Below are positions 1-64,000 of a stretch of DNA of 64,000 nucleotides, in pieces. Location: NCBI RefSeq assembly GCF_019431355.1, contig NZ_CP080269.1, positions 4,645,001 to 4,709,000 on the forward strand. Reading direction: 5' to 3'. Each line of letters opens with the position of its first letter. Position 1 is the first letter of the stretch. The stretch is from Paenibacillus sp. R14(2021) (GTDB lineage Bacteria > Bacillota > Bacilli > Paenibacillales > Paenibacillaceae). Position numbers and translations under genes: made by a program. The notes beneath the pieces are model-generated. The model was not told the DNA's origin and made no database searches. It worked only from the letters and a program-made list of their open reading frames with translations.

Positions 1-103
1 GCTGCAGCGGCGTGCGCGCGGATACTTCCTTCACGTGCATTTGAGCCTGCGCAATCTCGGTCAGCCCCACTGTCAGCGCCTCGTAGTTACGTTCGTTTCC
101 CAT
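1..103 (-). CDS. ilvA: Threonine dehydratase, N-terminal part (cut by window edge)
   Basis: Only the first 34 codons are in the window. They read as a short basic/acidic leader followed by VSARTPLQ, which matches the start of the PLP-dependent threonine ammonia-lyase IlvA, where the equivalent stretch is a conserved xxRTPLQ motif. The enzyme deaminates threonine to 2-oxobutanoate, the first committed step to isoleucine. The start is set by AAAGGAG placed about 8 bases before the ATG. The gene is preceded on the same strand by a T-box leader whose likely specifier is an isoleucine codon, which supports the assignment. Other fold-type II PLP enzymes share the motif, so the product is a good but not certain call. 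Confidence 0.7.
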   Translation of the reverse strand, partial: MGNERNYEALTVGLTEIAQAQMHVKEVSARTPLQ

Positions 104-155
104 GTGAATCTTTCTCCTTTGCTCATCCCATGACTTGATAGTGAAGCTATAAACT

Positions 156-452
156 AAAAAAATCCCGTCCCCGTAAGGGACGAGATGATCTCTCGTGTTA
201 CCACCCTGATTCTGCTTGCGAATTCGCATTCGTGCGAAGACCTAACAGCTCTTAGCCGCGTACTGCCGTACGTGCTCCATGTAACGGCGGAAGCCGTCCA
301 TGCTTATGATCGCTGCGGGGAATACAATACCCGGTCGGTTCGGCATGGCTTCTCAGGGAGGATGCTTCGTTCGCAGGCAATCGTCGGCTTTCAGCGGACA
401 CCGACTCTCTGGAGATTGCGTTCGGGCGGGCGAGCTTGTTCCCGTCAATGAA
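156..452 (-). ncRNA. T-box riboswitch leader of ilvA, probably isoleucine-responsive
   Basis: Read on the minus strand, this leader holds the T-box core AGGGTGGTAACACG at 207-194, complementary to a tRNA acceptor end, followed by an intrinsic terminator at about 186-156 (CGTCCC, loop, GGGACG, then a T run). Upstream is a Stem I-like region with AGAGAG and a GCTGAAAGCCG distal loop. An ATC triplet at 363-361, just before a CCTCCCTGAGA stretch, sits where the specifier codon is expected. ATC would read tRNA-Ile, which fits the downstream ilvA. In known T-boxes, uncharged tRNA stabilises the antiterminator and turns the gene on. The specifier call is by position and eye, not by a covariance model. 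Confidence 0.9.
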
Positions 453-482
453 TTTGGGCGAAATGGTTGAATTATTATACTT

Positions 483-512
483 GTTATACCCCCGTGTTAG
501 GTGAAATGTCAA
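483..512 (-). promoter_or_regulatory. Sigma-A-type promoter of the T-box/ilvA transcript
   Basis: On the minus strand TTGACA (512-507) is followed after 18 bases by TATAAC (488-483). It lies directly upstream of the T-box leader and reads towards ilvA. Confidence 0.65.
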
Positions 513-605
513 CGGTCAATTCAAGGGTATTCATTTTTGATGCAGCAGCTGGGATAATGTGGTACATTTTGGTGGCGATCGATTCGAATCCGGAGGTAGA
601 GCATC

Positions 606-1214
606 ATGGGAAACAAGCCGTTTCTTGGTCATTACGGACTGTATGCTATTATCGTGTTTTTTGCAATTTGCTGGACGCTGCTCGCGTTCCATCCTTACAG
701 CGTTTTCGATTGGTGGCTTGAGAATCTGCTGACCTTAGCCTCGCTGGCTGGCTTGGCTGCAAGCTATCGTTGGTTCCGCTTCAGTAATAGCTCTTATTTC
801 CTAATCATGATCTTCATCGTCATGCACACGATCGGCGCGCATTTTGCGTACAACACGACACCGATAGATCGCTTCTTAAACCTATTGTTTCATTTTGAAC
901 GTCAAAACTACGACCGCGTCGTCCACTTTGCTTTCGGCCTGCTCATTGCCTACCCCGTCTATGAGGTCATCGTCCGATTGACGAGTATGCGCAGAGGCTG
1001 GGCGCATATCGCCGTGCCATGGCTCATTCTTGGCTTCGGCGCGTACTATGAGCTGATCGAAATGTGGGTCGCGCTTATTGTTTCCCCTGAGAAAGGAGCC
1101 ATGTTTCTCGGCAGCCAGGGCGATCCGTGGGATGCCCAGCACGATATGGAGGTTGCGCTTTACGGCGCATCTATTGCGATGCTGGCTGCGTTTCTGTTTC
1201 GCCGGCGGCGATAG
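606..1214 (+). CDS. YjdF-like membrane protein (DUF2238 family)
   Basis: The 202-residue product is almost entirely hydrophobic, with about six membrane segments (roughly residues 10-28, 38-52, 60-78, 105-122, 135-152 and 183-197). Conserved-looking charged patches include HTIGAHFAYN near residue 80, DRVVHFAFG near 100, YYELIEMW near 145 and DPWDAQHDM near 172, which are typical of the DUF2238/YjdF family. The molecular function of that family is not known. The start has CGGAGGTAG eight bases upstream. The gene stands alone and converges on the polyphosphate kinase gene, with which it overlaps by 44 bases at the 3' ends. Confidence 0.8.
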   Translation: MGNKPFLGHYGLYAIIVFFAICWTLLAFHPYSVFDWWLENLLTLASLAGLAASYRWFRFSNSSYFLIMIFIVMHTIGAHFAYNTTPIDRFLNLLFHFERQNYDRVVHFAFGLLIAYPVYEVIVRLTSMRRGWAHIAVPWLILGFGAYYELIEMWVALIVSPEKGAMFLGSQGDPWDAQHDMEVALYGASIAMLAAFLFRRRR

Positions 1215-2004
1215 ACGGGAACTGGCTCATGTCGACGTCGGGATACGTTAGGTGGAGTGAATTCATCGCCGACTCTACAATGCGGAGCACGAGGTAGTCG
1301 CGGAACCAGCGGTTATTCGCAGGGACAATATACCAAGGACAGCGTTTGGTGGAAGTCGCTTTGAACGCCTGCTCGTATGCCTTCTGGTAGGCGGGCCAGT
1401 AACGGCGCTCCTCGAGGTCGCTGGGATCGAATTTCCACAGCTTTTCGGGATTTTCCATACGCTCATGAATTTTTTTGAGCTGAAAATCCGGCGAGATATG
1501 AAGGAAAATCTTAATGACCGTAATACCGCTGTCACTTAGCATTTTCTCGAAATGAACAATATGCTTGAGCCGCTTGGACGCTTCTTTGTTGTCGATGACA
1601 CCGTGCACGCGCGTGATGAGGACCTCCTCGTAGTAGGAGCGGTTGAAGGCCGAGATCGTGCCTTTGGGCGGGGCGACCTTATGCGTCCGCCACAGAAAAT
1701 CATGGGATGCTTCATCGGGCGTCGGCTTCTTGAAGCTCTCTGCCCGGAACCCCTGCGGATTGAGCCCGGCAAGCACCTTCTTGATGACGCCGTCTTTCCC
1801 GCTGCAATCCATGCCTTGAAAGAGGATCAGCACGCCGTTTCGCTTGCTTGCATAAAGCCTCTCCTGATGCTCCTCAAGCTTGTCCTTCAGTTCGTCGAAC
1901 GCGTCCGCGATCTCGTCTTTATCTGCAATGCCTGCCGTATCCTCGGGATCAATGTTCGAGAGGGACAGCTTGCGTTTCTCGTTTAGTCGGTAGTTCTCCA
2001 GCAT
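1171..2004 (-). CDS. PPK2-family polyphosphate kinase
   Basis: This 277-residue protein has the PPK2 fold signatures: a Walker A-like loop GMDCSGKDG near residue 65, a FKKPTPDE lid region, and NRSYYEEVLITRVHG near residue 125. PPK2 enzymes move phosphate between polyphosphate and nucleotides, in most members making NDP or NTP from polyphosphate. The length and the single domain are usual for the class that phosphorylates nucleoside mono- or diphosphates (PPK2_rel_1-like), but substrate choice cannot be read from sequence. Two ATGs are possible; the second, used here, has AGGAGA at a normal distance, whereas the first overlaps that site. The gene is transcribed alone. Confidence 0.88.
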   Translation of the reverse strand: MLENYRLNEKRKLSLSNIDPEDTAGIADKDEIADAFDELKDKLEEHQERLYASKRNGVLILFQGMDCSGKDGVIKKVLAGLNPQGFRAESFKKPTPDEASHDFLWRTHKVAPPKGTISAFNRSYYEEVLITRVHGVIDNKEASKRLKHIVHFEKMLSDSGITVIKIFLHISPDFQLKKIHERMENPEKLWKFDPSDLEERRYWPAYQKAYEQAFKATSTKRCPWYIVPANNRWFRDYLVLRIVESAMNSLHLTYPDVDMSQFPSIAAGETETQPASQ

Positions 2005-2187
2005 GCGCATTCTCCTTTAATCGTTGTAAGTGTTGGTAACATTTATTTCCAATTATAGCTTGTGCAACTTCAGATTTATAGCCGATGAACACATGTTGCG
2101 CACTTTCTAATTTCTAATGCAGGTAAAACCGGAAATGGATTATAATTGAAAACTAGCGGCACCTTAGGGTGCAAGAAGGAGATACGC

Positions 2188-2772
2188 ATGATTACCCGCA
2201 TTTTGCTTATTCGGCACGGCGATTCTTCTCCTATGGTCAGCGTGGACCGCGAGCGAGGCTTGACCGAGCAAGGCCATGAGACGGTGCGGCGCATGACCGA
2301 GGAACTGCGCGATGTATCAATTGACGCAGTCGTTTCCAGTCCATATGTCAGGGCATTAATGACCGTTCAGGGCATTGCTGACGAACGGGGGTTGTCTGTC
2401 GCGACCTTCGAGGACTTGAGAGAACGGCAGCTATACGGCTCGGATGCCTTATTGCCTTCGGATGCTTTTTATCATGCGGTCAGACGTTCTTTCGACGATC
2501 ATGATGTCGTGCTGGAGGGCGGAGAGTCTTTCAGGGAAGCCCAGCTTCGTGCTGTGCCGGTGATTCGCGATATGGTGAGCGTTTACCGGGGAAGGACCGT
2601 TGCCGTCGGCACGCATGGCAATATCATGACCATGATCCTGCATGCGTTCGATGAACGCTTCGGCTGGGAGTTCTGGCGTCAGTTGACGATGCCGGATGTG
2701 TACGCCATGACGTTCGAGGGCGATGAACTACAGGGGGTGGAACGACTATGGAGCCCGTCTATCGGGAGATGA
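2188..2772 (+). CDS. Histidine phosphatase family protein (phosphoglycerate mutase-like)
   Basis: The product (194 residues) opens with MITRILLIRHG, the RHG catalytic motif of the histidine phosphatase superfamily, in which the histidine is phosphorylated during catalysis. A second catalytic histidine lies in VAVGTHGNIM near residue 140, and an Arg in SSPYVRA near 51 completes the expected active site. These features support a phosphatase or mutase on a small phosphorylated substrate, which cannot be named. AAGGAG lies 7 bases before the chosen ATG; a longer frame exists upstream but lacks a site. The 3' end overlaps the next gene by 25 bases, so the two are probably translated together. Confidence 0.85.
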   Translation: MITRILLIRHGDSSPMVSVDRERGLTEQGHETVRRMTEELRDVSIDAVVSSPYVRALMTVQGIADERGLSVATFEDLRERQLYGSDALLPSDAFYHAVRRSFDDHDVVLEGGESFREAQLRAVPVIRDMVSVYRGRTVAVGTHGNIMTMILHAFDERFGWEFWRQLTMPDVYAMTFEGDELQGVERLWSPSIGR

Positions 2773-3167
2773 TGTTGTCCGACTATGAAGCTTGTTACGC
2801 ACTCTGGTCCGCAACGAGCGGCATGGCTTTAAGTGATGCGGATTCGCCTGAAGCGATCGACCGGTATTTGCAGCGCAATCCCGGCTGCAGCTTCGTCTGC
2901 GAAAGCGGCGGCAGGCTGCTCGGCACCCTATTGGGCGGTCATGACGGCCGAAGGGGCTACATTTATCACGCGGCTGTTGCTTTAGACCAACGCGGTCAAG
3001 GTATCGGCGGGCAGTTGGTCAGGCGGAGTTTGGACAATCTTCGCAAAGCAGGAATCCAAAAATGTCATTTGTTCGTTATAGAAGATAACGAGATCGGCAG
3101 CCGCTTCTGGGCCCATTCAGGCTGGGAGAGGCGGGATGGGATTTTGTTGTATTCGGCAGCTACGTAG
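2748..3167 (+). CDS. GNAT family N-acetyltransferase
   Basis: A 139-residue single-domain protein with the GNAT acetyl-CoA signature QRGQGIGGQLV near residue 85 (the Q/RxxGxG/A pyrophosphate loop) preceded by a beta strand ending in AAVAL. The C-terminal part carries the NEIGSRFWAHSGWERRDGI-type motif common in this superfamily. It should transfer an acetyl group from acetyl-CoA to an amine, but the substrate is unknown. The gene starts inside the end of the histidine phosphatase gene and is followed 21 bases later by another GNAT gene, so it is probably part of a short operon (2188-3961). Confidence 0.85.
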   Translation: MEPVYREMMLSDYEACYALWSATSGMALSDADSPEAIDRYLQRNPGCSFVCESGGRLLGTLLGGHDGRRGYIYHAAVALDQRGQGIGGQLVRRSLDNLRKAGIQKCHLFVIEDNEIGSRFWAHSGWERRDGILLYSAAT

Positions 3168-3188
3168 ACGCTGCGGAGAGGGGCTGCC

Positions 3189-3644
3189 ATGCACGATATC
3201 CAGATCCGCAGGCTGGAGGCTTCGGCTTGCCACGATTGGTCTAAGCTGCTGCAAGAGAGCAGGCGTGAAGGCTATCGCCATATTGACCGCCTGACCGAGG
3301 CGTATAGAAACGGAACGAACCGCTTCGACCGCGAAGGGGAGCTGCTGCTCGCAGCTGAAATCGGCGGCGAGCTTGCCGGTATCGGCGGCCTTAATGGGAC
3401 CCCCCTGCCTGCAGTCGGACGAGTTCGGCGGGTCTATGTGTCCCCGGAGTTTCGAAGGAGAGGCGTCGCAAGGACACTCATGCAAGCATTGATCGCATCG
3501 GCAGGTCCCGCTTACGGGCGGCTGGTCTTGCGAACGGACAATCCGGCGGCGTGCGCGCTTTATGAATCGCTTGGGTTTCGCAGTGTGCAGGGCGAAGAAG
3601 GAATCACGCATGAACTTAATCTCATGAAGGATATAGGAGGATGA
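3189..3644 (+). CDS. GNAT family N-acetyltransferase
   Basis: This 151-residue protein has the GNAT acetyl-CoA loop FRRRGVARTLM near residue 95 after the strand RVRRVYVSPE, and the typical C-terminal DNPAACALYESLGFR motif. The last is the strongest sign of the family. The acceptor substrate cannot be inferred. GAGAGGGGCTGCC precedes the ATG. The stop codon overlaps the start region of the next gene by four bases. It is a second, dissimilar acetyltransferase rather than a duplicate of the neighbour. Confidence 0.87.
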   Translation: MHDIQIRRLEASACHDWSKLLQESRREGYRHIDRLTEAYRNGTNRFDREGELLLAAEIGGELAGIGGLNGTPLPAVGRVRRVYVSPEFRRRGVARTLMQALIASAGPAYGRLVLRTDNPAACALYESLGFRSVQGEEGITHELNLMKDIGG

Positions 3645-3649
3645 AGAAG

Positions 3650-3961
3650 ATGGAACAAAAGAACATTCAGCACATGGTGATTTTTAATTTGAAGCATGAA
3701 GCGGGATCCCCGGAGGCGGAAAAGTTTTTGCAGGATGGCAGCCGGTTGCTGACCTCGATTCCGGTTGTGAAATCGTTCAAGGTGTTCAAGCAAGTGAGCC
3801 CGAAGAACGATTATGATTACGGGTTCTCCATGATTTTCAGCAGTCAAGCCGATTATGAGACGTACAATGCGCATCCGGTCCATGTCGACTTCGTCGAGAA
3901 CCGCTGGATTCCGGAGGTTAGCCGGTTTCTAGAGATCGATTTTGAATCCTACGAGGTGTAG
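3650..3961 (+). CDS. Dabb (stress-responsive alpha/beta barrel) domain protein
   Basis: The 103-residue product begins with MEQKNIQHMVIFNLKHE, and has F-KVFKQVSPKNDYDYGF and YETYNAHPVHVDFV, the pattern of the dimeric alpha/beta barrel Dabb family (HVV-F-K, then DYaL, then Y..HP.H). Members form small dimeric ferredoxin-like barrels; few have a known activity and none can be assigned here. The ATG at 3650 is preferred over that at 3641 because AGGAGG sits nine bases before it. It closes the short run of genes that starts with the histidine phosphatase. Confidence 0.8.
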   Translation: MEQKNIQHMVIFNLKHEAGSPEAEKFLQDGSRLLTSIPVVKSFKVFKQVSPKNDYDYGFSMIFSSQADYETYNAHPVHVDFVENRWIPEVSRFLEIDFESYEV

Positions 3962-3966
3962 GTTAA

Positions 3967-4137
3967 CTTGGGCATAGTGAAGCCGGTCGGGGCAGCGTTA
4001 CTATCGCGGGCGGCGAAGGCCAAACCGTCTATCGGCTGAAGGTCAGCGGGAAAGAACATGACGTGCGCGTCATCGTCAGCCTGCCCATGCCGCAAGGCGG
4101 GCCGCGGAAGGTGGAGAAGCTTCAGCTGGAGCGTTAG
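3967..4137 (+). pseudogene. Gene remnant: coding-like 3' fragment without a start
   Basis: An open frame of 56 codons follows directly after a TAA and ends at TAG 4135-4137. It has no ATG or RBS at its beginning, yet reads as ordinary protein with strand-like alternation (SVTIAGGEGQTVYRLKVSG, then DVRVIVSLPMPQGG, then KVEKLQLER). This looks like the C-terminal end of a lost gene. I do not recognise the family. A chance frame in GC-rich DNA is the alternative. Confidence 0.4.
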
Positions 4138-4203
4138 GACACTAATTAGGTTAATAACTGTCACATACAAACAATTTGCCTGCAAAAAAAGCAAACCGGG
4201 CGG

Positions 4204-5226
4204 TTAGCCCGGTTTGCTGAGAAGGGTACGAAACTGCTCCGTCAGGAGCGGCACGATCTCGAATAAGTCCCCGACGATTCCATAATCGGCTACGCCGAAG
4301 ATGGGGGCGTCGGGGTCTTTGTTGATGGCGACGATGACGCGGGATTGGCTCATGCCGGCCAGATGCTGGATGGCGCCGCTGATGCCGCAGGCGATGTAGA
4401 GCTTCGGCGTGACGGTCTTGCCCGTCTGGCCGATCTGCAGCGCGTAGTCGCAATAGCCGGCATCGCAGGCGCCGCGCGAGGCGCCGACTGCGCCGCCGAG
4501 CACCGCGGCCAGCGCGGCGAGCGGAGCGAAGCCCTCCGCGCTGCGCACGCCTCTGCCGCCGGCGACGATGATGTCCGCCTCGGCGAGATCGACCGTACCG
4601 CCCGTCTTGCGCACGACGCTGCGGACGGTGGTCCATAACGGCGGCGCGGGGTAGGGCAGCGCCGCGATGACGCCTTCGCTGCCGGGAGCGACCGGCTCCG
4701 CGACGGGCAGGTTGTTGGGGCGCACCGTCAGCACCCCCGGTGCGCCGGGAAGAAACCGCCGCTGCTCGAACGCCTTGCCGGCGTAGAGCGGGCGCGTGAA
4801 GACCGCGTCCGCGCCGCCATCGCCCTGCAGGTCGATGGCAGTAACGTCCGCGACGTGGCCGCCACCGACCGAGGCGGCCACGCGGGGCGCGAGCTCGCGC
4901 CCCGCTGCGGTGTGGCCGAGCACGATCACGCTCGGCCGCACCGCGGCAACGGCGGCGCCGATGACGGCGGCGTACGCCTCCGGCGCAAAGCCGGCCAGGG
5001 CGGGGTCGTCTACGACATGGACGACCCCGGCCCCCCGGGCGGCGAGCTCCGCGGCGGCTTCCTGCAGCGCCGCCTCGGGCCCGCCGCCGACGAGGACGGC
5101 GTGCACGCTGCCGCCGTCCCCGGCCAGGAGCCGCGCGGCGCCGAGCGCTTCCAGCGCCACGCGCCGCAGCTTGCCATCCGCGCACTCGGCATAGACGAGT
5201 GCCGTACGTTTCAATGGTTCGGTCAT
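4204..5226 (-). CDS. etfA: Electron transfer flavoprotein, alpha subunit
   Basis: At 340 residues this has the usual EtfA length. The N-terminal half is an adenine-nucleotide-binding-like domain, and the C-terminal half carries the FAD-binding signature [12 protein letters not shown] near residue 275 followed by [10 protein letters not shown] and ADYGIVGD, which are diagnostic for EtfA. With EtfB it forms the soluble heterodimer that accepts electrons from acyl-CoA dehydrogenase. The start has GGGAGG nine bases upstream. It lies 21 bases after etfB and is surely co-transcribed. The neighbouring fadF and fadE supply the acceptor and donor. The base composition is very GC-rich, which creates long false frames on both strands. 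Confidence 0.96.
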
Positions 5227-5247
5227 CTTTGATCCGGACCTCCCTTC

Positions 5248-6111
5248 TTAGAAAAGCTTCGCTTCGCGCTGCAGTAGCTCCGCGAGCAGCGCTGCCTGCT
5301 CCGCAGGCGCGCCGCTCAGCTTGCGCCCGGCCGCGCGGAGCGGCGGCGCCAGGAGCGCGAGCCGCTCCGTGCGCGGCGCAAGATCACCCGCATCAAGGCC
5401 GAGATCATGGATGCTCACTTGGCGGAGCGGCTTGCGCTTCGCTTTCATAATGCCCGGCAGCGACGGGTACCGCGGTTCGTTCAGCCCTTGCTGCGCGGTG
5501 ATGAGCGCAGGGAGGGGGATTTCAACCGTTTCGTCGCCCCATTCCGTATCCCGTACGACGACGGCAACCTTGTCCCCGCTGCCCCAAGACGCGCCGTTGT
5601 GCGCCTTTACGGGCTTGGCATCGGCTCCGTTACCGCCTGCCGCCCTGGCAGCTCCGGCGGAATCCCCGTCCCGCACCTCCAGCTTCAGCGCCGCCGCCGC
5701 ATGCGGCAGTCCCAGCCGTTCGGCAATCTGCAGCGCAATGCTGCCTGCGCCGCGGTCCACGGCAAACAGCCCCGCCAAGATCAGGTCCGGCAGCATCGGC
5801 TGCAAGGCGACGGCAAGCGCCGCAGCGACGGCATGCCCGTCGTCCGGCAGCCCATCCTGTTCCAGCAGCACCGCTTCGTCGGCGCCCATGGCAAGGGCGG
5901 TTCGCAGCGCCTCCACGGCGCGGTCGCTTCCGCACGAAACGACCGTCACGCTGCCGCCGTGCGCCTCGCGCAGGCGCAGCGCCTCCTCCAGCGCGTATTC
6001 GTCGTAAGGGTTAATGATGAATTTGACGCTGTCATCGGCGACAGCCCCGTTCACCAGCTCGATTTTCTCCTCCGTATCGAAGGTTTGCTTGATCAATACC
6101 ACCAGCTTCAT
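5248..6111 (-). CDS. etfB: Electron transfer flavoprotein, beta subunit
   Basis: The 287-residue product begins with MKLVVLIKQTFDTEEKI and contains INPYDEYALEEALRLRE near residue 40 and CGSDRAVEALRTALAMGAD near 68, the standard EtfB pattern; AGLFAVDRGAGSIALQIAERLG near 130 is the usual central helix region. EtfB binds AMP and docks with acyl-CoA dehydrogenase. The frame is open 93 bases further upstream, but the ATG used here has GGGAGGTG at normal spacing and matches the family start. A region of about 50 residues (140-190) rich in Ala, Gly and Asp looks like an insertion relative to typical EtfB, which is worth noting. It is divergent from fadF. Confidence 0.95.
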   Translation of the reverse strand: MKLVVLIKQTFDTEEKIELVNGAVADDSVKFIINPYDEYALEEALRLREAHGGSVTVVSCGSDRAVEALRTALAMGADEAVLLEQDGLPDDGHAVAAALAVALQPMLPDLILAGLFAVDRGAGSIALQIAERLGLPHAAAALKLEVRDGDSAGAARAAGGNGADAKPVKAHNGASWGSGDKVAVVVRDTEWGDETVEIPLPALITAQQGLNEPRYPSLPGIMKAKRKPLRQVSIHDLGLDAGDLAPRTERLALLAPPLRAAGRKLSGAPAEQAALLAELLQREAKLF

Positions 6112-6345
6112 CGGTACCGGACACCTCCCGATTGCTTCGTAATCGTCTGCGGCAGTCATACCGTTCCACGACCCCCGAATACGTTTGAAATAAGCCTTCC
6201 GCACTCGCTTCCGCCCCTGTTACCTTATGAACTTGGCCCCCGAAATAGACCGCGGCCCTGTCTTGCAGGGCTTGTTCCGACATGTTGCCGCGGATCGGGA
6301 CATATACTGAATCACTCCGCGAATCCGTGAGAAGGAGGGAGTCTG

Positions 6346-8832
6346 ATGGCATTTTGGAGCGCGCATGCGCTTGTTCAGCTGATCCGATGGGTGATGTTCG
6401 CGCTGCTGACGTTGACGGCGCTGGCTTTCTTTTATACCGCGGTCAGAAGGCGGGTCGATTACATGCGGTTGGGCAAAAGCGTTCAACCCAAACCCCCAGC
6501 CTCGCACGATCCATCCGATCCGGAAAACGACGACCGTGACGAAATGCTCCAGATTACGTCCTTCACTGCAGCTGCGGCAGCGGCTTCGGCGGCGGTTCCG
6601 CGGTCGGATCGGAGCCTGAATTGGATGATTCAAGTGTTCGGCCATCGCAAGCTGTTGAAAGACATCCGCAGCGGTATCATGCATGTCGTCTTGTTCTATG
6701 GGTTCATCGTGCTGCAGTTCGGCGCGGCGGATATGATTTGGAAAGGGCTTACCGGCGCGGCGCTGCCGTACCCGGCGTATCATGCTTTCGTGCTGACGCA
6801 GGAAGTGACGGTAACGCTCGTGCTGCTTGCGATTGTGTACGGCGCTTTCCGGAGGTACGTGGAGCGGCTTCGGCGGTTAAAACGGGGCTGGAAGCCGTCG
6901 GTGGTGCTGTGGCTGATCGGGGGGCTGATGCTGACCGTGATCTGTACGCAGGCATTTGACCGGCTGCGTGAGGCCGCGCCTCAGGCGGGCCAGGGCCAAA
7001 CGGCTGCCGTGTATCATGCGGATCGTTCATCGTCGATGGATATGCTGACTGCACAGCCTGTCTTCGTGCTCCGCGCGGCAGACCTGCTGCTTCAGTACAT
7101 GGCGGCAGAGAAGCTGTCTGCCGCACAGACGTCGGGTTCGGTTTCGGCATCGGTGTCGCTCTATGTTGGATATGCCCCGGTATCTTCATCGCTTGCCGAA
7201 GGATTTCGAGAATTAGGCTTAAGCGCATCGGCTGGAACCGTGCTGCATGAGCTGTTTTGGTGGCTGCATTTGGCGCTGCTGCTTGGATTTCTGGTTTATG
7301 TGCCGCAGTCGAAGCATTTTCATATTTTCACGGCCCCCGTTAACTTATGGCTTCGGCGACGCACGCCAACGGGCAGGCTGGCACCGCTTGATCTTGAGGA
7401 TGAGGAGGCGGAATCGTTCGGCGTCGGCGCCGTGGAGCAGTTCAACCGGAAGCAGCTGCTTGATCTCTACGCCTGCGTGGAATGCGGGCGCTGCACGAAT
7501 GTATGTCCGGCCTCCAGCACCGGCAAAATGCTCTCGCCCATGCATCTCATCGTGAAGCTGCGCGACCATCTGACCGAGAAAGGCGCAGCCATTACGTCGA
7601 AATCCCCTTGGGTGCCGGACTTCAGGCGTGTATCGGCAGGAGTGCCGAGCGCGCATGTGATGGCCGGGGCGATGCCGGTATGGGTGCACGGCGAACGGGG
7701 AGCGCAGACGACGATCGAGCCGACGATGTCCGCGCAGCGGCAGGCTTGGAATGTCCGCGAGGCTGCGCCGGTATCGGACGTGGCGCTGATCGGGGACGTC
7801 ATGACGGAGTCGGAGCTGTGGGCTTGCACCTCCTGCCGCAGCTGCGAGGAGCAGTGTCCGGTCGGTAATGAGCATGTCGACAAAATCATCGATATGCGCC
7901 GGTATCTCGTGCTTACGGAAGGCCGCGTTCCGGCCGAAGCCCAGCGCGCCATGCAAAATATCGAGCGCCAGGGCAATCCGTGGGGCCTTCCCCGCGGCGA
8001 GCGCGCGGCATGGCTGTCAGCCTATGCGGCGGCCGTTCCGGAAGCAGCTCCTGTGCAGACGATGCGCGATGCGGTCCGCAGCGGAGAGCAGCCGGAGCTG
8101 CTGCTGTGGGCCGGCACGATGGGCGCGTACGATCAGCGCAGCCGCAAGGTACTGTTCGCCGTCGTTCGGCTGCTGCAGGCGGCGGGCGTACCGTTCGCCG
8201 TGCTTGGCGGCGAGGAGAAGAACTCCGGCGATACGGCGCGGCGCCTCGGCAACGAGCTGCTTTTTCAAACGCTGTGCGGGGAGAATGTCGCCACCCTGGA
8301 GCGTTACGGGATCCGCCGCATCGTCACCATTTGCCCGCATACGTTTCATGCGCTGAAGAACGAATATATCGATTTTGGGCTTCGTTCAAGCGTTGTGGTG
8401 GAGCATCATACGACATTGTTAGCCCGGCTGGTTGCGGAAAGGCGGCTGATGCCCGCTCATACAGTGAAAGAGCGCGTGGTGTATCACGATTCCTGCTACC
8501 TGGGGAGGTATAACGGCAATTATGATGCGCCGCGCGAGCTGCTGCGCGCCATTCCGGGCGTTTGGCTGCTCGAGATGGAGCGCAGCCGCGCGAATGCGAT
8601 GTGCTGCGGTGCCGGCGGCGGCCTCATGTGGATGGAGGAGCGCAGCGGTATCCGCGTTAACGAAGCACGGACGGCGCAGGCGCTGGAGACGGCACCGACG
8701 GTCATCGGCTCCGCCTGCCCGTACTGCCTGACGATGATGGAGGACGGCATCAAGGTGCACGAGGCCGAGGATACCGTCCGCGCCCGTGACGTCGCGGAGC
8801 TTCTGGCAGAAAGTGTGTTCGGCGGAAGTTAA
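6346..8832 (+). CDS. fadF: Fe-S membrane oxidoreductase of beta-oxidation (FadF-type)
   Basis: The 828-residue protein has three parts. Residues 1-360 hold about six membrane segments resembling the nitrate reductase gamma/heterodisulfide reductase membrane domain. Two four-cysteine clusters follow: CVECGRCTNVCP near 376 and CTSCRSCEEQCP near 493, both typical 4Fe-4S ligand sets. The C-terminal part has two CCG-type motifs, with CPHTFHALKNEY near 665 and MCCGAGGGLMW near 752. This architecture is that of FadF/YwjF of Bacilli, thought to pass electrons from reduced ETF to the quinone pool. GAGAAGGAGGGAG precedes the ATG. It heads the rightward fad operon and is divergent from etfBA, as expected for a functional partner. 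Confidence 0.93.
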   Translation: MAFWSAHALVQLIRWVMFALLTLTALAFFYTAVRRRVDYMRLGKSVQPKPPASHDPSDPENDDRDEMLQITSFTAAAAAASAAVPRSDRSLNWMIQVFGHRKLLKDIRSGIMHVVLFYGFIVLQFGAADMIWKGLTGAALPYPAYHAFVLTQEVTVTLVLLAIVYGAFRRYVERLRRLKRGWKPSVVLWLIGGLMLTVICTQAFDRLREAAPQAGQGQTAAVYHADRSSSMDMLTAQPVFVLRAADLLLQYMAAEKLSAAQTSGSVSASVSLYVGYAPVSSSLAEGFRELGLSASAGTVLHELFWWLHLALLLGFLVYVPQSKHFHIFTAPVNLWLRRRTPTGRLAPLDLEDEEAESFGVGAVEQFNRKQLLDLYACVECGRCTNVCPASSTGKMLSPMHLIVKLRDHLTEKGAAITSKSPWVPDFRRVSAGVPSAHVMAGAMPVWVHGERGAQTTIEPTMSAQRQAWNVREAAPVSDVALIGDVMTESELWACTSCRSCEEQCPVGNEHVDKIIDMRRYLVLTEGRVPAEAQRAMQNIERQGNPWGLPRGERAAWLSAYAAAVPEAAPVQTMRDAVRSGEQPELLLWAGTMGAYDQRSRKVLFAVVRLLQAAGVPFAVLGGEEKNSGDTARRLGNELLFQTLCGENVATLERYGIRRIVTICPHTFHALKNEYIDFGLRSSVVVEHHTTLLARLVAERRLMPAHTVKERVVYHDSCYLGRYNGNYDAPRELLRAIPGVWLLEMERSRANAMCCGAGGGLMWMEERSGIRVNEARTAQALETAPTVIGSACPYCLTMMEDGIKVHEAEDTVRARDVAELLAESVFGGS

Positions 8833-8925
8833 AGTCGGAAACAGTGGTGAAAGCTGCGGCCCAAAAGCATCGGCAGTTGTTTGCGCCGTGACAAGCGAAT
8901 CTTTCGAAACAAAGGAGGGAGCAGT

Positions 8926-11346
8926 GTGGGAGTAGGATCGACACAAGCGCCGATTCGACGCGCGGCTGTTATTGGGTCGGGTGTTATGGGAGCGGGAATT
9001 GCCGCTCATTTGGCGAACGCAGGCATTGGCGTGCTGCTGCTGGATGTGCCGCCGGCTGCATTGACGGAGCAGGAATCGTGCGCAGGGGCGACGCTGCAGG
9101 ACCGCGCCGTCCGCAATCGGTTAGCGGCGGCAAGCATAGCAAGGCTGGCCGCTCAGCAGCCGCCGGCGCTTTACGATAGCTCATTCATCCAGCGGATTAC
9201 CGCCGGCAACTTGGAGGACGATCTCGGCAAGCTGGGCAGCGTGGACTGGGTCATCGAAGCGGTCGTCGAGCGGCTGGATGTCAAAAGAGACGTTTTCGCG
9301 CGCATCGAGTCCGTCGTACGGCCAAGCACGCTGATCACGACCAATACATCTGGATTATCCGTTGCAGCGATGGCGGAGGGGCGAGGCGAGTCGTTTCGGC
9401 GGCAGTTTGCCGCGACGCATTTCTTCAATCCCCCGCGGCATATGAAACTGGTCGAAATCGTGCCGGGACCGGATACGACGGCCGAAGTGATTGCCAGTCT
9501 GACCGCAATTTGCGAGCGGCAGCTGGGCAAAGGCGTCGTCCGCGCCAAGGATACGCCGAATTTCATTGCCAACCGGATCGGTACTTACGGCATGCTGACG
9601 ACGATTGCGGCGATGCGAACGTTCGGGCTGAACGTCGACGAGGTCGATGCGCTGACCGGGCCAGCCATGGGCAGGCCGAAGACGGCAACGTTCCGCATGC
9701 TGGATTTGGTCGGATTGGATACGCTGCTGCACGTTGTGGACAATGTGCGGGAGCGGAGCGAGGACGCCGAGGAGCGGGAGGCTTTTGCACGGCCGCCGGA
9801 GCTGGAAACACTCGTCGCCAAAGGCTGGATCGGCGAAAAGGCGGGAGGCGGCTTTTACCGTAAAATCAAACGTCCCGGCGGGGGCAGCGACATTGAAACG
9901 CTCCAGCTGGACACGATGACCTACGCGCCCCGGCAGAACGTCAATTCACCCGTCATCGAAGCGGCCAAGACGGCAAAAGGTACTGCAGGCAAAGTGAAAG
10001 CGTTGTTGTTCACGGACCCGAACGACCGGCATGCCCGCTTCGCTTGGCAGGCGATCAAGACGGTCCTGCTGTACGCCGCCCGTCAATTGGGTACGGTCGC
10101 GGACACGATTCCGGATATCGACCGCGCGCTGGTATGGGGATTCAATTGGGAGCTGGGGCCATTCGAGCTCTGGGATGCGATTGGATTAGAGCGGTCCGTG
10201 CAGCGAATGCGGGCGGAAGGCGACGACATTCCGGCATGGCTGGAGCGCTGGATTGCCGAGGGGAATCGGAGCTTTTACATGGAAGAGGGCGTGCGGCGCT
10301 TCTATGTCAGCGAGGGGGATTATCGGCAGCTGGAGGAAGAGGAGGATGTGATTTCGCTTGGCGCGCTGAAGCGCTCGGGCCCGGTCGTTCTTGGCAACTC
10401 CGGCGCCTCGCTGCTGGATTTGGGCGATGAGGTGGCGTGCTTGATGTTTCATTCGCCGAACAACGCGATCGGCAGCGATATTTTGACCGCGATCCGGCAG
10501 AGCGCGGAGGAGGTCAGCCGAAATTGGCGCGGGCTCGTCATCGCGAATGAGGGGCGGCACTTCTGCGTCGGCGCGAATCTCATGATGCTCCTGATTGAGG
10601 CGCAAAACGGCGACTTTGACGAAATCGACGATATCATCTCGTTATTTCAAAACAGCATGCTGCAGCTCAAACGGCTGGATCGACCCGTCGTGGCGGCGCC
10701 TCACCGCATGACGCTGGGCGGGGGCGTGGAGGCTTGCCTTCCGGCGGATCGGATTGTTTTCTCGGCGGAGACGTACTTCGGGCTCGTCGAGACCGGCGTT
10801 GGTTTGATACCTGCTGGCGGCGGCTGCAAAGAAGCAGCGGCATTGGCATCGGCGCGGGCCGGAGCGGCGGGCGATCTGCAGCCGCAGGTTAATGCGTTGT
10901 TCGAGACGATCGCGTTAGCGAAGACATCCTCAAGCGGCTACGATGTCAGCCGTATCGGCCTCATGCGGCCGAACGACCGCGTCATCATCCGCGGCGAAAC
11001 GCGGGTCGCGGAGGCGAAGCGCATGGTGCTGGCCATGGACCGCGAGGGCTATACTGCCCCGCAAGCGGAGCAGCGAATTCGCGTCGCCGGGCGCGAGGGG
11101 CGCGCGGTGCTGCAGCTGGCGGTCGAGGCGATGCGCCTCGGCGGGCAGGCGAGCGAGCATGACGTGCGGATCGGCCGCAAGCTTGCGCATGTGCTCGCCG
11201 GAGGCGATGCACCGCCCGGCGCGGAGGTGAGCGAGCAGTACCTGCTTGATTTGGAGCGCGAAGCGTTCTTAAGCCTGTGCGGCGAGCCGCTTACGCAAGC
11301 GCGCATGCGCCAGATGTTGACGACGGGGAAGCCGCTGCGGAACTAG
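8926..11346 (+). CDS. fadN: 3-hydroxyacyl-CoA dehydrogenase / enoyl-CoA hydratase (FadN-type)
   Basis: This 806-residue protein is a two-activity beta-oxidation enzyme. The N-terminal Rossmann fold has VIGSGVMGAGIA near residue 15; the dehydrogenase catalytic region has ATHFFNPPRHMKLVEIVPG near 165 and DTPNFIANRIGTYG near 205. From about residue 500 a crotonase domain follows, with the oxyanion-hole stretch NEGRHFCVGANL, GGGVEACL and ETGVGLIPAGGG, so both expected glutamates are present. The order dehydrogenase then hydratase is that of Bacillus FadN, not of E. coli FadB. The GTG at 8926 is chosen because AAAGGAGGGA lies just upstream. It is followed by the 51-bp repeat array and then fadA. 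Confidence 0.95.
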   Translation: MGVGSTQAPIRRAAVIGSGVMGAGIAAHLANAGIGVLLLDVPPAALTEQESCAGATLQDRAVRNRLAAASIARLAAQQPPALYDSSFIQRITAGNLEDDLGKLGSVDWVIEAVVERLDVKRDVFARIESVVRPSTLITTNTSGLSVAAMAEGRGESFRRQFAATHFFNPPRHMKLVEIVPGPDTTAEVIASLTAICERQLGKGVVRAKDTPNFIANRIGTYGMLTTIAAMRTFGLNVDEVDALTGPAMGRPKTATFRMLDLVGLDTLLHVVDNVRERSEDAEEREAFARPPELETLVAKGWIGEKAGGGFYRKIKRPGGGSDIETLQLDTMTYAPRQNVNSPVIEAAKTAKGTAGKVKALLFTDPNDRHARFAWQAIKTVLLYAARQLGTVADTIPDIDRALVWGFNWELGPFELWDAIGLERSVQRMRAEGDDIPAWLERWIAEGNRSFYMEEGVRRFYVSEGDYRQLEEEEDVISLGALKRSGPVVLGNSGASLLDLGDEVACLMFHSPNNAIGSDILTAIRQSAEEVSRNWRGLVIANEGRHFCVGANLMMLLIEAQNGDFDEIDDIISLFQNSMLQLKRLDRPVVAAPHRMTLGGGVEACLPADRIVFSAETYFGLVETGVGLIPAGGGCKEAAALASARAGAAGDLQPQVNALFETIALAKTSSSGYDVSRIGLMRPNDRVIIRGETRVAEAKRMVLAMDREGYTAPQAEQRIRVAGREGRAVLQLAVEAMRLGGQASEHDVRIGRKLAHVLAGGDAPPGAEVSEQYLLDLEREAFLSLCGEPLTQARMRQMLTTGKPLRN

Positions 11347-11387
11347 ATCGTGGGGCAGCGTGCTTGGTCCGCAAAAGCGAGGCAATG

Positions 11388-12030
11388 GCCTAAAGAGGTC
11401 TACCTTAGTAGCCTACATGGAGTGAAAATACGAGGAATTGCCTAAAGAGGTCTACCCAGTAGCCTACATGGCGCGAAAAAGTGAGGAAACGCCTAAAGAG
11501 GTCTACTGAGTAGCCTACATGGAGTGAAAATCCGAGGAAACGCCTAAAGAGGTCTACCCAGTAGCCCACATGGAGCGAAAAAGTGAGGAAACGCCTAAAG
11601 AGGTCTACTGAGTAGCCTACATGGAGTGAAAATCCGAGGAAACGCCTAAAGAGGTCTACTGAGTAGCCTACATGGAGTGAAAAAGTGGGGAAACGCCTAA
11701 AGAGGTCTACCCAGCAGCCTTCATGGAGTGAAAATCCGAAGAAACGCCTAAAGAGGTCTACTGAGTAGCCTACATGGAGTGAAAATACGAGGAAACGCCT
11801 AAAGAGGTCTACCCAGTAGCCTACATGGAGTGAAAAGTGGGGAGCCGCCAAAAGAGGTCTACTGAGTAGCCTACATGGAGCGAAAATACGAGGAAACGCC
11901 TTAAGAGGTCTACCCAGCAGCCTACATGGAGTGAAAATCCGAGGAAACGCCTAAAGAGGTCTACCCAGTAGCCTACATGGAGTGAAAAAGTGGGGAAACG
12001 CCTAAAGAGGTCTACCCAGCAGCCTACATG
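11388..12030. repeat. Array of twelve 51-bp tandem repeats plus a 31-bp partial copy
   Basis: Units begin at 11388, 11440, 11491, 11542, 11593, 11644, 11695, 11746, 11797, 11847, 11898, 11949 and 12000. Ten are 51 bp; the first is 52 and the ninth is 50. Each starts GCCTAAAGAGGTCTAC, has a central CTAC-NNN-GTAG-C-CTAC segment, then ATGGAGTGAAAA and a variable tail before GAGGAAAC. The central triplet is CCA or TGA, and tails alternate between a few types (ATCCGAGG, ATACGAGG, AGTGAGG, AGTGGGG). A decayed half unit seems to precede it at about 11368-11387. The array fills the gap between fadN and fadA. The plus strand is closed by stops in all frames, while one minus frame stays open apart from two single-base indels. 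Confidence 0.95.
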
Positions 12031-12118
12031 GCCTGATTCGCCCAGCTCCCCTGAGCACATGGCCTGCTCCAACAGCACAAAAACCTTGACTCAAACCCCA
12101 AAGAAGGAGGGATTTTCC

Positions 12119-13318
12119 ATGACCGCGATAAAACATCCGCGGGACGCTGTGATCGTCTCCGCGGTGCGCACCGCCGTCGGCAAAGCGAAGAAGGGCAGCC
12201 TCGCCGACACCCGTGCTGAGGATTTGGGCCGCGCCGTGCTTCGCGCGGCCGTTGACCGCGTGCCCGGACTAGACGCAGCCGACGTCGAGGACGTCGTGAT
12301 TGGCTGCGCGATGCCGGAGGGCGAGCAAGGGCTGAATTTCGCCCGCATCATGAGCCTGTATGCGGGCTTGCCGGTTACGACCCCGGCCGTAACCGTTAAT
12401 CGGTTCTGCGCGTCGGGGCTGCAGGCGATTGCCTATGCCGCGGAGCGCATCCGTCTCGGCGAGGCGGACGTCGTGCTCGCCGGAGGCGTAGAAAGCATGA
12501 GCCATGTCCCGATGACCGGCTTCAAGCTTTCGCCGCATCCCGGCATTGCGGACGGTATGCCGGAGGTGTACATGGGTATGGGTCACACCGCGGAGGAAGT
12601 GGCCCGCCGGTACGGCATTACGCGCGAAGCGCAGGACGCCTTCGCGGCGGACAGTCACCGCAAAGCCGCGGCAGCCATCGCCGAGGGCCGCTTCCGCGAG
12701 GAAATCGTCCCGCTGCACACGCAGCGCGAAGGCGTCGACGATTACGGCAGGCCATGGACGCGCAGCTTTGTTTTCGAGCAGGATGAGGGCGTGCGCGGCG
12801 ACACGACGACAGCTGTGCTGGCAAAGCTGAAGCCGTCTTTTGCCCGCGGGGGAACAGTAACGGCAGGCAATGCTTCACAGATGAGCGACGGGGCAGCGGC
12901 CGTTGTCGTGATGAGCCGGGAGCGTGCGGAGCGGTTGGGCGTGAAGCCGCTAGCCGTCTTTCGCGCCTACAGCGTGGCAGGCGTTGCGCCAGAAGTGATG
13001 GGCATCGGGCCAATCGAAGCGATCCCGAAGGCGCTTGGCCGCGCGGGGATAACGCTGGATCAGGTGGATGTGGTGGAATTGAACGAGGCGTTCGCTGCCC
13101 AGTGCCTGCCAATCATTCAGGAGCTGGACATTAACCCGGACATCGTGAACGTGAACGGCGGCGCGATCGCGCTTGGCCACCCGCTTGGCTGCACAGGCAC
13201 GAAGCTGTCCGTATCGCTGATTCATGAGCTGAGACGGCGCGGCGGGGGTATCGGCATCGTCTCCATGTGCGTCGGCGGCGGCATGGGTGCGGCTGGCGTA
13301 TTCGAAGCGGAAGCATAA
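12119..13318 (+). CDS. fadA: Acetyl-CoA acyltransferase (3-ketoacyl-CoA thiolase)
   Basis: The 399-residue thiolase carries all catalytic motifs: the nucleophilic cysteine in [14 protein letters not shown] near residue 97, [15 protein letters not shown] near 350 with the histidine, and the second cysteine in [10 protein letters not shown] near 388. It cleaves 3-ketoacyl-CoA to acetyl-CoA and a shortened acyl-CoA, the last step of the beta-oxidation round. AAGAAGGAGGG lies nine bases before the chosen ATG. The frame is open upstream into the repeat array but there is no ribosome site there. It follows fadN by 772 bases filled mainly with repeats, and fadE starts 45 bases downstream. Confidence 0.96.
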
Positions 13319-13363
13319 ACTACTGCCTATAGTTCCTGTGTCACAGAGAAGGGAGGCAATGAA

Positions 13364-15166
13364 ATGGCTCAGAACAAAGGATGGGGCGGCCGGTTCGTGG
13401 TGGAGGACATGGCGCCTAATGCGGTCGTTACGCCGGAGGATTTTACCGACGAGCAGATTATGATCGGCGAAGCGGCGCGTGCTTTTCTCGAGGGTGAGAT
13501 CCGTCCGCGCGATGCCGAGATCGAAGCGCTGGATTATAAGCTGACGGTGGAGCTGATGCGCAAAGCCGGTGAGCTGGGTTTGCTCGGCGCGGATGTGCCT
13601 GAGGCGTACGGCGGGCTTGGGCTTGACAAGGTCAGCTCGACGCTGCTGGCAGAGACGCTGGCGGAGGCATCGTCTTTCGCGCTTTCCGTCGGCGCGCACG
13701 TCGGCATCGGCACACTGCCGATTGTTTTCTTCGGCACGCCGGAGCAGAAGGCCAAGTACCTGCCCGACCTAGGCGTCGGCACCAAAATCGCAGCCTACTG
13801 TCTGACGGAGCCAGCTTCCGGCTCCGACGCGCTCGGCGCGCGCACGACGGCGAGGCTGACGCCGGATGGCACGCACTACGTGCTGAATGGCTCCAAGCTG
13901 TACATCACCAACTCCGGATTCGCGGATATTTTCATCGTGTACGCCAAAGTGAACGGGGATTATTTTACCGCGTTCATCGTGGAGCGGGGTTCCCCGGGCT
14001 TCAGCATCGGACCGGAGGAGCACAAGATGGGCATCAAGGGCTCGTCGACCTGCCCGATCTTCTTCGACGATACGCCGGTGCCCGTTGCGAACGTGCTCGG
14101 CGAGGTCGGCAAGGGGCATCTCATCGCGTTCAACATATTGAATATCGGGCGCTTCAAGCTTGCCGCGGCTTGCGTAGGCGGAGCGAAGGAAACGATCGGG
14201 ATTACGGCCAAATACGCCAATGCCCGCAAGCAGTTCGGCCGCCCGATTGCTTCTTTCCCGCTGATCGGCGCGAAGCTGGCGGACATGAACATCGCGACGT
14301 ATGTGATGGAAAGCATGGTGTACCGCACGGCAGGCTGGATTGACGAGATGCTTCAGGCGAGCGAAGCGGAAGGCGGCGGAACCGGAACCGACGTCGGAGC
14401 GGGAGCCAGAGCAGCCAAGGCAATCTCCGAATACGCGCTTGAATGTTCCATCAACAAGGTATTTGCGACCGAGGTGCTGGACTACGTCGCTGATGAGGGT
14501 GTCCAAATTCATGGCGGCTACGGCTATATCAAGGAATACAAAATCGAGCGTATCTACCGCGATTCCCGCATCAACCGCATCTTCGAGGGGACGAACGAGA
14601 TCAACCGGATGCTCATTCCAGGCACGCTGATGAAGAAGGCGCTGAAGGGCGAGCTGCCGCTGCTGCGCAAGGCGCGCGCGCTGCAGGCGGAGCTGCTGCA
14701 GCCTATGCCGCTTCCGGCGTTCAGCGAGCCCCTTGCCAAGGAAACGTACCGCATCGGTCAGGCGAAACGGACCTTTCTTGCGATCGGCGGCCTAGCCGTC
14801 CAGAAGTACGGGCTTGCGCTGGAGCAGCAGCAGGAAGTGCTCTGTCTGCTGGCGGACATGATGATTCAAGTCTTCGCCATGGAGAGCGCCGCTCTTCGCA
14901 CCCGCAAGATGCTCCTTCGTGCCGACCCTGCCGCGGCGGCACGAACCCGGAACGCCGTCGAAATGACGGTCGTCTTCGTCCAAGAAGCGATGGAGCGTAT
15001 CGACCGCTACGCCAAAACCGCACTGGCTGCGCTGGAAGAAGGCGATGCCCTGCAAACGCAGCTTGCCATACTGAAGAAGCTGATGCGGGCGCCGATCGTC
15101 GATACGATTGCGATCAAACGCGGCATTGCCGCGCGCGTGATCCGCAGCCAACAGTATACGCTGTAA
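13364..15166 (+). CDS. fadE: Acyl-CoA dehydrogenase (FadE-type)
   Basis: At 600 residues this is a long-form acyl-CoA dehydrogenase. The N-terminal helical domain, the FAD-contacting strand YCLTEPASGSDA near residue 145, the beta domain with YITNSGFADIF near 185, and the C-terminal helical domain with GGYGYIKEYKIERIYRDSR near 385 and FEGTNEINR near 405 are all present; the Glu of EGTNEI is the likely catalytic base. An extra C-terminal region of about 170 residues is usual for the FadE of Bacilli. It oxidises acyl-CoA to 2-enoyl-CoA and hands electrons to EtfAB. GGGAGG precedes the ATG. Confidence 0.95.
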   Translation: MAQNKGWGGRFVVEDMAPNAVVTPEDFTDEQIMIGEAARAFLEGEIRPRDAEIEALDYKLTVELMRKAGELGLLGADVPEAYGGLGLDKVSSTLLAETLAEASSFALSVGAHVGIGTLPIVFFGTPEQKAKYLPDLGVGTKIAAYCLTEPASGSDALGARTTARLTPDGTHYVLNGSKLYITNSGFADIFIVYAKVNGDYFTAFIVERGSPGFSIGPEEHKMGIKGSSTCPIFFDDTPVPVANVLGEVGKGHLIAFNILNIGRFKLAAACVGGAKETIGITAKYANARKQFGRPIASFPLIGAKLADMNIATYVMESMVYRTAGWIDEMLQASEAEGGGTGTDVGAGARAAKAISEYALECSINKVFATEVLDYVADEGVQIHGGYGYIKEYKIERIYRDSRINRIFEGTNEINRMLIPGTLMKKALKGELPLLRKARALQAELLQPMPLPAFSEPLAKETYRIGQAKRTFLAIGGLAVQKYGLALEQQQEVLCLLADMMIQVFAMESAALRTRKMLLRADPAAAARTRNAVEMTVVFVQEAMERIDRYAKTALAALEEGDALQTQLAILKKLMRAPIVDTIAIKRGIAARVIRSQQYTL

Positions 15167-15247
15167 CCCCTGCTTCCGAAGCGGTTTTGCTTTTTTTGCC
15201 TGAACGCCTGCTACCCCAAGACTGCAAAACGTTGAGGAGGCGACGAG

Positions 15248-16981
15248 ATGGAACAACCGCAGGCTTGGCCCTGGCTGCGCAGTTATCCCGGCGAAGTTGC
15301 GCCGTCCGTGGACATCCCGAATATGAGCATTAGCGGTTTGCTGCTGCAGGCTGCAGCCAGCTACCCCGCTAACGAGGCGCTGCATTTCTTCGGCAAGACC
15401 TACACCTATAAAGGGCTGTTGGCTGCAGCCCAGCGGATGGCCGCAGGGCTGCAGGCGAACGGCATTGGCAGCGGGGACCGCGTCGCGATCATGCTGCCCA
15501 ACTGTCCGCAGGCCGTTATCGCTTATTTCGGCGTCCTGCTCGCGGGCGCAGTCGTCGTGATGACGAACCCGCTCTATGTGGAGCGGGAGCTGGAGCATCA
15601 ACTGAAGGACAGCGGCGCGGCAGCGATCGTGACGCTGGATTTGCTCTATCCGCGTCTTGGCAGAGTGAGAAGCGATAAGCCTGAGGAAGGCCCGGTCCCG
15701 CAGCTGCGCAAGGTAATCGTTACATCCATTCAAGATGAGCTTCCCTTCCCCAAAAACATCCTCTTCCCCATCAAGCAGCGGCGCACAGGACATCACCCTC
15801 AGATTCCATACGGCAAGCATGGCGTGACGCGGATGGCTTCCTTCCTTGCCAAGGCGCCAAAGCTGCCGTCCGAAGTGAAGCAGGATCCAGAGAAGGACGT
15901 CGCTCTGCTTCAGTATACCGGCGGAACGACAGGACTTGCCAAGGGCGTCATGCTGACGCATCGCAACCTCATTGCGAACGCCGCGCAGTGCGCGGCTTGG
16001 TTTTACCGTGTGCAGGAGGGAAAGGAACGCTTCCTGGCAGCGCTCCCTTTATTCCATGTGTTCGGTCTAACGGTCATCATGAACCTGTCCGCGCTCAAGG
16101 CCGGCACCATTATTCTGCTGCCCCGCTTCGAGCTTGCGGCTGTGCTGAAGGCGATCCGCGACGAGAAGCCGACGATCTTCCCCGGCGCCCCTACGATGTA
16201 TATCGCGCTGCTCGGCCATCCGAGCGCGAAAAAGTACGACCTGTCCTCGATCAACGTATGCATCAGCGGCTCCGCGCCGCTCCCGCTTGAAGTGCAGACG
16301 CAGTTCGAAGCCGTTACCGGCGGCAGGCTGATTGAAGGCTACGGCCTGACGGAAGCGGCCCCGGTCACGCATGCCAATCCGCTGTGGACGAAGCGCAAGA
16401 TCGGCACGATCGGACTGCCGCTCCCCGGCACGCTCGCCAAAATCGTAGATATGACCACGGGGGAGGAGCTGCCCCTCGGGGAGGTGGGAGAGCTGCTCAT
16501 TCAAGGCCCGCAGGTCATGCAAGGCTATTGGAACAAGCCGGAAGCGACGGCCGCCGCGCTGCGGGACGGCTGGCTGCATACCGGCGATCTGGCGACAGTC
16601 GACAGCGACGGTTTCTTTACGATCGTGGATCGGATCAAGGACATTATCATCGCAGGAGGCTTTAATATTTACCCGCGCGAGGTGGAGGAGGTGCTGTATG
16701 AGCATCCCGGCGTACGGGAGGCGGCCGTCATCGGCGTGAAGGATCCGTACCGCGGCGAAACGGTAAAAGCGTTCATCGTCCTGCGCCAGGACGTGAGCGT
16801 CTCTTCCATGCAGCTTGACCGCTGGTGCAGGGAAAGGCTCGCCGTATTTAAGGTGCCGCATATGTACGAGTTCCGCACGGAGCTGCCCATGACGATGATC
16901 GGCAAGGTGCTGCGCCGCAAGCTGCAGGAGGAAGAGGAGCTTGCCGCTTCGGGTGACGGTGATCGGGGAGGGGGGACATGA
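15248..16981 (+). CDS. lcfA: Long-chain fatty-acid--CoA ligase
   Basis: The 577-residue adenylate-forming enzyme shows the P-loop YTGGTTGLAKGVMLTH near residue 225, GYGLTEAAPVTH near 363, the hinge region GWLHTGDLATVDSDGF near 440, YPREVEEVLYEHPGV near 475, and the C-terminal catalytic lysine in MIGKVLRRKL near 560. It activates fatty acids with ATP and CoA, feeding the pathway encoded upstream. TTGAGGAGGCGACG precedes the ATG. The stop overlaps the thioesterase start by four bases (ATGA), so the pair is translationally coupled. The 81-base gap before it contains only a weak AAGC/GCTT hairpin with a T run, probably not a full terminator. Confidence 0.94.
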   Translation: MEQPQAWPWLRSYPGEVAPSVDIPNMSISGLLLQAAASYPANEALHFFGKTYTYKGLLAAAQRMAAGLQANGIGSGDRVAIMLPNCPQAVIAYFGVLLAGAVVVMTNPLYVERELEHQLKDSGAAAIVTLDLLYPRLGRVRSDKPEEGPVPQLRKVIVTSIQDELPFPKNILFPIKQRRTGHHPQIPYGKHGVTRMASFLAKAPKLPSEVKQDPEKDVALLQYTGGTTGLAKGVMLTHRNLIANAAQCAAWFYRVQEGKERFLAALPLFHVFGLTVIMNLSALKAGTIILLPRFELAAVLKAIRDEKPTIFPGAPTMYIALLGHPSAKKYDLSSINVCISGSAPLPLEVQTQFEAVTGGRLIEGYGLTEAAPVTHANPLWTKRKIGTIGLPLPGTLAKIVDMTTGEELPLGEVGELLIQGPQVMQGYWNKPEATAAALRDGWLHTGDLATVDSDGFFTIVDRIKDIIIAGGFNIYPREVEEVLYEHPGVREAAVIGVKDPYRGETVKAFIVLRQDVSVSSMQLDRWCRERLAVFKVPHMYEFRTELPMTMIGKVLRRKLQEEEELAASGDGDRGGGT

Positions 16982-17409
16982 CTACAGGAGATGCAAACCG
17001 GCCGTCTGACGACATATCCGCGTTGGAAGCGCTGGAAGCGGAGGCGAAGCGAACATTCTGGGGGTATCTGGGCTGCGAGTTGATTGCATCGGAGCGGGGC
17101 AAAGCGGTCATTGGGCTGCAGCTTCGTCCGGAGCACCTCAACCTGGCCGGGATTGTGCACGGCGGCGTGCTGGCTTCGCTGCTCGACAATGCCATGGGGC
17201 TTGTCACGATTCTAGAATGTCCGGGTGAGCGGACGGTCACAACGGGGTTGAACGTCCACTATTTGCAGAGCTCGTCGGAGGGGAGGTTGACCTGCGAAGC
17301 CGTGCTGCTGCACAAATCTCGGCGAACCCTTACGCTTGAGGGGCGTATTGCCGATAATAAAGGCGAGCTCCTTGTATGGGGAAGCGGAACGTTTCGCCGA
17401 GTAACGTAA
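16978..17409 (+). CDS. PaaI-type hotdog thioesterase
   Basis: The 143-residue product has the hotdog signature GIVHGGVLASLLDNAMGL near residue 57, with the HGG and acidic residue expected for PaaI/YbgC-like acyl-CoA thioesterases, followed by TTGLNVHYLQSS and KSRRTLTLEGRI strands. It probably hydrolyses a CoA thioester, perhaps releasing CoA from stalled or unusual acyl-CoA in beta-oxidation; this role is inferred from its tight coupling to lcfA. It is the last gene of the fad run. Confidence 0.88.
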   Translation: MTTGDANRPSDDISALEALEAEAKRTFWGYLGCELIASERGKAVIGLQLRPEHLNLAGIVHGGVLASLLDNAMGLVTILECPGERTVTTGLNVHYLQSSSEGRLTCEAVLLHKSRRTLTLEGRIADNKGELLVWGSGTFRRVT

Positions 17410-17449
17410 TTGTAATATGTTACATTTATGCAGTAGTCTGTCCGCTGCA

Positions 17450-17478
17450 TTGAAAGCGGTATCCCTTTCCTCTATAAT
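17450..17478 (+). promoter_or_regulatory. Sigma-A-type promoter
   Basis: TTGAAA (17450-17455) is followed after 17 bases by TATAAT (17473-17478). It lies 43 bases before the start codon of the small membrane protein at 17521, and separates that gene from the fad operon. Confidence 0.75.
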
Positions 17479-17520
17479 TAGCCTATATATGGAAATTCAG
17501 CTAGAGGGAAGGGAGGGCGC

Positions 17521-17697
17521 ATGGTGGTTAGCCCTTGGATAACGACCGCGGTCATTTTATTCGGCATCATCGTCGCAATCGCAGGTGTTATCGCGTATTT
17601 GCGTATGTATAAGAGCAGTGCCTGGTCGGCTACGACGGCGCGCCCGCAGCAATCCGACGGGTCCGGCACGGATTCGACAGACAATGACAAAACATGA
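17521..17697 (+). CDS. Small single-pass membrane protein, unknown
   Basis: This 58-codon gene encodes a short lead, one clear membrane helix (about residues 8-28, TTAVILFGIIVAIAGVIAYL), a basic edge (RMYK), and a polar Ser/Asp/Thr/Gly-rich tail ending TDNDKT. The positive residues after the helix suggest an N-out, C-in orientation. AGAGGGAAGGGAGG precedes the ATG, and a good promoter lies just upstream, so it should be expressed. I do not recognise a family and suggest no function. Confidence 0.7.
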   Translation: MVVSPWITTAVILFGIIVAIAGVIAYLRMYKSSAWSATTARPQQSDGSGTDSTDNDKT

Positions 17698-17930
17698 TTT
17701 TTTAACAAATTAAATATGGTGTTCGCTTTTATATCCATATTTAAAATGTTATAATTAATTGATAAATTCGAAAATTCGATTTCGTTGCTGCATCAGAAGC
17801 TTTTGGACTCACCTTTCAATCATATGGATCGTTCAACACCAAATGGGTTAAGCCGCGATTGATTCTCAACCGTGCGCGTTCTCGTACAGTAAATGTTAGA
17901 ACCACCAACCGATGCTAGGGAGGGGATTTC

Positions 17931-18119
17931 ATGGCGAAACGCAGCCATAATGAAGTCAAAGAAAGCCTCATGGAACTAACTCGCATTTTTCAACCCAAGG
18001 ATTCGAAGAAATTCGTCAGAGACTACATCCGCAAATACCGCATTATGGGCGGTTATGAAGAGGAACTGACGCTGTTGGTCGAGCATGAGATGGGACGTCT
18101 CCGCTCATCGGTCAGCTAA
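17931..18119 (+). CDS. Small conserved-looking soluble protein, unknown
   Basis: The 62-residue product is charged and predicted helical throughout (MAKRSHNEVKESLMELTRIF, then VRDYIRKYRIMGGYEEELTL), with no cysteines and no membrane segment. CTAGGGAGGGG precedes the ATG. TATAAT at 17750-17755 upstream may be a -10 box, but its -35 is weak. A good terminator follows. It is a real single-gene unit by these signs, but the function is unknown. Confidence 0.7.
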   Translation: MAKRSHNEVKESLMELTRIFQPKDSKKFVRDYIRKYRIMGGYEEELTLLVEHEMGRLRSSVS

Positions 18120-18132
18120 TATAATAGTGAAT

Positions 18133-18168
18133 AAGCCTTGCCCGGTACGATAGGGACAAGGCTTTTTT
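18133..18168 (+). terminator. Rho-independent terminator
   Basis: AAGCCTTG pairs with CAAGGCTT across an 16-base loop that includes CCC/GGG pairing, followed by TTTTTT. It ends the 17931-18119 transcript. Confidence 0.85.
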
Positions 18169-18224
18169 GTTTTTCGGCTTCCTCATGGCTGCGCTGCGGC
18201 CGCATAAGCAGGGAGGAGTGGCGG

Positions 18225-18968
18225 ATGATTCAATATAAGACGATCGATGAGATTGGAAAGATGCGTCAAGCCGGACGCATTGTTGCGGCCTGTCATCGTG
18301 AGATCGGCATGCGGATCAAGCCCGGCGTCACGACGCTTGAAATCGACCGGTTCGTAGAGGGATATATGCTGAAATGCGGCGCGCGTCCGGTCCAGAAGGG
18401 GTACAAAGGGTATCCGTACGCGACATGCGCCTCTGTCGGCGAGGTGGTCTGCCACGGGTTCCCGCAGGATGCGCCGCTCCTTGAGGGCGAGCTGGTGACG
18501 ATCGATATGGTGGCGGAGCTGGACGGCTGGATGGCCGACTCTGCATGGACTTATGCGGTCGGCCGGGTCGACCGCGAGACGCAGCGCCTGATGAACGCAA
18601 CGAAATTCGCGCTCTATCAGGGCATCAAGAAGGCTGTTGCGGGCAACCGAATCGGCGATATCGGCTATGCGGTGCAAACCGTTGCAGACGGGGAGAAGTA
18701 CGCCGTCGTCGAAGCGTTCATCGGACACGGGATCGGGCGCAGGCTGCATGAAGATCCCCAAGTGCATCACAGGGGCAAAGCCGGTACTGGGAAGCGGCTG
18801 CGGGAGGGCATGGTCATTACCATCGAGCCCATCTTCGTGAGGGGCTATCCCGACATAACCATCGATGCCGACGGCTGGACAGCGCGGACCTTCGACGGCT
18901 CTTGGGGCGCCCAGTATGAGCATACGGTAGCGGTCACGAGCAGCGGGCCGCTTATTTTAACGGATTAA
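18225..18968 (+). CDS. map: Methionine aminopeptidase, type I
   Basis: The 247-residue protein has the five metal ligands of type I MetAP: the two aspartates in TIDMVAELDGWMADSAW (near residues 92-103), His in GHGIGRRLHEDP near 165, Glu in ITIEPIF near 198, and Glu in QYEHTVAV near 230. It removes the initiator methionine from nascent proteins. GGGAGGAG lies before the chosen ATG. It is not next to the ribosomal protein operon, where the main map gene of Firmicutes usually lies, so it may be a second copy, like YflG of Bacillus. It converges on an AraC gene with a four-base overlap. Confidence 0.93.
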   Translation: MIQYKTIDEIGKMRQAGRIVAACHREIGMRIKPGVTTLEIDRFVEGYMLKCGARPVQKGYKGYPYATCASVGEVVCHGFPQDAPLLEGELVTIDMVAELDGWMADSAWTYAVGRVDRETQRLMNATKFALYQGIKKAVAGNRIGDIGYAVQTVADGEKYAVVEAFIGHGIGRRLHEDPQVHHRGKAGTGKRLREGMVITIEPIFVRGYPDITIDADGWTARTFDGSWGAQYEHTVAVTSSGPLILTD

Positions 18969-19897
18969 CTGGAAGGTACTCGCGGCTGCTGCATGGACAT
19001 GCGGTACTGACGGGGAGTGACACCCGTCTTTCGCTTGAACAGCCGGTTAAAAAACTTGATGTCCTGATAGCCGGACCGGACCGCGATTTCGACGATGCTG
19101 TCCGTCGTCTTCAGGAGCAGGCTGCAGCAGAGATCGATGCGCGCGCTCTGCACGTAATCAAGGAACGTGGTACCCGTCGCTTTCTTGAAGCTGCGCTGGA
19201 ACTGGCGTTCGCCGATGCCGAGCCGCTCCGCGATATCGGCTGCATGAAGCGATTGAGCGCAGTTGGCCTCGATGAACGCGAGCTGCTCCCGCATGCCGCT
19301 TGAGGCATGACCGGCAGAATGAGCGGGTTCTTGTGGGGGCAGGTCTGCGCCCATGCGGCGGTACAGCAGCACGAGCAGCTCGATAGCCGCGGCGCAGAGT
19401 GCGGCGGCAAAGCCTGGCTCACGCGCGGTGAATTCCCGGTGGAGTTTATGGAACAGGCGCAGCGCTTCTTCGCCGCGGTCGTGGAGGTGAAACCAGGCTT
19501 TGAGCGAATTACGCCCCCGGAAGGCTTCCGCGATTTGCGGCTCGGCGCGGATGCCTTGGAGGAGCGTCTCCAGCTGTTCGGCGGTCAGGATGCAGTTGTA
19601 CATCACAAGGGATTGACCCTGCGCCGCCGGACGGAAGACATGGGAGAGACCGACTGGGATGAAGAACAGGTCGCCGCGCGCGACGGGCATCTGGTCGGAT
19701 CCGATATAATGGACGCCGGTACCTTCGGTAACCAGGCAGATCTCAATGAAATCATGCGCATGCATGCGCAGCTCGAACGATTCGTAAGCGCGATTGATAT
19801 AGAGCGGCAGATGATCGTTGATGAGTGAGGCGTAGGGCAGAAGCCGTTCGCCATAAGAGAAATGCGAATTTGCGGTCATGTGATTACCGTTTTTCAT
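18965..19897 (-). CDS. AraC-family transcriptional regulator
   Basis: The 310-residue protein has an N-terminal cupin-like sensor (HAHDFIEICLVTEGTGVHYI near residue 48, then ARGDLFFIPVGLSHVF) and a C-terminal double helix-turn-helix (AADIAERLGIGERQFQRSF near 225, then IVEIAVRSGYQDIKFFNRLF, then RKTGVTPRQYR). Such proteins usually sense a sugar or small molecule and regulate a neighbouring gene. The nearest divergent gene is the SRAP gene at 20004. GGAGGGAG precedes the chosen ATG; the frame is open for 36 more codons upstream but lacks a ribosome site. Confidence 0.9.
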   Translation of the reverse strand: MKNGNHMTANSHFSYGERLLPYASLINDHLPLYINRAYESFELRMHAHDFIEICLVTEGTGVHYIGSDQMPVARGDLFFIPVGLSHVFRPAAQGQSLVMYNCILTAEQLETLLQGIRAEPQIAEAFRGRNSLKAWFHLHDRGEEALRLFHKLHREFTAREPGFAAALCAAAIELLVLLYRRMGADLPPQEPAHSAGHASSGMREQLAFIEANCAQSLHAADIAERLGIGERQFQRSFKKATGTTFLDYVQSARIDLCCSLLLKTTDSIVEIAVRSGYQDIKFFNRLFKRKTGVTPRQYRMSMQQPRVPSS

Positions 19898-20003
19898 ATC
19901 CGGCTCCCTCCTCGTTCTAGGCTTATTATAGCGAATCCCTGAGAAGCGCACATGTTTCCAGGCAAACTGGTCATAATAGCCAAAACAAAAGGAGGTTTTT
20001 CCC

Positions 20004-20648
20004 ATGTGTCAAGCGATTTCCATTACCGCGCATGCTTCCGAGCTGACGGATCGATTCGAGCTCGGCAATGTCCTGTTTCATACGTCCAACCGGTACGAGA
20101 TTCATCCGACAGAATCCATTTCCGCGATCTATGCGGGCAAACAAGGGCGGGTGCTCGATGAATTCCGCTGGGGGATGGTGCCCTACTGGGCAAAGGATTC
20201 TGTACGCATGGACAGCTTGCAGCTGTTCAACAAGCCGATCTATGACCGAATCGCCGACAAGCAGCGCTGCATCATTCCGTGCAGCGGCTTCTACGTGACA
20301 CGGATGGAAGGCAAGGAGGAGCAGCGGATCAAGCTCACGATGCGCAGCGGAACCTTCGCCATTGCGGGGCTCTACGATGTGTTCAGCCCGGCATCCGGCG
20401 AGGAGATGCGCACCTGCACGATGCTGATGACGAAGGCGAATACGCTCGTCTTGCCATACCAGGCGCAGATGCCCGCGATTCTGGAGCCGGAGGATATTGA
20501 AGGCTGGCTGACCCGCGGCGTTCGGACGCCGTTTGAGCTGAAGGGCATGCTTCGGATGATGGATCCCATGCGGATGATCGCCATTCCGCTCGCGCAAACC
20601 GGCGACTCGGACCTGGAGTTCGAGGCGCAGCGCACGGAGATGGTTTAA
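20004..20648 (+). CDS. Divergent SRAP/YedK-family protein
   Basis: The 214-residue protein aligns by motif with the SOS-response-associated peptidase (YedK/HMCES) family, which caps abasic sites in single-stranded DNA by a covalent bond from Cys2. Seen here: MC at the start, the FRWGMVPYWAKDS motif near residue 55, an Asn in LFNKPIYD near 75, and PCSGFYVT near 95. Two usual active-site residues differ: the Glu of the family motif ADGFYEW is Val, and the His of HxRMPV is Gln in YQAQMPAIL near 155. So the capping Cys and Asn remain, while residues linked to crosslink resolution are lost. AAAGGAGG precedes the ATG. Confidence 0.8.
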   Translation: MCQAISITAHASELTDRFELGNVLFHTSNRYEIHPTESISAIYAGKQGRVLDEFRWGMVPYWAKDSVRMDSLQLFNKPIYDRIADKQRCIIPCSGFYVTRMEGKEEQRIKLTMRSGTFAIAGLYDVFSPASGEEMRTCTMLMTKANTLVLPYQAQMPAILEPEDIEGWLTRGVRTPFELKGMLRMMDPMRMIAIPLAQTGDSDLEFEAQRTEMV

Positions 20649-20738
20649 AAACAGCCGCTGCGCATCATTCGCCATACTCGCCGACGCCCGCCAGGCGGCG
20701 GCTAACAGCCGGATGCAAGCCGTGATCGACCCATACAG

Positions 20739-20785
20739 AAACAGGATGGAGCAGGTAATAACACCTGTTCCATCCTGTTTTTGTT
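20739..20785. terminator. Strong intrinsic terminator, usable in both directions
   Basis: AACAGGATGGA-G-CAGGT pairs with ACCTG-T-TCCATCCTGTT around an AATAAC loop, with T runs on either strand. It follows the SRAP gene. The interval 20649-20969 otherwise holds no gene that I can support. Confidence 0.9.
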
Positions 20786-20871
20786 TCTTAGCCGATTCAT
20801 ATCGATTCAGAAGCTGCGCCTTATTCATCCTCGGGCACGGGCACCGTCCATTCGTATTTGAGCGGAGGAAT

Positions 20872-20899
20872 CAAAAAAGAGGAGCAAACGCCCCTCTTG
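20872..20899 (-). terminator. Intrinsic terminator of the ArsR-type gene
   Basis: On the minus strand AAGAGGGGC, loop GTTT, GCTCCTCTT then TTTTT, about 70 bases after the stop of the gene at 20970. Confidence 0.75.
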
Positions 20900-20969
20900 G
20901 ATGGAGTAAATAGCGCTATGCGGTTGTTTTGCGGTCCTCTGGCTTATACGGTACGTGCGGGCGGCGGCA

Positions 20970-21248
20970 TTAGATCTTGGAGAGCTGGTCGAGATAAGCG
21001 CGAAGCACATCGCGTTCAAGGACGAGGCTCATATATTTGCCTTCGCGGATGCTGGATACGAGGCCCGCGGTTTCCAGCTCCTTCAGATGGTGGGAGATTG
21101 TAGCGGCGCTCACCTGATGGGTGACGTGCAGCGCGCTGCACGGAAGCGGCTCCGACGAGGCCCCGATTTCCTTGAGCATTTGGTATCGCCGCGGTTCGGC
21201 AAGGGCACGGGATATCCTTGAGAACTGCTGGTCGGATAGGGAAGTCAT
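20970..21248 (-). CDS. ArsR-family HTH regulator
   Basis: This 92-residue protein is a single winged helix-turn-helix domain: [18 protein letters not shown] near residue 10, [19 protein letters not shown] near 46 (recognition helix), and the wing with [11 protein letters not shown]. ArsR proteins are usually dimeric repressors that respond to metals or other signals. It lacks the CxC metal site of classic ArsR; the one cysteine near residue 37 (PCSAL) is isolated, so metal sensing is not indicated. AAAGGAG precedes the ATG. It is transcribed alone with its own terminator; the target is unknown. Confidence 0.88.
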
Positions 21249-21346
21249 AAGGGTCGTCTCCTTTACTGAAAGTCAGGGTCCGTTATTCATAATTGGAACA
21301 TAATCATACCATATTCGCTGCGGAAATTCTTCATCAGCGGTTCCCC

Positions 21347-22135
21347 CTACTCCAGTCCAGAGCGCTCCGCGATGACGTCTGAAGGCAGCTTGCCGACAAT
21401 ACGCTTAAAAATCCGGTTGAAGTACGAAGGATCGCTGTATCCGAGATGCTCCGAGATATCCTGAGCCGTCAGCTGCGAATGGCGGAGCATATAGTGGGCG
21501 GTCTTCATTCGCCTGCGGTGTACATATTCGCTGATCGTAAGTCCGGTCACCTTGCGGAATAAGGATGCCGCATAGTTAGGGCTGACGTTGATGCAGCCGC
21601 CGAGCTCGATCTTCGTGATTTTGCTGCGATAGTGATCCTCGATATAACGCTTCATGACCTCGATATGGTGGATGGAAGAAGGCGGCTTCTCGCCCTCATC
21701 GAACTCCCGGCTGATCGTCACGATAAGCTCGGTGAGCAGCGCGGCGCACATGACGGAGAAATAACGATCCCGGTCCGACCACTGCTCCACGATGTACAAC
21801 AGCTTCTCAAGCAGCAGCTCCGGCATATGCGTAACCCAGCGCAAGGGCGTACGCCTGGCAAGGATGGGCAGCAGCCGGACGGCCGCGGAGGTAGCGGGAC
21901 TGAAGCGGACGACGACGCTTTCGCGGATGCTTCCAGACCCGCGCAGTTCAGCGGCGGGGAGACCGGCGGGGATGAGCAGCAGATCATTCTTGCGGCATTG
22001 CATCAGCTGCCCGGCTATGCGATAGCTCGTTTGGCCGAATCTCACCCATACGAGCGTAAAGCTGTCGCTTCCGAGCACAGCCTGCTCGCTTCGAAGGATA
22101 CCGCGTTCCTGCCGGATATCGAATATATCAAACAT
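21347..22135 (-). CDS. AraC-family transcriptional regulator
   Basis: The 262-residue product has an N-terminal beta-rich sensor (FTLVWVRFGQTSYRI near residue 26, then CRKNDLLLIPAGLPAAEL) and a C-terminal AraC domain, with ITKIELGGCINVSPNYAASLF near 172, AQDISEHLGYSDPSYFNRIF near 222, and FKRIVGKLPSDV. It is divergent from the pyruvate kinase gene, and two near-identical 13-bp sites lie between them (22165-22177, 22184-22196), a normal layout for an AraC activator and its target. The ribosome site is weak (AGGGGGC about 14 bases before ATG), so the start is not certain. Confidence 0.88.
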   Translation of the reverse strand: MFDIFDIRQERGILRSEQAVLGSDSFTLVWVRFGQTSYRIAGQLMQCRKNDLLLIPAGLPAAELRGSGSIRESVVVRFSPATSAAVRLLPILARRTPLRWVTHMPELLLEKLLYIVEQWSDRDRYFSVMCAALLTELIVTISREFDEGEKPPSSIHHIEVMKRYIEDHYRSKITKIELGGCINVSPNYAASLFRKVTGLTISEYVHRRRMKTAHYMLRHSQLTAQDISEHLGYSDPSYFNRIFKRIVGKLPSDVIAERSGLE

Positions 22136-22164
22136 AGGCAGCCATCTGCCCCCTGTTCTTCATC

Positions 22165-22196
22165 GTACTATTTTACAACCACTGTACTATAGTACA
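22165..22196. promoter_or_regulatory. Candidate AraC-type operator: direct repeats 19 bp apart
   Basis: GTACTATTTTACA (22165-22177) and GTACTATAGTACA (22184-22196) agree at 11 of 13 positions and are 19 bp apart, close to two helical turns. The second copy is also part of a perfect 14-bp palindrome, TGTACTATAGTACA (22183-22196). Confidence 0.5.
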
Positions 22197-22323
22197 TCGC
22201 GATTGCGCAATGGTTCTTTTACAATGGAGTTAAGAAAGAATTACACGATGCGTCAAGATGGGACACCTTACGACAGGAAAACACCGAATTCATCATAAAT
22301 TCGAAAAACAGGGAGAGATCATC

Positions 22324-23367
22324 ATGAAAAAAACAGCGATTGTATGTACGATGGGACCTGCATGCATGTCCGAGGAAATCCTCGAGAATATGCTCCTTGC
22401 CGGCATGAATATAGCGAGATTGAACCTGGCGCACGGCGAGCTTGACGATCACAAGCAGCGGATTCAATTGGTTCGCGCGGCCGCAAGCAAGCTGAACCTT
22501 CCGGTGTCCGTGATGCTGGATATTAAAGGACCCGAGATTCGTACGGGTGTGCTGCAGGAGCCTTCCTACATGCTGAAGGCAGGCGAATTCCTGACCTTAA
22601 CGACAGAACAAATCCAAGGCACGCAGCAGCGGATTTCGGTATCTTATGATCTTGCGCAGGATGTTACGGTCGGCTCGCGCATTATGATCGACGACGGCTT
22701 GATCGAGCTTCAAGTCGTTCGCATCGAAGGCTCTGACGTCGTATGCGTAATCCAGAACGGCGGCATCATCAAAGCCCGCAAGGGCGTCAATCTGCCGGGT
22801 ATTCAAACAAGCCTGCCGGGCGTAACGGAGAAAGACAAGCTGCACATCGCCTTCGGCATCGAGAACAAGGTCGAGATGATTGCCATGTCGTTCGTCCGCC
22901 GCGCCGAAGACGTGCAGGAAGTGAAGGCACTGCTGGCTGCGCAGGGCGCCGGCCATATTCAAATCATCTCCAAGATCGAGAATCAAGAAGGCCTGGACGA
23001 GCTGGAAGCGATCGTGGAAGCTTCGGAGGGCATTATGGTCGCGCGCGGCGATCTCGGCGTAGAGATTCCGATCGAGGATGTGCCAATGGCGCAGAAGCGC
23101 ATGATCAGCGCTTGTAACCGTGCCGGCAAATTCGTCATTACGGCGACGCAAATGCTGGAATCCATGCAGGCCAATCCGCGTCCGACGCGCGCAGAAGCGT
23201 GCGACGTGGCTAATGCCGTATGGGATGGATCGGATGCGGTCATGCTGTCCGGCGAGACGGCTGCAGGGAAATATCCGGTGGAAGCCGTCCGTACGATGGC
23301 GGCAATCGCGATCAAGGCGGAAGAATCCGCGAACGATTTCGTAAAGAAAGATTTGATCACAGCTTAG
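22324..23367 (+). CDS. pyk: Pyruvate kinase lacking the C-terminal domain
   Basis: The 347-residue product has the catalytic A and B domains of pyruvate kinase: RLNLAHGE near residue 32, [12 protein letters not shown] near 66, [14 protein letters not shown] near 217 with the catalytic lysine, [13 protein letters not shown] near 240, [10 protein letters not shown] near 275, and [18 protein letters not shown] near 305. It stops just after the A domain, while typical bacterial enzymes run to about 470 residues or more with a C-terminal regulatory domain. Two residues that normally help bind potassium differ (NFSHG is NLAHG, DTKG is DIKG). AGGGAGAG precedes the ATG. It probably makes pyruvate and ATP from phosphoenolpyruvate without the usual allosteric control, perhaps as a second isozyme. 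Confidence 0.88.
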
Positions 23368-23402
23368 TTCATCGTTTAAAGTGAATAGAGAAGGTGAAAC
23401 GG

Positions 23403-23442
23403 CAGGCGCCGCCATCCCAAGTGGCGGCGTCATCTGTTTTAT
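23403..23442 (+). terminator. Intrinsic terminator after the pyruvate kinase gene
   Basis: GCGCCGCCA, short loop, TGGCGGCGT, then CATCTGTTTTATT. The T stretch is interrupted. Confidence 0.65.
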
Positions 23443-23560
23443 TCCGGGGAAGTCCTGGCGCGGCATAAGATGAAGCTTATGTGTATCGCGGACGGGATGC
23501 GGACAAAGCGCGGGCTGCACAGCGTTTTGCGATTCACTAACGTTAGGCGGGAAGAGAAGC

Positions 23561-25525
23561 ATGCACGTATTAACGGTTGATCATATCTCCAAGAGCTACG
23601 GTGAAAAAATATTGTTTCAAGACGTGTCGTTCGGCGTGGAAATGGGCGACAAAATCGGTATTATCGGCGTGAACGGCACCGGTAAGTCGACGTTTCTTCA
23701 AGTCGTTGCAGGCATAGAGCCCCCTGATTCGGGCTCTATTCTTGTTGTTGGCGGAACGACGGTCAGGATGCTGGCGCAGGATCCGCAGTTCGACCCCGAG
23801 GAGACAGTGCTGGAGCATGTGCTCGGCGGAGACTCGGCACCAATGCAGGCGGTACGGGCCTATGCGGCGGCGCTGCAGGCGCTTGAGCTGAACCCGACCA
23901 GCGAGGCGGCGCAGGAGAAGCTTGTCCGTGCTAACCAGCGTATGAACGAGCTGGACGCCTGGGGACTCGAGAGCGAAGCGAAAATCGCGCTCACGAAGCT
24001 CGGCATCTTGAACTTCGATGCGAAGCTTGGCATTCTCTCCGGCGGCCAACGCAAGCGCGTTGCGATGGCTGCGGCGCTTATTCAGCCGGCCGACGTGCTG
24101 CTGCTGGATGAGCCAACCAACCATATCGACAACGAATCCGTCGCTTGGCTTGAAGGTATGCTGCAGAAGCGCAAGGGCGCGCTGCTTATGATTACGCATG
24201 ACCGGTACTTCCTGGACCGCGTCAGTAACCGTACGCTGGAGCTGGATAAAGGCAAAGCGTATTTCTACACCGCGAACTACAGCCAGTTCCTCGAGCTCAA
24301 GCTGGACCGCGAGGAACGCGAGGCGTCATCGGAAGCGAAGCGCCAGAACCTGCTCCGCAATGAGCTGGCTTGGATGCGCAAAGGCGCCAAAGCGCGGACG
24401 ACGAAGCAGCAGGCGCGCATTCAGCGGTTCGAAGCGCTGAGCGCGAACGCGCCGGAGAAAGCCTCCGGCAAGCTGGAGGTGTCCGTTGCCTCTACGCGGC
24501 TCGGTAAGAAGATTCTGGAGATCGAGGGGTTGCGCAAATCGTTCGAGGGCCGCACGGTGATCGCGGATTTCAGCTATATCGCGGTACCGGAAGACCGCGT
24601 TGGCATCGTGGGGCGCAATGGTCTTGGCAAGTCGACGCTGCTGAAGCTGATTGCCGGCAAGCTGCAGCCCGATGAGGGCACGGTCTCGCTCGGACCGACG
24701 GTGAAGCTCGGCGTCTTCTCGCAGGAGCGAGAGGAGATGGACGAGAGCCTGCGGGTCATTGACTACATCCGCGAGAGCGCGGAGCGGGTGACGACAGGAG
24801 ACGGCACCACCATTACTGCGTCACAGATGCTGGAGAGGTTCTTGTTTCCACCTGCGCAGCAGTGGACGCCGATTGCCAAGCTGTCCGGCGGCGAGAAGCG
24901 CAGGCTGCAGCTGCTGCGCATCCTGATGGAAGCGCCGAACGTGCTGCTGCTGGATGAGCCGACGAATGACTTGGACATTACGACGTTGACCGTGCTTGAA
25001 GATTACCTGGACGATTTCCCCGGCGTCGTCTTCACGGTTTCCCATGACAGGTATTTCCTCGATCGCACGATGGATCGGATTATTGCCTTCGAGGGTAACG
25101 GCGTCATTGAGCAGCATGTCGGCAACTTCTCGGATTACCAGGCCTATGCGGCGGCGCATGGCGTCCGCTCCGGCGCGAACGATTCGGGCGGCGCAGAGCC
25201 GAAGCGCGGGGGCGAGCCTGCTCCGGCGGCACAGCCGAAGAACGGCATCCCGGCCGATTCAGGCGCGAATGAATCGGCCAAGCCGATGAAAATGACGTAC
25301 AAAGAGCAGAAGGAATTCGATACGATCGATGCCGATATCGAGAAAGCGGAGCTGGACCTGCAGAAGGTGCAGACGCGGATGGAGGCGGCGAGCAGCGACT
25401 CCGGCTTGCTGCAGGAGCTGCTGCAGGAGCAGGCGCAGCTGGAGGCGCAGCTGGAGGCCCTGATGGATCGCTGGGCGTTTCTAAATGAGCTTGCCGAGCA
25501 GATTGCAGCGAATAAGAAGAAGTAA
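23561..25525 (+). CDS. ABC-F family ATP-binding protein (Uup/YfmR-like)
   Basis: The 654-residue protein has two ABC ATPase domains in one chain and no membrane segments, the hallmark of ABC-F. Domain 1 has GVNGTGKST near residue 37, LSGGQRKRV near 153 and LLLDEPTNH near 177; domain 2 has GRNGLGKST near 350, LSGGEKRRL near 442 and LLLDEPTND near 465. The interdomain linker is charged and helical. After an Ala/Gly/Pro-rich spacer (about 545-580), a C-terminal coiled coil with many Gln, Glu and Leu closes the protein, like that of Uup and YfmR. ABC-F proteins act on the ribosome; the closest named relatives relieve stalled translation. Antibiotic protection cannot be excluded by sequence. Confidence 0.92.
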   Translation: MHVLTVDHISKSYGEKILFQDVSFGVEMGDKIGIIGVNGTGKSTFLQVVAGIEPPDSGSILVVGGTTVRMLAQDPQFDPEETVLEHVLGGDSAPMQAVRAYAAALQALELNPTSEAAQEKLVRANQRMNELDAWGLESEAKIALTKLGILNFDAKLGILSGGQRKRVAMAAALIQPADVLLLDEPTNHIDNESVAWLEGMLQKRKGALLMITHDRYFLDRVSNRTLELDKGKAYFYTANYSQFLELKLDREEREASSEAKRQNLLRNELAWMRKGAKARTTKQQARIQRFEALSANAPEKASGKLEVSVASTRLGKKILEIEGLRKSFEGRTVIADFSYIAVPEDRVGIVGRNGLGKSTLLKLIAGKLQPDEGTVSLGPTVKLGVFSQEREEMDESLRVIDYIRESAERVTTGDGTTITASQMLERFLFPPAQQWTPIAKLSGGEKRRLQLLRILMEAPNVLLLDEPTNDLDITTLTVLEDYLDDFPGVVFTVSHDRYFLDRTMDRIIAFEGNGVIEQHVGNFSDYQAYAAAHGVRSGANDSGGAEPKRGGEPAPAAQPKNGIPADSGANESAKPMKMTYKEQKEFDTIDADIEKAELDLQKVQTRMEAASSDSGLLQELLQEQAQLEAQLEALMDRWAFLNELAEQIAANKKK

Positions 25526-25548
25526 AACGGCACTGGTCCACGTAAAGA

Positions 25549-25604
25549 GGGCAGTACGGAGAGCATGGCTTGCGTCATGGTTTCCGGACTGCCCTTATTT
25601 GTTT
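25549..25604. terminator. Intrinsic terminator between convergent genes
   Basis: GGGCAGT-A-CGGA pairs with TCCG-G-ACTGCCC across a 22-base loop and is followed by TTATTTGTTT. It separates the ABC-F gene from the convergent MATE gene. Confidence 0.7.
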
Positions 25605-25675
25605 GGAGTAACAGGCTATGAGGCGGTTCAAGCAGCCGGCTGCCCTGGCTGGCGTCCAGCTGCGGTCAGCGTCAA

Positions 25676-27100
25676 TCAGACGACGGACACGGACGGGCCG
25701 GCCGAATCGGCTGCAGGAAGCTTGGCAGAAGGAGTGCTCCCCAAGGATTCCGTCTCCGCGCGCCGCAGCAGCTTGCGCTGCCGCCACCGGAAGAAAGCAA
25801 GCGTACCCCGAACGTACTCGTCGGCAATCATGCAGCAGTAGATTGCGACAAGCCCCCAGCCCAGATGAAGGCCGAACCAATAAGAGAAGCCGACGGCGAC
25901 AAACCACATGGACAGGAGGGAGGTTATCATCGGGAAACGGGTATCGCCGACCGCGTTCAGCCCGGCGTTGAAACCCATGTTGAGCATCTTACCCGGCTGC
26001 AGCACCAGGTTGAGCGCAAGCAGGGAAATACCCATCGCGATAATTTCAGGATCCTTCGTGAACCATCCGAGAAACCATTTGCCCAGAAGGAGGAGCAGCA
26101 GCGCGTTGACGGTAACGACGGCAAGTCCGATACATAGCGCTTTGTAGGCGCTGCGGTAAGCTTCTTTCCATTTTCGCGCGCCGAAGAGGTGGGCGATCTG
26201 GATTTGGACGCCGAGCGCGATGGCATAGCCGAGCAGGAAGCAGAAGGATTCAAGCGTGTTTAAATACGTGCGTGCCGCAAGCTCCTTGGCGCCAAGCATG
26301 GCTAGGAACGTGAAGATGACGAGCTGCGAAACCATCCAGCAAGATGCATTGACGCCGAGCGGCCAGCCGATGCGCAGCACTTCCTTGAAGAGCTTGCGAT
26401 CGTGAAGGCGAATATCTGCAATTCCAACCTTGCGCTCGAAGGAATGGATGAACATGAAGCCGAGAATAAGCATCGCCGTCGTCCGGCTGACCAGCGTCGA
26501 GATGGAAACGCCCGTAAGTCCCAGCTGAGGGAAGCCGAACGCCCCGAAGATAAACCCATAATTAAGAGCAACGTGTAAAATGTTAATGCCGACAACGGTC
26601 AGCATCGGACCCCGTGTATTGCCCGTACTCCGGATCACGGTGCTGAACGCGGAGGTCAGCGCCATCGAGATCAGCCCGCTGCCCGCTACGGAAATATACG
26701 TACGGGACATGGGCAGCAGATGCTCAGGCATCTGAATCAGCCGGGCGATGGCTTCCGGTGCGAATAACAGCGTGACGCTTAGCGCAAGTCCGATTCCTCC
26801 GCATACCCGTGCGGAAATAATCGCAATCGTTCGTGCTTCCTCGGACCGCTTGGATCCGAGCCGCTGGGCGACGAGAATGCCTGCACCGCTTGAAATGGTG
26901 ATGAACAGCGCTGCAAGGGCGTTAAATAGTTGATTAGAGAAACCGACGACGGCAACGGCGTCATCGGAAACCTTGCTGACCATCAGCGTATCGACCGTGC
27001 CGAGCAGCGTGGCGAGCAGCAGCTCGATAAAGATCGGCCAGCTGAGGGACCATAAGGAAAAGGAATTTCGTTTCGTCAGCCGTTTACTTGCGTTCTTCAT
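25676..27100 (-). CDS. MATE-family efflux transporter
   Basis: The 474-residue protein has about twelve hydrophobic segments and the internal two-fold pattern of MATE transporters: the N-terminal LSWPIFIELLLATLLGTVDTLMVSKVSDDAVAAVG-like opening and a matching GWPLGVNASCWMVSQLVIF stretch near residue 245. These carriers export drugs or metabolites in exchange for sodium or protons; the substrate is unknown. AGGAGG lies 13 bases before the ATG used, which is a little far, but no better start is seen. It is divergent from an AraC gene at 27284, which may control it. Confidence 0.9.
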   Translation of the reverse strand: MKNASKRLTKRNSFSLWSLSWPIFIELLLATLLGTVDTLMVSKVSDDAVAVVGFSNQLFNALAALFITISSGAGILVAQRLGSKRSEEARTIAIISARVCGGIGLALSVTLLFAPEAIARLIQMPEHLLPMSRTYISVAGSGLISMALTSAFSTVIRSTGNTRGPMLTVVGINILHVALNYGFIFGAFGFPQLGLTGVSISTLVSRTTAMLILGFMFIHSFERKVGIADIRLHDRKLFKEVLRIGWPLGVNASCWMVSQLVIFTFLAMLGAKELAARTYLNTLESFCFLLGYAIALGVQIQIAHLFGARKWKEAYRSAYKALCIGLAVVTVNALLLLLLGKWFLGWFTKDPEIIAMGISLLALNLVLQPGKMLNMGFNAGLNAVGDTRFPMITSLLSMWFVAVGFSYWFGLHLGWGLVAIYCCMIADEYVRGTLAFFRWRQRKLLRRAETESLGSTPSAKLPAADSAGPSVSVV

Positions 27101-27189
27101 TGCTACTTGTATGCCTCCTGAATCGCCTGCGGCAGTATAGCCGTCCGCGCATGTTTCATCCGTTCGTTTCATTTCAAATTATAGATGGT

Positions 27190-27207
27190 ATACTTAACGG
27201 CAAGTAT
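27190..27207. promoter_or_regulatory. Inverted repeat in the MATE/AraC divergent region
   Basis: ATACTT and AAGTAT flank a 6-bp spacer. The site lies in the 183-bp gap between divergent MATE and AraC genes, with two copies of TTTCAAATTA 54 bp apart around it. An operator is possible; no consensus is recognised. Confidence 0.3.
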
Positions 27208-27283
27208 CATGAATTCAACCTAAACTTTCAAATTACAAACTTCGTTCATACCGGAGCATGGCTTCCTGGAAGGAGTGACAGCG

Positions 27284-28180
27284 ATGAGCTTGCTGCAATT
27301 TACGGTTCCTCCGCTTCCGCACTATATGCTCTGCGGCTTAGCGGATTACGGCATCGGGGGGCGTCACGTCAACCGCCGAAACATCGAGGTGTTCGATCTG
27401 CTTGTCGTTCGGGAAGGCTGCCTCTTCTTGGGCGAGGAGGACCGAACCTACGAGGTCGGCGAAGGGTGTGCGCTCATTCTGAGACCGGACAGCTACCACT
27501 ACGGAACGCAGGGCTGCGACAGCTACACCTCCTACTACTGGCTTCATTTTCAGACGATGGGGAGCTGGTCCGTGACGGAGACGGAGCTTCCGCGGCAAGG
27601 GCAGGAGGGGCTGGAGCCATACGATGAGATGAACACCAAGGCGCTCTGGTCTTACGAAACCCACACGTTTCAGATTCAAGTGCCGCAGTTTGCCAAGCTG
27701 CTGCATCCCGGCAAGGTCGACGAATTGCTGGGGCAGCTCATTCAGCTGAACCAGAGCTTCTACTCCAGCAGCGCGAAGTGGAGCCAGCAGGCGCTCTTCC
27801 AAGAGCTGCTGCGCCAGCTGTCCTTATCCATGGCCGGGGAAGAGTCTTCGCCGGCTGCCGCTTGCGCGGAGCAGGCCGCGGCCTATATGCGCAAGCATTA
27901 CCGAGAACCCGTCACCGCGCAGCAGCTGGGCGAGCAGTTGAATTTTCACCCCGTCTATATCGCTCGCTGCATGCAGCGGGTATACGGCTGCGCGCCGATG
28001 GAATATTTGCTGCATCACCGAATCGAGCAGGCGAAGCTGCTGCTGCTTCAAACGGATTACGCGGTCACTCGGATCGCGGAGGAGGTCGGCTTCAACCAAG
28101 CTGCCTACTTCACGTCCTGCTTTACACGAATCGAAGGCATCTCGCCGCGCAGATACCGGCAGCGGTTCGCTTACGGCTAA
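27284..28180 (+). CDS. AraC-family transcriptional regulator
   Basis: This 298-residue protein has a cupin-type N-terminal sensor (FDLLVVREGCLFLGEE near residue 34, then EGCALILRPDSYHYGTQ) and a C-terminal AraC domain with TAQQLGEQLNFHPVYIARCM near 213, VTRIAEEVGFNQAAYFTSCF near 262 and EGISPRRYRQRF. AAGGAGTG lies eight bases before the ATG chosen. It is divergent from the MATE gene and is likely to regulate it, itself, or distant sugar genes; nothing in the sequence decides between these. Confidence 0.9.
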   Translation: MSLLQFTVPPLPHYMLCGLADYGIGGRHVNRRNIEVFDLLVVREGCLFLGEEDRTYEVGEGCALILRPDSYHYGTQGCDSYTSYYWLHFQTMGSWSVTETELPRQGQEGLEPYDEMNTKALWSYETHTFQIQVPQFAKLLHPGKVDELLGQLIQLNQSFYSSSAKWSQQALFQELLRQLSLSMAGEESSPAAACAEQAAAYMRKHYREPVTAQQLGEQLNFHPVYIARCMQRVYGCAPMEYLLHHRIEQAKLLLLQTDYAVTRIAEEVGFNQAAYFTSCFTRIEGISPRRYRQRFAYG

Positions 28181-28309
28181 GCGGACTGCTGTACAGCTTC
28201 TGCAGCATCGCTCCATCTTGCCTCGTGGTGCGTCTTCTGGACGCAGCAAGAAGACCCGCCAACCGCGAAAATTAACCGCAGTTGACGGGCCTTAGCTGTT
28301 AGCCAGGAT

Positions 28310-28753
28310 TTATTTGCCGTTGAATGCTTTAAGCATCCAAGTGTGCTTCTCGAGCGATTTGTGGATGGCAAGCAGCAGATCCCCGGTCGTTTCGTCGCCG
28401 CTTTCCTGTGCCGCTTCCATGCCTTCCTTCAGCTCGGCGGCCACGTTCGTGAAGTCTCGAATGAGCGTATTGACCATCTCTGGGGCGGTTTCCTTGCCCG
28501 TTGCTTCTTTCACGCTGGAGTATTCGAGGTACTCCGCCATGGTGGCATACGGAGAGCCGCCGATCGTTAGCAGCCGCTCTGCGATGTCATCGACATGCAG
28601 CGTCGCTTCCTCGTAGAGCTCCTGGAATTTCACATGCAGCGTGAAGAACTGGTTCCCCTTTACATACCAATGGTAGTTATGCAGCTTAATGTAGAGCACG
28701 CTCCACGTCGAGATTTGTTTGTTCAGGATCGATTGCAGTTTAATTGCCGTCAT
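28310..28753 (-). CDS. dps: Dps-like ferritin (mini-ferritin)
   Basis: The 147-residue four-helix protein has the Dps ferroxidase signature LHNYHWYVKGNQFFTLH near residue 24 (ligand His) and HVDDIAERLLTIGGSP near 54 (ligand Asp and Glu), so both halves of the intersubunit iron site are present. Dps forms dodecamers that oxidise and store iron with hydrogen peroxide and protect DNA. GAAGGAG precedes the ATG. A promoter and a Fur/PerR-type palindrome lie about 215-270 bases upstream (28968-29020), suggesting iron- or peroxide-dependent control with a long leader. Confidence 0.93.
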   Translation of the reverse strand: MTAIKLQSILNKQISTWSVLYIKLHNYHWYVKGNQFFTLHVKFQELYEEATLHVDDIAERLLTIGGSPYATMAEYLEYSSVKEATGKETAPEMVNTLIRDFTNVAAELKEGMEAAQESGDETTGDLLLAIHKSLEKHTWMLKAFNGK

Positions 28754-28967
28754 GATTAAACACTCCTTCGGAATAAAATAGTGAAAAACGCATCCGTCTG
28801 CTTGTCAACTTCCACAGCCTGCTCCTGCGTCGTGTTTCATGCGGATCATCATGCTCGCGCTCGCCAGGTATCCCGTTTATTTTGCCGAGGAGCTTGGTGA
28901 AATAATCACGCTTCTTGTAACTAGGACTGCTCTTCCTCTTATTAACCGCTGTCTGTTGTGTTGAACC

Positions 28968-29020
28968 TTAATAATAACTATTATTAAATTAAAATTATTA
29001 TAAATAAGAACAAATGTCAA
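28968..29020 (-). promoter_or_regulatory. Probable dps promoter with Fur/PerR-like palindrome
   Basis: On the minus strand TTGACA (29020-29015) is followed after 17 bases by TAATTT (28997-28992). Immediately downstream at 28987-28968 is TTAATAATA-AC-TATTATTAA on the plus strand, a 9+9 bp inverted repeat resembling the TTATAATNATTATAA boxes bound by PerR and Fur in Firmicutes. It would overlap the transcription start. The leader to dps would be about 230 bases. The alternative is a plus-strand operator for the gene at 29085. Confidence 0.5.
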
Positions 29021-29084
29021 GTCCCATTGCTTCTCGTTCGTTCCGATGCTACGTTTACATTCAGTAGGATGGAGGCGCATCGAT

Positions 29085-29699
29085 ATGAAAATTGTTGTAT
29101 TCGGCGCAAGCGGGGGCACTGGCAAGCAAGTGGTGCAGCAGGCACTGGAGCAGGGCTATGCCGTGACGGCCTTCGTCCGCTCGCTTCGGAAGCTTGATCT
29201 CGAGCACCAGGGCTTGTCGATTATTCAAGGCGACGCGCGCGATGAAGCTGCAGTTGCGCAGGCGATAGCGGGTCAAGATGCTGTCATCTCCTGTCTGGGC
29301 AGGCGTAGGTTTGGGCGAACGATGGAGCTTTCGGAAATGGCGGCCTGCATTATTGCCGGCATGAAGCGGCATGGCGTATTGCGCATCGGCTACGTGGCTT
29401 CCGCAGGGATCCATAAAGAAATTCCCGGCCTCCCCGGTTTGCTCGCACGGATTGTGCTGTGCCATGTGCTTGCCGATCATCGCTGCGCCGTGGACGCGCT
29501 GGCGGCAAGCGGTCTGAACTGGACGGTTGCACGCCCGGTGCAGCTCGTCGGCGGCAGGCTCAAGGGCGATTACAAGGAAGCCAGGCAAGGGGTGCCCACG
29601 GGCGAGTCGCGAATTTCCCGGGCAGATGTTGCTCATTTTCTGCTGCGAACCTTAACAGATTCGACGTACAGCAGGCAGTCTGTCGGACTGACGTATTAA
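29085..29699 (+). CDS. NAD(P)-binding SDR-like protein (NmrA/YwnB type)
   Basis: The 204-residue protein starts with MKIVVFGASGGTGKQVVQQA, an atypical Rossmann GASGGTG loop of the NAD(P)H-binding NmrA-like family. LSIIQGDARDEAAVAQAIAGQDAVISCLG near residue 47 and IGYVASAG near 105 follow the family pattern. Members include sugar-epimerase relatives and redox sensors; the catalytic YxxxK is not present, so a dehydrogenase role is doubtful. ATGGAGGC precedes the ATG. It stands between dps and galU without tight coupling. Confidence 0.82.
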   Translation: MKIVVFGASGGTGKQVVQQALEQGYAVTAFVRSLRKLDLEHQGLSIIQGDARDEAAVAQAIAGQDAVISCLGRRRFGRTMELSEMAACIIAGMKRHGVLRIGYVASAGIHKEIPGLPGLLARIVLCHVLADHRCAVDALAASGLNWTVARPVQLVGGRLKGDYKEARQGVPTGESRISRADVAHFLLRTLTDSTYSRQSVGLTY

Positions 29700-29777
29700 C
29701 GGTGGTCACAATTGGAGATTGTATAAATCAGGGCAAAATGGCAAAAACAGAATAGAAGAGAGAAGGCGAAAACGGCA

Positions 29778-30653
29778 ATGACTGCGAAAAGGGTTCGCAA
29801 GGCTATTATACCGGCGGGAGGGCTTGGCACGAGGTTTCTTCCGGCAACGAAGGCGCAGCCGAAGGAAATGCTGCCGCTCATTGATAAACCGGCCATTCAA
29901 TATATCGTGGAGGAAGCGGCTGCTTCCGGCATTGAAAGCATCATGATCGTCACCGGGCGTAACAAGCGGGCGATCGAAGATCATTTTGATAAGTCCTTCG
30001 AGCTGGAGGCAGAGCTTGAAGCGCGTCAGAGCGAGGAGATGCTGGAGCTTGTGCAGCGCATCTCGCATCTAGCGGAAATCGTGTATATTCGTCAGGGCCA
30101 GGCGCTGGGGCTTGGTCACGCCGTTCTTTGCGCGCGCAGCTTCGTGGAGGATGAACCGTTCGCGGTGCTGCTTGGCGATGATATTTTGCAATCGGAGCCG
30201 CCCTGCCTGTCGCAAATGATCCGCATGTATCACGAGCGACAATCGTCAGTGGTTGCGGTGATGGAGGTACCGTGGGATCAGACGCACAAATACGGGATTG
30301 TAGACCTGGCGCCGGGCGGCAACGGACTGCTGCGGGGATTAATCGAGAAACCGTCCCCTGGGGAAGCGCCGTCCAACTTAGCGGTCGTGGGCCGTTATGT
30401 GCTGGAGCCGGCTATATTCCGGCTGCTGGCGGAAGCCAAGCCGGGCAAGGGCGGTGAAATTCAGCTGACGGATAGTCTGCAGCGGCTCAATATGAGCCAG
30501 CCGATTACGGCTTTTCGGTTTGACGGACGCAGGTACGATGTAGGCGATAAGCTGGGCTTCGTTCAAGCGACCATCGATCTTGCGCTGCGACGTGAGGATT
30601 TGGCGGCTGACGTGCGCCGATATATGGAAGAGCGGCTAAACGGCGGCGGTTAG
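29778..30653 (+). CDS. galU: UTP--glucose-1-phosphate uridylyltransferase
   Basis: The 291-residue enzyme has the nucleotidyltransferase signature KAIIPAGGLGTRFLPATKA near residue 6 and PKEMLPLIDKPAIQY near 27, then LGHAVLCARSFV near 112 and FAVLLGDDIL near 128 with the metal-binding aspartate. It makes UDP-glucose for cell-wall glycans, glycolipids and trehalose or galactose routes (called GtaB in Bacillus). The product could also feed the surface-glycan region at 44-63 kb. GAGAGAAGG lies before the ATG. The lipoprotein gene downstream begins almost at once, which suggests co-transcription. Confidence 0.94.
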   Translation: MTAKRVRKAIIPAGGLGTRFLPATKAQPKEMLPLIDKPAIQYIVEEAAASGIESIMIVTGRNKRAIEDHFDKSFELEAELEARQSEEMLELVQRISHLAEIVYIRQGQALGLGHAVLCARSFVEDEPFAVLLGDDILQSEPPCLSQMIRMYHERQSSVVAVMEVPWDQTHKYGIVDLAPGGNGLLRGLIEKPSPGEAPSNLAVVGRYVLEPAIFRLLAEAKPGKGGEIQLTDSLQRLNMSQPITAFRFDGRRYDVGDKLGFVQATIDLALRREDLAADVRRYMEERLNGGG

Positions 30654-30686
30654 TTGGAATTGATGAAGGCGAGGATAGAACGAACC

Positions 30687-31658
30687 ATGAAGCGGATACT
30701 ACAGGTACAATTCAAGAAGAAGCGTGCGTTCACCTTAACGGCGGCTGTTATATTATCGCTGGCCATCGTTGCAGCGGGGTGCAAATATTCGCGTCCGGCT
30801 GTGAACGATGCGGGAGACGAAGCTGCGTCCGCAATGCAATTGCAGTCTCACGGCCATGCGCATGAGGATATGCCCGGTATGGATATGAGCGATATGGATA
30901 TGTCCGGTATGGAGATGGATGCGAGTTCAGGCGCAGTGGATGGCGCGTCATGGGCCTGGCCTTCGGGACAGCCGCAGGCCGGTACGCCTTCGAAGCTTCG
31001 CATTACGTTGACCGATGCAAAGGGGAAGCCGGATGCCGGACTTCAAATCAGCCACGAAAAGAAGCTGCATCTGATCATTGTCAGCCGCGGACTGTCGACG
31101 TTCATGCATTTGCATCCTGTAGAGACTGCGCATCGCGGCGTGTTCGAGCTGCCGGTTACGTTTGCGGCGGCGGGGTCGTACAAGCTGATTGCCGACTTCA
31201 AGCCGAAAGGCGGGGAGCAGCAATGGCAGAGCAAATGGGTGCAGGTAGGCGGAAGCAAGGGCGCCGTCAAGCCGCCGCAGACGGAGCCGATGCTGGTCGT
31301 CGATAAGAAGCTGGTGCAGGTTTCCGAGGGCATGAAGATCAGCTTGTCTTTCGAATCGGAGCCGCGGTCGGGCGAGGCGGCTACGCTTCAGTTTTCCTTT
31401 GCCGACAGCGGCAGCGGGGAGCCGGTAAGCGACTTACAGCCTTATCTGGGCTCGGTCGGCCATGTCGTGATTATGGATGCCGAGGCTCGTCAATACTTGC
31501 ATGTTCACGCTATGGGGGAGGCGGAGCACGGGCCGATCGCCCAGTTCCGTGCCGTATTTCCGAAGCCTGGATTGTATAAGATATGGGGGCAGTTTCAGCG
31601 AAACAACCGCGTGGCCACCGTTCCTTTCGTCATTCAAGTAACAGAACGGCAAAAATGA
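30687..31658 (+). CDS. Met/His-rich lipoprotein with YtkA-like domains
   Basis: The product (323 residues from this ATG) has a basic N-terminus, a hydrophobic stretch and a lipobox ending VAAGC near residue 31, so it is a membrane-anchored lipoprotein. Next comes a segment with HGHAHEDMPGMDMSDMDM and more Met/Asp/His (residues 60-85), typical of copper or silver binding. The C-terminal part has two Ig-like regions with HLIIVSRGLSTFMHLHP near 135 and VVIMDAEARQYLHVHAMGE near 270, as in YtkA/FixH-like secreted proteins. A copper-related role is inferred. ATG at 30663 is an alternative start; neither has a strong ribosome site. Confidence 0.8.
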   Translation: MKRILQVQFKKKRAFTLTAAVILSLAIVAAGCKYSRPAVNDAGDEAASAMQLQSHGHAHEDMPGMDMSDMDMSGMEMDASSGAVDGASWAWPSGQPQAGTPSKLRITLTDAKGKPDAGLQISHEKKLHLIIVSRGLSTFMHLHPVETAHRGVFELPVTFAAAGSYKLIADFKPKGGEQQWQSKWVQVGGSKGAVKPPQTEPMLVVDKKLVQVSEGMKISLSFESEPRSGEAATLQFSFADSGSGEPVSDLQPYLGSVGHVVIMDAEARQYLHVHAMGEAEHGPIAQFRAVFPKPGLYKIWGQFQRNNRVATVPFVIQVTERQK

Positions 31659-31675
31659 ATAGAAGCTGATGCTGC

Positions 31676-31718
31676 AAGCCGTTTGCAGGGTGGAGATGCC
31701 CTGTGAACGGCTTTTTTA
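31676..31718 (+). terminator. Intrinsic terminator after the lipoprotein gene
   Basis: AAGCCGTT-TG-CAGGG pairs with CCCTG-TG-AACGGCTT, followed by TTTTTT. The remainder of the gap to 31943 contains an open frame without a usable start (about 31857-31980), which I do not call a gene. Confidence 0.9.
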
Positions 31719-31943
31719 TGCTGCAGTTAACACGTTGTTTTCGGCAGATGCGCCTTCGTGCCACGGCAAACGTGCGAATTGTTCCCCGATGATGCGGGAA
31801 GAGGTGCTTTATGTACGTATAAGTTGAAGTTGGCGGCACGTGAGCTTACAGCAGACATGGCTTCCCGGGACTCGTTGCAGGCACGGTGATCGCAGTCGGA
31901 AATGTGGATGCGCACGCGGCGGAGCACTCATTCATAGCAAATC

Positions 31944-31979
31944 AAGAAAGTCCGCAGCGGGATGGCTGCGGACTTTCTT
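31944..31979 (-). terminator. Intrinsic terminator of the heptad-repeat gene
   Basis: A perfect 15-bp inverted repeat (AAGAAAGTCCGCAGC and its complement) with a 6-base loop lies three bases after the stop codon at 31982. The T stretch is short on the minus strand. Confidence 0.75.
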
Positions 31980-31981
31980 AT

Positions 31982-32869
31982 TTATTGCTGCTCTTCTTCC
32001 TCAAGGCGCTGCAGTTGTTCGAAATTGTTCTCGACTTGCTCGGCGAGCAGCGGAGCATACTCTTCCTCTCCGCGCGGACCGGTCACGACGAGCTGGAGCC
32101 CTACGACATCGCCTCTATGAACCGGAAGATACAGCAAGGTCTGCGGAATCGGACGGCCGTTGAGCCGCAGAATCGTGTCCACGTTACCTGCGATGAAGAC
32201 GCCATTTACAGAAATGATACGGCCGTTATTGCTGAAGCGAACAACGCCTGTCAATGCAAGCGCCTGGCCAATGCTCATGCGCGGGAAGTGCCTGATCGCA
32301 TATGAATTGGTTACCCATGGGAAGAAGCGTCCGCCATTGATGATGACCGTTACGAATCCGCCGGGACCGCCAGGGAATCCGCCGGGTCCTCCCGGGAATC
32401 CGCCGGGACCGCCAGGGAATCCGCCGGGACCGCCAGGGAATCCGCCGGGACCGCCAGGGAATCCGCCGGGTCCGCCCGGAAAGCCGCCGGGACCGCCAGG
32501 GAATCCGCCGGGACCGCCAGGGAATCCGCCAGGACCACCCGGGAATCCACCGGGTCCACCGGGGAATCCGCCGGGACCGCCAGGGAATCCGCCGGGACCG
32601 CCAGGGAATCCACCGGGCCCGCCAGGGAATCCACCAGGCCCGCCGGGACCTCCGCCGGGTCCGCCAGGCCCGCCAGGGAATCCGCCAGGCCCGCCGGGTC
32701 CGCCAGGCCCGCCGGGACCTCCGCCGGGTCCGCCGGGACCTCCGCCGGGTCCACCAGGCCCGCCCGGTCCGCCAGGAAACATCCCCCGGGGCCCTTGGCA
32801 GCCGCAGTCCGCCTTCCGGTCATAATAACCGGCGGGCGCGCCGGGAATGTACGTATAATGATTGCTCAT
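31982..32869 (-). CDS. Gly/Pro heptad-repeat protein with a conserved-looking C-terminal domain
   Basis: The 295-residue protein has a short head (MSNHYTYIPGAPAGYYDRKA, with a CGC motif near residue 23), then GGP-rich sequence from about 33 to 65, then about 14 copies of FPGGPGG to about residue 165, and a 125-residue tail with INGGRFFPWVTNSYAIRHF and several strands. No signal peptide or membrane segment is present. The repeat is a heptad, so it does not keep the Gly-X-Y register of collagen. Exosporium or spore-coat filaments of Bacillus relatives use collagen-like repeats, and a coat role is possible but not shown. AAAGGAGATC precedes the ATG. I do not recognise the tail; it contains a VRFSNNGRIISVNGVF stretch. 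Confidence 0.8.
   Translation of the reverse strand: MSNHYTYIPGAPAGYYDRKADCGCQGPRGMFPGGPGGPGGPGGGPGGPGGGPGGPGGPGGPGGFPGGPGGPGGGPGGPGGFPGGPGGFPGGPGGFPGGPGGFPGGPGGFPGGPGGFPGGPGGFPGGPGGFPGGPGGFPGGPGGFPGGPGGFPGGPGGFPGGPGGFPGGPGGFVTVIINGGRFFPWVTNSYAIRHFPRMSIGQALALTGVVRFSNNGRIISVNGVFIAGNVDTILRLNGRPIPQTLLYLPVHRGDVVGLQLVVTGPRGEEEYAPLLAEQVENNFEQLQRLEEEEQQ
32356..32812. repeat. 21-bp tandem repeats coding FPGGPGG, plus GGP triplets
   Basis: The coding DNA holds about 14 near-identical 21-bp units between about 32356 and 32640 and less regular 9- to 12-bp GGP units to about 32790. Synonymous changes are sparse (GGA/GGT/GGC, CCG/CCA), so the units probably expanded recently by slippage or unequal crossing over. 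Confidence 0.9.
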
Positions 32870-33166
32870 GCATTGATCTCCTTTTCCGTAGCAAGGATGG
32901 GTGAATATCTCGGTTTAGTGTATGCGGCATAAGCCTATCCGGTGTTCCATTTTCCAAACGTCAATACAAACTGTGCATATTTTCGCTATAGATATGAAAA
33001 GGCGGAAGGGTACTGCAATGGAATATGAATATCAGCCACATCATCCTTCATGCCCGGCATTTAGCTTGTATGACCACCGTCGTGGAAATTAAAGGAAGGC
33101 CAAATCGCTTTCCCGATTTCGGTTATAATGTACCTATTATTTTCGGCTGGATGAGGGGGACAGGAA

Positions 33167-34735
33167 TTGTCGATTTACTGCAAGCTGCTGATCGTCGACG
33201 ACGAGGCATTGATTAGGCAAGGCATCAAGCATTACATGAATTGGGAACAGGAAGGCTTCCAGATTATCGGGGAGGCGTCGAATGGAAAAGAAGCGCTGGC
33301 GCTCATCGAAGAGCTGCAGCCGCATATCGTGCTGACGGATCTCGTGATGCCCGTCATGGACGGCGAAGAGCTGACGCGCCGAATCAAGCTGCATCATCCG
33401 GAGATCGAAGTGATTGTCCTGAGCAGCTTCGGAGACTTCGATTACGTACGTTCGACCTTTCAAAGCGGCGTCCGCGATTATATTCTGAAGCCGAAGCTCG
33501 ACACCGGACATCTGCTGAGCGCCCTGAAGTCGGTAGCCGAGACCATTCCTTCGCTGCAAGCCGGCGGGGGCGGGGGCAAGCATGGCCCATCGGTGAAGAA
33601 CGTGCTCGAGAAGCTGCTGTCCGGCTACGGAATCGAGGATACGCATGCCGGCGCTGAGCTGGCGGAAGCTTTCCCTCACCGTATGTTTTGTCTGCTTGGC
33701 TTGGATTTGCGTGGAAGAACGGTAACGAAGCAGGAGATCGGTGATATACGCCAGCGGATGACGGAAGAACTCGACAAGCAGGTGCAGTACGCCCATCAGT
33801 TTGTCTACCATAGCCTTACAACGGACACCGCCATGATTGTGGTGCTGTTCAATCTGGACTACCCAATTCTAAGCTTGATGCCGTTCTGGGCCAGAACGAT
33901 GGCGGACGCGCTTGGTCGGCCGGATATGGAAGCGGCGGTCATCGTCAGCGAGCCCTTCTCGGAATTAACGCGCCTGGAGCCGGTTTACAAAAAAAGCCTG
34001 CTGAAATTAATGGATTACGCGTTCTATTTCCCCCGCAAGAAGCTGCTTGTGTACAACGAGCTTCCAGAGCCGCCGCAGGCCCCGGAGCCGTTTGATCTAA
34101 ACCGATTTACCGAGGCGTTCAAACGGGAGCGATTCGATGCGGCATTCGGTTATTTGCGCGACTATATGGAGTCGTATAAGGCGGATTACACGACGGACGT
34201 GTTCGCGTACAAGTCGTTTCTTAACAACCTGATGTTCAACATTACCGTGCTGCTTGGTAATATGGGATACGACATCGCGACGCTCGAGAGCAAGAAATAC
34301 GATTATTTCAAAGCAATCGAAGAATCCCGGAACGCCGTCGCGGCGGCGGAACTGCTGAATGCGTTCGTGGCGGAGGCGAGGCAATGCATCGCGGACAAGT
34401 CCGAGCTGGCCGGCAACGCCAATATGAAGCGGCTGCTCGATTATATTCAGGCGCATTATGCCGAGCCGCTGAATTTAACGGAGATGGCCAAGCATTTTCA
34501 TTTCAACCCTTCGTATCTGTCGAGCTACTTTTCCTCGCATCATAATGAAGGGTTCGTCGACTACCTGCACCGCGTTCGGCTGGAGAAGGCCGAGGAGCTG
34601 CTGCGGGCCGGCGAAACCTCGATTTCGGAAATCAGCGGCATGGTTGGCTATTCCGATCACAGCTATTTTTGCAAAGTGTTTAAGAAGCACACCGGCTTAT
34701 CGCCAAGCCGCTACCGGCAGCAAACCATGAGATGA
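33167..34735 (+). CDS. YesN-type response regulator (REC + AraC HTH)
   Basis: The 522-residue protein has a receiver domain with KLLIVDDEALIRQG near residue 7, the phospho-acceptor Asp in VLTDLVMPVMDGEEL near 58, and ILKPKLDTGHL near 106; a long central linker; and a C-terminal AraC DNA-binding domain with LNLTEMAKHFHFNPSYLSSYF near 437 and SISEISGMVGYSDHSYFCKVF near 485. It is the partner of the histidine kinase encoded next, and together they should control the ABC importer and beta-galactosidase downstream in response to an extracellular sugar. The start is TTG with AGGGGGACAGG before it. A TATAAT at 33124-33129 may be its -10. Confidence 0.92.
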   Translation: MSIYCKLLIVDDEALIRQGIKHYMNWEQEGFQIIGEASNGKEALALIEELQPHIVLTDLVMPVMDGEELTRRIKLHHPEIEVIVLSSFGDFDYVRSTFQSGVRDYILKPKLDTGHLLSALKSVAETIPSLQAGGGGGKHGPSVKNVLEKLLSGYGIEDTHAGAELAEAFPHRMFCLLGLDLRGRTVTKQEIGDIRQRMTEELDKQVQYAHQFVYHSLTTDTAMIVVLFNLDYPILSLMPFWARTMADALGRPDMEAAVIVSEPFSELTRLEPVYKKSLLKLMDYAFYFPRKKLLVYNELPEPPQAPEPFDLNRFTEAFKRERFDAAFGYLRDYMESYKADYTTDVFAYKSFLNNLMFNITVLLGNMGYDIATLESKKYDYFKAIEESRNAVAAAELLNAFVAEARQCIADKSELAGNANMKRLLDYIQAHYAEPLNLTEMAKHFHFNPSYLSSYFSSHHNEGFVDYLHRVRLEKAEELLRAGETSISEISGMVGYSDHSYFCKVFKKHTGLSPSRYRQQTMR

Positions 34736-34742
34736 GCGAGTG

Positions 34743-36530
34743 ATGGACATGAGAAACGTATTGGATCGGTTTAAATATAACGGCTTGTTCGTGAAATTGT
34801 TCATCGTCATGGCGGCAGGCATCGTGGCGGTGTCGTTCACGACGACGTGGACCACGATTAACATTTCCAGCCGCGTGTTCATGGAGACGTTCAGCATTAC
34901 GAATTCCAAAGTGATCGGGCAAATTCAGAGCAGCCTGGACTCCTTCAACTATTCGATTATCATCACGGCCAACAAAATCGCCCAAAGCGGGTCGATCCGG
35001 GAATTTCTTACCGAAGACGACGGGGATTCAGCGAACATGTACAATGCGTTCTACCAGATGGGGCAGCAAATGAATCGATTCCGCTCCAGCGTGGACGCGT
35101 ACGAAATCGGCATTACGGTCACGGGCATGAACGGAAGGCGATATTCCACGGACCGTTCGTACTGGCCGGTGCCAGACAGCGCCCTAGCCGATCATCCTAT
35201 CACGAAACGCTCGCTGGCAGAGCCGCGCAAGCTCATTTACTCGTATGATGATGCCGACAAGTCAGGGATCCCCGGGCTGCCGCCGGCGATCATCGTCTCC
35301 AAGGCGCTGGTCGACCGGAGCGGGGACGTGTACGGGATGGTGTATTTTGCCGTGCGCGAGCCGTATTTCGCCCGATTCTACGACAGCAATACGAGCGTGG
35401 GCAACGACGTCGCCGTGCTGGACAAGCAGGGGACGATCGTGTCATCGAACCGCGGCGATTGGATCGGCAGGCAATCCGCCGACCTGCTGCAGTATGCGGA
35501 GGAGATCGACAATAAAGGTCTCGCTTATAAGAACGCCTCCATCATGGGCAAGGATCAATTGCTGCTGGCAGAGTATATCGGCGGCTTGAACCTGTACATG
35601 GTGAACGTTATTGATAAGCAGACCGTGCTTGGGCAATTGACCGACACGCGGCGGATTGCGCTCATTGTGATGGCGATCGCGGCCGCGACGGTACTGATCG
35701 TGTTCCTGATATCGCGCAAGCTGACGAAGTCGCTGACCCGGCTCGTGAAGCAAATCTCGACGATTTCCAAATACGAGTTCGACCGCCACGTCAAGGTCGA
35801 CGGCAGCTACGAGACGCGGCAGCTCGGCATTGCGTTCAACGCGATGATCGACGAGCTGAACGAGTATGTGGACAAGCTGGTCGAAACGCAGAAGCAGCAG
35901 CGGAACGCGGAGCTCGAAGCGCTTCAGCAGCAGATCAATCCGCATTTTCTGTACAATACGCTCGCTTCGGTGAAATTCATGGTGCAGCAGGGCAGCAAGG
36001 ACAAGGCGGCGGAGACCATCAACGCGCTGATCTCGCTGCTGCAGAATGCGATCGGCAACGTCAGCGAGATGATCACGATTCAGCAAGAGCTCGATAATTT
36101 GAAAAACTACGTGCTGATCAATCAGGTACGGTACGGTGAGCGGATTCGCGTAAGCTATTTTATCGCGCCGAATTGTCTGGAATACCGGATTCCGAAGCTG
36201 ATGATCCAGCCTTTCATCGAGAACGCCTTCTTTCATGCGTTCAATGAGAAGGCAGAAGGCTATATTCATATCATGGTGACGCAGGAAAGCTCGGCGCTCG
36301 TCTGCGAAGTGGTCGATAATGGGGACGGCATGAACCTAAGCGGTGAAATTCCGAAGAAAATCAGCAAACACAAGTTGTTCAGCGGAATCGGTGTACGCAA
36401 CGTCAACGAACGCATCAAGCTGCTCTTCGGCGAAGGGTACGGGGTGACGATTACGAGCGAGATTGGCAAAGGAACGCGCGTCAGAATTCGAATTCCGTTA
36501 TTGAAACCTAATAATGATCCTAATTTCTAA
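34743..36530 (+). CDS. YesM-type sensor histidine kinase
   Basis: The 595-residue membrane kinase has a first membrane segment (about residues 16-36), an extracytoplasmic sensor of about 260 residues, a second segment near 304-324 (IALIVMAIAAATVLIVFLIS), a HAMP region, the LytS/YesM-type H box QQQINPHFLYNTLASVKF near 400 with the phospho-accepting His, and an ATPase domain with NAFFHAF near 490 and EVVDNGDGMN near 520. It should autophosphorylate on sensing a ligand, possibly via the neighbouring binding protein, and pass phosphate to the upstream-encoded regulator. It starts only seven bases after that gene; ATG at 34752 is an alternative. Confidence 0.93.
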   Translation: MDMRNVLDRFKYNGLFVKLFIVMAAGIVAVSFTTTWTTINISSRVFMETFSITNSKVIGQIQSSLDSFNYSIIITANKIAQSGSIREFLTEDDGDSANMYNAFYQMGQQMNRFRSSVDAYEIGITVTGMNGRRYSTDRSYWPVPDSALADHPITKRSLAEPRKLIYSYDDADKSGIPGLPPAIIVSKALVDRSGDVYGMVYFAVREPYFARFYDSNTSVGNDVAVLDKQGTIVSSNRGDWIGRQSADLLQYAEEIDNKGLAYKNASIMGKDQLLLAEYIGGLNLYMVNVIDKQTVLGQLTDTRRIALIVMAIAAATVLIVFLISRKLTKSLTRLVKQISTISKYEFDRHVKVDGSYETRQLGIAFNAMIDELNEYVDKLVETQKQQRNAELEALQQQINPHFLYNTLASVKFMVQQGSKDKAAETINALISLLQNAIGNVSEMITIQQELDNLKNYVLINQVRYGERIRVSYFIAPNCLEYRIPKLMIQPFIENAFFHAFNEKAEGYIHIMVTQESSALVCEVVDNGDGMNLSGEIPKKISKHKLFSGIGVRNVNERIKLLFGEGYGVTITSEIGKGTRVRIRIPLLKPNNDPNF

Positions 36531-36645
36531 AGATTGTCCAAACTCGAAATGGCCTCCCGCCGCAACTTATAAGAATATGACAATTCGTTGTAAAGATCGT
36601 GCTAACGAGCTGAAATCGGGGAATGCTATCATAAAGCAGTGAGTT

Positions 36646-36660
36646 AGCAAACGCTTACAA
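36646..36660. promoter_or_regulatory. CcpA cre site in front of the importer genes
   Basis: The minus strand reads TTGTAAGCGTTTGCT, matching every fixed position of the cre consensus WTGNAANCGNWNNCW. It lies 26 bases before the binding-protein start and downstream of an extended -10 (TGCTATCAT, 36624-36632), the layout expected for catabolite repression. Confidence 0.7.
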
Positions 36661-36685
36661 CAAATAGATAACGGAGGTCATGAAA

Positions 36686-37993
36686 GTGAAGAAACTGATT
36701 GGACTACTCGTAATTTGCGTAATCGTACTTTCGGCGTGCTCGTCGAAAACGAACGATAATGCAAACAGCGGCACAAACGGCGGCGGGAATACAGGGGATG
36801 CAGCCAGCAAAATAACGGTCTGGGCATGGGATCCCAACTTTAACATTAAAGCGATGAACCTCGCTAAAGACGCTTATAAAGCGCAGGATGCAAATTTGAC
36901 GGTCGATATCGTAGAGAACGCACAGAATGATATCGTGCAAAAGCTGAACACGGGCATGAGCTCAGGCACAACGAAAGGCCTGCCGAATATCGTGCTGATC
37001 GAAGACTACCGCGCGCAGAGCTTCCTGCAAGCGTACCCGGACATGTTCTATGACCTTAGCAGCACGATCAAAGCCGAGGACTTCGCGGATTACAAGCTTG
37101 GGCCGACATCGGTGGACGGCAAGCATTACGGCGTACCATTCGACTCTGGCGTAGCCGGCTTGTATGTGAGAACGGATTATTTGAAAGAAGCAGGCTATAC
37201 GATCGCAGATCTGCAGGATATTACGTGGGATCAATACATCGAAATCGGTAAAAAAGTCAAAGCGGCAACGGGAAAAGACTGGATCTCGCTTGATCCGAAC
37301 GACCTTGGCATTATTCGCATGATGATTCAATCCGCAGGTAAATGGTACTTGAACGAAGACGGCAAAACGCCGAACATCGCAAACAACGATGCAATGAAAG
37401 AAGCTTTCGAAGACTACAAAAAACTGATGGAAGCCAATATCGTTAAAGTCCATTCCGATTGGAGCCAATATGTCGCTAACTACAACAAAGGCGATGTAGC
37501 TTCCGTTCCGACGGGCAACTGGTTTACCCCTTCCATTACAGCAGAAGCTTCGCAGTCCGGCAAATGGGCGATTGCCCCAATGCCTAAGCTGGCCAAAACG
37601 CCGAACTCTGTTCATGCGACAAGCCTTGGCGGCAGCTCGTGGTACGTGCTGAACGTGCCAGGCAAAGAACAAGCGGCGAAGTTCCTGCAAGCTACGCTTG
37701 GTTCCAATGTAGATCTGTACCAGAAGCTGGTGACGGATGTAGGTGCGATCGGCACGTACAAGCCGGCAGCTACCGGCGAAGCTTACACGGCGGCGAACCC
37801 ATTCTTCGGCGGTCAAAAAATCGTCTCGGATTTTGCCGAATGGACGACGCAAATTCCTAACGTGAACTACGGTCTGCACACCTATGCCATCGAAGACATT
37901 CTCATCGTAGAGATTCAAAACTATCTGAACGGCAAATCGCTGAACGACGTGCTCAAAGACGCACAGAGCCAAGCCGACGCGCAAGTGAAGTAG
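36686..37993 (+). CDS. Sugar ABC transporter substrate-binding lipoprotein
   Basis: The 435-residue protein starts with a lipoprotein signal peptide whose lipobox is VLSACSSK near residue 17, then a Gly/Asn-rich linker and a bacterial extracellular solute-binding fold of family 1 (ITVWAWDPNFNIKAM near 45, YGVPFDSGVAGLYVRTDYL near 150, LGGSSWYVLNVPG near 310). It binds an oligosaccharide and presents it to the permeases encoded next. The upstream ATG at 36680 is only three bases from GGAGGTC; the GTG at 36686, giving MKKLIGLL, is better spaced. A cre site and an extended -10 box precede it. The AraC regulator may activate it. No ATPase gene is in the operon, so a shared MsmX-type ATPase is expected elsewhere. 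Confidence 0.93.
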   Translation: MKKLIGLLVICVIVLSACSSKTNDNANSGTNGGGNTGDAASKITVWAWDPNFNIKAMNLAKDAYKAQDANLTVDIVENAQNDIVQKLNTGMSSGTTKGLPNIVLIEDYRAQSFLQAYPDMFYDLSSTIKAEDFADYKLGPTSVDGKHYGVPFDSGVAGLYVRTDYLKEAGYTIADLQDITWDQYIEIGKKVKAATGKDWISLDPNDLGIIRMMIQSAGKWYLNEDGKTPNIANNDAMKEAFEDYKKLMEANIVKVHSDWSQYVANYNKGDVASVPTGNWFTPSITAEASQSGKWAIAPMPKLAKTPNSVHATSLGGSSWYVLNVPGKEQAAKFLQATLGSNVDLYQKLVTDVGAIGTYKPAATGEAYTAANPFFGGQKIVSDFAEWTTQIPNVNYGLHTYAIEDILIVEIQNYLNGKSLNDVLKDAQSQADAQVK

Positions 37994-38120
37994 CAACGAG
38001 GACAGCAGTGACCTTAGGACATGGTTCCGCGTGAAGCCGCCGAGTCAATCGGATGCCTCCGCGGAGGCATGTCCAAGGTCATTATGATGATTCTTGAGAT
38101 GGAAAGGAGCTGTCGCCACC

Positions 38121-39017
38121 GTGAGCAAAGCGAGAACAAATATGAATATCAAAGCAAGAACGAATGCCATCAGCTGGTCGTTCATTGCGCTGGCTGTCCT
38201 GCTAATCTGTTCGTTTTATTTCTATCCGATGATCAAGGCGCTGAACCTGTCGTTCCAAACGGGTACGGGCACGAATCTTCATTATGTCGGAGGAGACAAC
38301 TACGTTCGACTGTTCAAAGACCAAACGTTTATAACCGCACTCAAAAATACGTTCGTGTTCCTGATCGTGCAAGTGCCGATCATGATCGTGCTTGCCCTGT
38401 TTATTTCGGTGCTGTTGAACGACAGCAAGCTCAAACTGAAAGGTTTTTTCCGTACGGCTATTTTTCTGCCGGCTGTCACTTCGCTTGTCGCGTATTCGGT
38501 TATTTTCAAGTACCTGTTCGGCAATGACGGATTAATCAACACGGCGCTGACGAAGCTGCACCTGATCGGAGCGCCAATTCAATGGATCACTGACCCATTC
38601 TGGGCTAAAATTACGATTATTATCGCCATTACCTGGCGTTGGACCGGATATAATATGATTTTCTATTTGTCTGCACTGCAAAACATCGACAATTCGATTT
38701 ACGAAGCGGCGCGTATCGACGGGGCATCTGCGTTCCGCCAATTCCGGCAGATCACGGTGCCGCTCCTGAAGCCGATCATCCTATTCACGTCCATCACGTC
38801 GACGATCGGTACGCTGCAGCTCTTCGACGAAGTCGTGAACATTACGAAGGGCGGGCCGGGCAATTCTACGACCACGCTGTCGCAGTACATTTACAATCTT
38901 TCGTTCAAATACACGCCCGACTTCGGTTACGCAGCCACCGTCTCTTACGGCGTCGTTATTCTGATCGTGATCTTCTCTATTCTTCAGTTCAAACTGGCAG
39001 GTGAAAAAAATGGCTAA
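38121..39017 (+). CDS. Sugar ABC transporter permease (MalF/UgpA type)
   Basis: The 298-residue integral membrane protein has six predicted segments and the binding-protein-dependent permease signature IYEAARIDGASAFRQFRQITVPLL near residue 195, the EAA loop that docks with the ATPase. It carries the substrate delivered by the neighbouring lipoprotein. The GTG start has AAAGGAG 11 bases upstream; the longer open frame ahead lacks such a site. Its 3' end overlaps the next permease gene by eight bases, so the two are coupled. Confidence 0.93.
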   Translation: MSKARTNMNIKARTNAISWSFIALAVLLICSFYFYPMIKALNLSFQTGTGTNLHYVGGDNYVRLFKDQTFITALKNTFVFLIVQVPIMIVLALFISVLLNDSKLKLKGFFRTAIFLPAVTSLVAYSVIFKYLFGNDGLINTALTKLHLIGAPIQWITDPFWAKITIIIAITWRWTGYNMIFYLSALQNIDNSIYEAARIDGASAFRQFRQITVPLLKPIILFTSITSTIGTLQLFDEVVNITKGGPGNSTTTLSQYIYNLSFKYTPDFGYAATVSYGVVILIVIFSILQFKLAGEKNG

Positions 39018-39828
39018 ACGGATATTCACCTATGTGTTCCTCAGCCTTGCGGCTATTATTTCGATATTCCCATTTCTATGGATGATCGTCAGCGCGACGA
39101 ACAAGTCGGTCGACGTGACGAAAGGGACGCTGATGCCAGGGTCAAACCTGGGCGCGAACTTCAGCAAAATCGTCGATCAGATCGCGCTTGGACCGGCCTT
39201 GCTCAACTCCGCCAAAATATCGATCTCGACAACGATTCTTGCGCTGCTGATCGCCTCGCTGGCCGGCTACGGGTTCGAAATTTTCCGCAGCAAAGCGAAG
39301 GATATCGTCTTCAATATCTTGCTGCTGTCGATGATGATTCCGTTCGCGGCGCTCATGGTGCCGCTGTACCGGATGTTCGGTACGATCACGAAGGTTATTC
39401 CCGTCATCGGGATCGATACGATGTCGGCGGTCGTTCTGCCGACGGTCACCACGGCGTTCCTCATTTTCTTCTTCCGTCAAAGCACGAAGATGTTTCCGAA
39501 GGACATGCTGGAAGCGGGCCGGATCGACGGCTTGAACGAGCTCGGCGTCTTCTTCCGCATCTACGTGCCGACGATGAGAACATCGTACGCTGCGGCGGCG
39601 ATCATTACGTTCATGTCCAGCTGGAACAATTATTTGTGGCCGCTCGTCGTGCTGCAGTCGCCGGAGAAACGGACGATTCCGCTTCTGATCTCCAACCTGG
39701 GCTCAAGCTACGCCCCGGATTACGGCGTGAACATGCTTGTCATCCTGATCGCTACGCTTCCGACCGCCATCGTCTTCTTCCTGATGCAGAAACATTTCGT
39801 CGCAGGAATGACAGGCTCGGTCAAATAA
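39010..39828 (+). CDS. Sugar ABC transporter permease (MalG/UgpE type)
   Basis: The 272-residue partner permease has six membrane segments and its EAA loop at DMLEAGRIDGLNELGVFFRIYVP near residue 165. With the preceding permease it forms the heterodimeric channel of a carbohydrate importer. The ATG is nine bases inside a GTG that could also start it; AGGTG six bases before the ATG favours the ATG. It is followed 55 bases later by lacZ, with which it is probably co-transcribed. Confidence 0.93.
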   Translation: MAKRIFTYVFLSLAAIISIFPFLWMIVSATNKSVDVTKGTLMPGSNLGANFSKIVDQIALGPALLNSAKISISTTILALLIASLAGYGFEIFRSKAKDIVFNILLLSMMIPFAALMVPLYRMFGTITKVIPVIGIDTMSAVVLPTVTTAFLIFFFRQSTKMFPKDMLEAGRIDGLNELGVFFRIYVPTMRTSYAAAAIITFMSSWNNYLWPLVVLQSPEKRTIPLLISNLGSSYAPDYGVNMLVILIATLPTAIVFFLMQKHFVAGMTGSVK

Positions 39829-39862
39829 GACTAAAATAGAGACGTTTAGAGATAAAGGCTGA

Positions 39863-42952
<3,090 letters not shown>

Positions 42953-43041
42953 CGTAAGCTTAAGCTGGGCGGAGAAAGCAATGAAAGAACAGTAAAGAGC
43001 GAGCTGTGCAACAGCTCACTGGCAGCGAATAAATTTTGGAA

Positions 43042-43089
43042 AAAGGCTGACAAGAGGACGATTCCGAATCGTCTCTCGTCAGCCTTTTT
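43042..43089 (+). terminator. Strong intrinsic terminator after lacZ
   Basis: AAAGGCTGAC, with further pairing through GACGATT-CCG-AATCGTC to GTCAGCC, then TTTTT. It ends the sugar operon. Confidence 0.9.
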
Positions 43090-43099
43090 GCCGTTTCAT

Positions 43100-43136
43100 G
43101 AATAAAGACCTTCGCACCGAAGCGCGAAGGTCTTAG
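43100..43136 (-). terminator. Intrinsic terminator after sodA
   Basis: On the minus strand AAGACCTTCGC, loop, GCGAAGGTCTT then TATTC. It lies 12 bases after the sodA stop. Confidence 0.8.
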
Positions 43137-43147
43137 AAGAAGAAAAC

Positions 43148-43759
43148 TTATTTAGCTGCGTCGTAACGTTTGCCGACTTCAGCCCAATTAACGACATTCC
43201 AGAACGCCGCGATGTAATCAGGACGTTTGTTTTGGTAGTTCAGGTAGTAAGCATGCTCCCAAACATCCAGACCCAGAAGAGGCGTTTCGCCTTCCATGAT
43301 CGGGCTGTCTTGGTTTGGCAGGCTGTACACTTTCAATTTGCCGTCTTTGCTCAGCGCGAGCCAAGCCCAGCCGCTGCCGAAACGCGTAGCTGCCGCTTTC
43401 GCGAAGTCTGCTTTGAATTGGTCGAAGCCGCCCAGTTCGTTAGCGATCGCATCGGCGATTGCGCCTGTAGGCGCGCCGCCTGCATTTGGTCCGATTGTTT
43501 CCCAGAACAGGGAGTGGTTCGCATGGCCGCCGCCGTTGTTGCGGACAGCTGTGCGGATCGCTTCAGGTACGCTGTTCAGGTCTGCGATCAAATCCTCAAT
43601 GGATTTGTTTTGCAGCTCGGGAGCGGACTCCAGCGCGGCATTCAGGTTCGTTACGTAAGCGTTGTGATGGCGATCGTGGTGGATCATCATCGTTGTTTCA
43701 TCGATATGCGGCTCAAGCGCGTTGTTTGCATAAGGCAGTGCAGGCAATTGGTGTGCCAT
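43148..43759 (-). CDS. sodA: Superoxide dismutase, Mn/Fe type
   Basis: The 203-residue enzyme has all four metal ligands: His in [15 protein letters not shown] near residue 27, His in [13 protein letters not shown] near 82, and Asp/His in [18 protein letters not shown] near 165-169. The GGHANH and WAWLA motifs are those of the Mn type. It dismutates superoxide in the cytoplasm. AGGAGG lies nine bases before the ATG. A promoter TTGATT-17-GATAAT is visible just upstream (43832-43804). It is a single-gene unit with its own terminator. Confidence 0.96.
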
Positions 43760-43803
43760 TGGTCAAAAACCTCCTATAATATGTAACGTTTATTTTCAAT
43801 TCC

Positions 43804-43832
43804 ATTATCCCTTTTTCGACTCAATAAATCAA
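43804..43832 (-). promoter_or_regulatory. Probable sodA promoter
   Basis: On the minus strand TTGATT (43832-43827) and GATAAT (43809-43804) are separated by 17 bases and lie 45 bases before the sodA start. The rest of the 393-bp gap to 44152 is AT-rich and holds no gene I can support. Confidence 0.6.
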
Positions 43833-44152
43833 CATAAATGTTTGTAAAGTCGGTTTGACAGGATGTGGACATTGAACCTTCTCTAGCATGAACCAATCCA
43901 AGGATTCTCATACAGCTTGAACAAGGTCGAAGCAAAGTGTGCGGTACCGGAATAAACATAAATAACCAAGATGGAAGCGTGATGCATCTCCAAACGCCAC
44001 TCTATTCGAGGCAAAAATAGCATGCAGAATCGATTCTTTTACATGCTCATAACTATAAGTTCTATTAATCTAATAAATACTTTTTGAAACGTGCAAGAAA
44101 GTCATATGGGTTGCTTCACATATCGAATACCCCGCGAGGAGCTGGAAGGGTC

Positions 44153-45016
44153 ATGAATGCAAAAAAGCCAATGCGAATAATCGTAACGGGCGCGAATGGA
44201 CAGCTCGGGTGTGAGCTGGTTAATTTGCCTCTACTGCATCAAAAGGGAGTTTCTATTCTCGGCTTTGGTCGAGGAGGGCTGGATGTAACAAACCTGCAAA
44301 GTTGTCGTGAGGTCTTGAAGCGATATCAACCTGAAGCTGTCATTCATTGCGCGGCCTTTACCGATGTTGACAAGGCAGAGGTAGAACGCCAAGAAGCGTA
44401 CCGCATTAACGCGGAAGGCACACGGAATATTGTCAAAGCGGCCAGGGAATTCGGTGTGAAAATTCTCTATGTAAGCACTAGCTTTGTTTTTGATGGTGCT
44501 GCAAGCCGGCCGTTCAAAGAAAACGATGTACCTGTGCCGCTAACGGTGTACGGCCATTCCAAGCTGGCCGGGGAGAGGGAGGTCCTGTTAAACGGGGCAG
44601 AAGCATTCATCGTTCGCACGTCTTGGTTATACGGCCGCTACGGATCCAATTTTGTGGAAAATATCTGCAAACTGGCGAATTCAGGGAAGGAGATCCAGGT
44701 CTTTAATGACCAGCTCGGAAGGCCAACTTATGCAAGGGACTTAGCGGAATTTTTAATTACGCTGGTGCAAACGAATAAATACGGAATATACCACGCGGCA
44801 GGGAACGGTGTTTGTTCCAGGTATCAATTCGCTCAGGCGATTCTTGAAGAAAATAAAAGCGATACCCGGTTGCTAGTACCATGTACGGAAACGAGTATTC
44901 CGGGATCTGCATCTAGGCAGGCGTATTCCGTTCTGCATCAAGGGGAAATCGAACGCCAAGGGTTAACTCCCCTCAGACATTGGCGTGCAGCATTGACGGC
45001 TTACATGCGAGAATAG
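44153..45016 (+). CDS. RmlD-like dTDP-4-dehydrorhamnose reductase paralogue
   Basis: The 287-residue SDR protein has MRIIVTGANGQLGCELVN, an NAD(P) loop, AVIHCAAFTDVDKAE near 65, and the catalytic VYGHSKLAGE near 130, so Tyr and Lys are kept. It is clearly related to the RmlD encoded at 59118 but not identical. In place of the STDY motif of that protein it has STSF near residue 103. The family reduces dTDP-4-keto-6-deoxy sugars, or in Firmicutes relatives acts on nucleotide-linked sugars. It may be a second reductase with altered substrate use. GGAGCTGGAAGG precedes the ATG. It stands 6 kb from the rml cluster, next to the surface protein gene. Confidence 0.85.
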   Translation: MNAKKPMRIIVTGANGQLGCELVNLPLLHQKGVSILGFGRGGLDVTNLQSCREVLKRYQPEAVIHCAAFTDVDKAEVERQEAYRINAEGTRNIVKAAREFGVKILYVSTSFVFDGAASRPFKENDVPVPLTVYGHSKLAGEREVLLNGAEAFIVRTSWLYGRYGSNFVENICKLANSGKEIQVFNDQLGRPTYARDLAEFLITLVQTNKYGIYHAAGNGVCSRYQFAQAILEENKSDTRLLVPCTETSIPGSASRQAYSVLHQGEIERQGLTPLRHWRAALTAYMRE

Positions 45017-45042
45017 TTCATTAAAGTGCCGAAACAATAATA

Positions 45043-45076
45043 AAAACCCCTGACCTCATATGAGGTCAGGGGTTTT
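45043..45076. terminator. Perfect bidirectional terminator
   Basis: A 34-bp fully palindromic sequence (AAAACCCCTGACCTCAT and its complement) between the convergent RmlD-like and SLH genes, with T runs in both directions. Confidence 0.95.
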
Positions 45077-45089
45077 CGGACTGACTGGA

Positions 45090-46628
45090 TTAGTTGGAGA
45101 ATCCAACGTTACCCAGGAAGCGAGCGATCATTGTAGCTGCCTCAGCGCGGTTCGCATTAGCGTTACCTACTACCGTAGTAGCAGTTTGGCCTTTAACGAT
45201 ACCTTCGCTTACGACAACAGCAACTTCGCCTTTCGCCCAGCCTAGGCTGCTAGCATCTTTAAAGCTTGCCAATGCCGTGGATACTTGCGCATCCGTCAGC
45301 GTGACATCTTTACCCGCGAATTTCATTGCGCGAGCAATGATAGCAGACAGTTCTTTACGAGTGATGTTCGCATTTGGTTTGAATGTACCGTCTTCATACC
45401 CCGTGATCAGACCTGCTTTAACCGCCGTAGCGACTGTAGCAGCGTACCATTGGTTAGAAGCGACATCTTTGAATTGGGATGCCGTTCCGGAAACTTCCAG
45501 ACCTAGTGCGCGAACGACCATAGCTGCAAACTCAGCGCGGGTAATGCTGCGTTTAGGTTCGAATTTGTTAGCACTCGTACCGTTAACGATCATTTTACCT
45601 GCAAGAGCCTCAACATCTTTCTGTGCCCAGTTTCCAGCAAGATCCGTGAAGGATACTGCTTTCGTTTGGATGACAGTATAGATGCTGTTACCGTTACGTT
45701 TCAATGTAGAAACCGTTTTGCCGTCTTTAGTTACGAATGTAGCTGGCACATAGGACAACTTACCCGTAGCTGGATCGAACACAACGCCTACTAGATTGTC
45801 ATTAGAGGCAGCAGCTTCTTTCAGCACAATTGTACGCGATACGTACTGGTTGAAAGAGTCGATTACTTGCTCTTTGCCGTTTGCAACTGCGATAACTTTG
45901 AAGTCAACAGCAGTTGCAAGCTCTTTACCGCCTGCTTTTGTAACAGCGTCTGTAATTTTAGTTGCAGTGTCGCCAGTTACTTGTTTCAATTCAACGCGAA
46001 TCACAAGGTCCTTCAGCTCAACCCCAAGGGATTTAGCGAGTTCTTCAAGTTTCAACGCAGCGATTGGCAGTGTGTAGGAAGTACCATTTTCCAAAACGAT
46101 GGTCAGGGACTTACCTTGGATAAGAATATCTGCAGGCAGAAACACAACGTCTGATTTCGAAGAAACCACCGTATTGTCGCTTGCCTTCAGAGCAGCAAGT
46201 AGAGCATCGCGGTTTACAGTTCCGTCAGCATTGATTGGTTCTGGAAGGAAAAATCCACCACCGCCAAATACTGGAGCCGTGTACGTGAAATACTGAGTTT
46301 TCTTTGTAGGATCAAGAGGATAGTAGAAATAAGTATCCTGAGTAATGGTGTGAGTGAACTTGAAAGTACCATGTCCAACACTTGCATCATATGTAGCATA
46401 AACAGTAGAAACGTCACCATTTTTACCGTATACGCTAACTGCTACTTTACTCTGATCCGACAATAAGGTGTACTCAGCATCAGTCAACGTAATTGATCCA
46501 GTTACGACATTACCATTATTCGATACATTCACGAATGAAGCAGCGAAAGCGATAATCGGCGTAAATACGGAAACAATCATTGCAAAAACGATAACTGCCG
46601 CGGTTTTGTTCATCAGAAGTTTTTTCAT
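45090..46628 (-). CDS. Exported protein with three C-terminal SLH domains
   Basis: The 512-residue protein has a Sec signal peptide (basic MKKLLMNKTAA start, hydrophobic core, cleavage likely after IIAFAA near residue 30), a beta-rich middle with no recognised domain, and three SLH repeats (about residues 332-512). Their key motifs are ITRAEFAAMVVRALGLE, ITRKELSAIIARAMKF and ANRAEAATMIARFLG, so the third has Ala-Asn in place of Ile-Thr. SLH domains hold proteins on pyruvylated secondary cell wall polymer. It may be a structural S-layer component or an accessory surface protein. GAGGAGGTG precedes the ATG. A TATAAT at 46694-46689 is its likely -10. It lies beside a glycan gene cluster. Confidence 0.92.
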   Translation of the reverse strand: MKKLLMNKTAAVIVFAMIVSVFTPIIAFAASFVNVSNNGNVVTGSITLTDAEYTLLSDQSKVAVSVYGKNGDVSTVYATYDASVGHGTFKFTHTITQDTYFYYPLDPTKKTQYFTYTAPVFGGGGFFLPEPINADGTVNRDALLAALKASDNTVVSSKSDVVFLPADILIQGKSLTIVLENGTSYTLPIAALKLEELAKSLGVELKDLVIRVELKQVTGDTATKITDAVTKAGGKELATAVDFKVIAVANGKEQVIDSFNQYVSRTIVLKEAAASNDNLVGVVFDPATGKLSYVPATFVTKDGKTVSTLKRNGNSIYTVIQTKAVSFTDLAGNWAQKDVEALAGKMIVNGTSANKFEPKRSITRAEFAAMVVRALGLEVSGTASQFKDVASNQWYAATVATAVKAGLITGYEDGTFKPNANITRKELSAIIARAMKFAGKDVTLTDAQVSTALASFKDASSLGWAKGEVAVVVSEGIVKGQTATTVVGNANANRAEAATMIARFLGNVGFSN

Positions 46629-46761
46629 TTTCTTTTTCACCTCCTCTCATTGGGAAATGTAAAGGAATGGTTAACATATCAGATTCCCATTATAAACGAA
46701 TGAAAAAGATAGATAAAGGTCAAAAATTGTAATTTTATAAAGTTTTTACAGATGAAAATAC

Positions 46762-49200
46762 TTATACTCTTTGTCGTTTTAAATGATTTAGAAAGGCTTC
46801 TTGTTTCTTATCGGTTTTTAATAGTTTTTCTTTAAGATTGATGTCCTGTTTACCGAGGGCGTCGAGCGCATCTAAGTAATAGCTGGACGCTTCACGAACG
46901 ACAGAATCTTGCATGTCTTCTCTTGTTGTCGGTTTGAGCATGGCAGCTGCCGCCTTGTACTGCCGCTGATCGTAATAGATCTTTCCTACACCAAGGCGCA
47001 AGAGAGCAGTCAGATTGAACGATCTTCCCTGGAGCTGCCCCTTCGGCAGTGATTTTAACTGCTTCTGGCGATCCAATACCGTGTTATACAGTTCAATGGC
47101 GCGAGACCAATTGGGAGCGTTGGAAGGATGATCTGCTTCTTTTGCTTGTTTACCCGCCAAGTAGTATTCCATAATGGTCGTCTCATAGAAATGGATATCC
47201 CACGGATACATGACAAGTCCATGTTCAAGTGTGGATAGTATATTATCGGCACTAGCTTCAATTTTATTAAGTTTATATAAAGACATTACAACGTCGCGGT
47301 TATGCGGCTCTTTCTCGGCCAGGTTATAAATGAGCGGCTTCATAACATCCAAATACTTCTTGTCTTGGGTTTGGTCGTAAGCCTCTCCCAGCCAATAAAA
47401 TTTGCGGAGTACATAATCTGGATTGGATGGTGAGGCGGCGATCGCCTTGTCAAGGACAGGTAGTAACTCCGTTAATGTAGCTTTGTTATTCTCGGCCAAG
47501 TTTAACGCATCGCGAAAATCATTATTCGCTTTGTAAGCAAAGTACGTTTCATACAACAGAACGATTGAAAGGGCTGCTAGAATAGAAGGGTAAATGAATC
47601 TCCAAGAAGCAGAAGATAATTTATTTAAAGGTTCAAGTTTAAATGGCTGACTATATACGGAAACCATGGCGCCGAGCGATATGAATACGATAGCTGCCAG
47701 GTAGATGAAGCTCATATCAAAATCTATGAAACTGTGGACGAGTATCGACGTAGCCGCAATGTAAAAAATAAAATGGCTTTTTTGCTCGTCGGAATCTCGA
47801 AAGAAATTGCGGATATAGATCCAGTAGACAAGCAAGATGATTCCCAAAATGAGCAGAAGTCCGAACCAGCCTACTTCGACAAGCGTTTGAAAGATATAAC
47901 TGTGAGCCTGCAGGCTGGTGTAAGGATTATGTTGGTACTGCTCGTACAGTGCTCTCCACCCTCCGCCTCCTGCTCCAAACAGCGGATAGTCAGCAGAGAT
48001 TTTCATGGCATCATCGAAAAAGGTTTTGCGTTCCAATACGCTATGTTGATTGAAATTAATCGTTTCCAATCGATTTGCTATTTCATCGGGAAGAATCGAT
48101 CTGAATGCGCTGCTTGAAAGCAGCGCTGTAACGCCGATCACAGTGACCGCAATGATGAGTAGCGGTACCGCGGCGAACGACCATTTTAATTTCGATAATC
48201 TGGATAGCCGAAGTTCCAGCCATGGATCAAGAAGGCGGTGAACCCATGTAATTATTGCTGCGGTAATCCAGCTTGCCGCAAGAATCCACAGCCAGCCGGA
48301 AAGCGCAGGCGCAGTCCATGGAGAAATGAGATGAGGGGGGGAGCCCTCATCTGGGATGACCAAATGTCCGACTTTATCGAGTACCGTCGAAATTTTACCG
48401 AGAATGGCAAAGCTAATAATTACCGCTATCAGAGAATGAAGAAGGAACAGGAGCTGGTTCTTCAGTTTAAGAAACGGGATGATCAGCAAAACAAGAAGAG
48501 GGACGATAACGAGTGCTCCCCGCGAGAGGGTCAGCATGAAAGAAACCCAGATAGGCACAAGCATCAATGCATGGATGAAGCGCCAATGCCACTGCTTTAC
48601 TGTTGCCATTAAATATACGCCAATCAAAAATAATGCAGAAAGGTAAGCTGCATAAGCATTTGGATACTGGAATACAGATGTCAACCGATATACGTTTTGT
48701 TGGTACCAGAGCGCGTCAGGCAGGTATGCCTGTCCCATCATATTAGCGAGTCCGTAGATTACGACCGCATACCCCGATACTAGAATGCCATATTGCAGAG
48801 CCAACCTGGCATTTTTTGAATCGGAGTAATACAAAGATATGTTGAAAAGCGCTGCCAACAAGAACATCGTGTATGTAGTGAACGCCGCCAAGTGTTGGGA
48901 AGCTGCATGAAACGTAGAAATGATATACGTAACTGGCATAAGCCAGATCGCTGCAGACAGGACGGCTCGCCAATTGTCTGGTTTCCAAACTTTAAATAAG
49001 TAGGCGCAGCTGAACAACAATAAAACAAATACGACAAGCTCAGCCTCTAGCAGTGGTTTTTCGTACTGCAAAATATAGCCGTTGAACAAGCCCTTGCTGT
49101 AAGGAAACGCAAATAGAAAGAGAAGCAGAACCGCTAATCCGGACCATTTATTCAAGGAAAAATCGGTTGGCGGCTTACTGGCTTTACTTTTGGTCTTCAT
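46762..49200 (-). CDS. O-antigen ligase/polymerase-like membrane protein with TPR-like tail
   Basis: The 812-residue protein has about eleven to twelve membrane segments in residues 20-560. A large loop with PLFGAGGGGWRALYEQYQHN near residue 405 is the Wzy_C motif of O-antigen ligases and polymerases. From about 590 the chain is soluble and helical with TPR-like repeats (LNLAENNKATLTELLPVLDKA, then LIYNLAEKEPHNRDVVMSLY). In S-layer glycoprotein systems of Paenibacillus and Geobacillus, proteins of this class are thought to transfer the finished glycan from lipid carrier to S-layer protein. That function is inferred here from the neighbours. AAAGGAG lies eight bases before the ATG. It is transcribed away from the exporter cluster. 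Confidence 0.87.
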   Translation of the reverse strand: MKTKSKASKPPTDFSLNKWSGLAVLLLFLFAFPYSKGLFNGYILQYEKPLLEAELVVFVLLLFSCAYLFKVWKPDNWRAVLSAAIWLMPVTYIISTFHAASQHLAAFTTYTMFLLAALFNISLYYSDSKNARLALQYGILVSGYAVVIYGLANMMGQAYLPDALWYQQNVYRLTSVFQYPNAYAAYLSALFLIGVYLMATVKQWHWRFIHALMLVPIWVSFMLTLSRGALVIVPLLVLLIIPFLKLKNQLLFLLHSLIAVIISFAILGKISTVLDKVGHLVIPDEGSPPHLISPWTAPALSGWLWILAASWITAAIITWVHRLLDPWLELRLSRLSKLKWSFAAVPLLIIAVTVIGVTALLSSSAFRSILPDEIANRLETINFNQHSVLERKTFFDDAMKISADYPLFGAGGGGWRALYEQYQHNPYTSLQAHSYIFQTLVEVGWFGLLLILGIILLVYWIYIRNFFRDSDEQKSHFIFYIAATSILVHSFIDFDMSFIYLAAIVFISLGAMVSVYSQPFKLEPLNKLSSASWRFIYPSILAALSIVLLYETYFAYKANNDFRDALNLAENNKATLTELLPVLDKAIAASPSNPDYVLRKFYWLGEAYDQTQDKKYLDVMKPLIYNLAEKEPHNRDVVMSLYKLNKIEASADNILSTLEHGLVMYPWDIHFYETTIMEYYLAGKQAKEADHPSNAPNWSRAIELYNTVLDRQKQLKSLPKGQLQGRSFNLTALLRLGVGKIYYDQRQYKAAAAMLKPTTREDMQDSVVREASSYYLDALDALGKQDINLKEKLLKTDKKQEAFLNHLKRQRV

Positions 49201-49431
49201 GATGGACTCCTTTTGCCGACTTAAGGTGAATAAATAGGTGAACAATAAAAAGGAATGTATTCAAATTAATAGGGAATGTAAGAAAAATGTAAATGCAAGT
49301 ATGTATTATAGTCTAATAACGCCAGTTATGCATTAAAAGTTTCGGTATACATTTTAAATTAATTATTGGCATGCTAAGGATGTGTGGAAAGTGTGATTTC
49401 CAATTATTAAACTAGCGATTGAAAAGGAAGA

Positions 49432-49442
49432 TTTGATATAAT
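49432..49442 (+). promoter_or_regulatory. Extended -10 promoter for the glycan cluster
   Basis: TTTGATATAAT is a TGN-extended -10 box, 58 bases before the first gene of the cluster. The -35 region is weak. The 299-bp divergent gap (49201-49499) shows no other recognisable element. Confidence 0.5.
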
Positions 49443-49499
49443 TACATTTATTTTGGGAACATATGTGAGAAATATGAATTGTTAAGGAGTTTTAAAGGA

Positions 49500-50273
49500 A
49501 TGCGGTATGTCGCTAATTTTATTAAATATAAAGACCTGTTAGCCGAACTCGTACGAAAAGATATTAAGATTAAGTATCGTCATTCTTATCTTGGCGTCCT
49601 GTGGAGCTTGTTGAATCCGCTTCTTATGATGATTGTTCTAACCGTTATTTTCTCCGCTGTATTTAAAAACCACATCGAACATTTCCCGCTCTATGTCCTG
49701 ACGGGAAGATTAATCTATTCTTTTTTCTCGGACTCCACGAGCTTTGCGATGAATTCCATCGTGGATAACAGTCAATTGATAAAGAAGATTTATGTACCCA
49801 AATATTTTTTTCCAATTGCCAGAGTGCTGTCAACATCGATAACCTCTTTAGTTTCGCTCATTCCGATTTTCATCGTCATGCTGATCTCCGGCGTTAGTTT
49901 CCATTTGTCTAATTTTCTTATTGTTGTTCCACTTGCATTGTTGATTATCATTTCCACCGGCATCGGATTAATTCTAAGTGTACTGATGGTGTTCTTCAGA
50001 GACCTCAAACATATGTATTCTATTTTCATGGCTGTGCTTATGTATATGACCCCTATTTTTTATCCGGAGAGTATTATTCCCCATAAGTATTTAATGTTTA
50101 TTGAACTAAATCCAATGTACCCAATACTCGATATGTTTCGAACGCTATTGAATGACGGCGGCGGGTTGCATACAAGTTCATTGCTTCTAAGTTGCACCTA
50201 TGCGCTGTTTTATCTTCTTGTTGGATTGTTTTTGTTTTATAAGAAGCAAGATCGGTTTATTTTTTACATCTAA
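49500..50273 (+). CDS. Polysaccharide ABC exporter, permease (Wzm/TagG type)
   Basis: The 257-residue protein has six membrane segments, an N-terminal amphipathic DLLAELVRKDIKIKYRHSYLG region near residue 16 and the ABC-2 permease motif RDLKHMYSIFMAVLMYMTPIFYP near 168. These are the signs of TagG/Wzm exporters, which move lipid-linked polysaccharides or teichoic acid across the membrane. It pairs with the ATPase next door. AAGGAG lies ten bases before the ATG; a TTG start 21 bases upstream is possible. Confidence 0.9.
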   Translation: MRYVANFIKYKDLLAELVRKDIKIKYRHSYLGVLWSLLNPLLMMIVLTVIFSAVFKNHIEHFPLYVLTGRLIYSFFSDSTSFAMNSIVDNSQLIKKIYVPKYFFPIARVLSTSITSLVSLIPIFIVMLISGVSFHLSNFLIVVPLALLIIISTGIGLILSVLMVFFRDLKHMYSIFMAVLMYMTPIFYPESIIPHKYLMFIELNPMYPILDMFRTLLNDGGGLHTSSLLLSCTYALFYLLVGLFLFYKKQDRFIFYI

Positions 50274-50295
50274 CAGTAGAAGTTGAGGGATGAAG

Positions 50296-51027
50296 ATGGA
50301 ACCCGCAATTGAAGTGAATCATATTTCTATGAAATATAGAATTGCAAGTGAAAAAGTTGATTCCATAAAGCATTATTTCATAAAACGTGTGAAAAGGCAG
50401 TTGACCTACAAGGAATTCACGGCTCTATCGGATGTAAGTTTCTCGGTGCCCAAAGGTGAAGTATTCGGTGTTATTGGGAGAAACGGAGCGGGGAAAAGCA
50501 CTTTGCTGAAGATTATTGCAGGTATCCTGAAGCCTGTAACGGGGCAAGTCGTCAAACGAGGCAGCATTGCGCCGCTTATCGAATTGGGTGCCGGTTTCAA
50601 CGGGGATCTAAGTGGAATGGAAAACATTTACTTGAACGGCCTGCTCCTTGGGTACTCCAAGAAAACAATTGAAAGCAAGCTGGAGGATATTATTGCTTTC
50701 TCGGAATTGAACGAGTTTTTACATACGCCGCTGAAAAACTATTCCTCCGGCATGAAAGCAAGACTGGGGTTCTCAATCGCAACCGCTGTCAAACCAGATA
50801 TTCTAATCGTGGATGAAGTGCTGTCCGTAGGAGATGTCCACTTTCAACAAAAATGCGAAACGAAGATCAAAGCGATGCTAGATGCAGGAACAACGGTTCT
50901 CTTCGTATCGCATTCGCTCGGACAAGTGGAGAAGCTGTGCAGCCAGACGATGTGGCTCGAAAGCGGTCGTGTGAGAGAGATCGGTCCGTCCGGAGAAGTC
51001 TGCAGGAAGTTTAAAAATAGCGTCTGA
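50296..51027 (+). CDS. Polysaccharide ABC exporter, ATPase (Wzt/TagH type)
   Basis: The 243-residue ATPase has the Walker A GRNGAGKSTLLK near residue 60, the polysaccharide-exporter-type GLLLGYSKKTIESKLEDI segment near 115, the signature YSSGMKARLGFSIA near 145 and Walker B PDILIVDEVLSVGD near 165. EVNHISMKYRI near the start is typical of Wzt and TagH proteins. There is no C-terminal carbohydrate-binding domain, so export is probably not coupled to a chain-terminating group. The second of two nearby ATGs is used because TTGAGGG is correctly spaced from it. Confidence 0.92.
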   Translation: MEPAIEVNHISMKYRIASEKVDSIKHYFIKRVKRQLTYKEFTALSDVSFSVPKGEVFGVIGRNGAGKSTLLKIIAGILKPVTGQVVKRGSIAPLIELGAGFNGDLSGMENIYLNGLLLGYSKKTIESKLEDIIAFSELNEFLHTPLKNYSSGMKARLGFSIATAVKPDILIVDEVLSVGDVHFQQKCETKIKAMLDAGTTVLFVSHSLGQVEKLCSQTMWLESGRVREIGPSGEVCRKFKNSV

Positions 51028-51055
51028 TATGAACACGTACGAGGGGGGGATAGAC

Positions 51056-53236
51056 GTGGTTCCTTTGTTATCCATCATAGTTCCTTATTACAACGTGGAG
51101 GACTACATCGAAGAATGCCTGAATTCGCTCGTGGCTCAAACGATCGGCATCGACAATATAGAGGTCATATTAGTTGACGATTGTTCTACGGACCGATCAA
51201 CTGATCTCGTAAATCAGTATATCGAACGGTTCCCAACGATGTACGTGATCAAGCAGGAGCATAATGCCGGAACAGGAGAGGCAAGGAATACAGGGATAAA
51301 GGCAGCAAAAGCTGACCACATTACATTTCTGGATGCGGACGATTATGTGTCATCGAATATGGCAGAGCATGTGCTTCAATTGCTCCAACAAGGCGACTGT
51401 GAATTGGTTCTCTACGAGTATACCTATTTCAGTGTTTCCGGAAGAAGCTACGCCCGTAACCCTTCGGCCGCGTTGTTTGCTTCCAATAGGTCAGTTACGG
51501 ATATAACGGCAGTACCTGAGATCATATTTGCTACTTCTGTATGTAATAAAGTGTTTCACAGGAAACTGCTCGGTTCGTTCCCGGATTCTCATATTGAGGA
51601 TGTACTCGTGTCTACGTTGGCTGTCTTCCATGCAAAACGAATCGAAATCACGAACGGCTGTACCTACTACTATCGAAAAAGGGAAGAAAGCGGCAAGTCG
51701 AAAACGGACGCATATTACGTTAAAAAGCAGCATTACTACGATCACTTGACAGTCAATCTCGAAATGAAAAAGCTTCTGCACACGTTCCCGCAATACAAAT
51801 TGTTGATCGATTGGTTCAATGTAAGATCAATCCAGCCGTTTTTGTATCGAATGACTTTTAACGCTTCCTTCAGTCGTCAGGAGAAAATTCACTACTATGA
51901 TCAAGTTAAACAGCTCGTCCAGAATATCGATGATCAAACGATTAATCGCATTGAACACGAGCAGTCCAGATTTGTTATTCAAGCAGCAAAACGTAGACGT
52001 TTTTTATCCTTTCAGGCAGAGATTTTAATGCGGATGGCAAGGACTAGAATAGTCCGCGTCCTTCAGCTAGGCAGGAAGACAATGAAACTGGCCGATTTCG
52101 CATTGGCTTTCTTGATTTCCTATTTATACAGGCTGCATCCCCATTACCGTGAAGTATGGCTCGTTTGCGAGCGCGGGGATGAGGCGAGAGATAATGGGTA
52201 TTGGTTCTTTAAGTTTCTGCGAGAGCAGAAAAAGCAGGTCCATGCTTTTTATTTAATCGACAAGCGGGGATCCAGCGACTATATGAGAATCAAGGAACTG
52301 GGCAATATTGTTCAGTATAAAAGTTTAAAGCATAAAATATTATTTATTCTTGCCTCCAAGTTGATAACAGCCCATAAAGGGACAATTGAGCCGTGGAATT
52401 ATGACATGTATAAGAAGGTTTCAAGACGCTTCAATCAACGTCAGCATTACATCTTCTTGCAGCATGGAATTACGAAGGATAACGTTTCGTCTACCCTGGG
52501 GAAGGAAAATGCGCCATTCGACCTCTTTATTACTGCTGGTCATCCCGAGCATAACTATATCGTATCTAGCTTTGGCTATCGGCAAAATGAGGTCAAAAAC
52601 ACCGGATTTGCACGATTTGATGCCCTGATGGATTTTCGGACAGAGAAGCAGCTGCTGTTAATGCCGACCTGGAGGAAGGCGATTTCTTGGAAGCCGAGTG
52701 AGGCTGACCAAGAACGCGTATTCGCTGAATCGGATTATTATGCGAGATATCAGTCACTCATTACGAATGAACAATTGCTTCGTTGGTTGGAAGCTAATGA
52801 ATATACGTTGATCTTTTACCCTCACTATGAAATGCAGAAATTTTTAACCGGATTCAGAACGGACTCGGACCGCGTCATTATCGCGTCCAAAGAACAATAT
52901 GATGTCCAAGCACTGCTCAAGAGCACCAGCCTTCTCATAACGGACTATTCCAGTGTGTTTTTTGATTTTGCGTACATGGGAAAGCCGATGGTTTACTATC
53001 AGTTTGATGAAGAAGCATTCTTTAATTCTCATTATACGAAGGGGTATTTCGACTATCGGAGAGATGGATTTGGCCCGGTGGTAACGAATGAGGAAGAGGT
53101 TGTATCCTACATTGCCGAAGCTGCAAACCATAGCCGGATGAATGATGAATACAGCGCCAGAGCTGATCTTTTTTTTAATAAAAGAGATCGTGGGAATTGT
53201 CTGCGGATATATGAAGCAATTACTGAACTCGAATAG
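51056..53236 (+). CDS. GT2 glycosyltransferase fused to CDP-glycerol glycerophosphotransferase
   Basis: The 726-residue protein is two enzymes in one chain. Residues 1-240 form a GT-A family 2 transferase: SIIVPYYNVEDYIEECLNSL near 7, LVDDCSTDRSTDL near 40 and FLDADDYVSSNMAE near 94 with the metal-binding DxD. After a helical linker, residues about 370-726 match the TagF/TagB glycerophosphotransferase family: FLQHGITKDNVSSTLGKENAPFD near 475, LMPTWRKAI near 535, FYPHYEMQKF near 590 and LLITDYSSVFFDFAYMGKPMVYYQ near 628. It could add a sugar and then a glycerol-phosphate unit to a surface polymer. The GTG used has GAGGGGGGA six bases upstream. Linked ABC genes suggest a wall-glycan role. Confidence 0.88.
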   Translation: MVPLLSIIVPYYNVEDYIEECLNSLVAQTIGIDNIEVILVDDCSTDRSTDLVNQYIERFPTMYVIKQEHNAGTGEARNTGIKAAKADHITFLDADDYVSSNMAEHVLQLLQQGDCELVLYEYTYFSVSGRSYARNPSAALFASNRSVTDITAVPEIIFATSVCNKVFHRKLLGSFPDSHIEDVLVSTLAVFHAKRIEITNGCTYYYRKREESGKSKTDAYYVKKQHYYDHLTVNLEMKKLLHTFPQYKLLIDWFNVRSIQPFLYRMTFNASFSRQEKIHYYDQVKQLVQNIDDQTINRIEHEQSRFVIQAAKRRRFLSFQAEILMRMARTRIVRVLQLGRKTMKLADFALAFLISYLYRLHPHYREVWLVCERGDEARDNGYWFFKFLREQKKQVHAFYLIDKRGSSDYMRIKELGNIVQYKSLKHKILFILASKLITAHKGTIEPWNYDMYKKVSRRFNQRQHYIFLQHGITKDNVSSTLGKENAPFDLFITAGHPEHNYIVSSFGYRQNEVKNTGFARFDALMDFRTEKQLLLMPTWRKAISWKPSEADQERVFAESDYYARYQSLITNEQLLRWLEANEYTLIFYPHYEMQKFLTGFRTDSDRVIIASKEQYDVQALLKSTSLLITDYSSVFFDFAYMGKPMVYYQFDEEAFFNSHYTKGYFDYRRDGFGPVVTNEEEVVSYIAEAANHSRMNDEYSARADLFFNKRDRGNCLRIYEAITELE

Positions 53237-53248
53237 AGGAATATCTTC

Positions 53249-54064
53249 ATGAACTTACCAATCGTTTCTGTTATTATACGAACTCACAACCGCAATGAAT
53301 TGTTGGCTAGAGCACTAGAGAGTGTGCATGGGCAGACATTCAAAGATATACAAATCGTCGTCATAGAAGACGGGCCATCTCTAGCGGAGAAGATTACGGA
53401 GGCTTTTGCGGATCTCAATATTATCTACTATGCAACAGGAGAGCAAATAGGGAGAGTAAAGGCTGCAAATATTGGACTTTCGCTTGCCAAAGGGAAATAT
53501 ATTAATTTTCTTGATGATGATGATTTTTTCTATCCTAATCATGTTCAACTGCTTGTTCAGGCATTGGAAAAGAACCCAGATTATGATGCTGCTCACGCAG
53601 GAGCAGTGGAAATTATGGCTAGCTATAAAAGTCTCCAGCCACTTATCATGGTCGGCCATAGGATGACATTGCGTTATATGGAAGCGGTTGACCACGACAA
53701 TATCTTCTTTCGGAACTTCTTCCCCATTCAGGCGGTGATGTTTAAACAACAGTTAATTCAACGGAATGGTGGAATGGATGAATCACTGGAGTTATTAGAG
53801 GATTGGGATTTGTGGATAAAATTTAGTCTGACAGGTCAGTATTATTTCATTAATGAGGTCACTTCAGCTTATATTGTTCATTACGATAAGCAAGAGAGAA
53901 CAAGAAGAAAAACAGAATTGATGAAGTACGAAAAAATCATACAGGATAAATATAAAGCTATTATTAATTCCAAAGGTCTTGTTCGTCCAAATGTTTTGCA
54001 GAGAATAGCTCGAAAATATAAACGAGTTGGGTTCATGGCTATGATTAGAGATTTGAATAGTTAA
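53249..54064 (+). CDS. GT2 family glycosyltransferase
   Basis: This 271-residue protein is a single GT-A domain: SVIIRTHNRNELLARALESV near residue 8, VVIEDGPSLAEKI near 37, INFLDDDDFFYPNHVQ near 85 with the DxD-type acidic run, and ELLEDWDLWIKFSLTGQYYF near 175. It should transfer one sugar from a nucleotide donor onto the growing glycan at the inner membrane face. Donor and acceptor cannot be read from the sequence. GAGGAATATC precedes the ATG. It lies between two large fused transferases. Confidence 0.88.
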   Translation: MNLPIVSVIIRTHNRNELLARALESVHGQTFKDIQIVVIEDGPSLAEKITEAFADLNIIYYATGEQIGRVKAANIGLSLAKGKYINFLDDDDFFYPNHVQLLVQALEKNPDYDAAHAGAVEIMASYKSLQPLIMVGHRMTLRYMEAVDHDNIFFRNFFPIQAVMFKQQLIQRNGGMDESLELLEDWDLWIKFSLTGQYYFINEVTSAYIVHYDKQERTRRKTELMKYEKIIQDKYKAIINSKGLVRPNVLQRIARKYKRVGFMAMIRDLNS

Positions 54065-54098
54065 ATCTTCCTTTGAAAGATTGGAATTGGAGGGCAAC

Positions 54099-56771
54099 AT
54101 GGAGAAACATAACGAGAGCGAACAAGTATTTTTGTTTACAATTATTATGGCAGTACATAATGTTGAACGTTATATCAAAGAAGCGGTAGACAGTGTCATC
54201 ACTCAAACCCTGAACTTTAACAAACATATTCAACTTATTCTTGTTAATGATGGAAGTTCGGATAATTCGGGTTTATTATGTAAAGCCTTTAGGGATCAAT
54301 ACCCAGCGAACATTATTTATTTGGAGCAGGAAAACGCAGGCGTGAGCTCTGCGCGTAACCAGGGATTGATGCGGGCACAAGGAAAGTATGTTAATTTCCT
54401 AGATCCGGACGACAAGTTGTCCCCGACTGTGCTTGAGAGGGTTTTTCAATTTTTCGAGAACCATTGCGAGGTAACGGACGTTGTCTCAATTCCAATGCTG
54501 TTTTTTGATGGAAGAACAGGTGATCACCAGCTTAATTATAAATTCACCAAAGATAGAATCATTGATTTAAATTCGGATTATAAAAGCATACAACTTTCCA
54601 TGTCCAGTGCATTTGTGAAAAGAAATGCTTTTAACGGGATGAACTTCAATGAAAAAATGATCTTTGCAGAGGATGCGGAATTGCTCAATCGTATATTGCT
54701 TAAAACGAATAAGCTGGGCGTCGTAACAGGGGTAAATTATCTCTACCGAAAAAGATTGGACGGAAGTTCTGCTATTCAATCAGTTAGCAAAACAGAGGTA
54801 TGGTATTTGAATAGTATAGAATCCTTCAGCCTTTCCCTAATTAATTATTGTATCATGAATTATTCAGAAATACCCCACTACATACAATATGTTATTATGT
54901 ACGACCTACAATGGAAATTAAAAGAAACGGACATCTCGGCACTACCGAATACACAACAAGAGTTGTACATGAATAAATTAAGCCATGTCCTTGGCTTCAT
55001 TGAAAATAATATCATCATGGAGCAAAAGAATATAAATATTCATCAGAAGTTATTTGCTTTGCAACTCAAGTATAAAGCACTTAACCTTGATTATAAATAT
55101 ACCAACGTCTTTACAACAAAAGACGTGAAAAAATATCTGGATCGTTATTATCTCTGTTCATTAAACGAACAAGCCGCAACAATAGAAATTTTAGAAATCA
55201 GAAATGGCATGTTCATTTTAGAAGGGAATTTCGGTTCTTGTTTCCTGAAGCATGAAATCCAGATTTATGCCGAATTTAATAATCATCGATATCCTGTTTC
55301 CGAGGTTCGCAGGGATCTGCATGCAATGCGATCACTAGGACAAGTCATAAAAGAGTATTATGGGTTCGAAATTAAAATACCATTAACGAAGTTGAATAAT
55401 AAAAAGTCGTTAACCTTATTCGTTGAAGTAGAAGGGGTCAGCGTTCCGTTAAATGTAAAGTTTAATCGATTTTCTCATCTTTCATCTAGAATTAAAAATA
55501 GTTATTATACCAACGAAGACTGGATCGCTTCGTTTGATAGCATAAATAGATCTTTTATAATTGAGCCCAAATCAGCTTATACCATATTGAAAAAGGAAGT
55601 TAGATTACTGCAGAGGGTCATGAGAGATAGAGAAGTTGGTTCGAGAAAAGCGGTGGTTGCAAGAATATGTTCACATCTCCTACGCATGACCAAAAAGAAA
55701 GAAGTATGGCTGTTCATGGATCGGCAAGATAAGGCTGACGATAATGCAGAGCACTTGTTTAAATATTCGAATAAGTTGAAAGATAGGGTCAAGAAGTATT
55801 ATGTCATACAGGAACACTCAGACGACTATTCAAGACTTAAACGAGAGGGGAAAGTAGTGAAATGGGGCAGTAACAAACACAAGTTGCTGCAGCTCATTGC
55901 TGACAAAGTGGTTTCCTCCCATGTCGACGAATGGGTGATTAATCCTTATTTCACATTGGACAAGTACTACCGGGACCTTATGAAGTATGATTTTGTTTTT
56001 CTTCAGCATGGAATAACTAAAGACGATATTTCTAGTTGGCTAAATAAATACAATAAGAATATAAAACTCTTTATTACGGCTGCACACATGGAATATAACT
56101 CCATTATTTATGGGAGCTACGGTTATGAAAAGTCTGCCATTGCGATGACAGGTTTTCCGAGATTCGATAATTTAACCAATGAGGATCAACGAAAAATTCT
56201 AATTGCTCCCACATGGCGTAAAGCGCTCGTACGAGATGTGGATCAACAAACAGGAATCCGTCCTTATTCTGACATTTTCAAGGAATCAAAATACTTCAAT
56301 TTCTATAATAAGCTGATCAATGATGATCGAGTAATTCAAGCAGCCAAGCAATATAAATATTCGATCGTCTTTTTCCCGCACCCTAATATTCATCAGCAAT
56401 TAAAGGATTTTGACCTTCATCCTGACGTAGAATTCGTAGAGTTAAATGCGAACTATCAAAATCTTTTTAAAGAATCAAGCATGCTTATTACCGATTATTC
56501 CTCTATCTTTTTTGACTTTGCTTATTTAAAAAAACCAGTAGTATACAGCCACTTTGAGCCATCTCAATATAAGAGCGGATACTTTGACTATAGTGAAATG
56601 GGGTTCGGTGAAATTTGCGAAACTTATAATGAACTCGTGCAAACCATGATAGGGTATATGAAACTAAATTGCCAAATGAAAGAAGAATATAAGGAACGGG
56701 TAAATCGATTCTTTGCTTTTACTGATCGTGATAATTCCGCCCGTGTCTATCAAGCGATTACACAGTTATAG
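54099..56771 (+). CDS. GT2 glycosyltransferase fused to CDP-glycerol glycerophosphotransferase (second copy)
   Basis: At 890 residues this is longer than the first fusion but has the same plan. The GT2 domain has FTIIMAVHNVERYIKEAVDSV near 12, LVNDGSSDNSGLL near 47 and NFLDPDDKLSPTV near 95. A middle region of about 250 residues follows (a beta-rich part near 370-480), not found in the first fusion. The C-terminal TagF-like domain has FLQHGITKDDISSWLNKYN near 640, IAPTWRKALV near 705, FFPHPNIHQQL near 765 and LITDYSSIFFDFAYLKKPVVY near 805. The DNA is noticeably AT-rich, suggesting horizontal acquisition. ATG is chosen from GGAGGGCAAC spacing. Confidence 0.87.
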   Translation: MEKHNESEQVFLFTIIMAVHNVERYIKEAVDSVITQTLNFNKHIQLILVNDGSSDNSGLLCKAFRDQYPANIIYLEQENAGVSSARNQGLMRAQGKYVNFLDPDDKLSPTVLERVFQFFENHCEVTDVVSIPMLFFDGRTGDHQLNYKFTKDRIIDLNSDYKSIQLSMSSAFVKRNAFNGMNFNEKMIFAEDAELLNRILLKTNKLGVVTGVNYLYRKRLDGSSAIQSVSKTEVWYLNSIESFSLSLINYCIMNYSEIPHYIQYVIMYDLQWKLKETDISALPNTQQELYMNKLSHVLGFIENNIIMEQKNINIHQKLFALQLKYKALNLDYKYTNVFTTKDVKKYLDRYYLCSLNEQAATIEILEIRNGMFILEGNFGSCFLKHEIQIYAEFNNHRYPVSEVRRDLHAMRSLGQVIKEYYGFEIKIPLTKLNNKKSLTLFVEVEGVSVPLNVKFNRFSHLSSRIKNSYYTNEDWIASFDSINRSFIIEPKSAYTILKKEVRLLQRVMRDREVGSRKAVVARICSHLLRMTKKKEVWLFMDRQDKADDNAEHLFKYSNKLKDRVKKYYVIQEHSDDYSRLKREGKVVKWGSNKHKLLQLIADKVVSSHVDEWVINPYFTLDKYYRDLMKYDFVFLQHGITKDDISSWLNKYNKNIKLFITAAHMEYNSIIYGSYGYEKSAIAMTGFPRFDNLTNEDQRKILIAPTWRKALVRDVDQQTGIRPYSDIFKESKYFNFYNKLINDDRVIQAAKQYKYSIVFFPHPNIHQQLKDFDLHPDVEFVELNANYQNLFKESSMLITDYSSIFFDFAYLKKPVVYSHFEPSQYKSGYFDYSEMGFGEICETYNELVQTMIGYMKLNCQMKEEYKERVNRFFAFTDRDNSARVYQAITQL

Positions 56772-56800
56772 TTTATTACGCTTGATTAAGGAGGCCCTCG

Positions 56801-57535
56801 ATGAAAGGCATTATTCTAGCCGGAGGAACCGGCTCAAGGCTCTATCCCTTGACCAAGGTCACCAATAAGCATTTGCTGCCAGTAGGGCGGTATCCGATGA
56901 TTTACCATGCCATATCGAAACTGAAGCAAGCAGGCATCGCGGATATTTTAATCGTCACGGGCCGGGATCATATGGGCGATGTTGTCAGCCTGCTGGGGAG
57001 CGGGAGCACGTTCGGTCTTTCGTTTACCTATAAGGTGCAGGATGAGGCTGGAGGTATCGCCGAGGCGCTCGGACTAGCGGAGCATTTTGTCGGTTCAGAC
57101 CGAATGATCGTTATACTTGGCGATAACGTATTCTCGCATGATATCTCCGAATATGTGCATGCCTTTGATGCACAGCGGCAGGCTGCCAAGATTCTGCTGC
57201 AAGAAGTAGCGGATCCGAATCGGTACGGCGTCGCTCAATTGGACGGGGATAGAATCATCAATATTGAGGAGAAACCAAATACACCCCTAAGCCATTACGC
57301 AGTAACGGGCATATACATGTACGATGCGAGCGTGTTCGATATCATTCGGACACTTCAGCCATCCGGGCGTGGAGAACTGGAGATTACTGAAGTGAATAAT
57401 CGGTATATTTCCATGGATGCACTAAGGTTTGAAATTCTTCCCGGCTGGTGGACGGATGCTGGGACGCCGCTTTCTTTGCAGACGGCCAACGAGCTGGCCA
57501 AATACATTGTACTTGGTGACGAATTCCATGCATGA
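56801..57535 (+). CDS. rmlA: Glucose-1-phosphate thymidylyltransferase (short form)
   Basis: The 244-residue enzyme has the nucleotidyltransferase start MKGIILAGGTGSRLYPLTK, KHLLPVGRYPMIYHAI near 24, YKVQDEAGGIAEALGLAE near 77, and LGDNVFSHD near 107 with the metal-binding Asp. It makes dTDP-glucose, the first step to dTDP-L-rhamnose. It is the short form of RmlA without the extra C-terminal helices of 290-residue enzymes. AAGGAGG lies before the ATG. It begins an rmlACBD run, the order known from S-layer glycan clusters of Geobacillus and relatives. Confidence 0.93.
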   Translation: MKGIILAGGTGSRLYPLTKVTNKHLLPVGRYPMIYHAISKLKQAGIADILIVTGRDHMGDVVSLLGSGSTFGLSFTYKVQDEAGGIAEALGLAEHFVGSDRMIVILGDNVFSHDISEYVHAFDAQRQAAKILLQEVADPNRYGVAQLDGDRIINIEEKPNTPLSHYAVTGIYMYDASVFDIIRTLQPSGRGELEITEVNNRYISMDALRFEILPGWWTDAGTPLSLQTANELAKYIVLGDEFHA

Positions 57536-57568
57536 AGCATTATGGAGATTCAAAGGAGGTTGAGTGGG

Positions 57569-58126
57569 ATGAGGGTAACAGATGCACAACTGCCGGACGT
57601 GAAGATCATTCAGCCCTCTCTTTTTGAAGACGATCGGGGTTACTTCATGGAAAGTTATAGTTACAAGGCGCTACAACAGCATGGAATATCCATTGATTTT
57701 GTTCAAGACAATCATTCCTTATCCCTTCTTGCAGGTACATTGCGAGGACTGCATTATCAATTAGAGCCAAAGGCTCAAACGAAATTGGTTCGCGTAACGG
57801 CAGGCGCGATTTACGATGTCGTCGTTGATCTTCGACGAGGTTCGCCTACGTTTGGCATGTGGGAGGGTTTCACGCTATCGGCAGAGAACAAGCTGCAGCT
57901 GCTGGTGCCGAAAGGATTTGCCCACGGATTCTGTACGATCGCTCCCCATACGGAAATCCAGTATAAAGTCGATAATGACTACGCTGCTGAACATGAACGT
58001 GGGATTATTTGGAATGATCCCATGCTAAGTATTGATTGGCCGGTTATGGAACCGGTGTTATCCAATAAGGATCAACGTAATGGGCTGTTTGTCCAGTCCG
58101 AATATGATTTCTTATATAAGGGGTGA
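57569..58126 (+). CDS. rmlC: dTDP-4-dehydrorhamnose 3,5-epimerase
   Basis: This 185-residue cupin enzyme has the family motifs FEDDRGYFMESY near residue 20, FVQDNHSLSLLAGTLRGLHYQ near 46 with the catalytic His, YDVVVDLRRGSPTFG near 80 and LLVPKGFAHGFCT near 115 with the second conserved Phe-Ala-His. It epimerises the 4-keto-6-deoxy sugar at C3 and C5. AAAGGAGG lies ten bases before the chosen ATG; an upstream ATG at 57542 has no ribosome site. It is followed by rmlB with five bases between. Confidence 0.95.
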   Translation: MRVTDAQLPDVKIIQPSLFEDDRGYFMESYSYKALQQHGISIDFVQDNHSLSLLAGTLRGLHYQLEPKAQTKLVRVTAGAIYDVVVDLRRGSPTFGMWEGFTLSAENKLQLLVPKGFAHGFCTIAPHTEIQYKVDNDYAAEHERGIIWNDPMLSIDWPVMEPVLSNKDQRNGLFVQSEYDFLYKG

Positions 58127-58131
58127 AGGCA

Positions 58132-59121
58132 ATGAAGCTTTTGGTTACCGGCGGCGCCGGTTTTATCGGCAGCAATTTTATTCATTACCTTCGCAGCAAC
58201 TATCCGGCCGCCCAAATATTTAATGTTGACGCATTAACTTACGCAGGGAATTTATTGAATCTTCAAGTTCTTCAAACAGATGCCAATTATCATTTTATTG
58301 AAGCGAATATTACGGACCGATCTGTCCTGGAGCCGATATTTGCCGAGGGCATCGATGCTGTGGTCAACTTTGCGGCGGAGTCCCACGTCGACCGCAGTAT
58401 CCTTCAACCGGAAGTATTCGTTACGACGAATATTATGGGAACGCAGATACTGCTTGATCTCGCTAGGCAGCATGGGACAGCTAAATTTGTGCAAGTCTCT
58501 ACCGATGAGGTTTACGGTACATTGGGCGATACGGGACAGTTCAGTGAAAACACGCCGCTTGCGCCTAACAGTCCCTATTCGGCCAGTAAGGCTGGCGCAG
58601 ATCTGCTCGTAAGGGCCTACAATGAGACCTTCGGAATGAATGTCAATATTACGCGCTGCTCAAATAATTATGGCCCTTATCAGTATCCTGAGAAATTGAT
58701 TCCGCTCATGATCCAAACGGCCCTCGATGACAAGCCGCTGCCTGTGTATGGAGATGGCTTGAACGTACGTGATTGGCTGTATGTCGAAGATCATTGCAGC
58801 GCAATCGATCTCGTGCTGCACGGTGGGCGGCCGGGAGAGGTTTACAATATAGGCGGAAACAACGAGCGCAGCAACATTCATGTGGTCCAAACCATACTTG
58901 CTGAGCTTGGCAAGCCGGAATCGTTGATTACGTACGTGAAAGACCGCCCCGGTCATGACCGCCGCTACGCAATTAATGCGGATAAAATTCGCGCCGAGTT
59001 AGGCTGGCAGCCCAAATTCGACTATCAATCAGGTATGAAAGCAACGATTCAGTGGTATGTGGACAATTTGGACTGGTTGGAACAGGTTCGTTCGAGAGCC
59101 AGTTTAGGTGACCAGCCTTGA
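58132..59121 (+). CDS. rmlB: dTDP-glucose 4,6-dehydratase
   Basis: The 329-residue extended SDR has MKLLVTGGAGFIGSNF, then VNFAAESHVDRSI near 78, VSTDEVYGTLGD near 120 with the Thr-Asp-Glu catalytic triplet, SPYSASKAGADLL near 150 with the Tyr and Lys, and NNYGPYQYPEKLIPLM near 185. It converts dTDP-glucose to the 4-keto-6-deoxy sugar. AGGGGTG precedes the ATG. The stop overlaps the rmlD start. Confidence 0.95.
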   Translation: MKLLVTGGAGFIGSNFIHYLRSNYPAAQIFNVDALTYAGNLLNLQVLQTDANYHFIEANITDRSVLEPIFAEGIDAVVNFAAESHVDRSILQPEVFVTTNIMGTQILLDLARQHGTAKFVQVSTDEVYGTLGDTGQFSENTPLAPNSPYSASKAGADLLVRAYNETFGMNVNITRCSNNYGPYQYPEKLIPLMIQTALDDKPLPVYGDGLNVRDWLYVEDHCSAIDLVLHGGRPGEVYNIGGNNERSNIHVVQTILAELGKPESLITYVKDRPGHDRRYAINADKIRAELGWQPKFDYQSGMKATIQWYVDNLDWLEQVRSRASLGDQP

Positions 59122-59984
59122 AGAAAAACGATACTATGAAGATTCTCGTTACTGGCGCAAACGGACAATTGGGTCAAGAAATAGTCCGATTAACGAATAA
59201 GCCTGGAATTCACATCATTGGTCTAGGACGCGATAAGCTGGATATTACGAATGCAGCGCAATGCCGTGAAGTATTTGCAATAAATCGACCGGATGTGGTC
59301 ATTCACACTGCTGCCTATACTGCTGTCGACGAGGCCGAGTCCGATCCGGATGAGGCTTTTCGCATTAATGCCGAAGGTACGCGCAATGTCGCGCTGGCTG
59401 CCGAGGAAACCGGTGCGAAATTCTGTTACGTGAGCACGGATTATGTATTTGACGGCACAAGTACCCGGCCTTATAAAGAAGACGATTCTCCCAATCCGCA
59501 AACCGTTTACGGGAAATCAAAGCTGGCAGGCGAGCGGGAGGTCCAAACCCTGTCAACGCGTCATTTTATCGTGCGGACTTCTTGGGTATTTGGGAAATAT
59601 GGCGGCAATTTCGTGAAAACCATACTCAAGCTGGCAGAAGATAGAGATCAGTTAAAGGTCGTGAGTGACCAATTCGGTTCCCCGACGTATACGCTCGATC
59701 TTGCTGTATTTCTGGTTGGGCTGGTACAAACTGAGCATTTTGGCATCTTTCATGCCTCTAACCGTGGAGCCTGTACGTGGTTCGACTTCGCGCACGCTAT
59801 TTTACAAGAGAGCGGGAATACACGGGTTAAGCTCGAAGCCTGCTCGACGGCGGAATTTCCTCGTCCTGCAGCAAGACCAGCTTATTCCGTAATGAGGCAT
59901 GCAGCCATCGAACGCTATGACTTGAACGACCTTCGGCCGTGGCGGGAGGCGTTAATTGACTATTTAGGAGAAGGGCGACCATGA
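59118..59984 (+). CDS. rmlD: dTDP-4-dehydrorhamnose reductase
   Basis: The 288-residue SDR has MKILVTGANGQLGQEIVRL after a six-residue lead, HTAAYTAVDEAESDP near 66, YVSTDYVFDG near 107 and VYGKSKLAGE near 132, so Thr, Asp, Tyr and the catalytic Tyr/Lys are all typical. It makes dTDP-L-rhamnose, the donor for the rhamnosyltransferases encoded next to it. The TTG start has AGGTGA before it; ATG at 59136 is the alternative. Its stop overlaps the next gene by four bases (ATGA). Confidence 0.93.
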   Translation: MKKNDTMKILVTGANGQLGQEIVRLTNKPGIHIIGLGRDKLDITNAAQCREVFAINRPDVVIHTAAYTAVDEAESDPDEAFRINAEGTRNVALAAEETGAKFCYVSTDYVFDGTSTRPYKEDDSPNPQTVYGKSKLAGEREVQTLSTRHFIVRTSWVFGKYGGNFVKTILKLAEDRDQLKVVSDQFGSPTYTLDLAVFLVGLVQTEHFGIFHASNRGACTWFDFAHAILQESGNTRVKLEACSTAEFPRPAARPAYSVMRHAAIERYDLNDLRPWREALIDYLGEGRP

Positions 59985-60922
59985 ATTCAGCTCCAACTGC
60001 GAGCGTTTGCATCGTAACATTTAACAGCGGCTCGGATATTGCCTCATGCCTACAGGCCGTGCTGCGATTATCGTATCCGATCGAGAAAATCGTTGTGCTC
60101 GATAATGCTTCTTCGGACGATAGCTGCACTGTCGTACGCAGCTTCGGTGAAGCTGTTCTACTCGTTGAAAACAAGAACAACGTCGGATTCGCGCAAGGAC
60201 AGAATCAAGCGATCGCCTGCACCTCTTCGGACTATGTCCTCGTGCTTAATCCCGATGTGGTGCTCGAACCCGATTATTTGTCCATCCTAATTGAAGCAAT
60301 GGAAAGGGACAAGCAAATCGGCAGTGCGATAGGGCAGCTGCTGCTCGGCGCTGACCCTTCCATCATCGACAGCACGGGCATCGAGATGGGGGCGGTTCGG
60401 CGGGCGTGGGATCGCGGCGGAGGCGAGCCTGCTTCCATGTGGAATACATCCGGGGAAATATTCGGCGTAACGGCCGCAGCGGCTGTTTATGCCCGAAGAA
60501 TGATCGAGGATGTAAAGCTCAACGGGCAATTTTTTGATGCGTCCTATTTTGCCTACAAGGAAGACGTCGATGTAGCTTGGCGGGCCAGAAGGCTAGGCTG
60601 GAAAGCGTATTACCGCGCCGAAGCCAAGGCGCTGCATCAACGTGGCTGGAAGTATGAAGGCAGGAAGAGCCGCAAGCAGATTCCGCTATTCCTCAGACGG
60701 CATTCCTATCAGAATCGGATTTTTACGATTATCAAAAACGAGCCTTCAGGCTGGCCGTTGTTCGTCAACGCTTACAGACTGGCAGGCTATGAGTTGCTGC
60801 AAATCGGCTATTTGGCATTGTTCGAGCCCTCATTACTGACTTGCTGGTTGACGATATTCAAAGAATGGCCCCGTTTTTTGAAAAAAAGGAGATTGCTGAA
60901 ACTGAAAATCGCCGGCAGATGA
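59981..60922 (+). CDS. GT2 rhamnosyltransferase-like protein
   Basis: The 313-residue GT2 protein has ASVCIVTFNSGSDIASCL near residue 6, VLDNASSDDSCTVV near 38, VGFAQGQNQAI near 63, VLVLNPDVVLEPDYL near 80 and DVDVAWRARRLGWKAYY near 190. This pattern (LNPDV, then the EDVD-type base) is that of the WbbL/RfbF-type rhamnosyltransferases, and its position straight after rmlD fits. It would add L-rhamnose to the lipid-linked glycan. Start is set by the ATGA overlap with rmlD. Confidence 0.85.
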   Translation: MNSAPTASVCIVTFNSGSDIASCLQAVLRLSYPIEKIVVLDNASSDDSCTVVRSFGEAVLLVENKNNVGFAQGQNQAIACTSSDYVLVLNPDVVLEPDYLSILIEAMERDKQIGSAIGQLLLGADPSIIDSTGIEMGAVRRAWDRGGGEPASMWNTSGEIFGVTAAAAVYARRMIEDVKLNGQFFDASYFAYKEDVDVAWRARRLGWKAYYRAEAKALHQRGWKYEGRKSRKQIPLFLRRHSYQNRIFTIIKNEPSGWPLFVNAYRLAGYELLQIGYLALFEPSLLTCWLTIFKEWPRFLKKRRLLKLKIAGR

Positions 60923-60961
60923 CAAAAGGCGTGTATTCCGTTTGTAGACGCTTCTTTTTTG
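60923..60961 (+). terminator. Weak intrinsic terminator inside the glycan cluster
   Basis: AAGGCGT and ACGCTT pair across a 16-base loop and are followed by CTTTTTT. The stem is short, so read-through is likely. Confidence 0.5.
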
Positions 60962-60971
60962 GTATTATACT
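60942..60971 (+). promoter_or_regulatory. Possible promoter for the priming transferase gene
   Basis: TTGTAG (60942-60947) and TATACT (60966-60971) are separated by 18 bases, 40 bases before the GTG at 61011. Confidence 0.4.
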
Positions 60972-61010
60972 GATAGATTCGACAAATAATAGCGATTGGA
61001 GGAAGAGTCC

Positions 61011-62417
61011 GTGATCCGGCAAAACCAGCGATTTTTAACTCAAATCTATGTAGTTTCAGATTTGCTGTGCACGCTCCTGACTTTTCTAACCTCATTTTGG
61101 CTGAAGTTTAACAGCGGTTTCCTGCCGCATCAAACTACGCTTCCCTTCCAAACGTATCTCATCTGGGCGACAATCTATTCTTTTGCGGCGGTGCTCATCG
61201 GGTTCTATGTCCGCTTCTATGTGCCTAGGCGCAGGAAGAAAGCCTCCTATGAAGTCATGAAAGTCGTTCAGGTTCAGGGACTAAGCTTCTTAGGTTTGCT
61301 TAGCTTGCTTTTCATTGCCAAGGAAGTACATATTTCGAGGGAATTTTTGGCGATTTTTCTTGTGGCGAATATCGCATGCTTAAGCTTTTACCGATTGACG
61401 GTGAAATCCGTGCTATTCCGAATCCGACGCAGAGGTTATAACAAAAGATATCTGCTCATTTTAGGAGCCGGATCGGTAGGCCGCAGTTTCCATGACAATA
61501 TTACCCAGCAACCTGGACTTGGTTACGATGTGATCGGCTTTCTGGACGATTTTCAGGTCAAACACGAGGCTGAGCACCATCACTATAAGCCCATTCTTGG
61601 CGCGGTTGATGAGCTGGAGGTCATGTTGTCCCGGCATACCGTGGACGAGGTCATCATTGCTCTGCCTTTAAAGGCTCATAAGAAATATGCACATATTATC
61701 GACAAATGCGAACGGACAGGCGTGAAGACGCTGATCATTCCAGATTTCTTCGACTTATTGCCTGCACGGCCATTTTTCGATAATTTCGCCGGTATACCTC
61801 TGATTAATGTGAGGGATATTCCTCTTGATGAACTAAGCAATCAGCTGCTTAAGCGTATGTTTGACATCGTTTTCTCCATTCTCATTATTTTGCTGACTTC
61901 GCCAGTCATGCTGGTTGCCTATCTGGGCATTAAACTGACTTCGGCTGGACCGGTAATCTTTCGGCAGGAAAGAGTCGGTCTGGACCGCCGGACCTTCCAG
62001 ATGTATAAATTCCGTTCGATGCATGTCTTCGATCGGGAGACTGCTGATACGCAGTGGACGATCGAGAACGACCCGCGCCGAACTCGATTCGGATCGTTTC
62101 TGCGAAAGACGAGCATTGACGAGCTGCCGCAGTTTTTTAACGTGCTGGCGGGACATATGAGCGTAGTGGGCCCAAGACCGGAACGGCCGTATTTCGTGGA
62201 ACAATTCAAAGAGGAAATCCCTAAGTACATGATCAAGCATCATATTCGTCCCGGTATTACGGGCTGGGCGCAAACAAACGGACTCCGCGGTGATACTTCG
62301 ATCGAGGATCGGATTGTGCATGATCTTTTCTATATGGAGAACTGGACGTTCTTCTTCGATCTGCAAATTATTGCGAGAACGGTAACGAAAGGCCTGCTGA
62401 ATAAAAATGCCTATTAA
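61011..62417 (+). CDS. Undecaprenyl-phosphate sugar phosphotransferase (WcaJ type)
   Basis: This 468-residue polyprenyl-phosphate sugar transferase has four N-terminal membrane segments (within residues 15-130), a CoA-binding-like Rossmann segment with LILGAGSVGRSFHDNI near 145, a further hydrophobic helix near 285, and the C-terminal bacterial sugar transferase domain with VIFRQERVGLDRRTFQMYKFRSM near 320, TSIDELPQFFNVLAGHMSVVGPRPE near 365 and RPGITGWAQTNGLRG near 415. These are the WcaJ-type motifs. It starts the glycan by linking a sugar phosphate to undecaprenyl phosphate; the sugar may be glucose or galactose. In S-layer glycan clusters a similar gene (wsaP/wsfP) lies at the end, as here. 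GTG is used because of GGAGGAAGAG spacing. Confidence 0.92.
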   Translation: MIRQNQRFLTQIYVVSDLLCTLLTFLTSFWLKFNSGFLPHQTTLPFQTYLIWATIYSFAAVLIGFYVRFYVPRRRKKASYEVMKVVQVQGLSFLGLLSLLFIAKEVHISREFLAIFLVANIACLSFYRLTVKSVLFRIRRRGYNKRYLLILGAGSVGRSFHDNITQQPGLGYDVIGFLDDFQVKHEAEHHHYKPILGAVDELEVMLSRHTVDEVIIALPLKAHKKYAHIIDKCERTGVKTLIIPDFFDLLPARPFFDNFAGIPLINVRDIPLDELSNQLLKRMFDIVFSILIILLTSPVMLVAYLGIKLTSAGPVIFRQERVGLDRRTFQMYKFRSMHVFDRETADTQWTIENDPRRTRFGSFLRKTSIDELPQFFNVLAGHMSVVGPRPERPYFVEQFKEEIPKYMIKHHIRPGITGWAQTNGLRGDTSIEDRIVHDLFYMENWTFFFDLQIIARTVTKGLLNKNAY

Positions 62418-63399
62418 CTCGTATACGAAACACAACATTAGCATTATCATCCCCACATATAATGCGGGCATGGCTTTCAAAGAGACGCTCAGCATACTTC
62501 AGAGCCAATCTCAGCCTCCTTTTGAGATCATTGTCATAGACTCAGGTTCCACAGATGGGACGGCAGAGACAGCCCGTGAAGCGGGCGTGCGCGTGCTTGT
62601 GATTGATAAAAGTCAGTTCGACCACGGTGGAACTCGAAATTTGGCAGCAGAGCAGGCTCGCGGGGATACGCTAGTATTCATGACACAGGACGCTTGGCCG
62701 GAGAATTCCTTCCTGCTCGAAGAGCTGTCATCACTCTTGTACGAAACAGATGAAACGGCGTGCGTATACGCCAGACAGCTGCCCCGCAGTGATGCGGATG
62801 TGCTGGAGAGGCTGGCGCGCGAAAGCAATTATCCTTCGCTTTCGGCAAGGAAGCGTAAGTCGGATATTCCCCATCTGGGCCTTAAAACATTCTTTTGTTC
62901 CAATGCTTGTGCGGCCTATCGCAAATCGATCTTCTTCGAATTGGGTAAGTTCGAAACGCCTGTGCTGTTCAATGAAGACCTCTTCTTCGCGGCACGCAGC
63001 ATCCTAAACGGATACACGGTCGGATACGCGGCCGAAGCTAGAGTTATTCACTCTCATCGTTACTCCATTGTGCAGCAATTCCGCCGTTACTTCGACAACG
63101 GGGTATCGATGCGGGACAACGAGTGGGTATATCCTTATGCATCCGTCGGAAAAGCAGGCTCAAGCCTTGTGCGGCATCAGCTTCGGTATTTGGTGCGCCA
63201 CCGCCATTGGTTATGGATACCTAAGCTTGCGGCGGACGCTGCAGCGAAGCTGCTCGGCTTCCAGCTAGGTAAGAGTTACCGCAAACTTCCTGGAAACGTG
63301 GGTTATCTCTTCAGTATGCACCGTGATATATGGAGGAAGCGTCAAGGTGCCTCGGCGCCGCAGCATCGCGAACGACCTGTTTCTAAAAGGTATGAATAA
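62407..63399 (+). CDS. GT2 glycosyltransferase, rhamnosyltransferase-like
   Basis: The 330-residue protein has SIIIPTYNAGMAFKETLSIL near residue 12, FEIIVIDSGSTDGTAETAREAG near 39, QFDHGGTRNLAAEQARG near 73 and VFMTQDAWPENSFLLEEL near 97. FSCNACAAYRKS- and NEDLFFAARS-like stretches follow near 165-195. The DHGGTRN motif is common in rhamnosyltransferases of surface glycans. The start overlaps the priming transferase by 11 bases, so translation is probably coupled. A terminator lies 12 bases downstream, making it the end of the cluster. Confidence 0.87.
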   Translation: MPINSYTKHNISIIIPTYNAGMAFKETLSILQSQSQPPFEIIVIDSGSTDGTAETAREAGVRVLVIDKSQFDHGGTRNLAAEQARGDTLVFMTQDAWPENSFLLEELSSLLYETDETACVYARQLPRSDADVLERLARESNYPSLSARKRKSDIPHLGLKTFFCSNACAAYRKSIFFELGKFETPVLFNEDLFFAARSILNGYTVGYAAEARVIHSHRYSIVQQFRRYFDNGVSMRDNEWVYPYASVGKAGSSLVRHQLRYLVRHRHWLWIPKLAADAAAKLLGFQLGKSYRKLPGNVGYLFSMHRDIWRKRQGASAPQHRERPVSKRYE

Positions 63400-63410
63400 G
63401 TTATGAGGCA

Positions 63411-63440
63411 TCAGCGTCGGTCATGGACCGAGGCTTTTTT
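63411..63440 (+). terminator. Intrinsic terminator closing the glycan cluster
   Basis: GCGTCGGTC-ATG-GACCGAGGC followed by TTTTTT. Confidence 0.85.
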
Positions 63441-63464
63441 GTCAGCTGATGTCTCTATAAAGTC

Positions 63465-63487
63465 TGTAAACGCTTCCTATGAAGCGC
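63465..63487. promoter_or_regulatory. cre-like site or hairpin before the last gene
   Basis: TGTAAACGCTTCCT (63465-63478) agrees with the fixed positions of the cre core TGNAANCGNWNNCW. The same bases form a hairpin (CGCTTC-CTAT-GAAGCG), so either a CcpA site or an RNA structure is possible. A TATACT at 63608-63613 is the likely -10 for the next gene, far downstream of this site. Confidence 0.35.
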
Positions 63488-63637
63488 TTTCAACAGGAAA
63501 GGGGAGAATTTTTAAATTTTTTAAGGAATTTTAAAGATTTTAGAAGGAATTTGATCGAATTTGTTGTATTATTAATTTTACCTAAAATATTCGTTCTATA
63601 CGTATTCTATACTGTGTTTGAAGAGGAGCTTAAAGTC

Positions 63638-64000
63638 ATGGACGTTCGATCCTTCCAATTAGCCGATTATCAACCTGTTACAGAGCTGCTGGAAACCGTC
63701 TTGTCGGAAGAATGTTATGAGCAGACGATGGAAGCTTTCGGCCGTCAACTTTCATGGGACAGCGAACTGGTACTTGTTGCAGCTGTGAATGACGAGATTG
63801 CGGGCATTATTATCGGCACGATCGATAATGGCAAAGGCTACTATTACCGTATTGCCGTACATCCCGACTTCCAACGCCGAGGCATCGGCAAGAAGCTGAT
63901 TGCTTCGCTCCGCCAGCGCTTTGTTCAGCGTAACGTGAGCAAGATCATGGTTACGGCTGACGAACACAATGAACCTATTCTTTCTCTATACGAATCGCTC
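63638..64000 (+). CDS. GNAT family N-acetyltransferase (cut by window edge)
   Basis: The first 121 codons are in the window. They contain the GNAT acetyl-CoA loop in YYYRIAVHPDFQRRGIGKKL near residue 86 and the start of the closing motif NEPILSLYESL, so only a few C-terminal residues are missing. AGAGGAGC precedes the ATG. The substrate is unknown. It is unlike the two GNAT proteins near the start of the window in its N-terminal part. Confidence 0.88.
   Translation, partial: MDVRSFQLADYQPVTELLETVLSEECYEQTMEAFGRQLSWDSELVLVAAVNDEIAGIIIGTIDNGKGYYYRIAVHPDFQRRGIGKKLIASLRQRFVQRNVSKIMVTADEHNEPILSLYESL

Follow-up and report, generated by a model that had tools for sequence, protein, structure and literature searches.

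The described repeats that come closest to the array analysed here are the GTAG REPs, in which GTAG stands at one end of a short palindrome with a stem of 5-13 bp, alternative complementary residues and a loop of 2-20 nucleotides (PMC3733652, Table 1). The same article describes them as mostly intergenic, lying in convergent or co-directional gaps close to 3' ends, with species-specific families, and reports them from Proteobacteria, Cyanobacteria, Chloroflexi and PVC. Many published REPs go with RAYT transposases, and a part in supercoiling, termination or mRNA stability has been hypothesised for REPs (PMC3733652). A stricter rule places GTAG or GTGG 0-2 nucleotides from a fully paired stem of 7-20 nucleotides with a loop of 2-5 nucleotides (PMC6006769). 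Neither 'Firmicutes' nor 'Paenibacillus' is mentioned in the main text of PMC3733652, and neither 'Paenibacillus' nor 'Cohnella' in that of a 2025 REP survey (PMC12306157). Our literature search found no report of the Paenibacillus/Cohnella repeat family described below.

Other systems share parts of this design. BIMEs, the clustered REPs of E. coli, which are bound by gyrase, IHF and Pol I, are likewise clusters of palindromic units in extragenic DNA. In SopC-type centromere arrays, too, every tandem unit (about 40-50 bp) contains an inverted repeat; SopC, however, occupies one plasmid locus and has a fixed binding sequence, and our family occupies many chromosomal loci with varying stems. 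In BIMEs as described in PMC2817692, REPs alternate in orientation, which the units here do not. Bacterial minisatellites or VNTR loci, such as those of the Paenibacillus larvae MLVA scheme (PMC5072193), resemble our case in their tandem organization and in copy-number differences, here between species, but here a single dyad family with a common period recurs at many loci.

We analysed a window of 64,000 nucleotides of Paenibacillus sp. R14(2021) (contig NZ_CP080269.1, positions 4,645,001 to 4,709,000), in which a tandem array separates fadN from fadA (Table 1). A preliminary description, made from the letters alone, had reported 51-bp units in this gap; the array is real and the gap length agrees, Tandem Repeats Finder (TRF) giving a period of 51 with 86% matches, and the names of both genes are backed by family matches. 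A degenerate unit pattern (at most 3 mismatches) matches 12 times and never in 100 shuffles. There are 13 units, whose equivalent dyads begin every 51 bp from position 12029 down to 11418, except for one spacing of 50 bp; as a small correction to the earlier description, the unit at 11827-11876 has 50 bp. Variation had been assigned to a central triplet and the tail alone. The triplet does vary (CCA in 7 of 13 units, TGA in 5, irregular in the unit nearest fadN), but some units also carry GCAG for GTAG or other single changes. The core ATGTAG...CTCTT reads on the minus strand, antisense to fadN and fadA. A simple consensus scan of positions 11300-12200 found neither a sigma-70-like promoter nor a terminator-like site, so that fadA is presumably read through the array from upstream. 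Rfam gave no match at gathering score in the window. A CRISPR array is rejected because the linkers repeat within the array, in line with the earlier remark that unique spacers are absent. Elsewhere in the window, positions 32354-32746 hold a long 21-bp repeat in about 15-19 copies, which would read as a glycine/proline-rich peptide repeat.

Table 1. Features of the window (window positions) and the other arrays of the family in the same genome (genome positions)
Feature	Position	Strand	Remarks
fadN, 3-hydroxyacyl-CoA dehydrogenase / enoyl-CoA hydratase	8881..11346	+	family matches
fadN-fadA intergenic gap	11347..12118	+	772 bp
Tandem array	11373..12031	-	12.9 head-to-tail 51-bp units; TRF, unit pattern, sequence
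Degenerate dyad nearest fadN	11393..11418	-	loop one base longer than in other units
Two adjacent dyads 50 bp apart	11802..11876	-	sole off-period spacing of the array
Representative 25-bp dyad, ATGTAG-GCTAC-TGG-GTAGA-CCTCTT	11954..11978	-	
fadA, acetyl-CoA C-acyltransferase	12119..13318	+	family matches
fadE, acyl-CoA dehydrogenase	13364..15166	+	family matches; NCBIfam FadE above cut-off
Array A	2319543-2320175		period 51
Array B	3158389-3158685		period 51, one spacing of 72
Array C	4589655-4590134		period 51
Array E	5159099-5159729		period 51, two spacings of 50
Sixth array	about 4757400		3.7 copies

The array is one member of a repeat family whose arrays are found behind genes in certain species of Paenibacillus and Cohnella. 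Searches with the window array, its core and a covariance model (R2) found six arrays in the window's own genome, a single contig of 5,984,926 bp, with similar cores and with linkers unlike from array to array. R2, built on 35 units from several species, was run over 394 genomes of the family at E <= 1e-4, and its counts of units, and perhaps of genomes, stand as lower bounds: it matched at least 13 of 22 genomes of the window's genus, at least 12 of 37 of a second genus (which contains Cohnella) and, with one weak match each, at least two of the remaining 335. Among 119 genomes of the phylum, the own genome matched, as did at least two others with a single match each, one of E 5.6e-7. An independent pattern, which allowed any spacing from 38 to 64 bp, gave 139 matches in 10 of the 394 genomes, against 7 for its reversed control; at E <= 0.01, R2 makes at least 53-167 matches in each of nine genomes, eight of the pattern's ten and G001. 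An earlier model (R1), built from own-genome units only, had reached 7 of the 22 genus genomes at E <= 0.1. Scanning named genomes with the own-genome core gave no match (own or very near records were perhaps not included); a second scan, with a TG-stem pattern, matched Paenibacillus lycopersici (NZ_CP048209.1, our G007) and, in the second genus, Cohnella thailandensis (DSM 25241, our G055). The suggestion of a recurring intergenic repeat is thus strongly supported, with six loci in the own genome and 25 genomes of two genera (own included), and the converse possibility considered at the time, that the unit might exist only here in one strain, fails on the same evidence.

Each unit comprises a 25-bp dyad, ATGTAG, 5 bp, a central triplet, 5 bp and then CTACAT or CTCTT, followed by a linker of 26-27 bp. 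With CTACAT the dyad extends over the full 11 bp; with CTCTT its outer part is mostly unpaired. Most sampled units have the CTCTT form with an inner stem of 5-6 bp, and the most symmetric ones pair at 10 of 11 positions. RNAalifold detected no structure in 31 own-genome units, and the dyad became visible across species. The preliminary description mentioned neither the dyad symmetry nor the family, and neither the placement at 3' ends nor the resemblance to REPs. We took one unit from each of 68 of the 71 arrays, leaving out three whose cores duplicated others. ATGTAG is nearly invariant in this set (91-98% per base over the 71 arrays), and the inner stem tends to covary between arrays, with a score of 0.276 against 0.116 in shuffles, which ignore relatedness (none of 500 reaches it), and against at most 0.169 in slid versions of the dyad, a control that does not ignore it. 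Cells changed on both sides of the dyad number 81, against 33.5 in shuffles, and an overlapping set of 35 units agrees with these results. The two measures least inflated by relatedness are weak: double-change pairs number 8 for 7.0 expected (145 of 500 shuffles reach this) and further pair types 23 for 19.9 (30 of 500), the 35-unit set giving 7 for 5.9 (146 of 500) and 21 for 16.1 (0 of 500).

Among the inner stems that pair at all five positions are TGCAC/GTGCA, TGTAC/GTACA, GGTAC/GTACC, CGCAC/GTGCG, GTGAC/GTCAC and ATCCC/GGGAT, as well as GCTAC/GTAGC in array B. Two or fewer of the five inner Watson-Crick pairs remain in 15 of 71 arrays, among them A, C, E and L175 of the own genome and the CCAG types of G001 and G019. 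In L175 (3904-4094), the asymmetric inner core (GGCTAC..ATCACC) is nearly the same as in L006 and L048, in opposite orientation; compared with array A, the same non-symmetric inner core (loop aside) is reversed relative to the outer ATGTAG/CTCTT arms; the inner part of the unit looks as if it had been flipped. As single-stranded DNA, the window dyad folds weakly (-2.8 kcal/mol, z -1.5 and -2.0), and a unit of array A scarcely folds (-0.1 kcal/mol). Mismatches on the sense strand are balanced (31 G-T, 28 A-C); with no preference for G-U, this points to the DNA level rather than to RNA pairing. Our best reading is a REP-like dyad repeat whose action, should it have any, is on the DNA.

Is the constant spacing a property of this family, or of tandem arrays throughout the clade? 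When no spacing rule is imposed, 588 kb yield 588 dyads (shuffled letters yield 152), and the distance to the nearest neighbour, where it is at most 120 bp, is 51 or 52 bp in 345 of 381 cases. The modal period over the 71 arrays is 51 in 46, 52 in 24 and 50 in one, but these arrays were pre-selected from TRF rows of period 49-54 and the figure of 345 is less biased; period 52 appears in 27 of 76 TRF rows. A rough neutral model, scaled from the ratio of length variants to substitution variants inside arrays (32 to 513), would leave 49-73% of arrays in a 2-bp window. A '51-bp law' for all tandem arrays of the clade is rejected, since sampled background arrays lack that period: in 1,000 kb of three genus genomes, sampled at fixed steps (20 stretches of the own genome, 20 of G012, 10 of G003), nine arrays have a period of at least 25, and in none is it 51 or 52. 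Ten stretches of G216, from another genus, held five arrays, one of period 51. The family model, run on 30 of these 60 stretches (20 own, 10 of G012), found no match. Between arrays, core identity is 77% within genomes and 64% between genomes, and linker identity is 44-45% and 37-38%, respectively, shuffled letters giving 26-28%.

The site between fadN and fadA can be followed across the genus, 21 of the 22 genomes having fadN. Beside the 13 units here, this gap holds two units in P. lycopersici and one in G014; in the other 18 genomes no unit was found there by eye, TRF and R2. The units of P. lycopersici are spaced by 51 bp, have the stem TTGTAC/GTACAA and match R2 strongly; that of G014 has the stem CTGCAC/GTGCAG and an R2 E-value of 0.09, above the E <= 0.05 cut-off. 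Unit number therefore varies in place, with 1, 2 and 13 units at the same site in three species. Together with 3-unit super-repeats in two other own-genome arrays, this is compatible with the shuffling of units by unequal crossing over proposed in the preliminary description.

G001, G019 and G010 also have family units between fadA and fadE, G021 has them downstream of fadA (where the contig ends) and G002 upstream of fadN. In the fad loci of the 20 other genomes (177 kb in total, or about 9 kb per locus), TRF at one setting reported 21 arrays in 12 of the 20 genomes; 11 of them have a period of 51 or 52, one sits within fadE of G013, and several (for example in G012, G003, G017 and G015) are not recognisably of this family. 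The resulting density is about 13-fold that of the background sample of nine arrays in 1,000 kb, a figure limited by shared ancestry, by the small background and by the choice of the operon because of the window. Since arrays recur in the fad loci of other species, a putative effect of copy number on fadA/fadE mRNA gains some interest.

Other repeats were seen along the way in these genomes. P. lycopersici carries a second, sequence-unrelated palindromic tandem repeat with arms AAAGTTGCC..GGCAACTTT and period 52 (L213 7967-8478, L144 3230-3671, L145 4451-4849), one array of which lies in the fadE-fadD gap. The fadA-fadE gap of G012, a genome in which R2 finds nothing, holds three adjoining arrays of 51-bp period with different units (L230 2343-3026), one unit containing the near-palindrome TAGC-G-AAATTT-C-GCTA. 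A palindrome-rich repeat of period about 113 occupies the gap upstream of fadN in G019 (L219 1060-1400, with CTGAGAG..CTCTCAG) and in G021 (L218 1171-1501).

We called genes around the arrays with a home-made codon-based caller, in loci chosen for having matched. On these calls, the 72 arrays with two callable flanks (three more lie at a locus end) fall into 29 convergent, 39 co-directional and 4 divergent gaps, against 26, 119 and 54 of 199 array-free gaps of at least 100 bp in the same loci (Fisher p = 4e-6 for the convergent excess and 5e-5 for the divergent deficit); the 75 arrays include four of the second unit type of P. lycopersici, and arrays in one gap are not independent. The bias in placement between gap types could be plain promoter avoidance. 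In 20 of 30 asymmetric co-directional arrays (one of the second type), the core runs antisense to its neighbouring genes, as it does in the window. A few degenerate units were also seen in a putative pspC-pspA gap of G001 (L050, about 5170-5310).

These observations can be set against the GTAG REPs. As in the published families (PMC3733652), a tag, ATGTAG, stands beside a short stem, subfamilies have alternative stem pairs, and the elements are extragenic near 3' ends, 68 of our 72 arrays being convergent or co-directional. The inner stem of 5 bp (6 with the G of the tag), the 3-nucleotide loop and the covariation also agree, with the pairing reduced in the 15 arrays noted above. Published pairs are mainly head-head or tail-tail (PMC3733652), whereas all units printed here point one way; and unlike RAYT-linked REPs, ours occur without Y1/RAYT in the 13 array-bearing genomes of the window's genus. 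Given the shared tag, stem and placement, and on the other hand the other phyla, the head-to-tail units and the distribution of Y1_Tnp, we class the family as a new, REP-like variant rather than as a REP/RAYT system. That the arrays are mobile REPs or REPINs spread by a Y1 (RAYT) transposase is accordingly very improbable, for all that the GTAG tag and hairpin recall them: a Y1_Tnp gene was found in 6 of 12 array-bearing genomes of the second genus but in none of those 13 of the window's genus, the association is loose, as 6 of 25 second-genus genomes without a unit match carry it too, and head-to-tail units are rare among the REPs of PMC3733652. A protein-coding repeat of 17-residue units on the minus strand has next to no chance, and we reject it. 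A frame of 148 amino acids is open over part of the array, but it has no protein relative at E <= 0.001, no frame runs through the window array (the best of six has 4 stops), and the TRF rows of period 52 do not fit. Of the 53 arrays of at least 250 bp, 24 can be read from end to end in some frame, which we take as composition.

Three readings carry more weight. The one we favour, tentatively and a little short of calling it probable, is that a GTAG-tagged, REP-like extragenic dyad has expanded locally into this array and acts, if it acts, on the DNA, most likely as a topological or architectural buffer. A neutral or selfish satellite, whose hairpin-prone units slip in replication, are homogenised by unequal exchange and survive where they do no harm, behind genes, is a possible but somewhat unlikely explanation. 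Such a satellite would account for the patchy distribution over genomes, the locus-specific linkers, the 1, 2 and 13 units at one site, the super-repeats in two own arrays, the avoidance of divergent gaps and the arrays whose stem is mostly lost. It is harder to reconcile with the covariation score of the inner stem, with the spacing of neighbouring dyads, with the conservation of ATGTAG while linkers diverge, and with a modal period of 51-52 in 70 of 71 arrays where the crude neutral model, on arrays pre-selected at 49-54, expects 49-73%. We regard as rather improbable an element working in RNA, with unit hairpins in the operon mRNA that stabilise the fadN 3' segment or tune fadA/fadE by attenuation or processing. 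The balance of G-U and A-C mismatches on the sense strand speaks against it, as do the weak orientation bias (20 of 30 antisense), the gap free of terminator-like sites and the lack of a consensus fold in the 31 own-genome units, even though the array is presumably transcribed from a gap free of promoter-like sites, the sense RNA has a moderately more stable fold than its shuffles (z -2.67, reached by none of 20), arrays lie mostly at 3' ends and fad loci are rich in them.

On the favoured reading of a DNA-level dyad, a resident unit would have been amplified by slippage or unequal exchange. Since inner stems vary from array to array and the GTAG tag persists, the dyad may be kept by a putative reader of DNA symmetry or of a hairpin, not of one fixed sequence; variable stems with a constant tag and spacing fit such a reader, or a topological role, better than a sequence-specific dimer. 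A spacing of 51-52 bp corresponds to about five turns of the DNA helix and could let a repeated protein or topoisomerase site share one face of the DNA. The likeliest role would be that of a topological or architectural buffer at the ends of transcribed units, as proposed for BIMEs, and any influence on the fad operon would arise incidentally, from read-through of the array. A bolder version, which we think unlikely, makes the family a Y1-independent, Gram-positive counterpart of BIMEs, in which dyads phased at five helical turns would load the putative reader, or a topoisomerase, at the ends of transcription units, and in which the fad operon would be a favoured site whose expression is tuned by copy number.

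Gram-negative bacteria are the best-known hosts of extragenic palindromes, whose presence is usually attributed to a dedicated transposase. With a large, regular dyad family that has no Y1 enzyme in the array-bearing genomes of one genus, the palindrome is separated from its supposed mover. Arrays that differ naturally in unit number (1, 2 and 13) at a single orthologous site offer material on transcription and DNA topology, and recurrence in fad loci points to a concrete operon.
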